From assembly GCF_004135385.1 (NCBI RefSeq), contig NZ_CP035493.1:3601440-3665439 (forward strand): a DNA stretch of 64,000 nt. Reading direction: 5' to 3'. The stretch comes from Xylanimonas protaetiae (GTDB lineage: Bacteria > Actinomycetota > Actinomycetes > Actinomycetales > Cellulomonadaceae). The notes under the pieces were generated by a model. That model was given only the letters and a program-made list of their open reading frames with translations, was not told the DNA's origin and made no database searches. Within the stretch, counting starts at the first letter, position 1. Each line of letters opens with the position of its first letter. Positions 1 through 64,000 of the stretch are shown here, piece after piece. Position numbers and translations under genes: made by a program.

Positions 1-397
1 GGAGCTCCTTGATGACCGAGCCCCACAGGCGCGGCTGCCGCCCCGCCCAGCGGATCCGCACGCCCCACGAGCCCATCTCGTCCCGGCGGCGGCGGATCAC
101 GTCGCGGTTGAAGCCCAGCAGGAACTTGACCTCCTCGGGCGAGCGCTTCCAGTTCTCCGTCGAGAACGCGTACGCGCTGATGTTCTTGACGCCCAGCTGC
201 ACCGCCCCGGCGACGACGTCGAGCAGCTGCTTCTCGCCCGCCTTGTGCCCCTCGATGCGGGACAGGCCGCGCTGGTTGGCCCACCGCCCGTTGCCGTCCA
301 TGACGACGGCGACGTGCTTCGGCAGCAGGTCCGCCGGGATGGACGGCGGCGTCGCTCCCGACGGGTGCGGGAACGGCTCGGCGTAGGTGCGGGGCAT
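1..397 (-). CDS. uppS: Isoprenyl transferase (undecaprenyl diphosphate synthase type), 3' part cut off by window edge
   Basis: Cis-prenyltransferase that condenses isopentenyl diphosphate onto an allylic primer to make the polyprenyl carrier lipid for cell-wall synthesis at the cytoplasmic membrane. The 132 visible residues carry the family signature MDGNGRWA at about residues 33-40, in which Asp34 is the expected Mg-binding catalytic residue, and the FSTENWKR motif that follows. The ATG start shares one base with the recO stop (TGATG), so translation is probably coupled to recO. The C-terminal half lies outside the window. The exact product chain length cannot be told from this part; actinomycetes often carry two such paralogues. 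Confidence 0.93.
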
Positions 398-1164
398 CAG
401 GTCTCCAGGTCAGGCCCGGGCGCGGGCGCGGTCGTGGTGCGGTCGACGTGGCGGAGCGAGCGCAGCGTGCGCTCCAGGTAGTACTGCGCGTAGGCGGCGA
501 CGATGCCCGACGCCTCCTTGCGGTGCCGCTCCCCCGACGCGTCCGCCGTCGCCCAGTCTCCCGTGAGGAGCGCGGCGAGCAGGTCGAACGTCTGCGGGGC
601 GGGCGCCGTCGAGCCCGGGGGGCGGCAGCGCGAGCACACCGCGCCGCCCGTCGCGACGGAGAACGAGTGGTGCGGGCCCGGCTCGCCGCACCGCGCGCAG
701 TCGGTGAACGACGGCGCCCAGCCGGCGACGGCGAGCGCGCGCAGCAGGTACGAGTCCATGACGAGCGACGGCGTGTGGTCGCGCTGGGCCAGCGCCCGCA
801 GCGCCCCGGCGAGCAGCCAGTACTGCTGCACCGCGGGCTCCCGCTCGGCCTCGACGAGCCGGTCGGCCGCCTCGAGCATGGGCGCTCCGGCCGTGTACAG
901 GGCGTAGTCCTCGCAGATGGCGCGCGCGTACGGCCCGATGGTCTCGACCTGGGTCACGGTGTCGAGCGACCGCCCGACGTGCAGCTGCACGTCCACGACC
1001 ATGAACGGCTCCAGCCGGGCGCCGAACCGCGACGACGTGCGCCGCACGCCCTTGGCGACGCCGCGCACCTTGCCGTTCTCGCGCGTCAGCAGCGTGACGA
1101 TGCGGTCGGCCTCACCCAGCTTGTGGGTGCGCAGCACGATCGCGTCGTCTCGGTACAGGGGCAC
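397..1164 (-). CDS. recO: DNA repair protein RecO
   Basis: Recombination mediator that works with RecF/RecR to load RecA on SSB-coated single strands and anneals complementary strands. The 255-residue protein begins with the typical N-terminal OB-fold sequence ([20 protein letters not shown]) and ends with a helical domain carrying a CxxC...CxxC zinc motif (CARC ... CSRC) near residues 160-185. The GTG at 1164 is chosen because the conserved family N-terminus starts right there; the open frame upstream is antisense to clpP3. It is followed without a gap by uppS. The recO-uppS pairing near era and leuA is common in actinomycetes. Confidence 0.93.
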
Positions 1165-1190
1165 GCGCCCATTCTCCCAGGCCGGTACGA

Positions 1191-1216
1191 CAGGGCGGCA
1201 CCTCCCCGTCGCCCTG
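1191..1216. promoter_or_regulatory. Inverted repeat in the recO/clpP3 divergent promoter region
   Basis: CAGGGCG and CGCCCTG arms separated by 12 bases. It lies between the divergent recO and clpP3 starts. It could be an operator or chance pairing in GC-rich DNA. Confidence 0.3.
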
Positions 1217-1260
1217 CGCGGAGTCGCAGGACCCGGACGACGACGGCACCGGCGCCGCTC

Positions 1261-1276
1261 TGGGCGGATCCGCCCA
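1261..1276. promoter_or_regulatory. Perfect 16-bp palindrome upstream of clpP3
   Basis: TGGGCGGATCCGCCCA reads identically on both strands and ends 48 bases before the clpP3 start. It is the strongest dyad in the recO/clpP3 intergenic region and is a candidate operator. It does not resemble the palindrome in front of popR (2976-2990). Confidence 0.4.
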
Positions 1277-1324
1277 CGGCAGCGCGGCACCCCACGCGCG
1301 CCGCGCACGGCGCACGGTGGGTCC

Positions 1325-1951
1325 ATGAGCGAGACACCCCCACCCCGGCTCTTCGACGCCGCCGCCCGCAGCGGCCTGTACGAGCGCCGCGTCCTCGTGC
1401 TCGACGGCGTCCTCGACGACGACAACGGCACCCTCCTCTCGACGCAGCTCGTGACGCTCGCTGCCGAGGACCCGACCGCCGACATCGCCCTGTGGATCCA
1501 CTCCCCCGGCGGCTCCGTGCCCGCGATGCTCGCGATCCGCGACCTCATGCGGACGATCCCGAACGACGTCGCGACGCTCGCGCTCGGGTTCGCCGCGAGC
1601 GCGGGGCAGTTCCTGCTCTCGGCGGGCACGCCCGGCAAGCGCCGGGCGCTGCCGCACGCGCGGATCCTGCTGCACCAGGGGTCCGCGGGCATCGGCGGCA
1701 CCGCCGTCGACATCGAGCTGCAGGCGGACGACCTGCGGCACATGCGCGACACCGTGCTGGGCCTGGTCGCGCAGGACACCGGGCAGCCGCGCGAGCGCGT
1801 CTTCGAGGACTCGTTGCACGACCACTGGTTCACGGCGCAGGAGGCGCTCGACTACGGGTTCGTCGACGCCGTCGTCGGATCGTTCGGGGACATCGCGCCG
1901 CTGCGACGCGGTGTGACCGGCTTCGGCCGCACTCCGGAGGAGGTCCGATGA
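1325..1951 (+). CDS. clpP3: ClpP-family serine protease subunit, catalytic triad intact (ClpP3-like)
   Basis: Peptidase subunit of a Clp protease, expected to form heptameric rings fed by a Clp ATPase in the cytoplasm. The 208-residue protein has the oxyanion SPGG motif (60-63), catalytic Ser92 in AASAG, His117 in LLHQ and Asp162, so the Ser-His-Asp triad is complete. The N-terminal axial-loop region is unlike ClpP1/P2. ATG 1325 is preceded by GGTGGG. The stop overlaps the next clpP start (ATGA), so both subunits are probably made together. With the convergent popR-like gene, the layout matches the Streptomyces clpP3-clpP4/popR locus; the numbering is inferred from that context. The main clpP1P2 locus is expected elsewhere. 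Confidence 0.85.
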
Positions 1952-2535
1952 GCACGTACACGATCCCGACCGTCATCGCCCAGCACCCGCGCGGCGAGCG
2001 CGCCCTGGACGTCTACTCGCAGCTGCTGACCGAGCGGATCATCTACCTGGGCACCGCGGTCGACGCGGGCGTGGCCAACGCCCTCATCGCGCAGCTGCTG
2101 TTCCTGGAGTCCGCCGACCCGGACTCCGACATCCAGCTCTACGTCCACTGCGAGGGCGGCGACCCGGGGGCGGGCCTGGCCGTCTACGACACGCTGCGGT
2201 ACATCAGGCCGGCCGTCGCGACGACGGTCGTGGGCGAGGCCGTCGCGGTCGGCGCGGTGCTGCTCGCCGCGGGCACGCCCGGCAAGCGGGCGGCGCTGCC
2301 GCACGCGCGCGTCGTGCTGCACCAGCCGGCGGCGCAGAGGCGCGGGCCGATCCCCGACCTGATCCTCCAGGCGGACGAGGTGCTGCGGATCCGCTCCGAC
2401 CTGGAGGGCGTGCTCGCCCGGCACACGGGCCAGTCGGTGGAGCACCTGCGCGCCGACACCGACCAAGACCGAGTCCTGACGGCCGAACAGGCCCGAACCT
2501 ACGGCCTGATCGACCACGTCATCACCCAGCGCTGA
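1948..2535 (+). CDS. clpP4: ClpP-family subunit with catalytic Ser replaced by Ala (ClpP4-like)
   Basis: Second ClpP paralogue of 195 residues, translationally coupled to the first. The N-terminus (IAQHPRGERALDVYSQLLTERIIYLG) and fold are typical ClpP. Aligning its GEAVAVGAVLLAAG with the usual GQAASMGAFLL motif puts Ala100 where the nucleophilic serine should be. His125 (VLHQ) and Asp170 are kept, and SPGG has become CEGG at 68-71. It is therefore predicted to be proteolytically silent, serving as a structural or regulatory partner in a mixed ClpP3P4 barrel, similar in principle to plastid and cyanobacterial ClpR. The assignment to ClpP4 rests on gene context. Confidence 0.82.
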   Translation: MSTYTIPTVIAQHPRGERALDVYSQLLTERIIYLGTAVDAGVANALIAQLLFLESADPDSDIQLYVHCEGGDPGAGLAVYDTLRYIRPAVATTVVGEAVAVGAVLLAAGTPGKRAALPHARVVLHQPAAQRRGPIPDLILQADEVLRIRSDLEGVLARHTGQSVEHLRADTDQDRVLTAEQARTYGLIDHVITQR

Positions 2536-2542
2536 CCGTCGC

Positions 2543-2594
2543 GCGACCCTGGACGTCCGGGTATGAGCCGCCAGAAGCGGACCTTCAGGGTCGC
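2543..2594. terminator. Hairpin between convergent clpP4 and popR
   Basis: Nine-base arms GCGACCCTG (2543-2551) and CAGGGTCGC (2586-2594) enclose a second stem GTCCG/CGGAC. It lies just after the clpP4 stop and before the popR stop, suiting a bidirectional terminator. There is no T-tract, as is usual in actinomycetes. Confidence 0.6.
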
Positions 2595-2619
2595 TCGACC
2601 GAGGGGGCGGCGGGGTTGC

Positions 2620-2934
2620 TCATGCGGCTAGCGCCAGCGCTTGCGGGCCTACGGGCGCGGGGACGCGGGCCGGCGCGTCGGCGCGCACGCCCGACAGCTC
2701 CGTGGCGACGCCCAGCGTCAGGTCCACGAGGGTGACGTCCAGCGCGCCGGTGATCGCGGCGATCATCTCGCTCGACGGCTCCTTGACGCCCCGCTCGATC
2801 TCGGACAGGTACTGCGGCGACACCCCGGCGCGGGCGGCGACGTCGCCGAGCGTCTGGCCGCGCCGGTGCCGCAGCCGCCGCAGGTAGTCGCCGAGCACGT
2901 GCCGCCACAGGGGTTCGCGAGGGGATCCGGCCAT
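2620..2934 (-). CDS. popR: XRE-family regulator of the ClgR/PopR type with C-terminal Ala-Ala
   Basis: DNA-binding regulator of 104 residues with one helix-turn-helix around residues 27-55 (LGDVAARAGVSPQYLSEIER), as in ClgR/PopR proteins. It ends in ALALAA; C-terminal Ala-Ala tails make Streptomyces PopR and ClgR substrates of ClpP. It lies convergent to clpP3-clpP4, as popR does in Streptomyces, where PopR activates clpP3P4 when ClpP1P2 activity fails and is itself degraded by ClpP. That role is inferred here. A TCTGC-N5-GCAGA palindrome 42 bases upstream of its start suggests autoregulation. ClgR is the alternative identity. Confidence 0.78.
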   Translation of the reverse strand: MAGSPREPLWRHVLGDYLRRLRHRRGQTLGDVAARAGVSPQYLSEIERGVKEPSSEMIAAITGALDVTLVDLTLGVATELSGVRADAPARVPAPVGPQALALAA

Positions 2935-2975
2935 ACGGGGACGGTACGCACGCGAGGCGCTCGCGCGCCCGCGTC

Positions 2976-2990
2976 TCTGCTGACAGCAGA
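2976..2990. promoter_or_regulatory. PopR-like palindrome upstream of popR
   Basis: TCTGCTGACAGCAGA is a perfect 7-1-7 dyad between the popR start and the leuA terminator. From memory, the S. lividans PopR site is TTCTGCC-N3-GGCAGAA; this site keeps the TCTGC and GCAGAA halves with the right spacing. I found no second copy in front of clpP3. Confidence 0.5.
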
Positions 2991-3027
2991 ACGCCCGCGA
3001 CGCAGACGTGGTCTGGGTCGCGGGCGT
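2991..3027. terminator. leuA terminator hairpin
   Basis: ACGCCCGCGAC (2991-3001) and GTCGCGGGCGT (3017-3027) form a perfect 11-bp stem with a 15-base loop, 12 bases past the leuA stop. It abuts the popR palindrome. Confidence 0.7.
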
Positions 3028-3039
3028 CCTGCCGTCAGG

Positions 3040-4880
<1,841 letters not shown>

Positions 4881-4900
<20 letters not shown>

Positions 4901-4931
4901 ACGCAAGCAGGAGGCTCACCGTGACGCGCAC
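4881..4931 (-). CDS. leuL: leuA leader peptide
   Basis: A 16-residue reading frame, MRVTVSLLLACRGGAL, starting at GTG 4931 and ending 68 bases before leuA. It has three consecutive leucine codons (CTC CTG CTT) and a further leucine before the stop, with its end lying inside the hairpin region. Actinobacterial leuA genes are known to carry such leaders. The true start could also be the internal GTG giving a 12-residue peptide (MSLLLACRGGAL). Ribosome-site quality is poor for both, so the start is uncertain while the Leu cluster is clear. Confidence 0.6.
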
Positions 4932-4988
4932 GAAGTCACCATAACCCGTCGCCGAGGCCTCTCCGTCCCTGCGGCCGTGATGTGGTCG

Positions 4989-6854
4989 TCAGCCCCGCGT
5001 GCGCAGGGCGGCGTCGACGTCCGGGTCGCCCAGCGCGCCGAGCCAGTCGAGCAGCGCCGGGTACGTGGACGGGTTGGCCGCGACGAGCGGCCGCAGGTGC
5101 GGCGACTCCTGGACGATGAGCGCCAGGTCGGCCAGCGGCGTGGCCGGGTCGAGCGCCTGCGCGGCGCTCCACGGCGAGTCCGGCACGTCGACGACGGGCG
5201 GCAGGACCTGCGTGGCGCCGACGCTCCCGAAGGGGCCGACGGCGGGCGCCGCGGTCTCGACCGCAGCGGTCTCGGGCGCTGCTGTCTCGACCGCGGCGGT
5301 CTCGGGCCTCGCGGTCTCGGGCGCGGCGGGCTCGGGCTCGGGCTCGACCGGGGCGTACCGGGGCTCGACCCCGGGCACGTCGGGACCCTGACCCAGCGGC
5401 GCCATGATCGTCGTCTCCGCCGCGGACGCCTGCGGGGCGGTCACCGCCTGGACCTCGGCCTGGACCTCGGCAGCCGCGGCGCCCGCCTCGCCCCCGGCGG
5501 CCGCACCGTACGCGGCGGCGTACGGTGCCGCCCCCGCGACGGGCCCCGCCGCGCCGAAGGCGCGCTCGGCCACACCGTAGGCGGCCTCAGCAGGCCCGGA
5601 GGGCCGCACCGGAGAGGCGTACCCGCCCTCGGAGTCGTACCCACTCTCCGGGGCGGCCACGTCGTCGTCGGGCGCCGGCTCGATGAGCGGGACGGGGCCG
5701 TGGCTGCGCAGCTCGTGCAGCGAGCGCGGCACGAGGAGCACGGACAGCACGACGGCGGGGACGCCGAACGCAAGCAGCAGGTCGACCGGGTGCACGGCCG
5801 TGGTGCCCTCGGCGCGCACGATCACGAGCACCAGCCCGAGCACGACCACGACGACGGCCGCGCCGACGGCGGTGGCGTGCCCCGAGGCGAGGTCGCGGCG
5901 CAGCGCGCGGCGGGCGAAGACGAGGACCACGGCGATCAGGACGCCGAGCACCAGGCGGAGCGTGCCGTGGAGGCCGCCGACGTCGGAGGAGATCAGGCCG
6001 ACGAGGGCCAGCAGGGCCACGGACGCGCCGAGCACGATCCCGAGCTCGACCGCGTGGACCGCCACCTGCGCCCACAGGCGCGGCTGCGCGTCGGCGAGGA
6101 CGGTCTGGTCCACGACGCGCGGCACGGCGGCCGCGGCGAGCACGGGGAGCAGCAGCAGGCCGAACTGGGTGCCGTGCACGCTCTCGACCCAGGGGGCCGC
6201 GCCGGCCCCGCCCACGAGGGCCGCGCCGACCGACAGCACGATGCCCACCCCGACGAGGAGCACGCCCGCGGCCTGGTCGCCCTGCCGGTCGAACCGGCCC
6301 GCGGTCAGCCACAGCACGCCGAGCACCAGCAGCGCCGTCAGCACGAGCGCGACGACGCCCCAGGCCCCGACGCCGCCGTCGATCACGGCGAGCACGGGCG
6401 CCGCGACCGCGCCGAGCCCGATGACCCAGGCGACGGAGACGACGGCCCGCCGCCACGGCAGGCCGCCGGCGAGGACGGCGCCGGCGAGCCCGAGCCCGAG
6501 CCCCGCCCCGACGCCCACCGCGCCGCCCGGCAGCACGTCGAGCAGCACGTGGACGAGCGCGACGACGGCGAGGGGCGCGAGCCCGACCCACCGCGTCCGC
6601 TGCTCGTCGGCGGCCCAGGCGCCGGGGAAGAGCTGCGCGCGGTGCGCGTACGGCAGCGCGACGGTCAGGACCGCCACGACCGTGGCCAGCACCACCTCGA
6701 GCCGGTCGCTGCCGCGCGCCGTGGCGGTCCACGGCAGCGCGAGGCCCACGAGCAGGGCCGTCATGGCGACGACGTCGCGCACCAGGTCGCGCACCGGGAC
6801 CCCGGCGAACGGGAGGCGCGGGGAGCGCTCCGTGGTCGTGGCAGCGTCGGTCAT
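4989..6854 (-). CDS. Large membrane protein with a C-terminal variant leucine-rich-repeat-like domain
   Basis: A 621-residue protein of unknown function. About residues 25-385 hold roughly ten to twelve hydrophobic segments rich in Val, Leu and Ala. A long cytosolic-looking linker of low complexity follows, rich in Ala, Pro and Glu, including near-repeats of PETAAVETAA. The last 50 residues (LDPATPLADLALIVQESPHL onward) resemble the small variant-LRR domain fused to several actinobacterial membrane and signalling proteins. ATG 6854 follows an AGGGAG site. It stands alone between leuA and the hydrolase gene. The function cannot be named from sequence. Confidence 0.75.
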   Translation of the reverse strand: MTDAATTTERSPRLPFAGVPVRDLVRDVVAMTALLVGLALPWTATARGSDRLEVVLATVVAVLTVALPYAHRAQLFPGAWAADEQRTRWVGLAPLAVVALVHVLLDVLPGGAVGVGAGLGLGLAGAVLAGGLPWRRAVVSVAWVIGLGAVAAPVLAVIDGGVGAWGVVALVLTALLVLGVLWLTAGRFDRQGDQAAGVLLVGVGIVLSVGAALVGGAGAAPWVESVHGTQFGLLLLPVLAAAAVPRVVDQTVLADAQPRLWAQVAVHAVELGIVLGASVALLALVGLISSDVGGLHGTLRLVLGVLIAVVLVFARRALRRDLASGHATAVGAAVVVVVLGLVLVIVRAEGTTAVHPVDLLLAFGVPAVVLSVLLVPRSLHELRSHGPVPLIEPAPDDDVAAPESGYDSEGGYASPVRPSGPAEAAYGVAERAFGAAGPVAGAAPYAAAYGAAAGGEAGAAAAEVQAEVQAVTAPQASAAETTIMAPLGQGPDVPGVEPRYAPVEPEPEPAAPETARPETAAVETAAPETAAVETAAPAVGPFGSVGATQVLPPVVDVPDSPWSAAQALDPATPLADLALIVQESPHLRPLVAANPSTYPALLDWLGALGDPDVDAALRTRG

Positions 6855-6943
6855 GGGTGGTTCTCCCTCGCTCGGCGACGTCCGGACGTGACGTCCGGGC
6901 TCGTTTCTATCCTGCTTCACCCGCACGTGTCAGGTCACGTGGC

Positions 6944-8506
6944 TCAGATCCCGAGCTGGAACACGCCCCAGTAGGCCAGCCACAGCAGCAGCGACGCGGT
7001 CCCGGCGAGCGCCGCCCAGAGGGTCACCCGGGCGGGCCAGCCGGCCACGAAGACGGCCTCGGCGTCGCCCGTGCGGCGCGCGTCGCGCAGGTCGCGGGCA
7101 CGCCCGATGAGCAGCGCGAGCGCCACGACCGTCGCGACGCCCAGCAGGCGCACGCCGATCCACCCGCCCTGGACGACGAGCCAGTCCTGCTCGTAGTTGA
7201 GCGCGAGGCGGGCGACGGCCATGAGGTAGGCGATGAGCGCGACGGTGGTCGCCACGCTCCCGACGCTCAGGGCGAGCAGCAGCGGCCGGACGCCGCGCGC
7301 CATCCGGGTGGTCGAGCGGGCGCCGGGGACGCCGCGCCCGGCGGCCGCGAGGCGTCGCACGAGCGACGTCGCGCCCCACACGAGCGGGCCGACGAGGAGC
7401 AGCGCGAGCCCGCCGATCACGGAGCCGATGATGATGTCGCCGTTGCCCCACCAGCGGGGGCGCGGGACGCTCGAGGCGAGGAACAGCTGCTCCGGCTGGG
7501 CGCCCGCGATGCGCGGCTCCGCCGTCGCCGTCTCCGGGAGGCCCTGGACCCACGCGGCGACGTCGCGCGACAGCTCGGGCACCACGACGTCGTCGACCCG
7601 CAGGCCGTGGTTGGCGCCGTCGTAGAACCGCACGGTCACGGGCGCGACGCCGCCGACGGCGGTGTCCGCGATGATCTGGCGGGTGCCCTGCACGATCGGC
7701 ATGGACGGGTCGCCCGTGCCGTAGACCACGAGGACGGGCGACGTCTGGCGCTCGAGCCACGGCGTGACGTCGAAGTCGGCGTAGTCGAGCATGCCGGAGG
7801 GCAGCTGGATGCCCACGGTGCGCGGGATCGCGCGGAACACGCCCCCGGGCACGTTGGTGTTGCGCAGGAAGTTGTCGACGGCGAACGCCGCCTGCCGCCG
7901 CGGCTCGACGACGGGGGCAGACGCGAGCACGGTGAAGGAGATCCGCGGGTCCTCGGCCTGCATGATGGGCGCGATCCACGTGCCCTCGGACTCGGCGTAG
8001 AGGCCGACGTTGTCGGGGTCGACGCCCGGGACCTGGCGCAGCCACTCGACGGAGTGCTGGTAGTCGGCGGCCATCGACACGTAGTTGCGGTGCCAGAGCG
8101 TGTACGTGTCCAGCCGCTTGTCCGGCACCAGCGTGACGACGCCGGCGGAGGCGATCTGCTCGGCCTGCTCCGGGAAGGCGTCCTGCCACCGGCCGGTGCC
8201 GGCCCCGTGGATGAACACCATGCCGGGCAGGTCGTCGCCGGCGCCGACGGGCTCGCGCAGCAGACCGCTGACGCGGTAGCCGTCGAGCTGGATCTCGACC
8301 TCCGTCGAGGCGACCTCGAAGGTGCCCGGCGGGTGCACGCGCCCGGCGGCGACACCGGCGTCGGTGCCGCCGATGGCGGTGCTCGTCGCGGTCGGCGTGA
8401 TGGTGTCGGTGAGCGGCACCGGGTCCCATGCCGGCCCGGCGAGTGCCCCGAGGATCGCCAGGCCCACCAGGATCGCCGCACTCGAGGCAACCGTTCGCAA
8501 CACCAC
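6944..8506 (-). CDS. Alpha/beta hydrolase fused to a C-terminal membrane domain
   Basis: A 520-residue protein. An N-terminal membrane anchor (about 8-28) precedes an extracytoplasmic alpha/beta-hydrolase domain: HGAGTGRW forms the oxyanion region, the nucleophile elbow is YAESEGTW, a putative acid is in GTGDPSMP, and the His is in DGANHGLR. After about residue 335 come four or five transmembrane helices. This points to a membrane-tethered esterase or peptidase acting outside the cell; the substrate is unknown. The start is GTG 8506 or the adjacent GTG 8503, and no clear ribosome site separates them. It lies downstream of era in the same direction, after a decayed duplicate of the era 3' end. 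Confidence 0.8.
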   Translation of the reverse strand: MVLRTVASSAAILVGLAILGALAGPAWDPVPLTDTITPTATSTAIGGTDAGVAAGRVHPPGTFEVASTEVEIQLDGYRVSGLLREPVGAGDDLPGMVFIHGAGTGRWQDAFPEQAEQIASAGVVTLVPDKRLDTYTLWHRNYVSMAADYQHSVEWLRQVPGVDPDNVGLYAESEGTWIAPIMQAEDPRISFTVLASAPVVEPRRQAAFAVDNFLRNTNVPGGVFRAIPRTVGIQLPSGMLDYADFDVTPWLERQTSPVLVVYGTGDPSMPIVQGTRQIIADTAVGGVAPVTVRFYDGANHGLRVDDVVVPELSRDVAAWVQGLPETATAEPRIAGAQPEQLFLASSVPRPRWWGNGDIIIGSVIGGLALLLVGPLVWGATSLVRRLAAAGRGVPGARSTTRMARGVRPLLLALSVGSVATTVALIAYLMAVARLALNYEQDWLVVQGGWIGVRLLGVATVVALALLIGRARDLRDARRTGDAEAVFVAGWPARVTLWAALAGTASLLLWLAYWGVFQLGI

Positions 8507-8569
8507 GTCAGGAGACTACCTGCGGGCCCCGACGGCAGCCCCGGACTGCACGCCGCCGTGGCGCGCCGG

Positions 8570-8630
8570 GATCAGAAGCCCAGCGTGCGCGGCTGCCCTG
8601 GATCAGAATCCCAGCTTGCGCAGCTGCTTG
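8570..8630. repeat. Tandem duplication of the 3' end of era
   Basis: Bases 8570-8599 match 8601-8630 at 24 of 30 positions. The second unit holds the real last codons and stop of era; the first is a diverged copy lying just past the stop and would read QPRTLGF-stop in place of QLRKLGF-stop. Confidence 0.6.
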
Positions 8631-9559
8631 GGGTCCCGCTGCCAGTCCTTGGCGACCTTGACGTGCAGGTCGAGGTAGACGCGCGTGCCGAGCAGCCGCT
8701 CGATCCCCTGCCGGGCGCGCGTGCCGACCTCGCGCAGCCGCGACCCGCCGCGGCCGATGACGATGGCCTTCTGCGACTCGCGTTCCACGTAGAGGTTGAC
8801 GCGCACGTCGAGCAGGGGCGGCCGGCCCTTCGACGCGTCGCCCGAGCCCTCGCGCTCCACGATCTCGTCGACGACGACGGCCAGCGAGTGGGGCAGCTCG
8901 TCGCGGACGCCCTCGAGGGCGGCCTCGCGCACGAGCTCGGCGACCATGATCTGCTCGGGCTCGTCGGTCAGCTCGCCGCCCGGGTAGAGCTCGGGTCCCT
9001 CGGGCAGGTGCTGGACGAGCACGTCCTCGAGCTCGTCGACCTGGTAGCCGTCCTTGGCGGACACGGGCACGATGGCGGCCCACTCGCGCTCGTGCTCGGT
9101 GGCGAGGGCGTCGACGGCGAGCAGGTGCTCCATGAGGGTCTGCCGGTCGACGAGGTCGGCCTTGGTGACCACCGCGACGACGGGCACCGCGCGGCGGCCC
9201 GTCATCAGGGGCGCGAGCTGGGCGGCGATGAACCGGTCTCCGGGGCCCACCTTCTGGTCGGCGGGCAGGCAGAACGCGATGACGTCGACCTCGCCGAGCG
9301 TCTCCTTGACGAGGTCGTTGAGCCGCTGGCCGAGCAGCGTGCGGGGCCGGTGCAGGCCGGGCGTGTCGACGAGCACGAGCTGGGCGTCGTCGCGGTGCAC
9401 GATGCCGCGGATGGTGTGGCGCGTGGTCTGCGGGCGCGCGGACATGATCGCGACCTTCTCCCCCACGAGCGCGTTCGTCAGCGTGGACTTGCCCGCGTTG
9501 GGGCGGCCCACGAGACAGGCGAAGCCCGAGCGGTGCGCGGGGGTGGTGGGGGTGCTCAT
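8603..9559 (-). CDS. era: GTPase Era
   Basis: Ras-like GTPase that binds the 3' end of 16S rRNA and helps mature the 30S subunit at the inner face of the membrane. The 318 residues show G1 GRPNAGKS (19-26), the G2 region PQTTRH, G3 DTPG, G4 TKAD and G5 SAKD, then a C-terminal KH domain with GRGGSRLREVG. The ATG overlaps the stop of the CNNM gene (ATGA), ending a tightly coupled phoH-ybeY-CNNM-era run of RNA and ribosome maintenance genes that is conserved in actinomycetes. Confidence 0.97.
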   Translation of the reverse strand: MSTPTTPAHRSGFACLVGRPNAGKSTLTNALVGEKVAIMSARPQTTRHTIRGIVHRDDAQLVLVDTPGLHRPRTLLGQRLNDLVKETLGEVDVIAFCLPADQKVGPGDRFIAAQLAPLMTGRRAVPVVAVVTKADLVDRQTLMEHLLAVDALATEHEREWAAIVPVSAKDGYQVDELEDVLVQHLPEGPELYPGGELTDEPEQIMVAELVREAALEGVRDELPHSLAVVVDEIVEREGSGDASKGRPPLLDVRVNLYVERESQKAIVIGRGGSRLREVGTRARQGIERLLGTRVYLDLHVKVAKDWQRDPKQLRKLGF

Positions 9560-10968
9560 GGGGTCACGTCCTTGCTGTGCGGTCTACGTTCGGGGCGCTC
9601 GGGCCGGTCGATGCGTTCGGGGCCCTCGGGGATCTCGGGGCGTTCGGCGGCCACGGGCGTGGCGGCGGAGTCGGCCCCGGGCTCCGGTGCGGCGTCCGAG
9701 GGTGGGGCGGCCGGGGTGGTCAGGCTGACCAGGATGGTCGCGACCTGCTTGCGGCGGCCCTCGATGCGCTCGGCCTCGAGGTGCAGCCCGCCGACGTCGG
9801 CGGTCGAGCCGGCGAGCGGCACCTTGCCGATCGCCTTGGCGAGCAGGCCGCCGGCGGTGTCGACGTCGTCGTCGTCGAAGCGCAGGTCGAACAGGTCGCC
9901 GAGCTCGTCGACGGGCAGGCGGGCGGGCACGCGGAACACGCCGGGGCCGACCTGCTCGGGCTCCTCCTCGATGACGCGGTCGTGCTCGTCGTGCAGCTCG
10001 CCGACGAGCTCCTCGAGGATGTCCTCGACCGTGACGAGCCCGGCGACGCCGCCGTACTCGTCGATGACGAGCGCGATGTGCGTGGCCTTCTGCTGCATGT
10101 CGCGCAGCAGGTCGTCGACGGGCTTGGACTCGGGGACGAGCACGGGCGGCCGGGCGACGTCGCGCACGCGTCGCTTCGCGGCCGACGGGTCGGCGTCGAG
10201 CAGGCGGGCGACGTCCTTGAGGTAGGCGACGCCGAGCAGGTCGTCGGCCGACTCCCCCACGACGGGCACGCGCGAGAACCCCGACCGCAGGTAGAGCCGC
10301 ATGACCTTGCGCAGCGGCGTGTCGGCGTCGACGGTGACCATGTCGGTGCGCGGCACCATGACCTCGCGGGTCAGCGTGCCGCCGAGCTCGAAGACGGACC
10401 GGATGAGCTCGCGCTCGTCCTCCTCGATGGCGTCGGACTCCCCGACGCGGTCGACGAGGTCGCGCAGCTCCTCCTCGGACGGGGCAGCCTGCTCGTCGCG
10501 GCCGGTGCGCGGCGCGGCCCAGCCGGTGAGCCGGCGCACGGCCAGGAGCAGGCCGGACAGCGCGAGCACGACGCGCAGCGGGCGCCGGAAGCCCGCCTGC
10601 CGCGGGCTGAGGCGGGCCATGACGAACCCGGCGAGGAGCCCGACCAGCACGAGGACGAGCAGCACCTCCCACACGTCGTGCAGCAGCCGCTCGACCAGCA
10701 GCGCGACGGCGCCGAGCGCGAGCAGCTCGGCGACCACGCGGACCACGGCCACCGCGGCGACCGTGGCGGGCGGGTCGACCACGAGGGCCTGCGCTGCGCG
10801 GGCGCGGTCGGCGCGCGTCTCGGCCTGGAGGCCCTCGCCCTGCTCGGCCTCGGCGAGCGCGTCGGCGATGGAGGCGCGCGTGACGCGCAGGACGGCGGCC
10901 TCGCCGGCCGAGAGCAGCCCGGCCAGCAGCAGGCCGAGGACGGCGACGAGGACGAGGACGCCCGTCAT
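9556..10968 (-). CDS. Hemolysin/CNNM-family membrane protein with CBS pair and CorC-HlyC domain
   Basis: A 470-residue membrane protein of the CorC/CNNM group, linked in other bacteria to Mg or Co efflux and membrane ion balance. A shortened DUF21 transmembrane region (three to four helices, about residues 1-150) is followed by a CBS pair (about 205-330; MVPRTDM and [22 protein letters not shown] are the usual landmarks). A CorC-HlyC domain lies at about 340-425, and a Pro/Glu/Arg-rich tail ends the protein. It is translationally coupled at both ends, to ybeY upstream and era downstream. This position is standard in actinobacteria, but the transported ion is not known from sequence. Confidence 0.92.
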
Positions 10969-11426
10969 CGGGACGCGAGGAACGTGAGCAGGAGGCGGCG
11001 CTGGAGGCCGAACATCTCCTTCTCCTCCTCCGGCTCCGCGTGGTCGTAGCCGAGCAGGTGCAGGATGCCGTGCGTCGTCAGCAGCAGCATCTCCTCGACC
11101 GCCGAGTGCCCCGCGGCGACGGCCTGCTTGGCGGCGACCTCCGGGCACAGCACGATGTCGCCGAGCGTGCCGGGCGGGGTGAGGTCGCCCTCGCGCCCGG
11201 GGCGCAGCTCGTCCATCGGGAAGGACAGCACGTCGGTGGGGCCGGGCTCGTCCATCCACTTGACGTGCAGGTCGGTCATCACGGCCGTGTCGACGAAGAG
11301 GATCGACAGCTCCGCCTGCGGGTGCACGTGCATGGCGTCGAGCACGTAGCGGGCGAGCTCGGCGAACTCCGCCTCGTCGAGCCCGTCGACGTCGAACCCG
11401 GACTCGTTGGCGACCTCGATACTCAT
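10965..11426 (-). CDS. ybeY: Endoribonuclease YbeY (rRNA maturation factor)
   Basis: Zinc-dependent endoribonuclease needed for 16S rRNA 3'-end processing and late 70S quality control. The 153-residue protein has the full zinc motif [11 protein letters not shown] at about residues 117-127 and the conserved central segment [12 protein letters not shown] 11426 overlaps the phoH stop, and its own stop overlaps the CNNM start, so it sits inside a four-gene coupled operon with phoH and era, the usual partners. Confidence 0.96.
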
Positions 11427-12463
11427 CGGCGGGGGCTCCTCGGGGGCTTCGACGTCGTCATGTCCCAGCGAGCGTAGGCGTCGATGATGTCGCTCACCAG
11501 GCGGTGGCGCACGACGTCGGACGAGGTCAGGCGGCAGAACTCGACGTCGTCGACGCCCGTGAGCACGTCCTCGACCACGCGCAGGCCGGAGGCGACCCCG
11601 CCAGGCAGGTCGATCTGGGTGGCGTCGCCCGTGATGACCATCTTGGAGCCGAAGCCCAGGCGGGTCAGGAACATCTTCATCTGCTCGACGGTGGTGTTCT
11701 GCGCCTCGTCGAGCACGACGAACGCGTCGTTGAGGGACCGCCCGCGCAGGAACGCCAGGGGCGCGACCTCGATGGTGCCGGCCTCGATGAGCTTGGGGAT
11801 CGAGTCGGGGTCGACCATGTCGTGCAGCGCGTCGTACAGCGGACGCAGGTACGGGTCGATCTTCTCGCTCAGGGTTCCAGGCAGGAACCCGAGCCGCTCG
11901 CCGGCCTCGACCGCGGGGCGCGACAGGATGATGCGGTTGACCTGGTGCGACTGGAGCGCCTGCACGGCCTTGGCCATCGCGAGGTACGTCTTGCCCGTGC
12001 CGGCCGGGCCGATGCCGAACGTGATCGTGTTCGCGTCGATGGCGTCGACGTAGTGCTTCTGCCCCACCGTCTTGGGCCGGATGGTGCGGCCGCGGCTCGA
12101 CAGGATGCTGAAGGTCAGCACCTCGGCCGGGCGCTGCGCGGGCAGCTCGGAGGCGAGCATCTTGACCGACCGGCGCACGACGTCAGGCGTGAGCTGCGTG
12201 CCGCCCTCGACCACCTCGACGAGCTCGTCCAGGAGGCGGGAGACGATCGCGACGTCGCCGGCGGGGCCGGTCACGGAGATCTCGTTGCCGCGGGCGTGGA
12301 CGTCCACCTTCGGGAACCCGCTCTCGACGGCGCGCAGCACGGAGTCCTGGGACCCCAGCAGGGCGACCATGGGGACGTGCGGGGGCACGACGATGCGGTG
12401 CTCGGAGGGATGCACCGCGGGCGGCTCGGTGCGCTGGGTCGCGCTGGGTTGGGTGGCAGACAT
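11423..12463 (-). CDS. phoH: PhoH-like ATPase
   Basis: Cytoplasmic P-loop ATPase of the PhoH/YbeZ family, thought to work with YbeY and Era on RNA. The 346 residues show the Walker A GPAGTGKT (about 153-160), the Walker B VVLDEAQN and the downstream sensor motif [11 protein letters not shown]. The N-terminal 100 residues form a KH-like extension typical of YbeZ ([16 protein letters not shown]). It is the first gene of the phoH-ybeY-CNNM-era operon. The start is ATG 12463, with only a weak ribosome site. An unconnected HIT protein gene lies 47 bases upstream. Confidence 0.96.
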
Positions 12464-12510
12464 GTGGCAGCCAGTCTACCGGCGCACCGCGCCGGGGCAG
12501 CCGGGATCTC

Positions 12511-12870
12511 TCACGCGGGCGTCCACCCCAGCCTCGCCCCGGAGATCACGTGGCCGTGCACGTGGAAGACGCTCTGCCCCGCGTGCGGCCCGTTGTTGAA
12601 GATGAGCCGGAACTGCCCGTCGGAGAGCTCGCCCGCGACCTCGTCCGCGAGCGCGACGACCTCGGCGAGCAGCGCGGGGTCGGACGCGGCGAGCACGGCG
12701 ACGTCGCCGTAGTGCTCCTTGGGCACGACGAGCACGTGCACGGGCGCCTGGGGGGCGATGTCGCGGAAGGCGATGACACGCTCGGATGAGGCGACGACGT
12801 CGGCCGGGACGTGCCCGGCGACGATCTTGCAGAACAGGCAGTCGGCGTCGGCGGACGAGGTGCTGGTCAT
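12511..12870 (-). CDS. Histidine-triad (HIT) nucleotide-binding protein
   Basis: Small (119 aa) HINT-type purine nucleotide phosphoramidase. The histidine triad HVHGHV is at about residues 103-108, and N-terminal CLFCKIVAG carries the paired cysteines that bind zinc in many bacterial members. It lies 22 bases after rsmE, in the usual actinobacterial order dnaJ-rsmE-HIT-phoH. The physiological substrate (AMP-lysine or other phosphoramidates) is not known. Confidence 0.94.
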   Translation of the reverse strand: MTSTSSADADCLFCKIVAGHVPADVVASSERVIAFRDIAPQAPVHVLVVPKEHYGDVAVLAASDPALLAEVVALADEVAGELSDGQFRLIFNNGPHAGQSVFHVHGHVISGARLGWTPA

Positions 12871-12892
12871 GCGGGCAGGGTACGCCAGGGGA

Positions 12893-13663
12893 CTACGACC
12901 AGCGGCCCAGACGCTCGCTGAGCAGCGCGATCGCCACCGGCCCGGCCGTGGAGGTGCGCAGCACGTGCGGGCCCAGGAGCACGGCGAGCGCCCCGGCGTC
13001 GGTGAGGGTGCGCAGCTCGGCCTCGCCGATGCCGCCCTCGGGGCCGACGACCACGAGCAGCTGCCGGGGGTCGGCGGCGTCGGGCGCGGGCAGAGTCGCG
13101 GCGGCGATCGGTGTCGTCGCCTCCTCGTGCAGGACGAGCGCGGCACCGCCCGCGGCGACGACGTCGCGCACGCGGGCGGCGAGCTGCGCCGTCGTGACGG
13201 CGTCGCCGACGGGCGGCACCCAGGCGCGGCGGGCCTGCTTGACGGCCGCCCGCACCGTGGCGACCCAGCGGGCGCGCGAGCGCGCGGCGCGGTCGCCGCG
13301 CCACACGACGACCGACCGCTCGGCCTGCCAGGGCAGGACGGCGTCGGCCCCGGTCTCGACGGCGGCCTCGACGGCCATCTCGTCGCGGTCGCCCTTGGCG
13401 AGCGCCTGGACGAGCGTGACAACGACGTCGGGCGCGGGCTCCTTGACGACGTCCTCGACCGTGAGCCGCACCTGCGAGCCCTCGGTCGCCGCGACGACGC
13501 ACACGAGGCGGTCCCCGACGCCGTCGACGACGTCGACGCGCTCGCCGACGCGCTTGCGCTGCACGACGGCGGCGTGGCGGCCCTCGGCGCCGTCGAGCAC
13601 GTAGGTGCTGCCGGGCGTGTGCGCGGCAAGCGAGGTGTCCGCCAGGAAGACCGGGGCGCTCAT
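12893..13663 (-). CDS. rsmE: 16S rRNA (uracil1498-N3)-methyltransferase
   Basis: SPOUT-class methyltransferase that modifies U1498 of 16S rRNA using S-adenosylmethionine. The 256 residues have an N-terminal PUA-like domain and the C-terminal knotted fold, with the SAM loop VVVGPEGGIGEAEL and the terminal motif LGPHVLRTSTAGPVAI. ATG 13663 overlaps the TGA of a possible 24-residue upstream frame that fills the gap to dnaJ. It follows dnaJ in the same direction, as is common in actinomycetes. Confidence 0.95.
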   Translation of the reverse strand: MSAPVFLADTSLAAHTPGSTYVLDGAEGRHAAVVQRKRVGERVDVVDGVGDRLVCVVAATEGSQVRLTVEDVVKEPAPDVVVTLVQALAKGDRDEMAVEAAVETGADAVLPWQAERSVVVWRGDRAARSRARWVATVRAAVKQARRAWVPPVGDAVTTAQLAARVRDVVAAGGAALVLHEEATTPIAAATLPAPDAADPRQLLVVVGPEGGIGEAELRTLTDAGALAVLLGPHVLRTSTAGPVAIALLSERLGRWS

Positions 13664-13737
13664 GCGCGTACTCGCTTCGCTCCGTGCGCGCACGAGGCAC
13701 GAGGCGCCCTGTGCTCGATGACTCGCTCGCTCATGCC

Positions 13738-14862
13738 CTAGCGCCCGCTGAGCTTGTCGCGCAGGCGGGAGAAGACGCCCGGGTTGGCGGCGGCGAGGCG
13801 CGGCTCGGGGCGCTCCTCGCCGCGCAGCGCGGCGAGGCGGCGCAGCAGCTCGGCCTGCTCGTCGTCGTCGGGCTTGGGGACGGTGACGTCGATGTGCACG
13901 TGCAGGTCGCCGCGACCGCCCGTGTGCAGGTGGCCGACGCCGAGGCCCTTGAGCGTGACGATCTGGCCCGGCTGGGTGCCCGGGCGCAGGTCGATCTCCT
14001 GGGCGCCGTCGAGCGTGTCGAGCGGCAGCACGGTGCCGAGCGCGGCGGCCGTCATGGGCACGGGCAGCGTGGCATGCAGGTCGTCGCCGCGGCGCACGAA
14101 CACCTCGTGCGGCTTCTCGCGGATCTCCACGTACAGGTCGCCGGCGGGGCCGCCGCCGGGTCCGACCTCGCCCTGCGCGGTGAGCTTGATGCGCGTGCCC
14201 GTGTCGACGCCCGCGGGGACGTTGACGGTCAGCGTGCGGCGCGAGCGGACGCGGCCCTCGCCGGCGCAGTCGGGGCACGGCTCGGGGATGACGGTGCCGT
14301 GGCCGTTGCACGCGGTGCAGGGCGCGGTGGTCATGACCTGGCCGAGGAACGAGCGCGCGACACGCTGCACGTGGCCGCGGCCCGCGCAGACCTCGCACGT
14401 GCGCAGCGTGGTGCCCTGCCGGGCGCCGTTGCCGCCGCACGTGGAGCACGCGACGGCCGTGTCGACCTGCAGCTCGCGCTTGGCGCCGAACGTGGCCCCG
14501 GCGAGGTCGACGTCCATGCGCACCAGGGCGTCCTGGCCGCGGCGGGCGCGCGGGATGGGGCCCTGGGCGCCCTGCGCGCCGCCGAAGAACGTCTCGAAGA
14601 TGTCCTGGAAGCCGAAGCCCGCGCCGAACCCGCCGCCGGCGCCGCCGCCCGGGGCGGTCGGGTCGACGCCCAGGTCGTACTGCTGGCGCTTCTCGGGGTT
14701 GCTCAGCACCTCGTAGGCGCGCGCGACGTCCTTGAACCGCTCCTCGCCGGCCTCCCCCGCGACGTCGGGGTGCAGCTCGCGGGCAAGCCTGCGGTAGGCC
14801 TTCTTGATCTGCTCGGGCGTGGCGTCGCGCTCGACGCCGAGGATGTCGTAGTAGTCGGCCAC
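13738..14862 (-). CDS. dnaJ: Chaperone DnaJ (second, HrcA-linked copy)
   Basis: Hsp40 co-chaperone that stimulates DnaK ATPase and delivers unfolded proteins. The 374 residues have the J-domain with HPD (about 31-33), a Gly/Phe-rich linker (about 70-95), four CxxCxGxG zinc-finger repeats ([32 protein letters not shown]) and the C-terminal substrate-binding domains. GTG 14862 is the start because ADYYDILGV follows immediately. It is downstream of hrcA and so probably under the CIRCE element. The copy that travels with dnaK-grpE is expected elsewhere. Confidence 0.96.
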
Positions 14863-14899
14863 AGCTCTTCTCAGGTTCGTGGGTTCTTCGGATGATGAG

Positions 14900-15940
14900 T
14901 CAGGACGGCAGGACGCGCGACAGGTAGCGTGCCACGGCACGCACCGCCGCGATCGTCCCGGGATAGTCCATGCGGGTCGGCCCGATCGAGCCGAGGAACG
15001 CGACGGCGTCGCCGTCGTCGGACGACGTGCCGTAGCCCGACGTGACGACGGAGGCCTCGACGAGGCCCTCGAGGCCCACCTCGTGCCCGATGCGCACGGT
15101 GACGGGTCCGACGCCGGGTTCCAGCGCCATCTCGGTGAGCAGGCCGAGGAGGACGACCTGCTCCTCGAGCGCCTCGAGCACGGGCTGGAGGCCCTGCTCG
15201 AACCGCATGGTGGCGCGGGCGAGGTTCGCGGTGCCGGCGAGCACGATGCGCTCCTCGTTCTGCTCGTCCAGCGTGTCGACGACCGTGGCCGCCACGCGCC
15301 GCGCCAGCGGTCCCAGCGCGGGCGCCACCTGCGTGGCGACCTGCGCGAACGACTCCGGCAGGTCGACGAGGCGCTTGCCGGCGGCGGCCGCGTTGAGGCG
15401 CGTGCGGAGCTCGGCGAGCACGCCGTCGTCGATGTCGGCGTCGGCGGGGACCTCGAGGAAGCGCTGCTCGACGCGGCCCGTGTCGGTGATGACGACGACG
15501 AGGAGGCGGTCGGCCCCGACGGGGACGAGCTCGAGGTGCCGCAGGCCGGAGCGGCGCAGCGACGGGTACTGGACGACGGCCACCTGGCCCGTGAGCTGGG
15601 CGATGAGGCGCCCGGCGCGGCCCATGACGTCGTCGAGGTCGACGCCCTGCGACAGGAACGTCTCGATCGCGCGCTTCTGCGGGCTGGACAGGGGCCGCAC
15701 CTCGGCGAGGCGGTCGACGAACAGGCGGTAGCCCTTGTCCGTGGGGATGCGGCCGGCGGAGGTGTGCGGCTGGGCGATGAGCCCGGCGTCCTCGAGCGCG
15801 GCCATGTCGTTGCGGATCGTCGCGGGCGAGACGCCGAGGCGGTGCCGCTCGGTGAGCACGCGCGAGCCGACGGGCTCCTGCGTGGCGACGTAGTCCTCGA
15901 CGATGGCGCGCAGCACCTCGAGCCGACGGTCCTCGCTCAC
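14900..15940 (-). CDS. hrcA: Heat-inducible transcription repressor HrcA
   Basis: Repressor of class I heat-shock genes that binds CIRCE and depends on GroEL for folding. The 346 residues start with a winged-helix domain ([36 protein letters not shown] about 39-54), followed by the GAF-like and dimerisation regions and the signature [15 protein letters not shown] near the C-terminus. GTG 15940 has a GGGGAGGG site upstream. A perfect CIRCE dyad lies 27 bases before the start, so the gene represses itself and dnaJ. Confidence 0.96.
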
Positions 15941-15966
15941 GGGTCCCTCCCCTCGATCGCTGTTGC

Positions 15967-15991
15967 TGGCACTCTCCCCGTGCGAGTGCCA
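15967..15991. promoter_or_regulatory. CIRCE operator (HrcA binding site)
   Basis: TGGCACTC, nine bases, then GAGTGCCA: a perfect dyad matching the CIRCE consensus TTAGCACTC-N9-GAGTGCTAA in the inner positions. It lies immediately upstream of hrcA, where HrcA autorepression is expected. Confidence 0.93.
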
Positions 15992-16159
15992 TCCTACGCG
16001 GCCCGGTCGTGCCGCTGAGGCGCCCCGCACGTATCACTGAGGCGGTCCGCGGCTCGTCCTAGGTGTCCCCGCTGCGGAAGATAAGGAACCTGCCCGATCC
16101 GCGCACGGCACCTCAGGGACGACGCTGCAGGTATGTCATACGCAGATCGGAACACCGCC

Positions 16160-16390
16160 ATGGAACCCCTCACGTTCTACGAGCTCCACCGCGCCGAGGA
16201 GGCGCGGCGCGAGCGCCGCCTGGCCCAGGACCTCATGGTCCGCGAGCTGCGCGCCGAGCGCCGCCGGCTCGCCGCGGAGCGGCGCGAGACCGCCGCCCTC
16301 GTCCGGACGACGAGCCTGCGACGCCGTGCCCGGACGCTGGTCCGCAGGCTCACCCACCGCGCGCCCTCGACGCCCGTCCGCATGGCCTGA
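16160..16390 (+). CDS. Small charged helical protein, unknown function (paralogue of the gene at 16697)
   Basis: A 76-residue protein from ATG 16160 (or 85 from ATG 16133), almost all predicted helix and rich in Arg, Glu and Ala, with no membrane segment. Its first 20 residues (MEPLTFYELHRAEEARRERR) resemble the start of the 58-residue protein encoded at 16697 (MDPQTYLMTFRADEARRAAE). That match favours the second ATG and marks the two as a tandem paralogous pair. The last codons and stop are made from the first unit of a 21-bp tandem repeat. I do not recognise a named family. Confidence 0.55.
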   Translation: MEPLTFYELHRAEEARRERRLAQDLMVRELRAERRRLAAERRETAALVRTTSLRRRARTLVRRLTHRAPSTPVRMA

Positions 16391-16453
16391 CCGCCCGTCC
16401 GCATGGCCTGAGCGCCCGTCCGCATGGCCTGACCGCCCGTCCGCATGGCCTGG
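16371..16453. repeat. 21-bp tandem repeat, four copies
   Basis: The unit CGCCCGTCCGCATGGCCTGA with a one-base linker is repeated four times almost exactly. Each unit contains both ATG and TGA in frame (ATGGCCTGA). The first copy supplies the 3' end of the small gene at 16160; the last copy forms the left arm of a hairpin. Confidence 0.9.
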
Positions 16454-16471
16454 CACAGGCCGTGCGGGCGG
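16433..16471. terminator. Hairpin formed by the last repeat unit
   Basis: GGCCT/AGGCC, CGCA/TGCG and CCGCC/GGCGG pair around a five-base loop with one bulge of four bases. It lies 42 bases past the first small gene and could end its transcript. The rest of the 306-base gap to the next gene (16472-16696) shows no gene and no clear signal other than the ribosome site of that gene. Confidence 0.5.
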
Positions 16472-16696
16472 TCGCGCCGGCGGGTTCGCGAACGCTGAAC
16501 CCACCCTTCACGAGATGGCACGAAAACCTTGCGTGACCTGGGCGAACATCACACGCCAGAGGCGGGCGCGGGGCCCCCTCGGCTGGCAGGATGGGCGGTG
16601 CCGGCGCAGGGTCGCCGGCCCGGCGACGACGCCACCGTGACGCGCCGGAACCACAGGCGGGCCCACCATCGCCCGCCCGGGACGAAGGAGCCCCTG

Positions 16697-16873
16697 ATGG
16701 ACCCCCAGACCTACCTCATGACCTTCCGCGCCGACGAGGCACGCCGCGCCGCGGAGACCGAGCGGCGTCGCCAGATCGGCGAGCGCCGCGCGCAGGACGC
16801 CCACCGCGACGAGACCAGCCGCCCGGGCGGCCGTGCGGGCCGTCGCGGCGTGGCGCGGGGGCGCCGGCACTGA
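16697..16873 (+). CDS. Small charged helical protein, unknown function (paralogue of the gene at 16160)
   Basis: A 58-residue protein with a clear GAAGGAG ribosome site eight bases before the ATG. It is rich in Arg, Ala and Glu; the first half is helical and the tail (GGRAGRRGVARGRRH) is basic and flexible. The N-terminus is similar to the neighbouring 76-residue protein: M-acidic-P, then T-aromatic, then R/H-A-E/D-EARR. Basic tails like this suggest contact with nucleic acid or ribosomes, but nothing in the sequence proves it. Confidence 0.6.
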   Translation: MDPQTYLMTFRADEARRAAETERRRQIGERRAQDAHRDETSRPGGRAGRRGVARGRRH

Positions 16874-16894
16874 CGCCGTCCTAGGTTCGCGGGC

Positions 16895-17737
16895 GTGCAG
16901 GATCGCTACGGCTCGGACGCCCTCGCCTCGACCACCCACCGCCGGCCCGCCGCGCGGCCCCAGCCGGCCGAGCCGGGCCTCGTGGTCGAGGAGGTCCAGA
17001 CCGGCTGGGTCGGCGCGGTCGTCCGCGTCGAGAAGTCCGGCGGCATCCACCTCGTCGTGCTGGAGGACCGGCACGGGCGCACGCGCTCGTTCCCGCTCGG
17101 CCCGGGCTTCTGGGTGGACGGCGCCGCGGTGGTGCTGACCCCGCCCGTCACCTCGCGCGCTCCGCAGCCGCCCACGCGGACGGCGTCGGGCTCCGTGGCC
17201 GTGCACGGGCAGCGCGCCCGCGTCGCCCGCGGGTCGCGCATCTGGGTCGAGGGCAAGCACGACGCCGAGCTCGTCGAGAAGGTGTGGGGCGACGACCTGC
17301 GCGTCGAGGGCGTCGTCGTCGAGCTGCTCGACGGCGTCGACAACCTCGCCGCCGCCCTGCGCGACTTCGCGCCCACGGCCGACCGGCGCGTCGGCGTGCT
17401 CGTGGACCACCTGGTGCCCGGCTCGAAGGAGCGGCGCATCGCGGACGAGGCGCTGCGCGGCGCGCCGGCCGGGACCGTGCTGGTGCTCGGCCATCCGTAC
17501 GTCGACGTGTGGCAGGCGGTGCGGGCGGCACGGCTGGGCCTGGCCGAGTGGCCCGTCGTCGAGCGCGGCGTCGAGTGGAAGCGCGGGATCCTGCGCTCGC
17601 TCGGCTGGCCCGCCGAGACCCAGGAGGACGTCGCCCGCGCCTGGCAGCGCATCCTGCGCTCCGTGCGCGACTACCGGGACCTCGACCCGGCCCTGCTGGG
17701 CCGGGTCGAGGAGCTCATCGACTTCGTGACCGGGTAG
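16895..17737 (+). CDS. DUF3097 family protein
   Basis: A conserved actinobacterial protein of 280 residues, function unknown. The N-terminus (RYGSDALA, then LVVEEVQTGWVGAVVRVEKS) is characteristic of the DUF3097 family. The central RIWVEGKHDAELVEKVWGDD, with VLVDHLVPGSKE further on, looks like a TOPRIM-style nucleotidyl-transfer fold (E of VEGKHD and DxD-like acidic residues), which would fit a role in RNA or DNA handling; this is inference. GTG 16895 is the start. The stop lies inside a bidirectional terminator hairpin. Confidence 0.85.
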   Translation: MQDRYGSDALASTTHRRPAARPQPAEPGLVVEEVQTGWVGAVVRVEKSGGIHLVVLEDRHGRTRSFPLGPGFWVDGAAVVLTPPVTSRAPQPPTRTASGSVAVHGQRARVARGSRIWVEGKHDAELVEKVWGDDLRVEGVVVELLDGVDNLAAALRDFAPTADRRVGVLVDHLVPGSKERRIADEALRGAPAGTVLVLGHPYVDVWQAVRAARLGLAEWPVVERGVEWKRGILRSLGWPAETQEDVARAWQRILRSVRDYRDLDPALLGRVEELIDFVTG

Positions 17738-17762
17738 GCGATCGTCAGGCGATCGCCTACCC
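17732..17762. terminator. Bidirectional terminator between convergent genes
   Basis: GGGTAGGCGATCG (17732-17744) pairs perfectly with CGATCGCCTACCC (17750-17762) over 13 bp with a five-base loop. The left arm includes the stop codon of the DUF3097 gene. Confidence 0.8.
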
Positions 17763-17763
17763 G

Positions 17764-18662
17764 TCAGACGATCGTGCCGCCCGTCAGGCGCCGGAAGGCG
17801 TAGGCCAGCGCGAGCACGGACAGCGGCAGCGTGACCAGCAGGCCCAGGCCGACCGGGATCGCGCCCAGGATGTTGATGCCCACGAGGGCGATCAGCAGGA
17901 CGAACACCGCGCCGAAGTTCTTGCCCACGAGGCGGAAGCTGTCGCCGATCGCGCCGAACACGGGGCGCCCGTGGTCGATGACGAACGCGAGCGTGAACAC
18001 CGTGAAGACCTGCCAGGCGATGCTGCCGAGCGGGATCCACCCGGCGATGCCGTCGCCCACGATGATGACGAGTCCGGCGAGCACGGCCGCGCCGAGCCTC
18101 CGGGCCGTGAAGAACTGGCCCAGCGACACGCGGGCCCCGTCGGCCTCGCGCAGCGCCGCGCCCCAGGCCATCGCCCGCGCCACGAGGGCGAGCAGGCTGG
18201 CGACCACCGCGAGGGCGATGGCGCCGCCGCTGAACCGGAAGTCGGTGACCTCGAACGACGTGGACCCGGCGTCACGCATCTCGTCGCCGAGGCGGCGCGT
18301 CCAGTCGACGAGGTCACCGGCCAGCGGCGCGAAGAGGAGGGCCGAGACGACCGCGAAGACCAGCACGAAGAGCACCCACGCCGGCCAGCTCTGCTTGTAC
18401 TTGGCCCAGCCGAAGGAGAGCGCGTCGCCGACGCGCAGCTGCGGTGCCACCTGCCCGTACGGGGTGGCCGACGGCGCGGACGGCATGCCCGCGTACTGGC
18501 CGTAGGCGGGCGGACCGGGCTGGCCGTAGGCGGGCGGTCCCGGCTGGCCGTATGCCGGCGGGGTCGGCTGGCCGTACGGGGCGGCGTCGGCTGGGCCGGC
18601 TGGCCGGGCTGTCGGGGGTCGTTCGGGTCGGACGACGGGGGCGGGCCGTAGGGGTCGCTCAT
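17764..18662 (-). CDS. Proline-rich integral membrane protein, reading frame broken near 18590
   Basis: The C-terminal 240 residues in one frame form a membrane protein with about five helices after LSFGWAKYKQSWPAWVLF, of a kind common in actinomycetes. The expected N-terminus is in another frame: ATG 18662, behind a GGGGGG site, reads MSDPYGPPPSSDPNDP as far as about 18590. The Pro/Gly/Tyr repeats (PYGQPTPPAYGQPGPPAYGQ) then continue only after a shift equal to one missing base. The parts belong to one gene. Either the gene is broken or a base was lost in sequencing of a GC-rich repeat. Function unknown; its neighbour is a DUF4870 protein with the same kind of PYG-rich start. Confidence 0.7.
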
Positions 18663-18754
18663 CCCCCCAGCGTTCCGCGTCCGGCGCCGCGCCGCTACCC
18701 CGGGGCGTGACATCGGTGCAGACAGCGGCGTCGCCGAGCCCTAGCGTGGTGCCT

Positions 18755-19237
18755 GTGAGCGACAGCCAGAACCAGCCACCGTACGGGCAGGACCCGAACC
18801 AGCCGCCGTACGGCCCGCCGCCGGGTCAGCCGCCCTACGGCCCGCCCGGTCAGTACCCGCCCCCGGGCGGGTACTACGTGCCGGCGCCGATGCCCGAGCA
18901 CGAGGCCCGCGGCTGGGCGTCGGCCGCCCACTGGGCGCCGCTCGCCCTGACGGTGCTCAGCGCGGGCCTCCTGGCGATCCTCGCCCCGCTGGTCATCTGG
19001 CTGATGCACCGCCAGCGCAGCTGGCTGGTCGACGTCAACGCCAAGGAGGCGCTGAACTTCCAGATCACGCTGGTCATCGCGTACGTCGTCGGCGCGATCC
19101 TGACCGTCGTGCTCGTCGGCTTCCTGGTCCTGCTGGCGGCGCTGGTCTGCTCGTTCGTGTTCGGCATCCAGGGGGCGATGGCGGCGTCGCGCGGCGAGGC
19201 GTACCGCTACCCGATCAGCATCCGCTTCGTGAAGTAG
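18755..19237 (+). CDS. DUF4870 domain membrane protein
   Basis: A 160-residue protein with a Pro/Tyr/Gly-rich N-terminus (repeats of QPPYGPP, residues about 5-45) and three transmembrane helices in the DUF4870 fold (AHWAPLALTVLSAGLLAILAPLVIWL; the WLVDVNAKEALNFQIT motif; a final double helix). GTG 18755 is the best start. It is divergent from the frame-broken proline-rich membrane gene. Function unknown. The Tyr/Pro-rich leader is typical of actinobacterial membrane proteins and may bind partners in the cytosol. Confidence 0.85.
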   Translation: MSDSQNQPPYGQDPNQPPYGPPPGQPPYGPPGQYPPPGGYYVPAPMPEHEARGWASAAHWAPLALTVLSAGLLAILAPLVIWLMHRQRSWLVDVNAKEALNFQITLVIAYVVGAILTVVLVGFLVLLAALVCSFVFGIQGAMAASRGEAYRYPISIRFVK

Positions 19238-19243
19238 CACGCG

Positions 19244-19286
19244 ACGGCCGGAGCGGCCACCCCGGTGGGGTGGCCGCTCCGGCCGT
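19244..19286. terminator. Strong bidirectional terminator
   Basis: Two 20-base arms (19244-19263 and 19267-19286) pair perfectly over a three-base loop, between the convergent DUF4870 and phosphatase genes. It is the strongest terminator stem in the window. Confidence 0.9.
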
Positions 19287-19299
19287 CCGGCGTGACAGG

Positions 19300-20487
19300 T
19301 CAGCTCGCCGGCACCGGCGCGGGCGACAGCAGACGCTGGCGCAGCTGCTGGATCGTGCCGTGGCTAAGACCGAGGCCCTTGGTCAGGTACGCCTCCATGG
19401 ACCCGTACTCCTGCGCCACGCGGTCGAGGCCCGCCTGGAGGTACGAGGAGTCCACCGCCATGAACGGCGCATAGACCTCGCGGTAGGGCCCCATGGCGTC
19501 GAGCTGGGCCTGCACGGCGGGCGTGTTGAGGAAGTAGGTGTTGGAGAGCAGGTAGTCGTCCATCACGGTCTGCTCGTCGACGCCCAGCACCGTGAGCAGG
19601 ACGGCGGTCGCCCAGCCCGTGCGGTCCTTGCCCGCGGTGCAGTGGTAGAGGCTGGCGCCCTTGTCGCGCGCCAGCGAGGTGAACAGCTCGCGGTACGCGG
19701 CCTTGGCGGAGCCGGAGTCGACGAACGCGACCTCGCCCTGGCGCATCGCCTCGGCGGCCGCCTCCGGCGTCGTGATGGCCCCGATGCCGCCGGAGACGTC
19801 GCCGCCGATGACGTCGAGCTGCCGGTAGCGCGCGCCGGCGGGGACGACGTCGGGAGCCGCCGCGACCTCGCCCGTCGTGCGCAGGTCGTAGTCGGCCGTG
19901 ATGCCGAGCGTGCCCACGAACGCGGCGTCGGCGGCGGACAGCGTGAGCTGGTTGGTGCGGTAGACGACGCCGGTCTTGACCCAGCGGCCGTCCTGGGTGC
20001 GGTAGCCGCCGATGTCCCGCGCGTTGGTGGCGGTCGCCAGGCCGAGGACGCGCGACGCGGTGAGCACGGCCTTGCCCGTGTCGGGGACGACCTCGACCCA
20101 CGGGCGCTGCGCCGTCGTCGACACCGTGACCGCGCCGGAGGCCCCGCGCCCGACGGCGGCGGGCTTCTTGCCGAGGTGGCGGGCGTCGGCGCCGACGTAG
20201 ACCTGCACCGAGCGCAGCCCGGCGCCGGTCCACGAGACGGTCCAGGTGCCGTCGCCGGCGGCCTCGACCGCGACGGCGGTGAGACCGGCCGCGGCGGGCT
20301 TCTGTGCATGGGCCGAGGCGGCGTGGGCCGCGCCCGAGGCGGCGTGGGTCGCGCCCGAGGCGGCGTGGGCGGCGGGGTGCGCCGGGCCGGCGACGGCGGC
20401 GGGGGCCGTGAGGGACATCGCGGCGGTCAGGGCGACGCCGCAGGCCAGGACGGCCGCCGGGCGGCGGCCGTGGAGAGAGGTACGCAT
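19300..20487 (-). CDS. Secreted tyrosine-protein phosphatase (PtpA/SpsA-like DSP fold)
   Basis: A 395-residue exported phosphatase. It has a signal peptide (about 1-33, ending near AVAGPA), a low-complexity linker of HAASGA repeats (about 38-62) and a beta-rich domain (about 68-135). The tyrosine phosphatase domain follows: NARDIGGYR is the family entry motif, TTGE is further on, and the catalytic loop HCTAGKDRTG contains the Cys and Arg of CX5R. The late DDYLLSN motif is typical of PF13350 proteins. It would act outside the membrane on phosphotyrosine or phosphoinositide-like substrates. Single gene, closed by the strong terminator. Confidence 0.9.
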   Translation of the reverse strand: MRTSLHGRRPAAVLACGVALTAAMSLTAPAAVAGPAHPAAHAASGATHAASGAAHAASAHAQKPAAAGLTAVAVEAAGDGTWTVSWTGAGLRSVQVYVGADARHLGKKPAAVGRGASGAVTVSTTAQRPWVEVVPDTGKAVLTASRVLGLATATNARDIGGYRTQDGRWVKTGVVYRTNQLTLSAADAAFVGTLGITADYDLRTTGEVAAAPDVVPAGARYRQLDVIGGDVSGGIGAITTPEAAAEAMRQGEVAFVDSGSAKAAYRELFTSLARDKGASLYHCTAGKDRTGWATAVLLTVLGVDEQTVMDDYLLSNTYFLNTPAVQAQLDAMGPYREVYAPFMAVDSSYLQAGLDRVAQEYGSMEAYLTKGLGLSHGTIQQLRQRLLSPAPVPAS

Positions 20488-20514
20488 GGCGAACTTCTAC
20501 GCAACCCACGTGAA

Positions 20515-20540
20515 CCGGACATGAACGACCGGGGGTCCGG
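20515..20540. terminator. Possible hemW terminator
   Basis: CCGGAC (20515-20520) and GTCCGG (20535-20540) pair across 14 bases between the hemW stop and the phosphatase start. The stem is short, so support is moderate. Confidence 0.35.
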
Positions 20541-20577
20541 CGAGGGCGCGCCGCTGAACAGCCCGATCCGTGCGGTG

Positions 20578-21831
20578 CTAGTCCGTCAGCGCGCGGACGA
20601 CGGCGTCCGCCAGCAGGCGGCCGCGCAGGGTCAGCAGGGCGCGGCGGCCCGCGCCGTCGGCGCCGAGCGCCGCGCGGCCGTCCAGGAGGCCCTGGCCCAC
20701 GAGGGTCCCGACGGCGGTGCGGCCCGACGCCGTGAGCGCGTCGAGCGGCAGGCCCTCGCGCAGGCGGATCTGGAGCATGACGCGCTCGAGCTCGCCGTCC
20801 TCGTGGGTGAGCAGCTCGCGGGCCGCGGCCGGCGTCGTGCCGCCCTCGAGGAGCGCGGCGTAGCGCCGCGGGTGCTTGACGTTCCACCAGCGCACGCCCG
20901 CGTGCTCGGGGTGCGCGCCGGCCACGTAGGAGTGCGCGCCGGGGCCGATGCCCCACCAGTCGTCGCCCCGCCAGTAGGCGAGGTTGTGGCGGCACTCGAA
21001 GCCGGGACGGGACCAGTTGCTGACCTCGTACCAGCCGAGCCCCGCCGCGGTGAGCAGCTCGTCGGCGAGCTCGTACATGGTGGCCTGCTCGTCCGGGTCG
21101 GGCTCGGGCAGCTGGCCGCGGCGCACCTGGGCGCCCATCTTGGTGCCCGGCTCGACCACGAGCGCGTACGCCGAGACGTGGTCGACGCCCGTCGCGACGG
21201 CCGCCTCGAGCGAGGTCCGCCAGTCGGCGAGGCTCTCCCCCGGCGTGCCGTAGATGAGGTCGAGGCTCACGGCGAGGCCCGCCTCGCGCGCCCAGCGCAC
21301 GACGTCGGGGATGCGCCGCGGGTCGTGCGTGCGGTCGAGCGTGGCCAGCACCGACGGCACGGCCGACTGCATGCCGAAGCTCACCCGCGTGAAGCCGCCG
21401 GCCCGCAGCGCCGCGAGGGACTCGGGCGTCACCGAGTCCGGGTTCGCCTCGGTGGTCACCTCGGCGTCGTCGGCCAGGCCCCAGGCGTCCCGGACGCCGC
21501 CCAGGATCCGCACCAGGTCCGACGCCGGGAGCATCGTGGGCGTGCCGCCGCCGAAGAACACCGTCGAGACGGGGCGGGCGGGCACGCCCGAGGCCGCCAT
21601 GACGCGTTCGGCGAGCGCGACCTCGCTCAGGGCCGTCGTCGCGTACGCGTGCTGCGAGGCGCCGCCGCCGAGCTCCGAGGCCGTGTAGGTGTTGAAGTCG
21701 CAGTACCCGCAGCGCACCGAGCAGAACGGGACGTGCACGTAGACGCCGAAGGCGCCGGGGCGCGGCCCGGCGACCCACTCCGGCAGCGCTCCGTCGTCGG
21801 GCACCGGGACGCCCTCGGGGAGCTGCGGCAC
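20578..21831 (-). CDS. hemW: Radical SAM heme chaperone HemW
   Basis: Radical-SAM protein (formerly called an oxygen-independent coproporphyrinogen oxidase) that binds heme and delivers it to apo-enzymes. In its 417 residues the cluster motif is CSVRCGYC (37-44), a CX3CX2C, followed by FFGGGTPT, and the C-terminal HemW domain has the GAHSY and WWNVKHP motifs. The fourth upstream Cys of true HemN is absent, as expected for HemW. GTG 21831 lies four bases after the lepA stop, so it is co-transcribed with lepA, a classic pairing. Confidence 0.93.
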   Translation of the reverse strand: MPQLPEGVPVPDDGALPEWVAGPRPGAFGVYVHVPFCSVRCGYCDFNTYTASELGGGASQHAYATTALSEVALAERVMAASGVPARPVSTVFFGGGTPTMLPASDLVRILGGVRDAWGLADDAEVTTEANPDSVTPESLAALRAGGFTRVSFGMQSAVPSVLATLDRTHDPRRIPDVVRWAREAGLAVSLDLIYGTPGESLADWRTSLEAAVATGVDHVSAYALVVEPGTKMGAQVRRGQLPEPDPDEQATMYELADELLTAAGLGWYEVSNWSRPGFECRHNLAYWRGDDWWGIGPGAHSYVAGAHPEHAGVRWWNVKHPRRYAALLEGGTTPAAARELLTHEDGELERVMLQIRLREGLPLDALTASGRTAVGTLVGQGLLDGRAALGADGAGRRALLTLRGRLLADAVVRALTD

Positions 21832-21835
21832 GGCG

Positions 21836-23698
<1,863 letters not shown>

Positions 23699-23891
23699 CG
23701 CGTACTCGCTTCTGGATCGACGGGTGTCGGCGGGAGGGGCCCCGACATTCTCCCATGCTGCGCGGCCCACGTGGCCGCCGCCAACGTGCGACGTGCTGGA
23801 CTGCGACGCGGCCGGCGCCCGCGTGCCCGGAGCGCCCGTGCGCCGGCAGGCGCCGTCATGAGGCGGGCTGACATCGCCGGAACCACGAGGG

Positions 23892-24998
23892 TCAGCGTTG
23901 CCTGAAATGCCGGAAGAGGTGCCTCTCGCGGAGGGTGCAGGTGGTCGCGAGCGTGGCGAGGTGCGCGGTGACAAGGGCCAGGATGGTGGTGCGAAGCGCG
24001 GGGGCGAAGGCGGTCCAGGCAGGGTCGGGGTTCGCCCAGACCGACGCCGCCCAGGCGGCGGGGACGACGACGATGTTCGCCGTGAGCGTCCAGGCGAGGG
24101 TCTCGGCCTGGAGCTGGGCGAGCATCGAGGGCTTGTCGATCCCGGCGTGCAGCGCGGAGGCGAGCTCGAGCCGGCGGCTCCGTACGAGGGTGACCGCGAG
24201 TGCGGCGGTCAGGACGACAGCGGCCGCGGTCAGCGGCCACAGGGGCAGCGCGGCGAACCGTGCCGATGCGTCGAAGGCGCGCCCGGCGGTGGCGTTGAGC
24301 TGGACGACCTGGGGGGCGTCGCGCCGGCCGCCGTCCAGGACCGGGGCGTCGGCGGAGAGCATCAGCAGGGTGATCGCCGCGGGGTTCTCGGGCCACACCT
24401 CGGCCCAGCAGGAGTCGAACCGGCCCGTTGCGGGCACGGGTGCGAGCAGCGTGTAGGCGAGCGCGGGCATGCGCCCGTCCGCGGGGTAGGGGTAGACGCC
24501 GGCGACCTGGATGTCGTGGCCGGAGCCGTCGCCCCGCAGCACGTGCACCGTGTCCGTGCTGCGGCCGACCACGTCGGCCAGGTCCTCGGCGATCCACACC
24601 CCGCCCGGTGCATGGTGCGGTCCGGTCGTGACGCCGAGGAGGCGTCCCAGCCCGGGTGTGACCTCGAAGGTCTCCACGGGGGTGGAGGGCAGCACCGCGA
24701 GCCGGGTCGCTGCGGTCGCACGCACGGCTCCCGAGGAGACGATGCCACCAGATCCGGCGAGGGCGTCGCACTGGGCGCCGTCGATCGCTCCCGCGAGCTG
24801 GACGATCTGCACCGACGAACCCTGGGCGCGCCACGCGTACGCCTGCTGGGCAACGTCCGCGACGCCCCGGACCTGCGCGACCGTGGTGACGCCGACCACG
24901 GCGGCGAACGCGACGAGGGCGATCAGCGCACGCGTGGTCCCTGTCGTGACGTTGCGGGCGGCCTCGCGCAGCACTTCACGCCATCGGACGGCGGTCAT
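23892..24998 (-). CDS. ABC transporter permease, FtsX/MacB-like
   Basis: A 368-residue permease with one N-terminal membrane helix (about 20-42), a large extracytoplasmic domain (about 43-255) and three C-terminal helices, the FtsX/MacB topology used for export or envelope signalling. The ATG overlaps the stop of the ATPase gene. Together with the ATPase and an adaptor-like protein it forms a three-part export system; a lipoprotein gene leads the row. Substrate unknown: peptide, lipid or drug are possible. No obvious terminator was found behind it. Confidence 0.8.
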
Positions 24999-25600
24999 GC
25001 CGGGACCCGCCGCAGGTCCACGACCCGTGAGCACGCGTCGCGGGTGTCCGCGTCGTGCGTGGCGACGACGACGATCGTCTCGGCCATCGCAAGCTCGCCC
25101 AGGACCCGGTTCACGGTCGCGGCGGCGGTGGGGCCGAGCTGGGCTGTCGGCTCGTCGACGAGGAGCAACGACGGGGCCTTCGCCACGGCCCGGGCCAGCA
25201 TGAGGCGCTGCGCCTCCCCACCGGACAGTGCGGCGAAGGGCCGAGAGGCGACCGCCGCCAGCCCGAAGCGTTCCATGATCGCGAGGGCGTGACGGTCGGC
25301 GTCGGCGCGCCCGGCGCCGCGGGCGAGGAGCGGCAGCGTGACGTGGTCGAGCGCGGTTCGGCGGGCGACGCCGTGCGAGTTCTGGAACACCCATCCGACC
25401 GACGTGACACCCGCCCACGTCACGGTCCCGGCGGCTGGTCGCTCCCACCGGGCGATCAGGGACAGCAGCGTCGACTTGCCCGACCCGGACGGGCCGGTCA
25501 GCGCCACCAGGTCGCCCGCCCGGAGGTCCAGGTCGAGGCCGCGGAACAGCACCCCCGTGCCGGGGAAGGAGTGCGACAGGCCGCGCAGCGTCACCGGCAT
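24995..25600 (-). CDS. ABC transporter ATP-binding protein (MacB/LolD type)
   Basis: A short (201 aa) ATPase with Walker A GPSGSGKST (about 37-45), Q-loop VFQNSH, signature LSGGEAQR, Walker B LLLVDEPT and H-switch VVATHD. All motifs are intact although the alpha-helical part is brief. It drives the FtsX-like permease encoded in overlap downstream. The upstream adaptor gene ends four bases before, so these three are one transcript. Confidence 0.9.
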   Translation of the reverse strand: MPVTLRGLSHSFPGTGVLFRGLDLDLRAGDLVALTGPSGSGKSTLLSLIARWERPAAGTVTWAGVTSVGWVFQNSHGVARRTALDHVTLPLLARGAGRADADRHALAIMERFGLAAVASRPFAALSGGEAQRLMLARAVAKAPSLLLVDEPTAQLGPTAAATVNRVLGELAMAETIVVVATHDADTRDACSRVVDLRRVPA

Positions 25601-25604
25601 CCGG

Positions 25605-26639
25605 TCACCTGCACGCCGGCGGCGCGACGGGTGCCACCTGCACGCGGGCGGGGAGCGGCTCGGCCGTCACATGCGTGTGCCCGAACTGGGACGCGACGAT
25701 CCGCACCGGCGTCGGCACACCGTCCGCGACCACGCACCCGGCCGAGCCGACCACGTCGAACAGCGCCGACGCCGGGACGGCCACGACGGGTCGCGGCTCG
25801 GCGAGGCGCACGGTGACCGGCACCGTGCCCAGCCCCGTCGTCGCCCACTGCTGGAACGTCCCCAGCTCCCCGAAGGCCGCCAGGAACGCGCGCTCGATCA
25901 CGACGCCGTCCGCCGGCACCGGGGCAGCGACCTCGGTCCCAGGGATCATGGCCACCCACTCCCCTGCCCACTGCCCGTCGTCCGCGCCGTCCGGCACGGC
26001 AAGCGTCAGCGTCTCGAGACGCCCGCCGACCGTGAGCGCCGGCTCGTCGGCGTTCACCGTCGCACCCACGCGCGCGGGGCAGCCCGTGACCGTCATCGCC
26101 GGCTCCGGGAGCCAGATCACCTGGCCGAGCGGCAGCGTCGCCTGTCGCTGCCCGCCGCCGGCCCGTGCCCAGAGGTCACGTACGGCGGACACGGTCGACG
26201 CGGCGAGCCGGCCGTCCTCGGACACGCCGGCACCGAGACGGTTCAGCTCCTGCTGGAGGGCCAGGACGTCGTCGCCACGAGCACCCTGCGCGAGATCCCG
26301 CCAGAACGGGGTAGCGGCATGGAGGGCGAGCACCGGGCGCCCGTCGACGACGAACGGGGTCGTGCCCGACTCCAGCACGCCACCCGGAACGCACGCGGTC
26401 CCCCGAAGAACCCCGCCCGCGGGCCAGCCCATCGTCACCTCGGGACTCACCTCGGGGATCCCCGAGACGGCCTGCTGCCCCGTGTGCTCCTGGACCGTCA
26501 CAGCCACGTCCCCGAGCACGGCACCCTCGGGGTCCGCCCACGCGGGCGCCGGGGTCGGAGCCGCGACGAGCACGACCGCCGCTCCGAGACCGAGCCCGGC
26601 GGCCACGCACAGGGCCCCTGCTCTCCATCGACGTGTCAT
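25605..26639 (-). CDS. Exported adaptor-like protein with peptidoglycan-binding domain
   Basis: A 344-residue exported protein from ATG 26639 (GTG 26651 is possible). It has a signal peptide (about 1-35), then a periplasmic-adaptor-like body with a PG_binding_1 segment in the middle (DDVLALQQELNRLG followed by DGRLAASTVSAVRDLW, about 125-160) and beta-rich lipoyl/barrel regions on both sides. Such proteins link MacB-like permeases to the wall in Gram-positive export systems. Sequence similarity to HlyD/MacA is only structural, so the call is tentative. Confidence 0.7.
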   Translation of the reverse strand: MTRRWRAGALCVAAGLGLGAAVVLVAAPTPAPAWADPEGAVLGDVAVTVQEHTGQQAVSGIPEVSPEVTMGWPAGGVLRGTACVPGGVLESGTTPFVVDGRPVLALHAATPFWRDLAQGARGDDVLALQQELNRLGAGVSEDGRLAASTVSAVRDLWARAGGGQRQATLPLGQVIWLPEPAMTVTGCPARVGATVNADEPALTVGGRLETLTLAVPDGADDGQWAGEWVAMIPGTEVAAPVPADGVVIERAFLAAFGELGTFQQWATTGLGTVPVTVRLAEPRPVVAVPASALFDVVGSAGCVVADGVPTPVRIVASQFGHTHVTAEPLPARVQVAPVAPPACR

Positions 26640-26767
26640 TACCTGCCTCACTCACTGCCGTGCTGTCCAAGTGCCGTGCTCTACGCCGTGCCGAGGGTCC
26701 GTCCGGCACTCCCACGCGGCCTCGCTCTCGTTGAGGTCGACACCCCGGGCGGCAGCCGTGGGACCGG

Positions 26768-27520
26768 CTAGTCGTTGAGCCATTCCGTCGCCGTGCCGTT
26801 CGCGAGATCGAAACGGTGGTCGACGCGGCACGCTGTCACCTCGTGGCTCAACCACTCGACACCTCCGGGCAGCACCGCCTCGCGTTCGCGCTGAAACGCC
26901 CGGACATGTTCTTGCTCGTCCGGAGACGTGACGAGGAAAGGTCGCTCGAACTCCCTGAAGTCCTGGCCCGAGAAGCCCTCCGGAACAAGACCGTTCCGGA
27001 CGAGGCAACGCGCGGTCAGCACCTCCTCGGCCTCGCCCGCAGGATTCGCATACATCGCCTGTCCGAGCTCGTTCAGCGCGTCGATACCGAGCCACTCGAT
27101 CTGACAGCTGAACCCGTTGTCCTGCATCTCCTGCGTGTACACCACGTGCGAGGGACTCGACTCGTTCGCGAACGGCCAGCCGTCCCGATCGCTCCAGGTG
27201 GAGTACCCGAGCCCGTGGCCCGCGAGGCACGTCGTGAACCCCGAGACCGCCTCGCGCGCCTCCGCGATCGTCACGACGCCGTCTTCCATCACGCTCCGCA
27301 CGAAGGGCGACGTCTCGTGATCGTCCAGGATCGCCTGAACCCTGACGGGCCACGGGCTCGCGCCGGCCTCGTCGCCGCCCGCGGAGCACCCCCCGAGAGC
27401 GAGCGACCCGGTCGCGGCCATGACGAGCACCGCCGAACGCCTCCTCCCGCCGGACGTGCCCCGACCACGAGAGACACGGCGAACCCGATGGTCCCGCCGG
27501 GCGTCCGTCGACTCCGGCAC
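26768..27520 (-). CDS. Lipoprotein of unknown function
   Basis: An acid-rich lipoprotein with lipobox LGGC; the lipidated Cys is residue 45 when counted from GTG 27520. The most plausible start is internal, GTG 27475, which gives a normal basic signal region (MSRGRGTSGGRRRSAVLVMAATG). The GGGAGGAGG run at about 27442-27450 is just before yet another possible GTG. The mature part has four Cys (TTCLAGHG, SCQIEW, ARCLVRNG, TACRVDH), which could form two disulfides, and otherwise no named domain. It leads a row with an adaptor, an ATPase and a permease and may be the substrate-sensing or accessory part. Start uncertain. Confidence 0.65.
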   Translation of the reverse strand: MPESTDARRDHRVRRVSRGRGTSGGRRRSAVLVMAATGSLALGGCSAGGDEAGASPWPVRVQAILDDHETSPFVRSVMEDGVVTIAEAREAVSGFTTCLAGHGLGYSTWSDRDGWPFANESSPSHVVYTQEMQDNGFSCQIEWLGIDALNELGQAMYANPAGEAEEVLTARCLVRNGLVPEGFSGQDFREFERPFLVTSPDEQEHVRAFQREREAVLPGGVEWLSHEVTACRVDHRFDLANGTATEWLND

Positions 27521-27814
27521 GGCTAGAACCCGCGACCTTCGACGCCACGAGAGATGATCGTCGTCCCCGAAGGACGCGTGGCACGAGAGTCATGTGGGGC
27601 CCGGCCCCAGGTTCCTCGGTTCGTCATCGGCGACGTAACAAGCCTTCTCATCCTGACTCCTATGTCATCGTGAACCACCCCGATCACGATAAGAGGGCCT
27701 TCCGGCCGCTCTCGTTCTTTGACAGAGCGATGGCGGGCATGTGATCGTCGAGATCGATCTCGATCGCCGCTGCCCACGGTGTTGTGCCACCGACGTCGCC
27801 GCTAGCGTGCGGTC

Positions 27815-28567
27815 ATGACGCCCGACGCGTACCTCGCGCAGCTCGCACGCCTCCAGTCCGCCTTCGCGGCGCTCGCTGCCGACGTCGACCCCGAGGCCGT
27901 CGTCCCAGGGCTGGACGGCTGGCGGGTCCGCGAGCTCGTCGCGCACCTGGCCGGCGTCCACCGCTGGGCCGCAGGGATGGCCGAGGGCGACCCGACCCGC
28001 GACCAGGAACCCGGCGTCGGCGCGCTCGACGCGCCCGAGCTCGCGGCGCTCTACGCCGAGCACGCCGCCGACCTGCGGGCCACGCTCGCCGCCGTCGGGC
28101 CCGACGGCGCGGCGCTCACGCTCGTCGGCCCCGGGGCCGCGTCGTTCTGGTTCCGCCGCCAGGTGCACGAGACCCTCGTCCACCTCGGCGACCTCGCCGC
28201 GGCCCGCGCCGGGGCCTGGACGCCGGACGTGCTCGACGGCGTCGTCGACCTCGAGCCCGAGGTCTGGGCCGACGGCGTCGACGAGGTCGTGACCATGTTC
28301 GAGCCGCGGCAGGTGCGCCTGGGCCGCATCGCGCCGCTCGCCCGGCTCGTCGCGCTGCGCGACGCCGACGGCGCGGCACGGTGGGTGCTCGGGGCCCACG
28401 AGGACGGCCGGGACCCGGCCGGCTCCCCCGCCGCGACCGTCACGGGCGACGCGCGCGCCCTCGACCTCGTCCTGTGGCGCCGCGTCTCCCCGGCCGCAGC
28501 GGGTGTCACCGTCGACGGCGACGCCGCCGCGCTCGACGCGGCGCTCGCCGCGGGAATCACCCCCTGA
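27815..28567 (+). CDS. Maleylpyruvate isomerase family mycothiol-dependent enzyme
   Basis: A 250-residue DinB-like four-helix-bundle protein. The N-terminal MDMPI domain (about 10-150) has the metal ligands His in LVAHLAGVHRW and the paired His of RRQVHETLVHLGDL; a short C-terminal domain follows. Relatives use mycothiol as a cofactor, which fits an actinomycete, but the substrate is unknown for most. ATG 27815 starts the gene. It sits alone on the plus strand after a 294-base gap (27521-27814) that is relatively AT-richer and probably holds promoters for both neighbours. Confidence 0.85.
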   Translation: MTPDAYLAQLARLQSAFAALAADVDPEAVVPGLDGWRVRELVAHLAGVHRWAAGMAEGDPTRDQEPGVGALDAPELAALYAEHAADLRATLAAVGPDGAALTLVGPGAASFWFRRQVHETLVHLGDLAAARAGAWTPDVLDGVVDLEPEVWADGVDEVVTMFEPRQVRLGRIAPLARLVALRDADGAARWVLGAHEDGRDPAGSPAATVTGDARALDLVLWRRVSPAAAGVTVDGDAAALDAALAAGITP

Positions 28568-28660
28568 GACTCCGGCCGGGTGTCACGGCCGCGCTCCTGC
28601 TCCCTCTCTACTGCGCGGTGCCCGCGACCGGCGCGGGCGCACGAGGAACACGGGAGCATC

Positions 28661-29803
28661 ATGCGTACCAGAACACCTCGCGCCGTGACCGCGGTCGCGG
28701 CGGCAGTCCTCCTCACCGTCGGCACGGGCGCCGCGGCGTCGGCGCACGACGACCACGGCAAGCACGGCCAGCACGGCGGCAGCGGTGTCACCACCGTCGC
28801 CTCCGGCCTCGACAACCCGCGCGGCCTGACGGTCGCCCCCGACGGCACGATCTACGTGGCCGAGGCCGGCCGCGGCGGCGACGCGCCGTGCTTCGAAGGG
28901 CCCGAGGGCGGCTCCGTCTGCTTCGGCGACAGCGGCGCCATCACGCGCGTGCGCCACGGGCAGCAGGCCCGCGTCGTCACGGGCCTGCCCTCGCTCGGCG
29001 GCCAGGGCGACGGCGCCCAGGCCATCGGCCCGTCCGACGTCGTCGTCGCGCACGGGCGCCTCGCGTTCACGGTCGGGCTCGGCAACCCGCCGGCGACGAT
29101 CGCCCAGCTGCCGCCGCTCGCCGCGAAGCGGTCGGCCTCCCTGCTGGTCCAGCAGGGCCGCGGCGTCTCGCGCGTCGCGGACCTCGCCACGTACGAGGCC
29201 ACGGCCGACCCCGACGGCGCCGGCCCCGACACCAACCCCAACTCGCTCGTCGCGAACGGCAACGGGTACGTCGCCGTCGACGCGGGCGGCAACTCGCTGC
29301 TGTCCGTCGACCCGCGGGGCCGCGTGCGGACCCTCGCGACGTTCCCGATCCGCATGGTCGACGCCCCGCCCGAGCTCGGGCTGCCCCCGGGGACGCAGCT
29401 CCCGATGGACGCCGTCCCGACGTCGGTCACGCGCGGGCCCGACGGCGCCTACTACGTCGGGCAGCTCACCGGGTTCCCCTTCCCGAACGGCGGGGCGAAC
29501 GTCTACCGGGTGGTGCCCGGCCAGGCGCCGACGGTGTACGCGTCGGGCTTCACGAACGTCATCGACCTCGGCTTCGGCCCCGACGGGAGGCTGTACGTCC
29601 TGGAGATCACGCAGAACGGGCTGCTCTCGGGCGACCTCAGCGGCGCGCTGCTGCGCGTCGGGCGCAACGGCACCGCCCAGCCGGTCGCCACGCCCGCGCT
29701 GACCGCCCCGGGCGGCCTCACGTTCGACAAGCGCGCGGCCTACGTGTCCGACTGCAGCGTGTGCGCCGGGACGGGCTCGGTGCTGCGGATCCCGCTCGGC
29801 TGA
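28661..29803 (+). CDS. Secreted ScyD/ScyE-family beta-propeller protein
   Basis: An exported protein of 380 residues with a signal peptide (about 1-31, AAASA-H cleavage region) and a short His-rich stretch HDDHGKHGQHGG just after it. A beta-propeller of the ScyD/ScyE family follows (repeats such as LDNPRGLTVAPDGTIYVAEA, TSVTRGPDGAYYVGQ, DLGFGPDGRLYVLE). Cyanobacterial ScyD/ScyE belong to the scytonemin cluster, but relatives are spread through actinomycetes with no known role. The C-terminal CSVC pair is seen. GGGAG is the ribosome site. Confidence 0.85.
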   Translation: MRTRTPRAVTAVAAAVLLTVGTGAAASAHDDHGKHGQHGGSGVTTVASGLDNPRGLTVAPDGTIYVAEAGRGGDAPCFEGPEGGSVCFGDSGAITRVRHGQQARVVTGLPSLGGQGDGAQAIGPSDVVVAHGRLAFTVGLGNPPATIAQLPPLAAKRSASLLVQQGRGVSRVADLATYEATADPDGAGPDTNPNSLVANGNGYVAVDAGGNSLLSVDPRGRVRTLATFPIRMVDAPPELGLPPGTQLPMDAVPTSVTRGPDGAYYVGQLTGFPFPNGGANVYRVVPGQAPTVYASGFTNVIDLGFGPDGRLYVLEITQNGLLSGDLSGALLRVGRNGTAQPVATPALTAPGGLTFDKRAAYVSDCSVCAGTGSVLRIPLG

Positions 29804-29810
29804 CAGGCAG

Positions 29811-29844
29811 GGGCCTCGCCCGGCACCCGTGCCGGGCGAGGCCC
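29811..29844. terminator. Bidirectional terminator
   Basis: GGGCCTCGCCCGGCA (29811-29825) and TGCCGGGCGAGGCCC (29830-29844): a perfect 15-bp stem with a four-base loop between the convergent propeller and transglutaminase genes. Confidence 0.85.
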
Positions 29845-29869
29845 GCCCGCCCGTCGCTGGCGGCGTCGC

Positions 29870-30709
29870 TCACCCGATCCGGGTGATCTGCACCTCGACC
29901 TCCAGGGCGCTCGGCCCCGGCCCGGCGTACACGCCCTTGAGGGGCGGCACGTCGCCGTACTCGCGCCCGCGGGCGACGACGACGTGATCGGTGCTGACGA
30001 ACCGGCGGTTGGTGGGGTCGTACCCCGTCCACGTGCCGGTCCAGAACTCCAGCCAGGCGTGCGAGTCGCCCAGCACCGTCTCCCCCACCGGGGCGTCGCC
30101 GCGCGGGTGCAGGTAGCCCGACACGTACCGCGCCGGGATGCCGACGCTGCGCAGCGCCCCGATGGCCAGGTGCGCCATGTCCTGGCACACGCCCTTGCGG
30201 GCCGCCCAGGCCTCGCTCGCCGGGGTGTGCACGGCGGTCACGCCCGGCACGTACTCGAGCCGGTCGCGCACCGCGAGGCACACCGCCTCGGCCGCGGCCG
30301 TGGGGGCCAGCCCGCCCGCCGCCTCCAGCGCGAGCGCCGCGACGTCGTCGGGCACGTCCGTGGTGGCGGTCGGGGCGAGGAACGCGGCGTGGGCGTCGAG
30401 GACGGACTCGCCGCCGATGTCGGCCCAGGACCACGCCAGCGCCGGTGCCGGCGCGGGGCCCCGCTCGACGACGGACTCGGCCACGATGGTCAGCCGCTCG
30501 TGCGAGCTGAGCATCTCGAACGACGTGACGGCCGTGCCCCAGTAGTCGACGTACTCGTCGGTCCAGGTGTGGGGCTGCACGTCGACCCGGGCGCTGCGCA
30601 CGCGCTGGCGCTCGTCGTCGACCGGGCGCATGCGCGCCTCGTTGTAGGAGGCGCGCACGGGGCCGCCGTAGTCGAACGTCGTCGTGTGGACCACCCGCAG
30701 CACGCTCAC
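29870..30709 (-). CDS. Transglutaminase-like cysteine protease family protein
   Basis: A 279-residue protein with a bacterial transglutaminase N-terminal domain (YGGPVRASYNEARMRP) and a transglutaminase core: catalytic Cys in RKGVCQDMAHL, His in GDSHAWLEFW and Asp in GYDPTNRRF. The GTG start overlaps the stop of the alpha-E gene. It is the third gene of a circularly permuted ATP-grasp / alpha-E / transglutaminase trio that recurs in many bacteria. The trio looks like a peptide-forming or peptide-trimming module; its substrate has not been settled. Confidence 0.88.
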   Translation of the reverse strand: MSVLRVVHTTTFDYGGPVRASYNEARMRPVDDERQRVRSARVDVQPHTWTDEYVDYWGTAVTSFEMLSSHERLTIVAESVVERGPAPAPALAWSWADIGGESVLDAHAAFLAPTATTDVPDDVAALALEAAGGLAPTAAAEAVCLAVRDRLEYVPGVTAVHTPASEAWAARKGVCQDMAHLAIGALRSVGIPARYVSGYLHPRGDAPVGETVLGDSHAWLEFWTGTWTGYDPTNRRFVSTDHVVVARGREYGDVPPLKGVYAGPGPSALEVEVQITRIG

Positions 30710-31638
30710 AACGCCTCCCCCACCCAGGCCGTCGTGGCGGCGGCCGGGAAGTACCTGTCCTTGACGGCGTCGCTGGCCCGCGCGCACGCGAGCTGGACGC
30801 GCTCCAGCACCTCGGGCAGCCGCTCGAGGAGGTCCTCGAGACGGGCGTACTCGAGCTCCGTGCGCACGATGCCGAGCTCGCGCCGGGCCTCGTCGCCAGC
30901 GCCCCGGCCCGCCTCGGCGGGCTCGAGGTCGCGCAGCGCGGCGTCAGCCTGCGTGAGCGCCGCGACGATCGAGCGCGGGAACAGCGGGTCGCGCAGCAGG
31001 AACCCGGCCGCCCGGTCGTCGTCGGCGCGGCCGCGGTAGGCGCGCAGGAACGCCTCGTGCGCGCCGCACGAGCGCAGCAACGTCGTCCAGCCAGGGCCCG
31101 CCGCGCCGAGCCGGGCCTGCGTGGTGACCAGGCGGGCCGTCATGTCGGCCCGCTCGATCGAGCGGCCCAGGATCATGAAGTGCCACGTCGCGTCGCGGCT
31201 CGTGGCCGAGTCCATGATCCCGGCGACGACGGCGGCACGCTGGCGCACCCACGCGAAGAAGTCGTGCGGGATGAGCGACGGCGCCATCGTCGAGACCTCG
31301 TTGCGCGTGGTGTTGAGGCACTCCCACAGCTCGGTCGAGACGATCTCGCGCGCCCGGCGGGCGTTCTCGCGCGCCGCGACGAGCGCGCCCGCGATCGACG
31401 ACGGGTTGACGCGGTCGCGGGCCAGCAGGCGCACCACGAGGTCGCGGTCGACGAGCTCCTCGGCGGGCGGCGCCGGGTGGTCCATGATCGCGAGCAGCGA
31501 GCGGCAGGCGATCTGCTCCTCGGCGAACGGGTCCTCGGAGAGGCGCTGGACGTGGACGTCGAGGATGCGCGCCGTGTCGTCGGCGCGCTCCACGTACCGG
31601 CCGATCCAGAACAGCGACTCGGCGATGCGGCTCAGCAC
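30706..31638 (-). CDS. Alpha-E domain protein (DUF403)
   Basis: An all-helical alpha-E domain protein of 310 residues, recognised from the N-terminal LSRIAESLFWIGRYVERADDTARILDVH and the internal second copy, WHFMILGRSIERADMTARLV. GTG 31638 overlaps the end of the ATP-grasp gene. It is always found with the permuted ATP-grasp and transglutaminase genes and may be a scaffold or a carrier for the product. No catalytic residues can be named. Confidence 0.88.
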   Translation of the reverse strand: MLSRIAESLFWIGRYVERADDTARILDVHVQRLSEDPFAEEQIACRSLLAIMDHPAPPAEELVDRDLVVRLLARDRVNPSSIAGALVAARENARRAREIVSTELWECLNTTRNEVSTMAPSLIPHDFFAWVRQRAAVVAGIMDSATSRDATWHFMILGRSIERADMTARLVTTQARLGAAGPGWTTLLRSCGAHEAFLRAYRGRADDDRAAGFLLRDPLFPRSIVAALTQADAALRDLEPAEAGRGAGDEARRELGIVRTELEYARLEDLLERLPEVLERVQLACARASDAVKDRYFPAAATTAWVGEAL

Positions 31639-33242
31639 GTGACGGCTCCCGTCGGCTCGATGGCGGTCTGCTGCTGCTGTTGCTGCTGGCTCGTGCGGAC
31701 GTCGGCCGGGTTGGTGGTCAGCGGCACGCCGGCCACGGTGACGCCCGCGGGGTGGGCGGCCCGGCCCGACGGCGTCGCGCCGGCCTCGGCCACGCCGCGG
31801 CGGGCGCGCGGCCGCCCCTCGACCACCCAGGTGTCCTTGGACCCGCCGCCCTGCGAGCTGTTGACGACGAGCTGCCCCTCGGGCAGCGCGACACGCGTCA
31901 GGCCGCCGGGCAGCACCCAGACGTCGTGGCCGTCGTTCACGGCGAAGGGCCGCAGGTCGATGTGCCGCGGGCGGAACCCGCCGTCGACGAACGTGGGCGC
32001 CGTCGAGAGCTGGATCACCGGCTGGGCGATCCAGCCGCGCGGGTCGGCGACGAGGCGGGTGCGCAGCGCGTCGAGCTCGCCGCGCGACGCCGCGGGCCCG
32101 ACGACGATGCCCTTGCCGCCCGAGCCGTCGACGGGCTTGACCACGAGCTCGTCGAGCCGGTCGAGCACCTCGGCCAGCGCCTCGGGCTCCTGGAGCCGCC
32201 ACGTGTCGACGTTCTTGAGGAGGGGCTCCTCGCCGAGGTAGTAGCGCACGAGCTCGGGCACGTAGGTGTAGACGAGCTTGTCGTCGGCGACGCCGTTGCC
32301 GATCGCGTTGGCCAGCGTCACCTGCCCCCGCCGGGCGCAGCCGACGAGGCCAGGCACGCCCAGCACCGAGTCGGCCCGGAACTGGACCGGGTCGAGGAAG
32401 TCGTCGTCGACGCGGCGGTAGATGACGTCGACCCGGCGCGACCCCTCGGTGGTGCGCATGAACACGCGCCCGGCGGAGCAGAACAGGTCGCGGCCCTCGA
32501 CGAGCTCGACGCCCATGAGCCGCGCCAGCAGCGCGTGCTCGTAGTACGCCGAGTTGTACACGCCCGGCGTGAGCACGACGACGGTCGGCTCCGGCACGCC
32601 CTCGGGCGCCGCCGCCACGAGCGCCGCCAGCAGCCGCTGCGGGTAGTCGACGACGGGCCGCACCCGCATGGAGGAGAACAGCTCGGGGAACGAGCGCACC
32701 ATCGCCTGCCGGTTGGACACCACGTAGCTCACGCCCGACGGGACGCGCACGTTGTCCTCCAGCACCCGGTACTCGCCGCGCTCGTCGCGCACGACGTCGA
32801 TGCCGGACACGTGGCAGCGCACCCCGTTGGGCGGCTCGATGCCGTGGGCCGCACGCTTGAACTCCGCGCTCGACAGGATCAGCCGCAGCGGCACGACGCC
32901 GTCCTTGACCGCCTGCTGCGGGCCGTACACGTCGGCGAGGAACGCCTCCAGAGCGCGGACCCGCTGCGAGACGCCGCGCGCCACGGTGTCCCACTCCGCC
33001 GGCTCGATGACGCGCGGGACGACGTCGAGCGGGAAGGGACGCTCCTCGCCCGCGAAGTCGAAGGTCACGCCCTGGGCCAGGTACGAGCGGGCGAGCGCGT
33101 CGGCCCGTCCGGCCACCTCGGAGGCCGTGAGGCTCGCGAGCGTGCCGTGCACCGGCGCGTAGCGAGGCCGCACGCCGCGGTCACGGTCGAGCATCTCGTC
33201 GTAGGCCGCGCCGAGCGGGTAGTCGTCGAACAGGTCCGCCAT
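31632..33242 (-). CDS. Circularly permuted ATP-grasp type 2 protein
   Basis: A 536-residue protein with an N-terminal DUF404-like region and the permuted ATP-grasp fold (LEDNVRVPSGVSYVVSNRQ; VDVIYRRVDDDFLDP; ELVVKPVDGSGGKGI; NSSQGGGSKDTWV). Such enzymes ligate a carboxylate to an amine through acyl-phosphate. The tail carries seven glutamines encoded by a CAG/CAA run (31668-31688). The start is ATG 33242. It leads the three-gene operon with alpha-E and transglutaminase proteins, divergent from the PemK-like gene. The substrate is unknown. Confidence 0.9.
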   Translation of the reverse strand: MADLFDDYPLGAAYDEMLDRDRGVRPRYAPVHGTLASLTASEVAGRADALARSYLAQGVTFDFAGEERPFPLDVVPRVIEPAEWDTVARGVSQRVRALEAFLADVYGPQQAVKDGVVPLRLILSSAEFKRAAHGIEPPNGVRCHVSGIDVVRDERGEYRVLEDNVRVPSGVSYVVSNRQAMVRSFPELFSSMRVRPVVDYPQRLLAALVAAAPEGVPEPTVVVLTPGVYNSAYYEHALLARLMGVELVEGRDLFCSAGRVFMRTTEGSRRVDVIYRRVDDDFLDPVQFRADSVLGVPGLVGCARRGQVTLANAIGNGVADDKLVYTYVPELVRYYLGEEPLLKNVDTWRLQEPEALAEVLDRLDELVVKPVDGSGGKGIVVGPAASRGELDALRTRLVADPRGWIAQPVIQLSTAPTFVDGGFRPRHIDLRPFAVNDGHDVWVLPGGLTRVALPEGQLVVNSSQGGGSKDTWVVEGRPRARRGVAEAGATPSGRAAHPAGVTVAGVPLTTNPADVRTSQQQQQQQTAIEPTGAVTC

Positions 33243-33324
33243 GGCCGCACGGTACGGCCTGGTCTGTGGCGGGCGGGTTCCGATGGTGTTTCCGTCTCAT
33301 GACGGCGCGGCGGCGGGGGTCGGG

Positions 33325-33359
33325 ACGGGGCGGCCGGGCCAGAGGACGGGCCGCCCCGT
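33325..33359. promoter_or_regulatory. 11-bp dyad just upstream of the PemK-like gene
   Basis: ACGGGGCGGCC (33325-33335) and GGCCGCCCCGT (33349-33359) pair over a 13-base loop, ending 12 bases before the GTG. It is in the 5' leader or promoter of the toxin-like gene, between divergent genes, so it may be an operator or RNA hairpin rather than a terminator. Confidence 0.4.
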
Positions 33360-33371
33360 AGGCTGTGGCGC

Positions 33372-33944
33372 GTGGCGAGTCGATGGGTGAACCTGCTGGT
33401 GGACGCTGCGCGCGCGGTCGTGGCGAGCAGCCGTCCGCGCGCGTCCCGGACCCCGGGCGGCCCGTCCGGGACCCCAGGCGCATCTCGGGCCCCGGGGGCA
33501 CGGACCCCGGGGGCATCGCACGAGACGGGGGCGGCGGGCGGCTATCCGGGCGACTACCGCGGGCGCGTGCGGGCCCAGTACGACCCGCACCCGGACGGCA
33601 ACCCGGACCCCGGCGAGATCGTGTGGACGTGGGTGCCGTACGAGGAGGACCACCGCCAGGGCAAGGACCGGCCCGTGCTCCTCGTGGGGCGCGACGGGCA
33701 GTGGCTGCTCGCGCTCCAGCTCACCTCGAAGGACCACGACCGCGACGTGCAGCAGGAGGCCCGCGCGGGCCGGTACTGGATGGACATCGGCACCGGGCCG
33801 TGGGACAAGCAGGGGCGCCCGAGCGAGATCCGGCTCAACCGCGTGATCCGCGTCGCACCCCAGGCCGTGCGGCGCGAGGGGGCGGTCATGTCGAAGGCTC
33901 TCTTCGCGCAGGTCACGGCCGCGATGGCGAAGGCCCTGGGCTGA
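33372..33944 (+). CDS. PemK/MazF-family protein, no adjacent antitoxin
   Basis: A 190-residue protein whose C-terminal 120 residues have the PemK/MazF fold ([26 protein letters not shown]; the [11 protein letters not shown] segment). MazF toxins are ribosome-independent mRNA endonucleases. A 60-residue N-terminal extension rich in Pro, Gly, Ser and Ala precedes it. The expected small antitoxin gene is not next to it on either side: upstream is the divergent ATP-grasp gene, downstream rpsT. It may be a solitary, tamed family member. GTG 33372 is the start. Confidence 0.8.
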
Positions 33945-33954
33945 GACCCGCGGC

Positions 33955-33984
33955 TTCGAGCCCGCTCGGAGCCTCTGGTATCGT
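33955..33984 (+). promoter_or_regulatory. Candidate rpsT promoter
   Basis: TTCGAG (33955-33960), an 18-base spacer and TATCGT (33979-33984) form a passable sigma-70-type promoter about 150 bases before rpsT. The leader up to the GTG has no gene. Confidence 0.4.
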
Positions 33985-34137
33985 TGGTGGCTGCGTGTCC
34001 GCCCAGGTCGGCGGGCACCGCCGCATCTCCTCTCCAAGGGTTCCCCACCCCCAGTCCCGGAGCTGCGGCCGCCCTCTACGACCTATCCGCTCGTGCTGTC
34101 AGCTGGCTGGCAGGCGAACACACCAGAAAGTCCACCA

Positions 34138-34398
34138 GTGGCAAACATCAAGTCCCAGATCAAGCGCATCAAGACGAACGAGAAGGCTCGTCTGCGCAAC
34201 AAGGCCGTCAAGTCGGAGCTGAAGACGTACGTGCGCCGCGTGCGCGAGGCCGTCGCCACCGGCGACAAGGAGGCCGCGACCGCTGCCGCCGCCGCCGCGT
34301 CGCGCAAGCTCGACAAGGCTGTCTCGAAGGGCGTCATCCACGCGAACCAGGCCGCGAACCGCAAGTCGGCCGTCGCGAAGCTGGTCAACGCTCTCTGA
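34138..34398 (+). CDS. rpsT: 30S ribosomal protein S20
   Basis: Binds 16S rRNA early in 30S assembly. The 86-residue protein ([23 protein letters not shown]...[14 protein letters not shown]) is a textbook S20, a helical bundle rich in Lys and Ala. The start is GTG 34138, immediately before ANIKSQ; the reading frame extends upstream but not in the S20 manner. It is the only backbone gene on the plus strand here and has its own promoter-like site and a 14-bp terminator. Confidence 0.96.
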
Positions 34399-34439
34399 GC
34401 TGAGACCGCCCGGGCCGTCCAGGCCTGAACGAACGTCGA

Positions 34440-34473
34440 GGGCGCCGCTCCCCCACCACGGGGAGCGGCGCCC
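34440..34473. terminator. rpsT terminator
   Basis: GGGCGCCGCTCCCC (34440-34453) and GGGGAGCGGCGCCC (34460-34473), a perfect 14-bp stem with a six-base loop, 41 bases past the rpsT stop and followed by TTCG. It may also serve the convergent holA. Confidence 0.85.
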
Positions 34474-34565
34474 TTCGTCCTCCCCGGGTCCCGCCGCACG
34501 GTGGCGGCTGGTCTCGGCGTGAGGCCCGCTGCGCGTGCCGTCGTCACCAGGGCGACGTCCTGGGG

Positions 34566-35594
34566 TCAGCGGCGACCCGACGGCCGGACCGTGCGCGCGA
34601 TCGTGAGCACGGCCTTCTCGACGGCGAACACCGGGTCGCGGCCCTCGCCCTTGACCTCGGCGTCGGCCTGCGCGACGGCGCTGATCGCGGTCGCGAGGCC
34701 CTCCGGGGTCCAGCGCTGCAGGTCGCGCTGGGCGTTGCGCACCTGCCAGTCCTGCAGGCCCAGCTCGCGCGCGGTGACGGCGCCGCCGCGCAGCGCGGCC
34801 ACCTTGGCGAGGGTCCGCAGGCGCATGGCCAGCGCCGCGACGAGCGGCACGGGGTCGGCACCCGTGTCCAGCGCGTGCCGCAGCAGGGCGACCGCACCGC
34901 CGGCGTCCCCGGCGACGGCGGCGTCGGCCACCTTGAAACCGGTGGCCTCGACCCGGCCGCCGTAGTAGCGGTCGACGACGCCTGCGCTGATCGTGCCGGA
35001 GGTGTCGGCGACGAGCTGCGACACGGCGGAGGCGAGCTCGCGCAGGTCGGTGCCGAGCGCGTCGACGAGGGCCCGCACGGCCTCGGGCTCGGCGCGACGC
35101 CGGGCGGTGCGGAGCTCGCGCGCGACGAACTCGGCCTTGTCGGCGTCGCGCGTGACGGCGTCGCACTGGAGGACGGGCGACCCGGACGCGACGATCGCGT
35201 CGAGCATCTTCTTGCCACGCTGCCCGCTGCCGTGCACGACGACGACGGTGGTCTCCGGGTCCGGGCGCGCGACGTGGTCGAGCAGGTCGGCGTACAGCTC
35301 GTCGGTGCCGGCGTCGGCGGCCGTGACCACGACGATCTTGGCCTCGCCGAACAGCGACGGGCTGGCCGCGACCTGGAGCTGGCCCGCGCCGTAGGTGGTG
35401 CCGTCGAGCTCGACCTTCTCGGTCTCGGGGTCCCGCTCCCGGGCCAGGCCCACGAGCCCGTCGACGGCCCGCTCGCGCAGCAGGTCCTCCGGGCCGCGCA
35501 CCAGCACGACGGGCGCGAGCGTGGGCTCGTCCCAGGCGCGGACGTTGCCTGCGGGCTTGCGGGCGCCGGCGCGGGCGCGGGTGGCGGGAGGCAC
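34566..35594 (-). CDS. holA: DNA polymerase III delta subunit
   Basis: Clamp-loader subunit that opens the beta clamp. The 342 residues show the delta-subunit layout: LVRGPEDLLRERAV at the start of the AAA-like domain, FGEAKIVVV, VVVVHGSGQRGKKML, then the C-terminal collar domain (DPVPLVAALAMRLRTLAKV). No functional P-loop is present, as usual for delta. GTG 35594 follows the family N-terminus. It lies after comEC in the same direction, the standard actinobacterial order comEA-comEC-holA. Confidence 0.94.
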   Translation of the reverse strand: MPPATRARAGARKPAGNVRAWDEPTLAPVVLVRGPEDLLRERAVDGLVGLARERDPETEKVELDGTTYGAGQLQVAASPSLFGEAKIVVVTAADAGTDELYADLLDHVARPDPETTVVVVHGSGQRGKKMLDAIVASGSPVLQCDAVTRDADKAEFVARELRTARRRAEPEAVRALVDALGTDLRELASAVSQLVADTSGTISAGVVDRYYGGRVEATGFKVADAAVAGDAGGAVALLRHALDTGADPVPLVAALAMRLRTLAKVAALRGGAVTARELGLQDWQVRNAQRDLQRWTPEGLATAISAVAQADAEVKGEGRDPVFAVEKAVLTIARTVRPSGRR

Positions 35595-35694
35595 GCGCCC
35601 ACTCTGCCACGGGCCGCCGACGCTCTCGGCAGCCCGACGCTCCGCGGCCCCGCCCACGTGCCCCCGCCGACGTGCCCCGGTCGGCACCCAGGAG

Positions 35695-38277
35695 TCAGCG
35701 GACGCACGCGAGCGACGTCCTCCCGCCTCGCACCACGAGCACCGCGGACCCGCACTCGTCCGTCCGCACGACCGTGGACCCGACGCCCGCATACAGGTCG
35801 AGCATGCGGTCGGTCGGGTGCCCGTAGGTGTTCCCCTCCCCCACGCTCACGAGCGCGACCCGCGGGCGCAGCAGCCGGGCGAGCCCGGGCGACTGCGACG
35901 CCGAGCCGTGGTGCGCCACCTTGACGACGTCGACGCCGTCGAGCACGCCGGGCGGACCACCCGCCTCCAGCGAGGCGAGCAGCGCGTCCTGCCCGGGCTG
36001 CTCCAGGTCGCCCAGCGCGACGACGTCGAGCGTGCCACCGGGGCCGGACGCGACGAGCTCGAGCGACAGGCTGGCGTCGTTGACGCCGTCGCCCTCGACA
36101 GAGCCGCCGGTCCCGGCGCTGCTGGTCCTCGTGGTGCCGAGCCCCGTACCGCCGGTGCCCGTACCGCCGGCGCCCGCGCTGCCGCCGCCGACGAGGCCCG
36201 TTCCGAGCACGTGCCACTCGACCCGCCAGCCGCCCTCGCCGAGCACGCCGGCGTCGCCGGGTGCGGGCACCTGCACGGTCACGCCGACGCGCTCGAGCGC
36301 CTCGACCGTCCGGCGCGCCTGCCCGGCGGGCTCGTGCAACGGCGACCCCCAGGCCGCGCGCACCTCGCGGCCGGCCAGGACGGCGGGCAGCCCGCCGACG
36401 TGGTCGGCGTGGAAGTGGCTGAGCACCAGCAGGTCCACGCGCGTGACACCGAGCCGGTCCAGGCAACGGTCGGCGGCGTCGCCGTCGGGGCCGACGTCGA
36501 CGACGACGGCGGCCGCGGGGCCGGTGCGCACCACGAGCCCGTCGCCCTGCCCCACGTCGCAGGCGACCACCTGCCAGTCGGCGGGGACGTCCCCGGCGTG
36601 GGGGACCGCGCGCACGGCCACGGTCGTGACGACGACCACGGCCGTCAGCGCGGCGAGGACGGCGCCGAGCGCGCGCCTGCGGTCGCGACGGCTCGGCGTC
36701 CCGTGCCGGAACCGCACCAGGGCGGCCCGGCCCGAGGCGTGCGCGGTGCGCCACCGCCGCCGCGCGAGGTCCGTCCAGGCGTGGGGCCAGCCCTCGCCGG
36801 GCGGGCGCCGCAGCACCAGCGCCACGCCCACGACCGTCAGGACGCCGAGCGCCGTCGCCCCGAGGACGCCGCCCGGCCACGGCACGGCCGCCCCGGGCAG
36901 GCATGCGCACCAGCGCGCGACGGCCGCGATCCACCAGGTGGCGCAGCCCGCCAGCCAGGCCAGCGCGTGCGCGGCGAACGGCCACCACGGGGCGGTGACG
37001 GTCGCCGCGAGCCCGAGCAGCGTCGCCGGCACGACCGCCGGGGCCGCGAGCAGGTTCGCCGGCACCGACGTCGTCGGCAGGGCGGGCGAGAGGAGCACGA
37101 GCACGGGACCGCACGCCGCCTGCGCCGCGAACGGCACGGCGAGCGCGAACGCGGCCGTGCGCCCGACCCACGGCGTCAGGCGCCGGACCACCGGCGGGGC
37201 GAGCAGCACCAGCCCCGCGGTCGCCGCGCAGGAGAGCGCGAACCCGAAGGAGCGCGACAGCCACGGGTCCACGCCCAGCAGCACGACCGCGCACGCCGCG
37301 AGCGACGGCACCGAGAGCGCCGGCCTCCCCCACGTGACGCCCAGCAGCATCACGGCCGCCATCGCCGCGGCGCGCAGCACGCTGGGGTCCGGGCGCACGA
37401 GCAGCACGAACGCGGCGGCGACCACCGCCACTACGAGCACCCCCACCGGGCGCGGCGCGCGCACCGTGCCGGCCAGCGCCGTCACGAGCGCGAGCACGAT
37501 CGCGAAGTGCCCGCCCGAGACGGCGGTGAGGTGCGTCAGGCCGGTCGCCCGGAACGCGGCGGCGAGGTCGGGCGGCAGGCGCGAGGTGTCGCCCACGGCG
37601 ATGCCGGGGACGAGACCCCGCGCCTGCGGCGACAGGTCGGCCGTCACGTCGAGCAGCGCGGACCGCATCGCGGTGGTCGCGGCGACGACCGCCGGCGGCG
37701 CCCGCACGAGCTCGGTGCTCCCGGTGCTCGCCCGCGCGGCCTCGGCGGCGCCGTCGTCGGTCGGGGCGAGCCGGGTGTGGACGACGACGCGTGCCCCGTA
37801 CGGCGGCGCCTCGTCCGTCGAGGTCACCTCCACGCGCGCCCGGACCGTGGACGTCACCGCGCGGGCTCGCACCGTGTCGGCGGCGAGCACCCACGTCTCA
37901 CCGGACCCGAAGGCGCCCGGCCGGCCGTCGTCGGCGACGCGCCCGGACAGGACGACGTCCGCCCTCTGCGCGGCGAGCGCCTCGACAACGGACCGCCCGG
38001 CGGCGTGGACCTGCACCGACAGCCCGACCCCGGCGACGCACGCGAGCGCGAGGGCGACGTGCGCAGCACCGGCGCCTCGCGCAGGCCGGCCGGCGGAGCG
38101 CTCGCTCCCGGCCGGCCGCCGCGAGCGATGCTCGCCGAGGGCGGCCGTCGCGGCCGCGACGAGGCACGCACCGACCGCGAGCGCGACCGCGGGCCACGCC
38201 CACGCCGTCTCCCGCGTGAGCACCCACGCCGCCGCCCAGGCCGCGAGCGCCGCGGGCACGAGCCGGAGGTCGGTCAC
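35695..38277 (-). CDS. comEC: ComEC/Rec2 DNA-uptake channel protein
   Basis: Predicted transformation channel of 860 residues. A membrane-facing N-terminal region with an OB-fold domain (residues about 50-200) is followed by the Competence domain with some ten helices (TGLTHLTAVSGGHFAIVLAL; LLVRPDPSVLRAAAMAAVM) and a C-terminal metallo-beta-lactamase domain with SHFHADHVGG that may act as a nuclease. A Gly/Thr/Ser-rich insert (GSAGAGGTGTGGTGLG) lies within the last domain. GTG 38277 overlaps the comEA stop. Whether the strain is naturally competent is not shown; other pilus genes are not in the window. Confidence 0.93.
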   Translation of the reverse strand: MTDLRLVPAALAAWAAAWVLTRETAWAWPAVALAVGACLVAAATAALGEHRSRRPAGSERSAGRPARGAGAAHVALALACVAGVGLSVQVHAAGRSVVEALAAQRADVVLSGRVADDGRPGAFGSGETWVLAADTVRARAVTSTVRARVEVTSTDEAPPYGARVVVHTRLAPTDDGAAEAARASTGSTELVRAPPAVVAATTAMRSALLDVTADLSPQARGLVPGIAVGDTSRLPPDLAAAFRATGLTHLTAVSGGHFAIVLALVTALAGTVRAPRPVGVLVVAVVAAAFVLLVRPDPSVLRAAAMAAVMLLGVTWGRPALSVPSLAACAVVLLGVDPWLSRSFGFALSCAATAGLVLLAPPVVRRLTPWVGRTAAFALAVPFAAQAACGPVLVLLSPALPTTSVPANLLAAPAVVPATLLGLAATVTAPWWPFAAHALAWLAGCATWWIAAVARWCACLPGAAVPWPGGVLGATALGVLTVVGVALVLRRPPGEGWPHAWTDLARRRWRTAHASGRAALVRFRHGTPSRRDRRRALGAVLAALTAVVVVTTVAVRAVPHAGDVPADWQVVACDVGQGDGLVVRTGPAAAVVVDVGPDGDAADRCLDRLGVTRVDLLVLSHFHADHVGGLPAVLAGREVRAAWGSPLHEPAGQARRTVEALERVGVTVQVPAPGDAGVLGEGGWRVEWHVLGTGLVGGGSAGAGGTGTGGTGLGTTRTSSAGTGGSVEGDGVNDASLSLELVASGPGGTLDVVALGDLEQPGQDALLASLEAGGPPGVLDGVDVVKVAHHGSASQSPGLARLLRPRVALVSVGEGNTYGHPTDRMLDLYAGVGSTVVRTDECGSAVLVVRGGRTSLACVR

Positions 38278-39311
38278 ACGGTCACCAGGTCGCGGACCTT
38301 GGCGAGCATCGCGGGGCCGATGCCCGCCACCTCGTCCAGCTCGTCGACGGACGCGAACGGGCCGTTGTCGGTGCGCCACGCGACGATGCGCGCGGCGAGC
38401 GCCGGGCCGATCCCCGGGAGGGTGTCGAGGGCGGCCTCGTCGGCGGTGTTGAGGTCGACGAGCCCTGCGCCGCGCCCGCCCGCGCCGGACGGCTCGCCGG
38501 TACCGCCGTCGGGCGGGGCCGCCGCGGCGACGACCTCGCCGGGGGCCGGCACGCGTACCTGCTCCCCGTCGACGACGGGTCGGGCGAGGTTGATCGCGCC
38601 GAGCTCCGCACCGTCGGTCGCTCCGCCGGCGGCCGCCACGGCGTCGAAGACGCGTGACCCCGCGGGCAGCGTGACGAGGCCCGGGCTCTGCACCTGCCCG
38701 ACGACGTCGACGACGACGAGCGCCGACGGTGTCGGTGACGCCGCGGGCTCGGGCAGCGGCGCCTGGGGCGCGGCGGAGGCGTCGGCCACCGGGGCGAGCG
38801 CCACCGCGTCCACGTCCTGGTGCGGCCAGGACGCCACCACCGCGAGCGCGGCGGCGAGCACCAGCACGGCCCCGACGGCGACGAGCGCGGTCCGCGGGCG
38901 CAGGGCCCAGCGTTGCCCGCCCACGGCGTCGAGCTCCTCCTCGGAGCCGCCCGCAACGTGGCCGTGCATCGCCGCGTACGCCGTCGCGGCCTGCCGCGCC
39001 GCGCTCGTCGCTGCCCGCCGGTCGCGCAGCCGGTCCCGGAGGTCGTCGGCCAGGGCGGAGGTGCTGTCGGGCGGGGCGCCGCGGTCGGCGTCGAGGCGGG
39101 GCGTTGCCGCGTCGCCGCGCGCCGTCGCGTCGTCCGTGCCGGCGAGCGCCGGGGTGCCACCGCCGTCGGCGACCCCGACGCCGGTCGAGACGTCGGTGCT
39201 GGGTGCCACCGCGACGGGCGGCTCGGCGCCGACGGAGCGCGCCGCGCGCAGCCGGCTCACGGCCGCGGTGAGCGGCTCGGTCTCGGGCTCGGTCCACCTG
39301 TCCTGGTTCAC
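38274..39311 (-). CDS. comEA: ComEA-like DNA-binding competence protein
   Basis: A membrane-anchored DNA receptor of 345 residues. A long polar N-terminal region precedes one transmembrane helix (TALVAVGAVLVLAAALAVVA, about 143-162), an SLBB domain (about 195-265; VDVVGQVQSPGLVTLPAGSR) and a double helix-hairpin-helix (VDLNTADEAALDTLPGIGPA...ELDEVAGIGPAML). GTG 39311 is the start. Co-translated with comEC. Confidence 0.93.
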   Translation of the reverse strand: MNQDRWTEPETEPLTAAVSRLRAARSVGAEPPVAVAPSTDVSTGVGVADGGGTPALAGTDDATARGDAATPRLDADRGAPPDSTSALADDLRDRLRDRRAATSAARQAATAYAAMHGHVAGGSEEELDAVGGQRWALRPRTALVAVGAVLVLAAALAVVASWPHQDVDAVALAPVADASAAPQAPLPEPAASPTPSALVVVDVVGQVQSPGLVTLPAGSRVFDAVAAAGGATDGAELGAINLARPVVDGEQVRVPAPGEVVAAAAPPDGGTGEPSGAGGRGAGLVDLNTADEAALDTLPGIGPALAARIVAWRTDNGPFASVDELDEVAGIGPAMLAKVRDLVTV

Positions 39312-39475
39312 GGCCGCGACGCTAGGAGGCGGCCGCGTGCGGGCCGGTCCGCTCTGGGACGGCCCTGTGCACAACTCACCGGTGGGACCGCCGGGGGTCG
39401 GCGTCCGACCGAGGACCTTGCTCGACACGCGACGCCCCACGCTTGCCACCCGAGGGCGCCCACCGCAGAATCGAT

Positions 39476-39491
39476 CGTGACGCACGTCACA
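39476..39491. promoter_or_regulatory. CRP/GlxR-like palindrome before the sdh operon
   Basis: CGTGACGCACGTCACA fits TGTGA-N6-TCACA with one mismatch. It is 32 bases upstream of the first gene of the operon (39524). Actinobacterial sdh operons are known targets of CRP-type regulators such as GlxR. Confidence 0.4.
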
Positions 39492-39523
39492 CCGTTGCGA
39501 CGTGCGCGCGGAGGAGGTGCCGC

Positions 39524-39805
39524 GTGACGACGACCGAGCTTGCGACGCTGCGTCGCACGATCGACCAGCTGCGCCACAGCGTCGCCGGGGTGCGCGACGC
39601 GTTCGGCGACGCGCCCGAGGTGCGCCGCCTGGTGAACGACCTCGAACGCCTCGAGATCGACGTCGGTGACCTCGCGTCGGCCATCCCCCGGCCCGCGAGC
39701 CCGGCGCCGGAGATCGTCGTGGTGCCCGACACGCCGCTGGACTCCTCGATGTGGGGCGACGCCGACGACGAGGGCGTGGGCGGCTACCACGGCGCCCGGT
39801 CGTGA
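39524..39805 (+). CDS. Small helical protein of unknown function, sdh operon leader gene
   Basis: A 93-residue protein with a strong GGAGGAGG ribosome site and GTG start. A helical N-terminal half (TELATLRRTIDQLRHSVAGVRD; VRRLVNDLERLEIDVGDL) has coiled-coil-like spacing, and an acidic, disordered tail follows. The stop overlaps the start of the succinate dehydrogenase membrane subunit, so it is part of that operon. I do not recognise the family; it may be an assembly or accessory factor, which is only inference. Confidence 0.65.
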   Translation: MTTTELATLRRTIDQLRHSVAGVRDAFGDAPEVRRLVNDLERLEIDVGDLASAIPRPASPAPEIVVVPDTPLDSSMWGDADDEGVGGYHGARS

Positions 39806-40635
39806 CGACTGTCGCGGGCCCACGACGCGGCGTCGACCAACGCGGCGTCGACGCCCCGGGGCGTGCCACCGTCGGCGCGCGGACGCTGCGCACGGACCGC
39901 TGGTGGCTGCCGCCCGCGACGACCACCATCGGCCTGCTGGTCTTCCTCGTGTACGGCGGGGTGCGGGCGTTCCAGCAGCAGTACTTCTTCGCCGACGAGC
40001 GCTACCTCACGCCGTTCTACTCCCCGTGCGTCTCGCACGGGTGCGCGTCGGAGCCGGGCTCGTCGCACTTCGGGATGTTCCTGCCGGACCACCCGCTGAT
40101 CCCGTACGCGGCACTGACCCTGCCGTTCCTGCTGCTCTTCCGGCTGACCTGCTACTACTACCGCAAGGCGTACTACCGGTCGGTCGTGCTCGCGCCGGCG
40201 GCGTGCGCGGTCCCGGAGCCGCACGCCTCGTACCACGGTGAGACGCGCTTCCCCCTGGTCCTCCAGAACGCGCACCGGTACTTCTTCTACCTGACGCTGG
40301 TCGTCTCGCTGGTCAACACGTACGACGCGATCCGGGCGTTCTGGCACCCGACGGACGGGTTCGTCGTCGGCGTCGGCAACCTCGTCCTGCTGGGCAACGT
40401 CACGCTGCTGTGGCTGTACACGCTGTCGTGCCACTCGTGCCGGCACGTGATGGGCGGGCGGCTCAAGCACTTCTCGCGGCACCCGGTGCGGTACGCGCTG
40501 TGGACCAGGATCTCGGCGCTCAACACCCGGCACTCGCGGTTCGCGTGGATCACGCTCGGGTCGCTGATCCTCACCGACCTGTACGTGATGCTCGTCGCCC
40601 GCGGCGCGATCACCGACCTCCGCTTCCTCGGATAA
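39802..40635 (+). CDS. sdhC: Succinate dehydrogenase membrane anchor (Sdh1 type)
   Basis: A 277-residue membrane protein with five helices (about 37-57, 100-120, 155-180, 200-222, 250-270), His residues fit for heme or quinone binding (His in FLPDHP, ASYHGE and NAHRYFFY) and the CHSCRHVMGG motif. Size and gene order match the actinobacterial Sdh1 membrane subunit (like M. tuberculosis Rv0249c). GTG 39802 overlaps the preceding stop. It anchors SdhA and SdhB to the membrane and passes electrons to menaquinone. Confidence 0.8.
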   Translation: MTTVAGPRRGVDQRGVDAPGRATVGARTLRTDRWWLPPATTTIGLLVFLVYGGVRAFQQQYFFADERYLTPFYSPCVSHGCASEPGSSHFGMFLPDHPLIPYAALTLPFLLLFRLTCYYYRKAYYRSVVLAPAACAVPEPHASYHGETRFPLVLQNAHRYFFYLTLVVSLVNTYDAIRAFWHPTDGFVVGVGNLVLLGNVTLLWLYTLSCHSCRHVMGGRLKHFSRHPVRYALWTRISALNTRHSRFAWITLGSLILTDLYVMLVARGAITDLRFLG

Positions 40636-40645
40636 GGAGCCCGCG

Positions 40646-42580
40646 TTGACCGAGACCGAACGGTACGAGTACGACGTCGTCGTCATCGGCGCGGGCGGCG
40701 CCGGGCTGCGTGCCGCCATCGCGGCGCGCGAGCGCGGGCTGCGGGTGGCGATCGTGTGCAAGTCGCTGTTCGGCAAGGCGCACACCGTCATGGCCGAGGG
40801 TGGGTGCGCGGCCGCGATGGGCAACGTCGCGGCGAAGGACTCCTGGCAGGTGCACTTCCGGGACACGATGCGCGGCGGCAAGTTCCTCAACAGCTGGCGG
40901 ATGGCGGAGCTGCACGCCAAGGAGGCGCCCGACCGCGTCTGGGAGCTCGAGACGTGGGGCGCGCTGTTCGACCGGACGCCGGACGGCCGGATCAGCCAGC
41001 GCAACTTCGGCGGGCACACGTACCCGCGGCTCGCGCACGTGGGCGACCGGACGGGGCTCGAGCTGCTGCGGACCCTGCAGCAGCGCATCGTCGCGCTCCA
41101 GCAGGCCGACCACGCCGAGACGGGCGACTACGAGGCCCGCCTGCGCGTGTTCGCCGAGTGCACCGTGACCGAGCTGCTCACCGCCGAGGACGGCGCCGTC
41201 GCGGGCGCGTTCGGGTACTGGCGGGAGTCGGGCCGGTTCATCGTGTTCGAGGCCCCCGCCGTCGTGCTGGCGACGGGCGGCATCGGCAAGTCGTTCAAGG
41301 TGACGTCGAACTCGTGGGAGTACACGGGCGACGGCCACGCGCTCGCGATGCGGGCCGGGGCCGGGCTCGTCGACATGGAGTTCGTGCAGTTCCACCCGAC
41401 GGGCATGGTCTGGCCGCCGAGCGTCAAGGGCATCCTCGTGACCGAGAGCGTGCGCGGCGACGGCGGCGTGCTCAAGAACGCCGCCGGCGACCGGTTCATG
41501 TTCGGGTACGTCCCGGAGGTGTTCCAGGGCCTCTACGCGGAGTCGGAGGACGAGGCGGACCGCTGGTACGCCGACCAGGACGCCAACCGCCGCACCCCCG
41601 ACCTGCTGCCGCGCGACGAGGTGGCGCGCGCGATCAACACCGAGGTCAAGGAGGGCCGCGGCTCCGAGCACGGCGGCGTGTTCCTCGACATCGCGAGCCG
41701 CATGCCCGCCGAGGAGATCAGGCGCCGCCTGCCGTCGATGTACCACCAGTTCAAGGAGCTGGCCGACGTGGACATCACCGCGGAGCAGATGGAGGTCGGC
41801 CCGACGTGCCACTACGTCATGGGCGGCGTCGGCGTCGACCCGGACACCGGGCAGTCGAGCGTGGCCGGGCTGTTCGCGGCCGGCGAGTGCGCGGGCGGGA
41901 TGCACGGGTCCAACCGGCTGGGCGGCAACTCGCTGTCCGACCTGCTGGTGTTCGGGCGCCGCGCCGGCCTCGGGGCCGCCGACTACGTCGCCAGCCTCGG
42001 GCAGCGGCCCGCGATCGACGAGGCCGACGTCGACGCCGCCGCGACGACGGCCCTGGCGCCCTTCGACCCCCCGGCGTCGGGCGAGGCGGGCGAGAACCCG
42101 TACACGCTGCACGCCGAGCTGCAGCAGATGATGAACGACCTCGTCGGCATCATCCGCACCGAGGCCGAGATGACGCAGGCGCTCGCACGCCTCGCGGAGC
42201 TGCGCGCCCGGCTGCGGCACGTCGTCGTCGAGGGGCACCGGCAGTACAACCCGGGCTGGCACCTCGCGCTCGACCTGCGCAACATGCTCATGGTCTCCGA
42301 GGCCGTGGCGACGTCGGCGCTCACCCGCACCGAGAGCCGCGGCGGCCACACGCGCGACGACCACCCGGCGCTCGATCCGGAGTGGCGCCACCGGGTGCTC
42401 GTGTCCCGCTGCGTGCGCGACGGCGGCGACGACGACGCCGTCGTGCCGCGGGTCGCCGTCGAGGCCGCCGAGCGGGAGCCGATGCGCGAGGACCTGCTCG
42501 CGCTGTTCGACGTCGAGGAGCTCAGGAAGTACTACACGGCGGGCGAGCTGGCCGGCCTCACGCGGGGAGGCCCGGCATGA
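40646..42580 (+). CDS. sdhA: Succinate dehydrogenase/fumarate reductase flavoprotein subunit
   Basis: A 644-residue flavoprotein. The FAD-binding fold starts VVVIGAGGAGLRAAIAA; the covalent-FAD His is in KAHTVMAEGG; active-site motifs FVQFHPTGM and GGVGVDPDTG are present, as are GLFAAGECAGGMHGSNRLGGN and the C-terminal domain. TTG 40646 has an AAGGAG site and fits MTETERYEYDVVVIGAG. It converts succinate to fumarate in the TCA cycle; direction cannot be told from sequence. Overlaps sdhB. Confidence 0.95.
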   Translation: MTETERYEYDVVVIGAGGAGLRAAIAARERGLRVAIVCKSLFGKAHTVMAEGGCAAAMGNVAAKDSWQVHFRDTMRGGKFLNSWRMAELHAKEAPDRVWELETWGALFDRTPDGRISQRNFGGHTYPRLAHVGDRTGLELLRTLQQRIVALQQADHAETGDYEARLRVFAECTVTELLTAEDGAVAGAFGYWRESGRFIVFEAPAVVLATGGIGKSFKVTSNSWEYTGDGHALAMRAGAGLVDMEFVQFHPTGMVWPPSVKGILVTESVRGDGGVLKNAAGDRFMFGYVPEVFQGLYAESEDEADRWYADQDANRRTPDLLPRDEVARAINTEVKEGRGSEHGGVFLDIASRMPAEEIRRRLPSMYHQFKELADVDITAEQMEVGPTCHYVMGGVGVDPDTGQSSVAGLFAAGECAGGMHGSNRLGGNSLSDLLVFGRRAGLGAADYVASLGQRPAIDEADVDAAATTALAPFDPPASGEAGENPYTLHAELQQMMNDLVGIIRTEAEMTQALARLAELRARLRHVVVEGHRQYNPGWHLALDLRNMLMVSEAVATSALTRTESRGGHTRDDHPALDPEWRHRVLVSRCVRDGGDDDAVVPRVAVEAAEREPMREDLLALFDVEELRKYYTAGELAGLTRGGPA

Positions 42581-43329
42581 GCTACGACGCCCGGCTCCGG
42601 GTGTGGCGCGGCGACGCCGACGGCGGCGCGCTCCAGGACTACCGGGTCGAGGTGCACGACGGCGAGGTGGTGCTCGACGTCGTCCACCGGCTCCAGGCCA
42701 CGCAGGCGCCGGACCTCGCGGTGCGGTGGAACTGCAAGGCGGGCAAGTGCGGGTCGTGCTCGGCGGAGGTCAACGGCCGGCCGCGGCTCCTGTGCATGAC
42801 GCAGATGGCCGGCTTCGAGCCCGACGAGCCCGTCACGATCACGCCCCTGCGGACCTTTCCCGTGATCCGCGACCTGGTCACGGACGTGTCGTTCAACTAC
42901 GCCAAGGCACGCGAGATCCCGTCGTTCGCGCCGCCGCCCGATCTCGCGCCCGGCGAGTACCGCATGGCGCAGGTCGACGTCGAGCGGTCGCAGGAGTTCC
43001 GCAAGTGCATCGAGTGCTTCCTGTGCCAGGACGTCTGCCACGTCCTGCGGGACCACGAGGAGAACAAGGCCGCCTACGCCGGCCCGCGCTTCCTCATGCG
43101 CGTCGCGGAGCTCGAGATGCACCCGCTCGACGTCGCCGACCGCGTCGACGCCGTCCAGGACGAGCACGGGCTGGGGCGCTGCAACATCACGAAGTGCTGC
43201 ACCGAGGTGTGCCCCGAGGGCATCAGGATCACGGACAACGCGCTCATCCCGATGAAGGAGCGCGTCGCGGACCGCAGGTACGACCCGCTGGTCTGGCTGG
43301 GCCGGACGATCTCGCGCCGCCGGGACTGA
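42577..43329 (+). CDS. sdhB: Succinate dehydrogenase iron-sulfur subunit
   Basis: A 250-residue subunit with three Fe-S centres: the plant-type 2Fe-2S motif CKAGKCGSC...C (53-75), then CIECFLCQDVC and CNITKCCTEVC. It carries electrons from SdhA to the membrane anchor. The ATG overlaps the sdhA stop (ATGA). Its stop lies only seven bases from the convergent DegV gene, with no terminator between them. Confidence 0.95.
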   Translation: MSYDARLRVWRGDADGGALQDYRVEVHDGEVVLDVVHRLQATQAPDLAVRWNCKAGKCGSCSAEVNGRPRLLCMTQMAGFEPDEPVTITPLRTFPVIRDLVTDVSFNYAKAREIPSFAPPPDLAPGEYRMAQVDVERSQEFRKCIECFLCQDVCHVLRDHEENKAAYAGPRFLMRVAELEMHPLDVADRVDAVQDEHGLGRCNITKCCTEVCPEGIRITDNALIPMKERVADRRYDPLVWLGRTISRRRD

Positions 43330-43336
43330 GCCCGGC

Positions 43337-44254
43337 TCAGTGCTCGTGGCGTCCGAGCTCCGCGACGACGACGGCCAGCGCGCCCGGCCCGGCGTGCGTG
43401 CCCAGCACCGCGCTCACGGGCGTGACGACCGGGGTCACGTTGAGCACCTCGGCCAGCCTGCCCGCGGCGGCCGCCGCGCGCTCCGGCGCCCCGAGGTGGT
43501 GCACGGCGACGCCGGGCCGCTCCATCGTCGCGGCGTGCGCCACCGCGAGCGCGAGCATCCGGTCGAGCGCCGCCGCCCGCGTCCGCACGCGCTGCACCAG
43601 GGTCACCTGCCCGTCGACGATCTCGAGGATGGGCCGCACCCCGAGCGCCGCGCCGAGCGCGGCCGCCCCCGCCGACAGCCGCCCGCCGCGGCGCAGGTGG
43701 TCGAGCGAGTCGACGAGGAACAGGCAGCGGCTCGACGCCGCGACCTCGCGGGCGCGCGCGGCCACGTGGACGGCGTCCGCCCCGGCCTGCGCGCACGACG
43801 ACGCCGCCAGCGCCGCGAAGCCCAGGGCCATCGCGGCCGTGCGCGAGTCGACGGCCCGCACGGGCACCATGGCCCGCTGCCCGGCGTGCGCCGCGGCGGT
43901 GACCGTGCCCGAGACGTCGCCCGACAGGTGCACCGACACGATCGCGCGCGCGCCCTCGGCGGCCAGGCCGCGGTAGACGTCCGCGAAGTCCTCCGGCGCG
44001 GGCTGCGACGTCGTCAGCCGCTGCCCGGCCCCGATGCGGCGGGCCACCTCCGCCGGCGTGATGTCGACGCCCTCGCGCCGCGTCCCGTCCGGGGTCAGCA
44101 CCTGCAGCGGCACGACGACGGGACCGCCGTCGGCGGCGCCCGCCTCGGGCAGGCACGCCGTCGAGTCGGTGACGACACGCACCGCGGGGCGCGCGGCGTC
44201 CGCCGGGGTGACGGGCCTGGGCCGGGGGCGGGGCTTCGGGATGGTGAGGCGCAT
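43337..44254 (-). CDS. DegV-family fatty-acid-binding protein
   Basis: A 305-residue DegV protein that binds a fatty acid, usually for phosphorylation by a FakA-type kinase. N-terminal VRVVTDSTACLP and TSQPAPEDF, central VHLSGDVSGTV, and the LDHLRRGGRLS motif are all in place. The basic Pro/Arg stretch at the N-terminus (PKPRPRPRPVTP) is unusual but common in actinomycetes. No FakA partner is visible nearby. Confidence 0.9.
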   Translation of the reverse strand: MRLTIPKPRPRPRPVTPADAARPAVRVVTDSTACLPEAGAADGGPVVVPLQVLTPDGTRREGVDITPAEVARRIGAGQRLTTSQPAPEDFADVYRGLAAEGARAIVSVHLSGDVSGTVTAAAHAGQRAMVPVRAVDSRTAAMALGFAALAASSCAQAGADAVHVAARAREVAASSRCLFLVDSLDHLRRGGRLSAGAAALGAALGVRPILEIVDGQVTLVQRVRTRAAALDRMLALAVAHAATMERPGVAVHHLGAPERAAAAAGRLAEVLNVTPVVTPVSAVLGTHAGPGALAVVVAELGRHEH

Positions 44255-44331
44255 GGCACCGCCACCCTAGCCGCCGCGCCACGGGCCCTCCGCCTGGTGC
44301 GGCGCGTGCCGGCCCGCGCTAGGTTGCCGCC

Positions 44332-46161
44332 ATGTCTGCGACCTCCCCCACGCCCGCCGAGCTCGCCGCCCTCCGCGCCGCCGCCGCGCAGGCCGCGGCC
44401 GAGGCGGCGGAGGCCAAGGCAGCAGCGGCCCAGGCCGCGCTCGACGCCGCGGAGGCGGCCGCGGCGCCGGCGCCCGCGTCGACCCCGCCCCTCGACGCGG
44501 CGGCGCCTCCCGCGCCCGCCACCGGCTACGCCGCCGAGGTGGCCGCCGCCTACGCCTACGGCGGCGGCACGCTCCCTCTCGGCGCGCTCCTCGAGGGCGA
44601 GCCGGGCGCCACCCCGGCCCCCAACCCCGCCGCCCAGGTCGGGTTCGCGCTGCGGATGCTCAACCGCCACGGGCTCGTCGCGGGCGCGACCGGCACGGGC
44701 AAGACCAAGACGCTCCAGGGCATGGCCGAGGGCCTCTCGCTCGCGGGCGTCCCGGTGTTCCTCGCGGACGTCAAGGGCGACCTGTCGGGCCTCGCCGTGC
44801 CGGGCGCGACGAACGACGCGATCGTCGCCCGCGCGGCGAGCATCGGCCAGGCGTGGTCGTCCACGCAGTACCCGGTCGAGTTCTACTCGCTGGGCGGCCT
44901 GGGCAAGGGCGTCCCGGTCCGCACCACGGTCACCGACTTCGGCCCGCTGCTGCTGAGCAAGGTGCTGGGCCTCAACGAGACGCAGGAGTCGAGCCTGGGC
45001 CTCGTCTTCCACTGGGCCGACACGCAGGGCCTTGCGCTGCTCGACCTCAAGGACCTCCAGTCGACGATCGCGTACCTGGTCTCCGCCGAGGGCAAGGACG
45101 ACCTCAAGGGCATCGGCGGGCTGTCCGCCGCGACGGCGGGCGTCATCCTGCGCGAGATCGTCGGCCTCCAGGCGCAGGGCGCCGACGTGTTCTTCGGCGA
45201 GCCGGCCTTCGCGACGTCGGACCTGCTGCGCGTCGCCCCGGACGGGAAGGGCGTCATCTCGGCGCTCGAGCTGCCGGCCGTCCAGGACCGCCCTGGGCTG
45301 TTCTCGACGTTCCTCATGTGGCTGCTCGCCGACCTGTTCCAGGAGCTGCCCGAGGTGGGTGACCCCGACAAGCCCCGCCTCGTGTTCTTCTTCGACGAAG
45401 CACATCTCTTGTTCACGGGAGCGAGCAAGGACTTCCTCACCCAGGTCACGCAGACGGTCCGGCTCATCCGGAGCAAGGGGGTCGGCGTCTTCTTCGTGAC
45501 GCAGTCGCCCAAGGACGTGCCGGCCGACGTGCTCGCCCAGCTCGGCAACCGCGTCCAGCACGCGCTGCGCGCCTTCACGCCCGACGACGCGACCGCGCTG
45601 CGCCAGGCCGTGCGCACGTTCCCGCACTCCCCCTACGACCTCGAGCGGCTGCTCCAGTCGCTCGGCACGGGCGAGGCCGTGGTCACGGTCCTGTCCGAGA
45701 AGGGCGCCCCGACGCCCGTCGCGTGGACGCGCGTGCGCGCCCCGCAGGCGTCCATGGAGCCGGCCCCCGAGGGCGTGCTCGACGCCGTCGTCGCCGCGTC
45801 GCCCGGGCAGGCCCGGTACGGCACCGCCGTCGACAACGAGTCGGCGTTCGAGCTGCTCCAGGTGCGCGTCCAGAAGGAGGCCGCGGCGCGCGAGGCGGCG
45901 GACGCCGCCGAGGCGGCCGCGAAGGCGCAGGCCAAGGCCGACGCCGACGCCGCCAAGGAGCGCGAGCGCGCCGCGAAGAAGGAGGCGGACGAGCTCGAGA
46001 AGATGCGCGAGCGCCTCGAGCGCGACGCCGCCAAGCAGCGCACTGCACCGCGCGCCGCGCCGCGCCGGTCGGCGAGCCCGCTCGACGCCATCATGAAGAC
46101 CGCCGGGAACACCCTGGTCCGCGAGATCACGCGCTCGATCTTCGGCACGCGCCGCCGCTGA
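44332..46161 (+). CDS. HerA-like DUF853 ATPase
   Basis: A 609-residue HerA/FtsK-superfamily ATPase of the DUF853 type. The first 60 residues are an Ala/Glu coiled-coil-like leader. Walker A GATGTGKT is near residue 120 and FLADVKGDLSGLA follows; Walker B is LVFFFDEAHLLF, and VGVFFVTQSPKDVPADVL is a sensor motif. The C-terminal 100 residues are a charged Ala/Lys/Glu coiled coil. These proteins are widespread and uncharacterised; a DNA-pumping role is likely by family. No nuclease gene of the NurA type is adjacent. Confidence 0.88.
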   Translation: MSATSPTPAELAALRAAAAQAAAEAAEAKAAAAQAALDAAEAAAAPAPASTPPLDAAAPPAPATGYAAEVAAAYAYGGGTLPLGALLEGEPGATPAPNPAAQVGFALRMLNRHGLVAGATGTGKTKTLQGMAEGLSLAGVPVFLADVKGDLSGLAVPGATNDAIVARAASIGQAWSSTQYPVEFYSLGGLGKGVPVRTTVTDFGPLLLSKVLGLNETQESSLGLVFHWADTQGLALLDLKDLQSTIAYLVSAEGKDDLKGIGGLSAATAGVILREIVGLQAQGADVFFGEPAFATSDLLRVAPDGKGVISALELPAVQDRPGLFSTFLMWLLADLFQELPEVGDPDKPRLVFFFDEAHLLFTGASKDFLTQVTQTVRLIRSKGVGVFFVTQSPKDVPADVLAQLGNRVQHALRAFTPDDATALRQAVRTFPHSPYDLERLLQSLGTGEAVVTVLSEKGAPTPVAWTRVRAPQASMEPAPEGVLDAVVAASPGQARYGTAVDNESAFELLQVRVQKEAAAREAADAAEAAAKAQAKADADAAKERERAAKKEADELEKMRERLERDAAKQRTAPRAAPRRSASPLDAIMKTAGNTLVREITRSIFGTRRR

Positions 46162-46174
46162 ACGGCCCGGACGC

Positions 46175-46215
46175 GCCGACGGCGCCGCACCCTGGTGGGG
46201 TGCGGCGCCGTCGGC
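46175..46215. terminator. Bidirectional terminator
   Basis: GCCGACGGCGCCGCACCC (46175-46192) pairs perfectly with GGGTGCGGCGCCGTCGGC (46198-46215) over 18 bp, between the convergent HerA-like and L31 genes. The core GACGGCGCCGCACCC recurs in the terminator at 48019. Confidence 0.9.
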
Positions 46216-46226
46216 GGCTCGGGGCG

Positions 46227-46451
46227 TCAGCGCGTCCCGTAGCGGCGGCGGAACTTCTCGACGCGGCCGGCCGTGTCGACGACGCGCGTGCCGCCGGTCC
46301 AGAACGGGTGGCTCGCCGCCGAGATCTCGACGTCGACGACGGGAACGTCGCCGCCGCGGCCGCCCAGCGTGGAGCGGGTCGCGAACGTGGTGCCGGTGCT
46401 CCGGTCGCGGAAGACGACGGGGCCGTAGGCGGGGTGGATGTCCTTGCGCAT
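46227..46451 (-). CDS. rpmE2: 50S ribosomal protein L31 type B (zinc-independent)
   Basis: A 74-residue L31 ([20 protein letters not shown]...SHPFWTGG) with none of the Cys residues of the zinc-binding type, the C-minus form used when zinc is scarce. It starts two bases downstream of the rpmG stop, in the same transcript as the L33 gene and under the same Zur-like box. The C+ L31 is presumably encoded elsewhere. Confidence 0.93.
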
Positions 46452-46452
46452 G

Positions 46453-46617
46453 TCAGCGCTCCTCACGGAAGTCGACGTGCCGGCGCACGACGGGGTCGAA
46501 CTTGCGGATCGCCAGCCGGTCCGGGTCGTTCCGGCGGTTCTTGCGGGTCACGTAGGTGAACCCGGTGCCGGCCGTCGACCGGAGCCGGACGATCGGCCGC
46601 AGCTCGTTGCGGGCCAT
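46453..46617 (-). CDS. rpmG: 50S ribosomal protein L33 (zinc-independent copy)
   Basis: A 54-residue L33 ([30 protein letters not shown]) lacking the Cys pairs of the zinc form. GAGGAGG is the ribosome site. It is transcribed first, with rpmE2 behind it. The pair of zinc-free paralogues is typically repressed by Zur in actinomycetes, and a matching site lies 18-32 bases upstream. S14 and L28 paralogues, often found with them, are not here. Confidence 0.94.
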
Positions 46618-46634
46618 GGGAGCCTCCTCGTTGT

Positions 46635-46649
46635 TGAGAACCATTCCCA
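46635..46649. promoter_or_regulatory. Zur-like operator before rpmG-rpmE2
   Basis: TGAGAACCATTCCCA (minus strand TGGGAATGGTTCTCA) has near-palindromic halves and fits the actinobacterial Zur pattern TGNNAAT-like...TTNNCA. It lies just upstream of the rpmG ribosome site. Confidence 0.6.
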
Positions 46650-46725
46650 TCAACGCGAGGCGGGCGCAGGTATTCCCGCGCCTTATGCCCTCGCGGCCGG
46701 CGCCCGCCCGGGGAACGATCGGCCC

Positions 46726-48006
46726 ATGACCGCTTCCCTGCCCGCAGGCCACCGCTTCGAGGCGCTCGACGCCGACCGCCTGCGCGACGTCCTCGTGCTC
46801 GACACCTGGGCGTTCCCCAGCCCCGCACCGCTCGACGACTTCCCCGCCGACGCCTTCCCGCTCGCGTGGGACCGCACCGTCGGCGTCGTCGCGCCCGACG
46901 CCCGCGACGGGGAGCTCGCCGCGATGTACTCGTCGTACCCCTTCCGGGCGTTCCCCGTGCCGGGCGCGACGACGGCAGCCGGCGGCCTGACCTGGGTGGG
47001 CGTGCACCCGCAGCACCGGCGGCGCGGCATCCTCACCGCCATGATCGACGCGCACCTCGCCGAGTGCGCCGCCCGCGGGGAGGCCTTCTCCGCGCTCTTC
47101 GCCGCCGAGCACGCCATCTACGGCAGGTTCGGCTACGGGCGCGCGGCCGACGACCTGCGCCTGGAGATCCCGCGCGGCGCCGCCCTGCGCGACGTCCCCG
47201 GCGCCGACGCGCACACCGTCCGCGTCGAGCTCGCCTCGCGCGAGGCGCACGGCGACCTCGTCGACCGCGTCCACCGCCGGGCCGGCCTGGGCGTGGGCGG
47301 CGTCAACCGCCCCGGCTGGGTGAGCCGGGAGACCGCCGGGCTCCAGGCCGCGTTCTGGGACGACTCGCCCCTGCGGCGCGCCGGGCGCGAGACGCAGCGC
47401 GTCGTCGTCGTCGAACGCGATGGCGAGCCGCGCGGCTACGCGCGCCTGCGCCGCAAGCTCGACTGGGAGACCGCCGGCCCGCGCGGCCGCGTCGACACGG
47501 GCGAGGTCGTCGCGCTCGACGCCGCCGCCGCGCGCGCCCTGTGGGGCGTGCTGCTCGACCTCGATCTCACCAGCGTCGTCGCGCCGTTCGTGCTGCCCGT
47601 CGACGACGTCGTCACGCATCTCCTCGTCGACCGCCGGGCGGCCCTGCCGCGCGTCGCCGACAACCTGTGGGTGCGGCTCGTCGACGCCCCGGCGGCGCTC
47701 GCGGCGCGGCAGTACGCGGCCGACGTCGACGTCGTGCTCGCGCTTGGCGACGAGCGGCTGCCCGCGAACACCGGGACGTGGCACCTGCGGGCGCCGGCGT
47801 TCGCGCCGGCGACGTGCTCGCGCACGGACGCCGCCCCCGACCTGGAGCTCGACGTCCGCGAGCTCGGCGCCGCCTACCTCGGCGGCACGTCGCTCGCCGC
47901 ACTGGCGGCGTCGGGCCTGGTCACGGAGCGAACCCCGGGCGCCCTCGCGCGCGCCGCCGCGGCGTTCGCGTGGCCGCTGGCGCCCGGGTGCAGCTGGATC
48001 TTCTGA
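46726..48006 (+). CDS. Eis-family GNAT N-acetyltransferase
   Basis: A 426-residue Eis-like acetyltransferase. The N-terminal GNAT domain has the acetyl-CoA loop [17 protein letters not shown] (about 100-116) and [11 protein letters not shown] second GNAT-like domain and a C-terminal SCP2-like domain follow, and the chain ends in CSWIF, with a terminal Phe whose carboxylate acts as base in known Eis enzymes. M. tuberculosis Eis acetylates aminoglycosides and a host phosphatase; whether this member acts on drugs is unknown. It diverges from rpmG. Confidence 0.9.
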
Positions 48007-48018
48007 CGCGCGGGCGCC

Positions 48019-48052
48019 GACGGCGCCGCACCCGTGTGGGTACGGCGCCGTC
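48019..48052. terminator. Terminator between eis-like gene and glgP
   Basis: GACGGCGCCGCACCC (48019-48033) and GGGTACGGCGCCGTC (48038-48052) pair with one mismatch over a four-base loop. The convergent gene order suits a two-way terminator. Confidence 0.8.
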
Positions 48053-48071
48053 CTCGTGCACGTTGTCGGGC

Positions 48072-50543
<2,472 letters not shown>

Positions 50544-50606
50544 GGTTTGACAGTACAAGCCACGCCCGCGGCCAGCACCAGCAGCGGCCCATTGTGAGCC
50601 CCCGGG

Positions 50607-50634
50607 CCGGGCGTCCGCGGACGGCCGCCCGGCG
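50607..50634. terminator. Terminator after jetC
   Basis: GCCGGGCG (50607-50614) and CGCCCGGC (50627-50634) enclose TCCGCGGA, itself a palindrome. It is 12 bases past the jetC stop and separates the operon from glgP. Confidence 0.55.
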
Positions 50635-50645
50635 GCGCCCCACCG

Positions 50646-53600
50646 TCAGCTCGCCGGCTCCCCGTCCAGCCCGACGACGGCGCGCGCCCGCGAGCGCCCG
50701 CTCGCGTCCTTCACGACGACGTAGGAGGCCTCGACGTGGGGCTCGAGCGCGCTCACCTTGTCGTTGGGCGCGCCGACGACGAGCTGGAACCCGAGCCCGC
50801 GCCACGCCCCCACGGCACGCCCGGAGAACTGGGCGTCGGCCTTGATGAGGGCCTCGTCGAGGAACACGGGCGCGTACCGGGGCCGCGCGGCGCCGGCGTC
50901 GCCGAGCTGGTAGCGCAGGGCCGCGCCGACGATGAAGGCGACGAGCTCCTGCGACTCGCCGCCGGACTTCTCCCCGATGTGGTCGTAGAGCGCGACGTGG
51001 GTGCCGTCGAGGTCGACCTTCTCGGCGGCCAGGCGCACGTGCCGGCGCACGTCGACGAGGTCGGCGAAGTCGGGGGCGGTGCGGCGCATGCGGTCGACGA
51101 GGCGGGCCATGCGGGCGTAGCGCACCTCGCGCTCGGCGTCGGTGGCCTGCTCGCCGAGGAGCGTGCGCACGGCCCGCAGCTCCTTGCGGAACCCCGTGAC
51201 CAGGGCGGACTGCGTCTGGTGGGCGTCGATGCGCAGGCGGTGCACGTCGTCGGCGAACGGCAGGCCGGCGAGGATCTCGTTGACCGGGGCGATGCGGTCG
51301 GTGATCTCGCGGACCGCGCGGGCCATGGTGTGCTCGAAGTCGGTGAGGTCGGCGCCGGAGAGCCGCAGCAGGCTCTTGCGCCAGTCGGCCTCGAGCTCGT
51401 GCAGGCGGGCGGTCTCGAGCGTCGTGAGCACGCGCTCGAAGTCGGGGTAGCTCGCGTCCGGGTCGGTGCCCAGGTTCGGGTCGTCCCACTGCCGCAGGAA
51501 CGCCTCGAACGTCGCCCGCAGGGCGTCGGTGCTGGTCGCGGCCTCGAGGCGGGCGGTCTCGGTGTCGTGCACGAGCCGGTCCGCGACGCGGCCGACGACG
51601 TCGTCGAAGGCCCGGAGCGCGGCGGCGGGGTCGCCGCCGGCCGGGTCGCCGGGTGCGTCCGCGACGAGCGCGTCGAGGTAGGCCCGCTGCTCGTCGTCCA
51701 CGGAGCCGCCGCGGTCGTCCGCGTCGTCGAGCGCACGCTGGGCGACGTCGACGGCGTCGCTGACCTGCTCCCACTCGCGCTCGAGCGCGGCGGCGGCGGC
51801 CTTGGCCGAGCCGAGGTCCTGCTGGAGCGCGCCGACGAGCGCGTCGAGCTCGCGCGAGCGCGCCTCGAGCCCGCCGAGGTCGCCGTTGTCGTCACGGACC
51901 TTGTCGATCACGTCGGTCCACCGGTCGAGCTCGCCCTGCGCGCCGACGACGTCGACCTGCTCCCAGGCGAGGTCGACGACGACGCGGGCCGCGGCGACGT
52001 CCTCCTCGTGCGCGTCGAGGCGCAGGTCGGCGCCGCGCAGCGCCTCGGACGCCTTGACCAGGGCCTCCTTCGCCGCGGCGACCTGCTCGTCGAGGTGGGC
52101 AAGGCGGCGCGAGTTCGTGAAGCCCAGCACGTTGGCGCGGCCCTGGCCGCCGTGCGCACCGCGGGCGCCCTCGCTCGTCTGGCCGGCGCGGGTCAGCGCC
52201 TTGCCGTGGCGGGCGAGCCGGTCGGCCGACTCCACGCAGACGTACGCGTACCGCTCGGCCAGGCGGCCCCTGAGCCAGCCGTGGAACGGGCCCGCCTTGA
52301 CGTCCAGGCGGCCGGGCAGCGTGCCCGCGTCGAGCGCGACGTCGCAGTCGAGGTCCGTGGGCACGCCCTCGAACCGGATGCGCTCGCGCGTGGGGACGGC
52401 CTCGATCGCGGCGCGGAACCGGTCCAGGTGGGCCTCGTCGACGAGCACCTGGGTGGCGAACCCGCCGAGGGCCAGGTTGAAGGCGTCGCGCCAGGCCTCG
52501 TGCTCGGTGCGCACCTCGACGAGCTCGGCGACGAACGGCAGGTCCTCGGCGCGCAGCCCGGCGGCCTTCGCGAGCGCGACACGCGCCGCGTGGAGGTGCT
52601 CGGGCACGTTGCCCTGCCGGCCGGCGAGCGCGGTCCGCTCCGCCTCGAGGGTGCGCACATCGCGCTCGGCGTCCTTGACCAGGTCGCGGGCGGTGTCGCG
52701 GGCGGCGAAGAGGGCGTGGCGGGCGGCGCCGTCGGAGATCCGCGCGTGCAGCGCGGCGGCGGCCTTCTCCAGCCCCGCCCGGGTGGTCACGGCGTCGTGC
52801 TCGAGCTGCGCGAGGGCCGCGTCGAGCTTGCCGCGGTCGCGGCGCACGGCCTCGAGGTGGGCGGTGGCCGTGGCGAGCTCGCGCTGGGCGTTCTGGAGCG
52901 CGGCGCCGCCCGACGTCCACAGCGTGGCGCGGGTGCCGTCGAGCTCGTCCTTGCGGGCGCTGACGCTCGCCTGGAGGTCGGCGACCCGGGCGGTGGCGGC
53001 GCGCGCACGACGCTGGACGTCCTCCTCGACGCCGCGCAGCAGCTCCACGCGGCGGCGGTGCCGCCACAGCGAGACGGGCGAGGCGACGTCGTCGAGCGTG
53101 CCGACGCCCGCGATGACGTCGAGGCGGGCGCGCGCTGCGTCGACGGACGCCCGGTGCTGGCGGATCGGGGCGAGGACGCGCACCTGCTGCTGCGCGGTGA
53201 GCATCTGCGCGCGCGTGCCGGCGAGCTCGTCGAAGTGCTCGACGACGTCGTCGGCCTTGGCGAGCGTCTCGGGCTCCTCCAGCACCATGGCCTTGTAGAG
53301 CGCGTCGACCGTGGTGATCTGCTGGCCGGCCTGGATGCGGGCGAGCAGCGCGACGGCCTTGGCGCCGCCGCCCGCGGCGCCGATGCCGAGCGTCGAGTGC
53401 AGGCGGGCCGTGAGCTCCTTGTCGGTGTCGAAGCAGGTCAGGCCCAGCGCGGTGAGGGTCGCGCGGGCGAAGCGCTGCTCGGCGGGCGTCGTGAGGTCGC
53501 GCGCGTCGAAGCGCCCGGCGACCGTCGCACGGACCGCGACCAGGTCCTCCATGGCCTGGGTGCCCGCGGGCACGTACCAGGCGCGCACGGCCGTGAAGAG

Positions 53601-54011
53601 CGAGCCGGACTGGTCGGCCCACGTCATGGCGATGGCAGACCAGGTGTCGCGGCCGTCGCCGCGCAGCACGCGCTGCCGGGTGCCGTCGGCCGTGCGCGAC
53701 TCGTCGATCTTGCCGCGCGCGTACGAGATGACGTTGCGTTGGTCCTTGCCGCGCGGGCGCCCGGTGACGCCGCCGTTCGACGCGCCGTTGAAGGGCGTCG
53801 TGTGCGGCATGAGCAGGGCGATGTACGCGTCCATGAGCGTCGACTTGCCCGAGCCGGACGCGCCGCTGAGCAGCGTGGCGCCCGGGGCGAGGACGACGCG
53901 GTGGTGGCCGTCGTAGCCGCCCCAGTTGACGAGCTGGAGCTCGCGGGCCACCCACTGCTGGCCCGTCGAGGCCGCGGGGATGAGCCCGAACAGGGAGTCG
54001 AGCATCGTCAT
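50646..54011 (-). CDS. jetC: JetC/MksB-like SMC-family ATPase of a Wadjet/Mks condensin
   Basis: The 1,121-residue motor of a Wadjet-type SMC complex. The N-terminal head has [14 protein letters not shown] and Walker [15 protein letters not shown] (about 47-60). Long coiled coils run through the middle, with a hinge-like folded part around residues 470-700. The C-terminal head has the signature [14 protein letters not shown] and Walker [13 protein letters not shown], all intact. The ATG overlaps the jetB stop. In complete systems this ATPase extrudes plasmid DNA so that JetD can cut it; no jetD is next to it here. Confidence 0.9.
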
Positions 54012-54712
54012 TCGTCGTCCTCCTCGTCGTCGGCGGCCGCGCCGGCCGGGGCGCCCGCCGGGGCGCCGACCGAGGCGGCGGCCAGGTGCGCGCCGGAGCG
54101 CAGCCACGCGAGCAGCTCGCCGAGCCGCTCCACCGAGAGCACCACCTCGACCAGCGGCGTCACGCGGTAGCGGCCCTCGGACTCCTCCTCGAGGAAGCCC
54201 TCCTTGACCAGCCGCGCCACGGCCGCGCGGATCTCGCGCTGGAGCGCGGCCTGGTTCGTCTCGTGCGGGTCCAGGTACGTCAGCGCGGTCTGCTCGAGCT
54301 CCTCGGCGTCGAGCCGCGCCGAGCGCTCGCCGGCGCCCTGCTCGCGCTGGAACACGGTGCGCAGGTGCACCAGCAGGATCGTCTCGATGCGCGAGTACGC
54401 CTCGTCGCGCAGCAGCACGGGCACCTCCGTCTCGGCCGTGCGGACCTGCCGCTTGTAGGCCAGGCCGCGGTCGTGGTCGACGACGAGGCGCACGAACAGG
54501 TCGTGCAGGCGCGACTCGATGACGGCCTGGTGCGCGATGAGCGCCTTCCACTGGGCCGGGTTCGCGTCCGCGCGCAGGTAGCGGCGGCGCAGCAGGTTGA
54601 CCAGGACGCGGCGCGCCTCGGCGTCGAGGGTGCCGGTGTCCCCCGCGAACAGCGCGGCGGGGTCGGCCTCCATGGGGACCGGCTCGATGAAGCCGGGGTC
54701 GTCGGTCGTCAT
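54008..54712 (-). CDS. jetB: JetB/MksE-like DUF4194 protein
   Basis: A 234-residue DUF4194 protein, the KITE-type partner of the JetC ATPase (MksE in Mks nomenclature). Winged-helix segments around 35-65 and 165-205 ([29 protein letters not shown]) fit the fold; an acidic, Ala/Gly/Pro-rich tail follows. Translationally coupled to jetA and jetC by ATGA overlaps on both sides, as in known Wadjet operons. Confidence 0.9.
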
Positions 54713-56199
54713 CGGTCCTCCGACGTCGTGGGGGTGGGTTCGGGAGCCAGGACGACGTCGCTGAACGCGAGGCGGCGGCGCGTGCCGTCCGGGCGCACGG
54801 CGACGACCTCCACCACCTCGTCGGACGCGACGGCGCCCAGGCCGTCGGCGATCTCGAGCAGCCCGAGCAGGTCGACGGGGCGGCGCAGCGCCTCGGGGGC
54901 CGCGGCGAACGCCGCGGCGAGGCTGCCCTCGTGCGCCGTGAGGTGGCTGCGCAGGTCGGCGTAGTGCGGCCCGCCCCACGCGCGCGCGTGGTCGAGCGAG
55001 CCGGCGGCGTCGTCGTCCCACTCCGGGAGCGGGGCCGGGGGCTGGGCGAGGCGCAGGTCGTCGAGGGTCTCGCGCAGGCGGCCCACCTGGGCGCGCGGCA
55101 GGCGCGGCACGGCGTGCACGGGCTGGCCGCGGCGCGTCCCCGGGATCCACGCGGCGAGTTCGACGATGACGTCGCGCAGCAGGTCGTCGACCTGCCGGTC
55201 GCGCAGCGGGTCGTGGTGGCGCACCTGCGTGGTGATGACGCGCGAGGCCGTGCGCTGCGCGGCGAGGACGGCGTCGAGGCCCTCCTCGATGCGGCGGGCG
55301 ACGCCCGCGAGCTCGGCACGCTGCCGGGCGGGCAGCCGCTGCGTGAACGGCTGCCGGAGGATCAGGTCGAGGTGGTCGGCGAGCGCGTCGAGCTGCTCCG
55401 GCTCCCCCACGAGCCGCAGGGCGCCGCTGAACGCCCGCCCCTCCGACGTGGACTCGAGCAGGTGCTCGGCCGCGTCGAGATACTCGCGCAGCACGTCGCC
55501 CGTGGGGCGCTCGTCCTGCCGCAGCGCGGTGACGACCTCGCGCTGGAGCGCCTTGATGGACTCGGCGACGCGCGCGAAGTCGGCGGGCAGCTCGCGCACG
55601 AGGTCCAGGACGTTCTCGGCCTCCTCGAGCAGCGTCTCGTCGCCCACGACGTCGACGACGCCCGTGCGCTCGAGCCGGTCGAGCTCGCGCGTGGCCCGTG
55701 CGACCTCGGCCCGGAGGCGGGTGCGGCGCGTGGCGACGTCCGGGTCGGCGTCCTGCGCGAGGCGGTCGACGGCGTCGAGCAGCGTGCGCACGCGCGACTG
55801 CGTGACGCGCGAGCGCGGTCCGCCGGCCCGGCCGGCGACCTCCAGGGCGCCGACGGCGTGGGCCGACAGCCGGTACACCTCGACGTCGTCCTCGCCGCGC
55901 GTGCCGCCGCGCTCCGCGGGCTCGACCTGCCGCACCAGCCAGCCCGCGTCCACCCACTGGCGGGCGAGGTCGCGGGCCGTGCCGGGCGGCAGGTCCTCGT
56001 GGCCGGCGGACCGCAGGCGGTCGAGGGCGTCGCCGAGCTCGGTGTGCGCGTCCGCGACGGGCACGCTCGCGCGCGCAGGCGTGAACACGGACGCCAGCAG
56101 CGTCACCACCAGGGGCGCGTGCCGCTTGTGGAGCAGCGCGAGCATCGGGCTCTGGAAAGCCCTCAGCGCACCCTCGTAGGCACCCTCGATCGTCGCCAT
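54709..56199 (-). CDS. jetA: JetA/MksF-like DUF3375 kleisin
   Basis: A 496-residue DUF3375 protein, the kleisin that bridges the JetC heads (MksF). The N-terminal winged-helix part ([25 protein letters not shown]) and the long helical middle ([27 protein letters not shown]) are typical. It is the first gene of jetABC and starts only 20 bases after leuS, with no separate promoter visible, so read-through from leuS is possible. Confidence 0.9.
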
Positions 56200-56219
56200 G
56201 CAGCCGTCGGCTCGCCGTC

Positions 56220-59176
56220 TCAGACGACGATGTTGACGAGCTTCGGCGCGCGCACGATCACCTTGCGCACCGGCTTGCCGTCCATGGCCTTGACGACGTT
56301 CGGCTCGGCCAGGGCCGCGGCCTCGAGGTCGGCGTCGGAGATGGACGGCGGCACCTCCAGGCGGCCGCGCACCTTGCCCTGCACCTGGACGACGCACGTC
56401 ACGGTGTCCTCGACGAGGTACTGCGGGTCGGCCACCGGGAACGGCTCGTGCGCCAGCGACTCGGGGTGGCCCAGCCGCGACCACAGCTCCTCGGCCAGGT
56501 GCGGCGCGACCGGGGCGGTCATGAGAACGAGCGGCTCGACGGCCGCGCGCGGCACCGACGGCAGCGCCGTCAGGTGGTTGTTGAGCGTGATGAGCTTGGC
56601 GATCGCCGTGTTGGGGCGCATGCCCTCCATCTCGGCGGTCACGTCGGCGATCGCGCGGTGCACGGCGCGCAGCGTCTCCGTGGACGGGGTCTCGTCGGTC
56701 ACCGTGACCTCGCCCGTCTCCTCGTCGACGACGTTGCGCCACAGGCGCTGGAGGAACCGCTGCGAGCCGACGACGTCGCGCGTGTTCCACGGGCGCGACA
56801 CGTCGAGGGGGCCCATCGACATCTCGTAGACGCGGAAGGTGTCGGCGCCGTACGCCGCGTACATGTCGTCGGGCGTGACGACGTTCTTCAGCGACTTGCC
56901 CATCTTCCCGTACTCGCGCTCGACGGCCTCGCCGTGCCACGTGTACCCGTGCTGCTCATCGCCCTCGACCTCGGCCGCCGGCACCGGGAACCCCTTGGCG
57001 TCGCGGTACGCGTACGCCTGGATGTAGCCCTGGTTGAACAGCTTGCCGAACGGCTCGACCGCCGAGACGAAGCCCAGGTCGAACAGCACCTTGTGCCAGA
57101 AGCGCGCGTACAGCAGGTGCAGCACGGCGTGCTCGACGCCGCCCACGTACAGGTCGACGCCGCCCGCGACGCCGCTGGTGGCGTTGTGGCGCGGGCCCAT
57201 CCAGTACGACTCGAGCGCCGGGTCGACGACGGCGTCGCCATCCGTGAGCGTCGGGTCCAGGTAGCGCAGGTAGTACCAGCACGACCCCGCCCAGTTGGGC
57301 ATGGTGTTGGTGTCGCGGCGGTACTGCTGCGGGCCGTCGCCCAGGTCCAGGGTGACGTTGACCCAGTCCTCGTTGCGGCCCAGCGGGGCCTCCGGCGAGG
57401 AGTCCTTGTCCTCCGGGTCGAACGTGCGCGGGGCGTAGTCCGGAACGTCGGGCAGGTCGACGGGCAGCAGCCTCTCGGGGATGGCGACCGGGCGGTCCTG
57501 CGCGTCCCACACGATGGGGAACGGCTCTCCCCAGTAGCGCTGGCGGGAGAACAGCCAGTCGCGCAGGCGGTAGGTGATGGTGCCCTCGCCGACGCCGTGC
57601 GCCTCCAGCCAGGCGATCGTCGCGGCCTTCGCCTCGGCGACGGCCAGGCCGTTGACGTCCAGGTCGACGACGCGCTCGGCGTCGGGCGCGGGGCTGTTGA
57701 CCGTGACGCCGTCGCCCGTCCAGGCGCCCTCGAAGCCCTCGGGCAGGCCGTCCTCGGGTGCCACCGTGTAGATGACGGGCAGGTCGAAGCCGGCGGCGAA
57801 CGCGTTGTCGCGCTCGTCGCCGCCGGGCACGGCCATGATCGCGCCGGTGCCGTAGCCCATGAGCACGTAGTCGGCGGTGAATACGGGGATGTGCGCGCCG
57901 GACAGCGGGTTGACGGCCAGGTGGCCCGAGAACACGCCGGTCTTCTTGCCGGCGTCGGCCTGCCGCTCGACGGCGGTCTTGGCCGCGGCGGCCTTGCGGT
58001 ACGCGGCGATGGCCTCGACGGGCGTCGCGTGGCCGCCCGTCCAGACGCTCTTGGTGCCGTCCGGCCAGGCGGCCGGGACCTCGTCCAGCAGCGGGTGCTC
58101 GGGGCCACGACCATGAAGGTCGCGCCGAACAGCGTGTCGGGGCGCGTGGTGAACACCTCGACGGACTGGCCCGCGCCGGCGGCGTCGAAGTCCGACGTGC
58201 CGACGACGTGGAAGCGCACGTTCGCGCCGGTCGAGCGGCCGATCCAGTTGCGCTGCATCGACTTGACCTTCTCGGGCCAGTCGATGAGCTCGAGGTCGTC
58301 CGTCAGGCGGTCCGCGTAGGCGGTGATGCGCATCTTCCACTGGCGCAGCGCCTTGGTGAACACCGGGAAGTTGCCGCGCTCGGAGCGGCCGTCGGCCGTG
58401 ACCTCCTCGTTGGCCAGCACGGTGCCCAGGCCGGGCGCCCAGTTCACGGGCGACTCGTCGACGTAGGCCAGGCGCTGGGCGTCGACGACGTCGCGCCGCT
58501 CGGTCTCGCTCAGGTCGGCCCAGGAGGTCCCGGCCGGGTGGCCCGGGACGGGACGGGTGCCCGCGGCCAGCTCCTCGCGCAGCTCGGCGATGCGGCGGGC
58601 GCGGCCCGTGCCACCGTCCGGACGCGCGGCGTCGGCGTCGTACCAGGAGTCGAAGATCTGCAGGAAGATCCACTGCGTCCAGCGGACGTAGTCGGGGTCG
58701 ATCGTGGCGAACGAGCGGCGCGGGTCGTGCGCCAGGCCCATGCGGCGCAGCTGGCGCTGGTAGACCTCGATGTTCGCCTCGGTGACGCCGCGCGGGTGCT
58801 CGCCGGTCTGCACGGCGTACTGCTCGGCGGGCAGGCCGAACGCGTCGAAGCCCATGGCGTGCAGCACGTTGTCGCCGCGCATGCGGCGGAAGCGCCCGAC
58901 GACGTCCGTGGCGATGTAGCCCAGCGGGTGGCCGACGTGCAGGCCCGCGCCCGAGGGGTACGGGAACATGTCCATGATGAAGTACGGGCTGCCGGTCGCG
59001 CCCGGCCCGGTGAGGTCGCCCGTCGGGTTCGCGGCGTGGAACGTGCCGCGCTCCTCCCAGCGGTCCTGCCAGCGCAGCTCGATCTCCTGAGCGAGGGCGG
59101 GCGTGTAGCGGAAGGCGGGCTCGCGAGAGCCTTCGGTGGCCGGGGTGGCGGCGGGCGCGGCGTCGGACGTACTCAC
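56220..59176 (-). CDS. leuS: Leucyl-tRNA synthetase, reading frame broken by one missing base near 58100
   Basis: Charges tRNA-Leu with leucine. The frame from GTG 59176 ([16 protein letters not shown]) carries the HIGH-type HVGHPLGY in [16 protein letters not shown] and reads through the editing-domain motif [18 protein letters not shown]. It is then lost at about 58100; the rest, from [16 protein letters not shown] through the KMSKS-type KMGKSLKN to the C-terminus, is in the next frame. Adding one C between 58100 and 58101 restores a 985-residue protein. The gene is essential and the rest is intact, so a sequence error is likely; true decay would need a second leuS. Confidence 0.93.
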
Positions 59177-59260
59177 GACAGCCGATCCTATCGGGCTGCC
59201 TGCCCAGGGACGGCGCGCCGGGGCGCCCCGGCCACGCTCGGGCGCGGGCCGCGCGCGGTC

Positions 59261-59324
59261 GGAGCGTGCCTTCCGGATCGGAACGTGCGATCCGCCGCAC
59301 GTTCCGATCCGGGAGGCACGCTCC
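59261..59324. terminator. 29-bp near-perfect hairpin between the aldo-keto reductase gene and leuS
   Basis: Arms 59261-59289 and 59296-59324 pair over 29 bases with a single G-T mismatch and a six-base loop. It stands 21 bases after the aldo/keto reductase stop and in the leuS upstream region. It serves well as a terminator but is much longer than most here. Confidence 0.7.
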
Positions 59325-59345
59325 GAAGCCCGACGCCGCGAGCGC

Positions 59346-60293
59346 TCAGCGGCGGTCCAGCCAGTGCTCCTCCGCCGGGACCAGGCGCTCCAGCTCGTCG
59401 AAGAGCTCCGACGGCAGGTCGGCCGTCGCCGCGGCGACGTTCGGTGCGACGCGCGCGGCCGACGACATGCCGATGACGGTCGTCGCGAAGCGCGGGTCCC
59501 GCGTCGAGAACCGGATGGCCGCGACGTCGAGCGTCGTGCCGTACCGGCGGCAGACCGCACGCATGGCCTCGATCGCGTCGAGCGTGGCCTGCGGGGCCGG
59601 GCCGTAGCCGTACCTGCCGGGCACGCGCACCGGGTCGGTGAGCGCGCCGCCGCCCAGCACGGCGGCGTTGATGAGGCCCGCGCCGGCGGCCTCCGCGCGG
59701 GCGAGCAGGTCGCCCGCGGACCGGTCGGCGAGGGTCCAGCGGTTGTGCACGAGCAGCAGCTCGAACACGCCGAGGTCCCAGTAGCGCGACGTCACGCGCG
59801 TGTCGCCGCCCGCGAGGCCGATGTGGCCCACCTCGCCGCGGTCGCGCGCCGCGACGAGCTGGTCGACGGCGCCGCCGGGCGCCGTCATCGTCGCGAAGTC
59901 GTGGAACTCGGGGTCGTGCAGGTGGACGACGGGCAGCGGCCGGACGCCGAGCCGGTCGGCGGACTCCTCCAGCGAGCGCCGCACGCGCTCGCCCGAGTAG
60001 TCGCCGTCGAGCGGGTCCACCTTCGTGATGACCAGGGTCTCGGCGGGCAGCGTGCCGTAGGCCTGCAGGGCCTTCCCGATGCGGCGCTCGGACTCGCCGG
60101 CGCTGTAGCCGTTGGACGTGTCGATCGTCCGGATGCCGGCGTCGAGGGCGGCGCCCACGAGCTCGATCGCGTCACATTCCGGCACGTCGTTGCCGAACAG
60201 GGCGGGCATGGACCCGAGCGGGCCGCCGCCCAGGGTCACGGAGGTCACCTGGAGGCCGGTGGAGCCGAGCGGGGCGAGAGGCAGGGTCGTCAC
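59346..60293 (-). CDS. Aldo/keto reductase (D-threo-aldose dehydrogenase-like)
   Basis: A 315-residue NAD(P)-dependent oxidoreductase with the (beta/alpha)8 fold: [19 protein letters not shown], the catalytic Asp and Tyr in [13 protein letters not shown], Lys in [10 protein letters not shown] and His in VVHLHDP. Relatives oxidise sugars such as L-fucose or D-threo-aldoses. GTG 60293 is 53 bases behind the SDR gene, probably in one transcript repressed by the divergent TetR protein. Substrate uncertain. Confidence 0.88.
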
Positions 60294-60346
60294 AGGGGAC
60301 GATGCTGCACCCCTCCCGGCCCGGACGCCACCGTCCGCGCGGGCGG

Positions 60347-61084
60347 TCAGGCGACCTGGTCCGTGGGGCGCACGAGGATCTCGTTGAGGGAGACGTGGTG
60401 CGGCTGCGCGGCCGCGAAGACGACGGCGTTCGCGATGTCCGCGGGGTCCAGCGTGCGCATCGAGTCCCCCAGCGAGGCGGCCATGGCCCGCATGGCCGGG
60501 TCCGTGATGTGGGTGGTGAGCTCGGTCGCGGTGAACCCGGGCTCGACGACGACGACGCGGACGCCCTGTGCGGTGACCTCCTGCCGCAGCGCCTCGGCGA
60601 ACGCCGTGACCCCGAACTTCGTGGCGGAGTACGCCCCGGACCCGAGGCTCGCGATGCGCCCCGACGTCGAGGACACCTGCACGAGCGTGCCACGGCTCGC
60701 GAGGAGGTGCGGCAGGGCCGCGTGCGCCACGAACATCGAGCCGAGCAGGTTGGTGCCCACCATGCGCTCCCACTCGTCGGGGTCGGCGCCCACGATGGGG
60801 CCGGACAGCATGAGCCCGGCGTTGTTGACGAGCAGGTCCAGGCGCCCGTGCTCGGCGACGGTGCGGGCGACGGCCCGGCCGACCGCGCCGCGGTCGGTGA
60901 CGTCGAGGTCGACGGCGGTCACGGCCCCGCCGGCCTCGGCGACGAGCTCCGTGAGCCGGTCCGCGCGCCGCGCGCCGGCGACGACGCGGGCGCCCTGGGC
61001 GACGAGGGCGAGCGCGATGGCCCGCCCGATGCCCGACGACGCCCCGGTGACGAGCGCGACGGTGCCCTCGAGCTGCGTGTCCAT
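60347..61084 (-). CDS. Short-chain dehydrogenase/reductase
   Basis: A 245-residue SDR with cofactor motif TGASSGIG (14-21), NNAG, catalytic Ser (SSTSGRIAS) and the YSATK pair (YxxxK). It probably uses NADP, with ARRADR after the second beta strand. GGAGGAACC is the ribosome site of ATG 61084. It is divergent from a TetR gene across two matching operators, so it is probably induced by the TetR ligand; the substrate is unknown. Confidence 0.92.
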   Translation of the reverse strand: MDTQLEGTVALVTGASSGIGRAIALALVAQGARVVAGARRADRLTELVAEAGGAVTAVDLDVTDRGAVGRAVARTVAEHGRLDLLVNNAGLMLSGPIVGADPDEWERMVGTNLLGSMFVAHAALPHLLASRGTLVQVSSTSGRIASLGSGAYSATKFGVTAFAEALRQEVTAQGVRVVVVEPGFTATELTTHITDPAMRAMAASLGDSMRTLDPADIANAVVFAAAQPHHVSLNEILVRPTDQVA

Positions 61085-61122
61085 GGTTCCTCCGCTCCGG
61101 CGGGAGACGTCCCGCGGTCGAC

Positions 61123-61144
61123 AAACGGACCACTCGGTCCGTTT
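61123..61144. promoter_or_regulatory. TetR operator 1
   Basis: AAACGGACC and GGTCCGTTT around ACTC, a perfect 9-4-9 palindrome, near the SDR start in the divergent promoter region. Confidence 0.75.
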
Positions 61145-61164
61145 CGACACGACGATAGCACCAG

Positions 61165-61186
61165 AAACGGACCGCGTGGTCCGCTT
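61165..61186. promoter_or_regulatory. TetR operator 2
   Basis: AAACGGACC and GGTCCGCTT around GCGT, one mismatch from operator 1 and centred 42 bases away, four helical turns. It overlaps the region just before the tetR start, so both genes are probably repressed. Confidence 0.75.
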
Positions 61187-61204
61187 GGTGCTAGCGTCCT
61201 TGCC

Positions 61205-61822
61205 ATGAGCCTCGACGACGCCGCCCGCCCCGCGCGCTCCGACGCCGCGCGCAACCGCAGCCGCGTCCTGGCCGCCGCCGCGGCGGTGTTCGCCGAGGTC
61301 GGCGCCGACGCCTCCGTGGCCCAGATCGCGGAGCGCGCGGGCGTCGGCAAGGCGACGGTCTTCCGCCACTTCGCCGCCAAGGAGGACCTCCTGGCCGCCA
61401 TCGTCGTCGACCTGCTGGACCGGCTCACCGCGACGGCGTCGCGCCCGGCCGGCGAGCCCGGCGCGGCGATGCGGGCGTTCATGGAGGCGGGCGTCGAGGC
61501 GCTCGTCCAGGACCGGGCCTTCTGCGACGTCATCGGCACGCCCTCGCTCGCCCGCGGCGAGGTGTGGGACGCCATCGCACGCCTCACGGCGGCCGTCGAC
61601 GTGCTCGTCGCCCGGGCCCAGCAGGCCGGGCTGGTCCGCGCCGACGCCACGGGCGCCGACGTCGTCCTGCTGCTCGCCGGCATCCAGCAGACGGCCGCAC
61701 CCCTGCTGCCCACGCAGCCCGGCCTCTGGCGGCGCTACCTCCAGCTCGCCCTCGACGGGCTCCGGCCAGGGGCCGCGCCGTTGGCCGCGGCGGCGCCGGC
61801 GCTCGCCGCCGGTGAGCGTTAG
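61205..61822 (+). CDS. TetR/AcrR-family regulator
   Basis: A 205-residue repressor with the N-terminal TetR HTH (ARNRSRVLAAAAAVFAEVG; IAERAGVGKATVFRHFAAKEDLL, about 16-60) and a variable ligand domain. ATG 61205 is behind two identical-looking operators that it shares with the divergent SDR gene, so it controls itself and the SDR/aldo-keto reductase pair. Its stop overlaps that of the convergent MntR-like gene by three bases. The ligand is unknown. Confidence 0.92.
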   Translation: MSLDDAARPARSDAARNRSRVLAAAAAVFAEVGADASVAQIAERAGVGKATVFRHFAAKEDLLAAIVVDLLDRLTATASRPAGEPGAAMRAFMEAGVEALVQDRAFCDVIGTPSLARGEVWDAIARLTAAVDVLVARAQQAGLVRADATGADVVLLLAGIQQTAAPLLPTQPGLWRRYLQLALDGLRPGAAPLAAAAPALAAGER

Positions 61823-62523
61823 CCCCGCGTCACCCACACGCGCGACGCGAGGCGCGCCGGGACGTCGGCGGCCTCGCCCGCCCACGTCAGCGTGAGCGCG
61901 TCGCGGCGCGGGAGCAGCGCGGTGACGGTGAGCCGCACGTCGAGCGCGACGCCCAGGTCGGCGAGCGCCCGCAGGTCGGCGGGGTCGGCGTCGGAGATGC
62001 GCGCGACGACGCCCGACTCCCCCGCCACGAGGTCCGCGAGCGGGACGGCGTCGGGGCGCACCACGCGGCCGTCGGCCGCGGGGATGGGGTCGCCGTGCGG
62101 GTCGCGCACGGGGTGGCCGAGCAGGGCGTCGAGCCGCTCGACGAGCCGGTCGGAGACGGCGTGCTCGAGCCGTTCCGCCTCGTCGTGCACCTCGTCCCAG
62201 GCGTACCCGACGTGCTGGACCAGCCACGTCTCGAGCAGCCGGTGGCGGCGCACCATGACGAGCGCGTACCCGAGCCCGAGGTCCGTGAGCCCGACACCGC
62301 GGTACGGCTCGTGGGCGAGCAGCCCCTGCTCGGAGAGCTTCTGCACGGCCTCGGAGACCGTGGACGGCCCGACGCCGAGCCGGTCGGCGAGCTGGCCCGT
62401 GGAGACCTTGGCCTGCGGGTCGGCCACCCACTCCAGCGCGGACCACACGGCCTTGAGGTAGTCCTGCGCGACGGCGGTCAGCTCGGCCGGGTCGGGCCGG
62501 GGTCCAGGGGCTGCAGCGGGCAC
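61819..62523 (-). CDS. DtxR/MntR-family metal-dependent regulator
   Basis: A 234-residue metalloregulator with an N-terminal winged helix (TGQLADRLGVGPSTVSEAVQKLSEQGLLAHEPY), a dimerisation/metal domain (VRRHRLLETWLVQHVGYAWDEVHDEAERLEHAVS) and a C-terminal SH3-like domain. At the position where DtxR/IdeR have the iron ligand Cys102 (EACRWEH) it has Glu (EAERLEH), as MntR does, so manganese is the likelier effector. GTG 62523 is the start. No manganese importer gene is adjacent. Confidence 0.88.
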   Translation of the reverse strand: MPAAAPGPRPDPAELTAVAQDYLKAVWSALEWVADPQAKVSTGQLADRLGVGPSTVSEAVQKLSEQGLLAHEPYRGVGLTDLGLGYALVMVRRHRLLETWLVQHVGYAWDEVHDEAERLEHAVSDRLVERLDALLGHPVRDPHGDPIPAADGRVVRPDAVPLADLVAGESGVVARISDADPADLRALADLGVALDVRLTVTALLPRRDALTLTWAGEAADVPARLASRVWVTRG

Positions 62524-62532
62524 GCGGCGAGC

Positions 62533-64000
62533 CTACGGCGTCTCGACCGGCTCGCCCTCCGCGCCGTCGTGCTGGAGGTTGCAGTCCTCCCGGTCGATGC
62601 CCTCGGGCAGGTTCGCGCACTCGTCGGCGGGCTGGGCGGGCAGCGGCATCATCTGCCAGGGGCTGACCTTCGCCGTCGTGTCGGGGAACACCTCGACGAG
62701 CTTCCAGTCGACGAACCGGCGCTCGACCGGGTCGAAGCGCAGCAGCGTCATCTCGGCGATGCCGTGCAGGGGGCCCACGGTCGGCTGGCCGGAGAGCGCC
62801 CCCGCCGTCGAGCCGTTGACGTACCGCAGGCCCAGGCCCACGTCGGACGGGTCGCGACGGCGGTGCGTGTGGCCCGAGACCTGGAAGGGCACGCAGCCCG
62901 CCCGGAGCGTCGTGTCGCCGACGGCGGGCGTGTGGACGAGGAGCAGGTCGGGGTCCTCCGCGCAGGCCGTGTCGGCCAGGCGCTGGGCCGCCTCGTCGAG
63001 CGTCTCGCCGCGCGACGACGTCCCCGCCCCGACGCGGGTCTCGTTGGGGTCGCGGTCGCCGAGGATCCGCACGCCCGCGACGTCGACCACCGAGCCGTCG
63101 AGCACCGTCAGGCCCTGCGCGCGCTGCGCGTCGGACACGAGTGTGGAGTCGTGGTTGCCGTCGGAGACGACGTAGTCGACACCCTTCGGCCGGGCCGTGG
63201 CGAACGAGTCGACGCACACGCGCTCGACCGCGGTGCCGTTCATGGTGGTGTCGCCGGCGTCGAGGATCGCCTTGGCCCCGGAGCGCTCCGCGATGTCGCG
63301 GATCAGCGGGGTCATGCTCATGTTGCAGTGCAGGTCGGAGACGACGAGGAAGGTCACGAGGTCGTCCTCGGTCTCCTCCCGGTCCGCGGCCACCGGGGTC
63401 GCCGCCGGGGTCGCCTCGGCCGTCGCCGCCCCGTCCGGGGTCGCGGCGTCCGGGGTCGCGGCGTCCGGGGTCGCGGCGTCCGGGGTCGCGGCGTCGCCGG
63501 GCGACGGCTCCTCGGGCGCCGTCAGGTCGTGCCCGGCGAGGCCCGCCGTGCCCTGCGACGCGGCGGCCAGCGCGATGCGCTGGTCGACGCCGGCCTGGCG
63601 GTCCCACTCGGTGCGCAGCGCGGCGCGGGCGTCGGCGTAGAACTTCTCGTTGTCGCGGTAGATGCCCAGGAGCTGGGCGCCGTAGGTGTCGATGACGCCG
63701 GCCAGGCGCCCCGTCAGGCGGGCGCCCTCCAGCGCGGTCCCCGCGAACACGGGCGAGACCGGGGCGTTCTGCGGCGTGTCCCGGTCGTCGGCGGAGAGCG
63801 TGCCGCCCAGCAGCGCCACGACGCACACCGCCGCGGTGATCTCCCAGGTGCGCGGCGCGACGACGCGGGCGATCTCGCGGCGCCGGGCCTCGCCGACGAG
63901 GAACCACAGCCCGCCGCCCACCGCGGCGACGACGACGAGGGCCACGACGGTGCGCCGCACGGCGTCGACGACGAGCGCGTGCGTCACCTCGCGGATCGTC
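62533..64000 (-). CDS. Membrane-anchored metallophosphoesterase, 5' end outside window
   Basis: At least 484 residues; the frame is open to the window edge, so the N-terminus is probably missing (GTG 63987 is the first start inside). Two membrane helices (about 15-32 and 48-62) are followed by a spacer with four APDAATPD-type repeats, then a calcineurin-like phosphoesterase domain: VVSDLHCN, LDAGDTTMNG, SDGNHDS, VHTPAV and SGHTHRRR supply the five metal-binding blocks. Extracytoplasmic activity is implied by the topology; the substrate is unknown. Transcribed towards the MntR-like gene. Confidence 0.85.
   Translation of the reverse strand, partial: TIREVTHALVVDAVRRTVVALVVVAAVGGGLWFLVGEARRREIARVVAPRTWEITAAVCVVALLGGTLSADDRDTPQNAPVSPVFAGTALEGARLTGRLAGVIDTYGAQLLGIYRDNEKFYADARAALRTEWDRQAGVDQRIALAAASQGTAGLAGHDLTAPEEPSPGDAATPDAATPDAATPDAATPDGAATAEATPAATPVAADREETEDDLVTFLVVSDLHCNMSMTPLIRDIAERSGAKAILDAGDTTMNGTAVERVCVDSFATARPKGVDYVVSDGNHDSTLVSDAQRAQGLTVLDGSVVDVAGVRILGDRDPNETRVGAGTSSRGETLDEAAQRLADTACAEDPDLLLVHTPAVGDTTLRAGCVPFQVSGHTHRRRDPSDVGLGLRYVNGSTAGALSGQPTVGPLHGIAEMTLLRFDPVERRFVDWKLVEVFPDTTAKVSPWQMMPLPAQPADECANLPEGIDREDCNLQHDGAEGEPVETP
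63433..63492. repeat. 15-bp coding minisatellite, four copies
   Basis: GTCCGGGGTCGCGGC repeated four times without change inside the phosphoesterase gene; it encodes five-residue Ala/Thr/Pro/Asp repeats (ATPDA) in the spacer. Copy number may vary between strains. Confidence 0.9.

Follow-up and report, generated by a model that had tools for sequence, protein, structure and literature searches.

Wadjet type I systems (JetABCD or MksBEFG, also named EptABCD), which restrict small circular plasmids, combine a three-subunit motor with the DUF3322-DUF2220 nuclease JetD, and the operon studied here raises the question of what such a motor does when its nuclease is missing. It lies on the minus strand of the 64,000-nucleotide stretch of Xylanimonas protaetiae DNA that was analysed (the window) and comprises jetA (54709 to 56199) for a 496-aa kleisin subunit with DUF3375, jetB (54008 to 54712) for a 234-aa KITE subunit with DUF4194, and jetC (50646 to 54011) for an 1121-aa SMC-like ATPase. 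An earlier note had recognized the three genes as Wadjet subunits, and the profile comparison that it named as a possible refutation upholds the DUF3375 and DUF4194 identities, with Pfam and PADLOC type I profiles in agreement: JetA matches PF11855 (E = 1.3e-115) and JetA1 (2.4e-189), JetB matches PF13835 (3.8e-40) and JetB1 (1.3e-101), and JetC matches JetC1 (E = 0). All three proteins are homologous to solved JetA, JetB, and JetC structures (7.8e-05 for the JetB chains and 3.6e-53 for the JetC chains), and JetA is the sole DUF3375 match in the genome. JetC also matches the Pfam profiles SbcC_Walker_B (3.6e-21) and AAA_29 (1e-20) and the N-terminal profile of MukB (25.4 against a cut-off of 23).

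All three frames are open, and the ATGA overlaps of jetA with jetB (54712-54709) and of jetB with jetC (54011-54008), the gene coordinates, and the strand are as the earlier note gave them. It was also right that the ATPase motifs of JetC are intact, since Walker A (GASGSGKS, residues 50-57, at 53841 to 53864), the ABC signature (KSGGES, residues 1015-1020, at 50952 to 50969), and Walker B (VFLDEA, residues 1049-1054, at 50850 to 50867) were all read from the minus strand, with coordinates obtained by arithmetic. The neighbors on the same strand are leuS upstream (56220 to 59176, the upper end being the start of the alignment to a relative's LeuS), which is read in two frames with the frame change near 58100, and glgP downstream (48072 to 50543). 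The gap from the leuS stop to jetA is 20 bases long (56200 to 56219), and the expected place of jetD between jetC and glgP (50544 to 50645) measures 102 bases, or 87 if glgP starts at 50558 rather than 50543, and shows no trace of JetD in tblastn. Neither gap, of 20 and around 100 bases, can thus hold a gene of around 1.2 kb, as had been claimed. The hairpin proposed to follow jetC is not supported and was dropped as evidence of a terminator, given that this stretch folds no better than shuffled versions (z = 0.39).

With the same motor subunits, gene order, and overlaps and with PADLOC E-values down to 0, the set differs from Wadjet type I in lacking JetD in operon and genome alike, and because JetD is absent it is a Wadjet-derived JetABC and an incomplete Wadjet system. 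Smc-ScpAB likewise consists of an SMC ATPase plus kleisin and KITE subunits, but JetC reaches just 46.4 bits where the TIGR02168 cut-off for bacterial SMC is 567.35, and the canonical SMC of X. protaetiae is encoded by a separate gene (893.6 bits). MksBEF of Pseudomonas and MukBEF of E. coli are, like the JetABC of the window, KITE-type SMC complexes without a nuclease, yet the window proteins are far closer in sequence to Wadjet type I. No JetD/MksG was found, and JetB just passes the Pfam profile of MksE (PF21980; 29.5 bits, cut-off 27), but the best matches are type I Jet proteins. A review proposes loss of JetD for Pseudomonas MksBEF, a precedent from which our case differs in that the losses are repeated and fall in Actinomycetota, with a putative chromosomal role; searches of open-access papers gave no report of recurrent actinobacterial JetD loss.

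The search for JetD that the earlier note had called for covered the whole X. protaetiae genome (3.86 Mb in one contig, 99.88% complete) and found none with either of two profiles. JetD_C (PF09983) has no match there, and neither has a full-length JetD profile of 10 sequences at E <= 0.1, which in the same search recovered JetD in the JetD-positive genomes G090, G140, and G144; a divergent or distant JetD in the window genome was rejected on these searches. Full-length-profile matches in G092 and G019 (E of 0.039 and 0.065) were taken as chance because each covers around 60 residues and contains an internal stop. A too weak JetD profile is unlikely since 19 of the 21 DUF3375-positive genomes in another family of the order, f7, have JetD_C matches (counted by eye).

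Absence of JetD is common in the family. JetA (DUF3375) is found in 156 of 200 family genomes (16 of the 200 do not belong to the 90%-complete, 5%-contaminated class) and JetD_C in 31, all of them JetA-positive, which leaves 125 of the 156 JetA-positive genomes without a JetD_C match. In a sample of the phylum, DUF3375 occurs in 19 of 298 genomes. Among 86 JetD-minus loci where jetC is followed by another gene, no gene shared beside jetC qualifies as a JetD replacement: the next gene lies on the opposite strand in 50, and the largest same-strand group is glgP with 8 (others <=4), so that a replacement effector adjoining jetC was rejected. For 80 named loci JetD was sought beside jetC only, and some downstream stretches end at contig ends.

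The earlier note was correct that jetD is absent, while the recurrent loss of jetD in relatives lay beyond its view. From 161 loci, 4 without full-length JetC (L068, L069, and L070 with short contigs or no jetC, and L126 with jetC in two pieces) and 13 duplicates were dropped, leaving 144 distinct jetABC loci, 3 of which have no known JetD status; the JetC of low-GC loci missed by the gene caller was taken from stop-to-stop frames. The JetC tree of these loci requires at least 22 changes of JetD status, 21 of them forced by well-supported branches for JetD-plus, and on a 49-row tree with rows chosen to include sister pairs all 16 changes are forced and a single JetD-minus clade is rejected (p-AU 0.000119). 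Assuming no regain we count 35 losses, or 31 after collapsing weak branches by a rule of our own, all on FastTree or quick IQ-TREE trees with long-branch warnings. Most of the changes are probably losses since the JetD and JetC trees are mostly congruent (distances in 39 JetD-plus loci agree with r = 0.916; 0 of 999 permutations), since some close pairs lack jetD ahead of a matching flank, and since remnants persist. Specifically, in 5 of 14 tested close pairs (L194/L208, L212/L179, L103/L149, L107/L165, and L139/L109) the similarity after jetC resumes in the JetD-plus member at an offset of around 1.06-1.30 kb, L167 retains a 49-aa jetD remnant, and G176 and G432 have shortened JetD_C matches near the jetD position as judged from coordinates. 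L135/L118 was dropped as an in-place jetD deletion for a cassette swap. One clade of 14 loci spread over several genera is entirely JetD-minus.

Pairs of JetD-less JetABC are under purifying selection. Median dN/dS is 0.12 for JetA, 0.176 for JetB, and 0.123 for JetC in JetD-minus pairs (16 of 17 chosen pairs each) and 0.133, 0.20, and 0.249 in JetD-plus pairs from different lineages (7 or 8 of 8), with mixed pairs described as in between (0.169, 0.184, and 0.176), all by the Nei-Gojobori method on high-GC genes in pairs of our own choosing that use some loci twice or more. Pairs with the window run higher than JetD-minus pairs, at 0.37-0.57 for JetA and 0.34-0.46 for JetC. Walker A and Walker B are present in 90 of 90 full-length JetD-minus JetC, a count from which L126 was excluded as its jetC is split in two pieces; among JetD-plus JetC, Walker A is missing from four, owing to a late start call, and one does not show the Walker B pattern.

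Columns conserved with JetD but loose without it are few (7 of 261 in JetA, 4 of 127 in JetB, and 12 of 536 in JetC) and so give no clear signal of a relaxed interface; for JetA and JetC this idea was rejected, and the N-terminal motif of JetB alone is suggestive. In the window this motif reads FIEPVPME (residues 8-15; 54668 to 54691, minus strand) and is possibly a JetD-docking peptide; a review describes a JetB N-terminal motif, IFDR, that touches JetD. The pattern FI.PV.ME is found in 36 of 39 JetD-plus loci (JetB is called short in the remaining 3), in 57 of the 65 younger loci without JetD, the window among them, and in none of the 12 loci of the oldest JetD-minus clade; it deviates in 20 of 77 JetD-minus loci, which represent few independent events, and in 0 of 36 readable JetD-plus loci. 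The nearby LFAGDTGTL (residues 21-29; 54626 to 54652, minus strand) is kept with and without JetD (36 of 39 JetD-plus, 63 of 65 younger JetD-minus, and 12 of 12 in the oldest clade).

Compared with a sister species, leuS and glgP match at 90-93% and the genes between them at 64-71%. JetABC diverges faster than the neighboring genes also against five genus relatives (JetA 63-68%, JetB 65-66%, JetC 70-72%, LeuS 84-91%) and, for GlgP, four (88-93%); a LeuS match in L122 is false (33% identity). On the glgP tree the window groups with L063 (100/99), and its JetC falls outside the genus clade. By these comparisons the cassette of the window is a swapped allele, and exchange of jetABC between the bordering leuS and glgP is seen in the window and in G140. 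A simple loss of jetD within the genus is therefore doubtful for the window, and a simple housekeeping reading is weakened as well. Cassette exchange is more typical of defence genes, and we counted it against a condensin reading along with the fast divergence of JetABC, the raised dN/dS of the window, the retained FI.PV.ME, and the split jetC of L126.

Wadjet and other SMC complexes are known to extrude DNA loops with ATP. With about even confidence, we read the operon as a working type I Wadjet motor that lost JetD in its lineage and serves most likely as an accessory condensin. Dimers of JetC, joined by the kleisin JetA and the KITE protein JetB, would load onto DNA, extrude loops using ATP without cutting by analogy with these complexes, and act beside the canonical SMC. 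Computation supports the identity of the genes, the integrity of their motifs, the absence of JetD, its recurrent loss in relatives, and purifying selection; complex formation, loop extrusion, and the chromosome rather than a plasmid as target DNA are inferred. A nuclease-free condensin was one of three options in the earlier note and fits best in that JetABC persists without JetD under purifying selection in many lineages, with its chromosomal role staying putative.

Possibly the motor serves in non-cutting defence instead, extruding and compacting incoming circular DNA so that it cannot be expressed, replicated, or segregated, or passing it on to general host nucleases. The rapid divergence of JetABC and the swapping of the cassette at a constant site would suit this role, as would the patchy distribution outside the family and five fetched genomes (G144, G064, G025, G151, and G197) that carry both a JetD-minus JetABC and a JetABCD from a different clade, but PMC10586767 states that the motor alone gave no plasmid restriction in the system cited, and we give this role a modest chance. 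It seems unlikely that JetABC works with a nuclease elsewhere, whether a JetD that escaped detection or an unrelated nuclease, TOPRIM or otherwise, docking on the conserved JetB N-terminus: retention of the motif in most younger JetD-minus loci and the contact of IFDR with JetD speak for it, but the two profiles, the many JetA-positive genomes without JetD_C, and the lack of a recurrent gene adjoining jetC speak against it, and the motif may persist through slow decay, as its deviating loci suggest. The distant nuclease that had been suggested thus finds no support as a JetD-type protein, and an unrelated nuclease may be involved. Least credible is a decaying defence operon on its way out, the third option, in spite of in-place decay of jetD (L167, G176, and G432), the split jetC of L126, and the raised dN/dS of window pairs, because both Walker motifs are universal among full-length JetD-minus JetC and dN/dS is well below 1; the all-JetD-minus clade and the open frames of the window also argue against it.

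A wider reading, which we put forward tentatively as somewhat short of probable, is that the JetABC motor of Actinomycetota has a lasting function of its own and that JetD is a detachable extra, dropped some 16-35 separate times under continued selection on the motor. In one family some three in four of the sampled genomes carry this motor, in many cases at a constant site next to leuS where it is swapped as a cassette. On that reading Wadjet would best be regarded as a condensin, equipped with a cutter in some cases. Because the cutter was lost many separate times and selection on the remaining genes continued, the DNA-looping motor appears to be useful by itself. Since JetABC often stands without JetD in these genomes, a match to JetABC alone should not be counted there as anti-plasmid defence. 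The repeated natural losses, some with a JetD-bearing near relative, provide matched pairs in which to ask what the motor does without cutting.

The jetABC operon of the window lies on the minus strand (jetA 56199-54709, jetB 54712-54008, jetC 54011-50646) with ATGA overlaps coupling jetA to jetB and jetB to jetC, just as the earlier note had placed it. Its assignment to the DUF3375, DUF4194 and SMC-like components is upheld by Pfam (DUF3375 at 1.3e-115, DUF4194 at 3.8e-40 and, for JetC, the terminal ATPase regions of an SMC-like protein), by PADLOC type I profiles (JetA1 2.4e-189, JetB1 1.3e-101, JetC1 E = 0) and by matches to solved Wadjet structures (JetC 3.6e-53, JetA 1.1e-14, JetB 7.8e-05). 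The nuclease gene jetD is indeed absent beside jetC, where glgP follows after about 100 bases, and only 20 bases separate leuS from jetA. A jetD homologue elsewhere, as the note had considered, was not found by the JetD_C profile (PF09983) or a full-length JetD profile (E ≤ 0.1) in the complete genome, a single contig of 3.86 Mb (99.88% complete) that has one DUF3375 match and encodes a canonical SMC (893.6 bits). The window's JetABC motor without a nuclease is real and intact, and is an instance of a pattern seen repeatedly.

Among 200 family genomes, DUF3375 was found in 156 and JetD_C in 31, and comparison of the two lists showed all 31 to be DUF3375-positive as well, leaving 125 of the 156 without JetD. 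The order sample of 297 genomes has DUF3375 in 131 and JetD_C in 66, with 62 common to both, 69 DUF3375 genomes lacking JetD and 4 JetD genomes lacking DUF3375. In the phylum sample (298 genomes), DUF3375 was matched in 19 (18 above cut-off) and JetD_C in 28 (25 above cut-off, mostly weak), 10 of them shared. The JetD profile appears sensitive enough, since one family of the order sample (f7) gives JetD in 19 of 21 DUF3375-positive genomes as counted by eye. Retention of JetD differs strongly between families, as family f10 of the same sample gives it in only 4 of 25 (one weak; likewise counted by eye).

For individual loci, we combined 80 stretches from family genomes (a selection of the DUF3375 places), the best 80 of 290 named loci and the window, and of these 161 kept 144 after removing 4 without full JetC and 13 duplicates: 89 without JetD, 51 with it, 1 with a remnant and 3 of unknown status. 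Re-testing 59 loci called JetD-minus uncovered JetD in one (L090), overlooked by the gene caller, and no JetD trace within 3 kb or up to the contig end in the other 58. At the leuS-jetA junction, to which the earlier note had pointed, the arrangement without JetD recurs; 19 of 21 leuS-linked loci lack JetD (22 were listed; L122 was dropped for a false LeuS match). JetD-less leuS-jetABC-glgP occurs in the same genus (G009, G034, G051, G080) and in others (G018, G042, G144), leuS-jetABCD-glgP in G140, and leuS-jetABCD with glgP not adjacent in G090, which is also of the genus. In 50 of 86 JetD-minus loci jetC is followed by a gene on the opposite strand; in the others the next gene is shared within small groups at most, and no common substitute for JetD emerges. 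One small gene of 116-123 aa, MazG-like by eye, overlaps the 3' end of jetC by 4 bases in L095, L096 and L178 (Cellulomonas iranensis), all without JetD.

JetD status changes at least 22 times on the 144-row JetC tree, whose well-supported branches force 21 changes for JetD-plus and 23 for JetD-minus loci, counted apart. On a 49-row tree, whose rows were picked so as to contain sister pairs, all 16 changes are forced, and uniting the JetD-minus loci in one clade fails the AU test (p-AU 0.000119). Such changes alone do not separate gain from loss of jetD. Three observations favour loss: JetD and JetC distances in the 39 main-clade JetD-plus loci are in agreement (r = 0.916, 0/999 permutations; the two trees have 17 of 36 splits in common, and 3 of the 13 JetD splits with good support conflict), every deep JetC clade of the 144-row tree includes JetD, and remnants exist. 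Cellulomonas sp. URHE0023 (L167) keeps 49 residues of jetD (63%) beside intact jetC, and G176 and G432 have truncated JetD_C matches at roughly the jetD position. Under a loss-only assumption, 35 losses are counted. An orphan remnant lies in another genome at G192:C15:52791-53216, a JetD match interrupted by a TGA, on a contig other than that of the genome's only jetA match. Loss of JetD is also named as the likely origin of P. aeruginosa MksBEF in a passage of a review (PMC10586767); among the matches to searches of open PMC papers, a scope outside which most subscription papers and all of bioRxiv fall, no title or abstract start described type I Jet systems of Actinomycetota that lack JetD.

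In 5 of 14 JetD-plus/JetD-minus pairs compared for flanking match, the sequence that follows jetC is found again 1.06-1.30 kb farther downstream in the JetD-plus partner, with a long upstream match too for L212/L179, L107/L165 and L103/L149 and little or none for L194/L208 and L139/L109. The difference is larger (about 2.5 kb) in L073/L097; L134/L167 is the remnant pair, L170/L171 and L066/L063 are rearranged, and no downstream match was found in L204/L201, L198/L219, L187/L193 and L140/L146. L135/L118 was rejected as an in-place absence, the cassette having been exchanged.

A decayed defence operon, as the earlier note had proposed among its readings, is argued against on the whole by low median dN/dS in JetD-minus pairs (JetA 0.12, JetB 0.176, JetC 0.123; 16/17 chosen pairs per gene) and by Walker A and B in 90/90 full-length JetD-minus JetC. 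The corresponding medians are 0.133 (7), 0.20 (8) and 0.249 (8), with JetD at 0.30 (7), in 8 JetD-plus pairs and 0.169 (10), 0.184 (11) and 0.176 (11) in 11 mixed pairs. Of the 90 full-length JetD-minus JetC, 82 show the signature pattern; the 8 without it make up one clade, and its JetD-plus sisters also depart from the exact pattern. The signature motif is atypical in a distant, wholly JetD-minus clade (L076-L079, L084, L085, L089, L133) that has a sister clade with JetD; the members compared are about 25% identical to the window in JetC. In L126 (G117), of JetD-minus type, jetC is called in two pieces and so, not being full length, falls outside the motif count; a break in the motor gene or an error in the sequence may explain this. 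It seems very likely that the JetABC of the window functions without JetD, and the chances are about even that it is mainly an accessory condensin. A quiet housekeeping role is disfavoured, since dN/dS in window pairs (JetA 0.37-0.57, JetB 0.36-0.47, JetC 0.34-0.46) exceeds that of the neighbours LeuS (0.26-0.34) and GlgP (0.19-0.28).

Among JetD-plus loci, 36 of 39 carry FI.[PT][VI].[MA]E at the JetB N-terminus (JetB is called short in the remaining 3); the motif recurs in 57 of 65 younger JetD-minus loci and in none of the 12 from the oldest JetD-minus clade. For a second motif, LF.GD.G.L, the corresponding counts are 36/39, 63/65 and 12/12. By analogy with IFDR, the JetB N-terminal motif that contacts JetD according to part of the same review (PMC10586767), FI.PV.ME may be its equivalent and a candidate JetD-docking motif; solved JetB chains do not align over it.

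The window's glgP is sister to that of its genus relative L063 (93.3%, support 100/99), and LeuS is likewise closest to L063 (90.5% over 571 residues read in one frame, in an unresolved part of the LeuS tree), whereas for JetC the identity to L063 drops to 70.9% and the protein falls outside the genus clade (L063 and L066 JetC share 87.2%). Nucleotide identity to L063 steps from 0.86-0.93 in leuS to 0.66-0.88 in jetABC and 0.88-0.95 in glgP, and a sharper version of this step appears between L135 and L083, of which L135 alone has jetD. This mismatch and these steps indicate exchange of jetABC, either alone or together with jetD, while the neighbours stay in place; the window's cassette may already have lost jetD when it came in. 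A JetD-minus jetABC akin to the window's in Microbacterium stercoris (L155; JetA 67.4%, JetB 71.6%, JetC 66.4%) suggests, from sequence likeness, horizontal transfer between families.

The window's leuS is split over two frames, with the frame change near 58100; tblastn with the LeuS of a relative gives two pieces, residues 1-363 and 362-990. The gene is normally essential; the sequence may be in error here, and if it is not, a second leuS would be expected. Two small genes at 46227-46617 resemble, by eye, ribosomal proteins L31 type B and L33 and are possibly zinc-independent paralogues.
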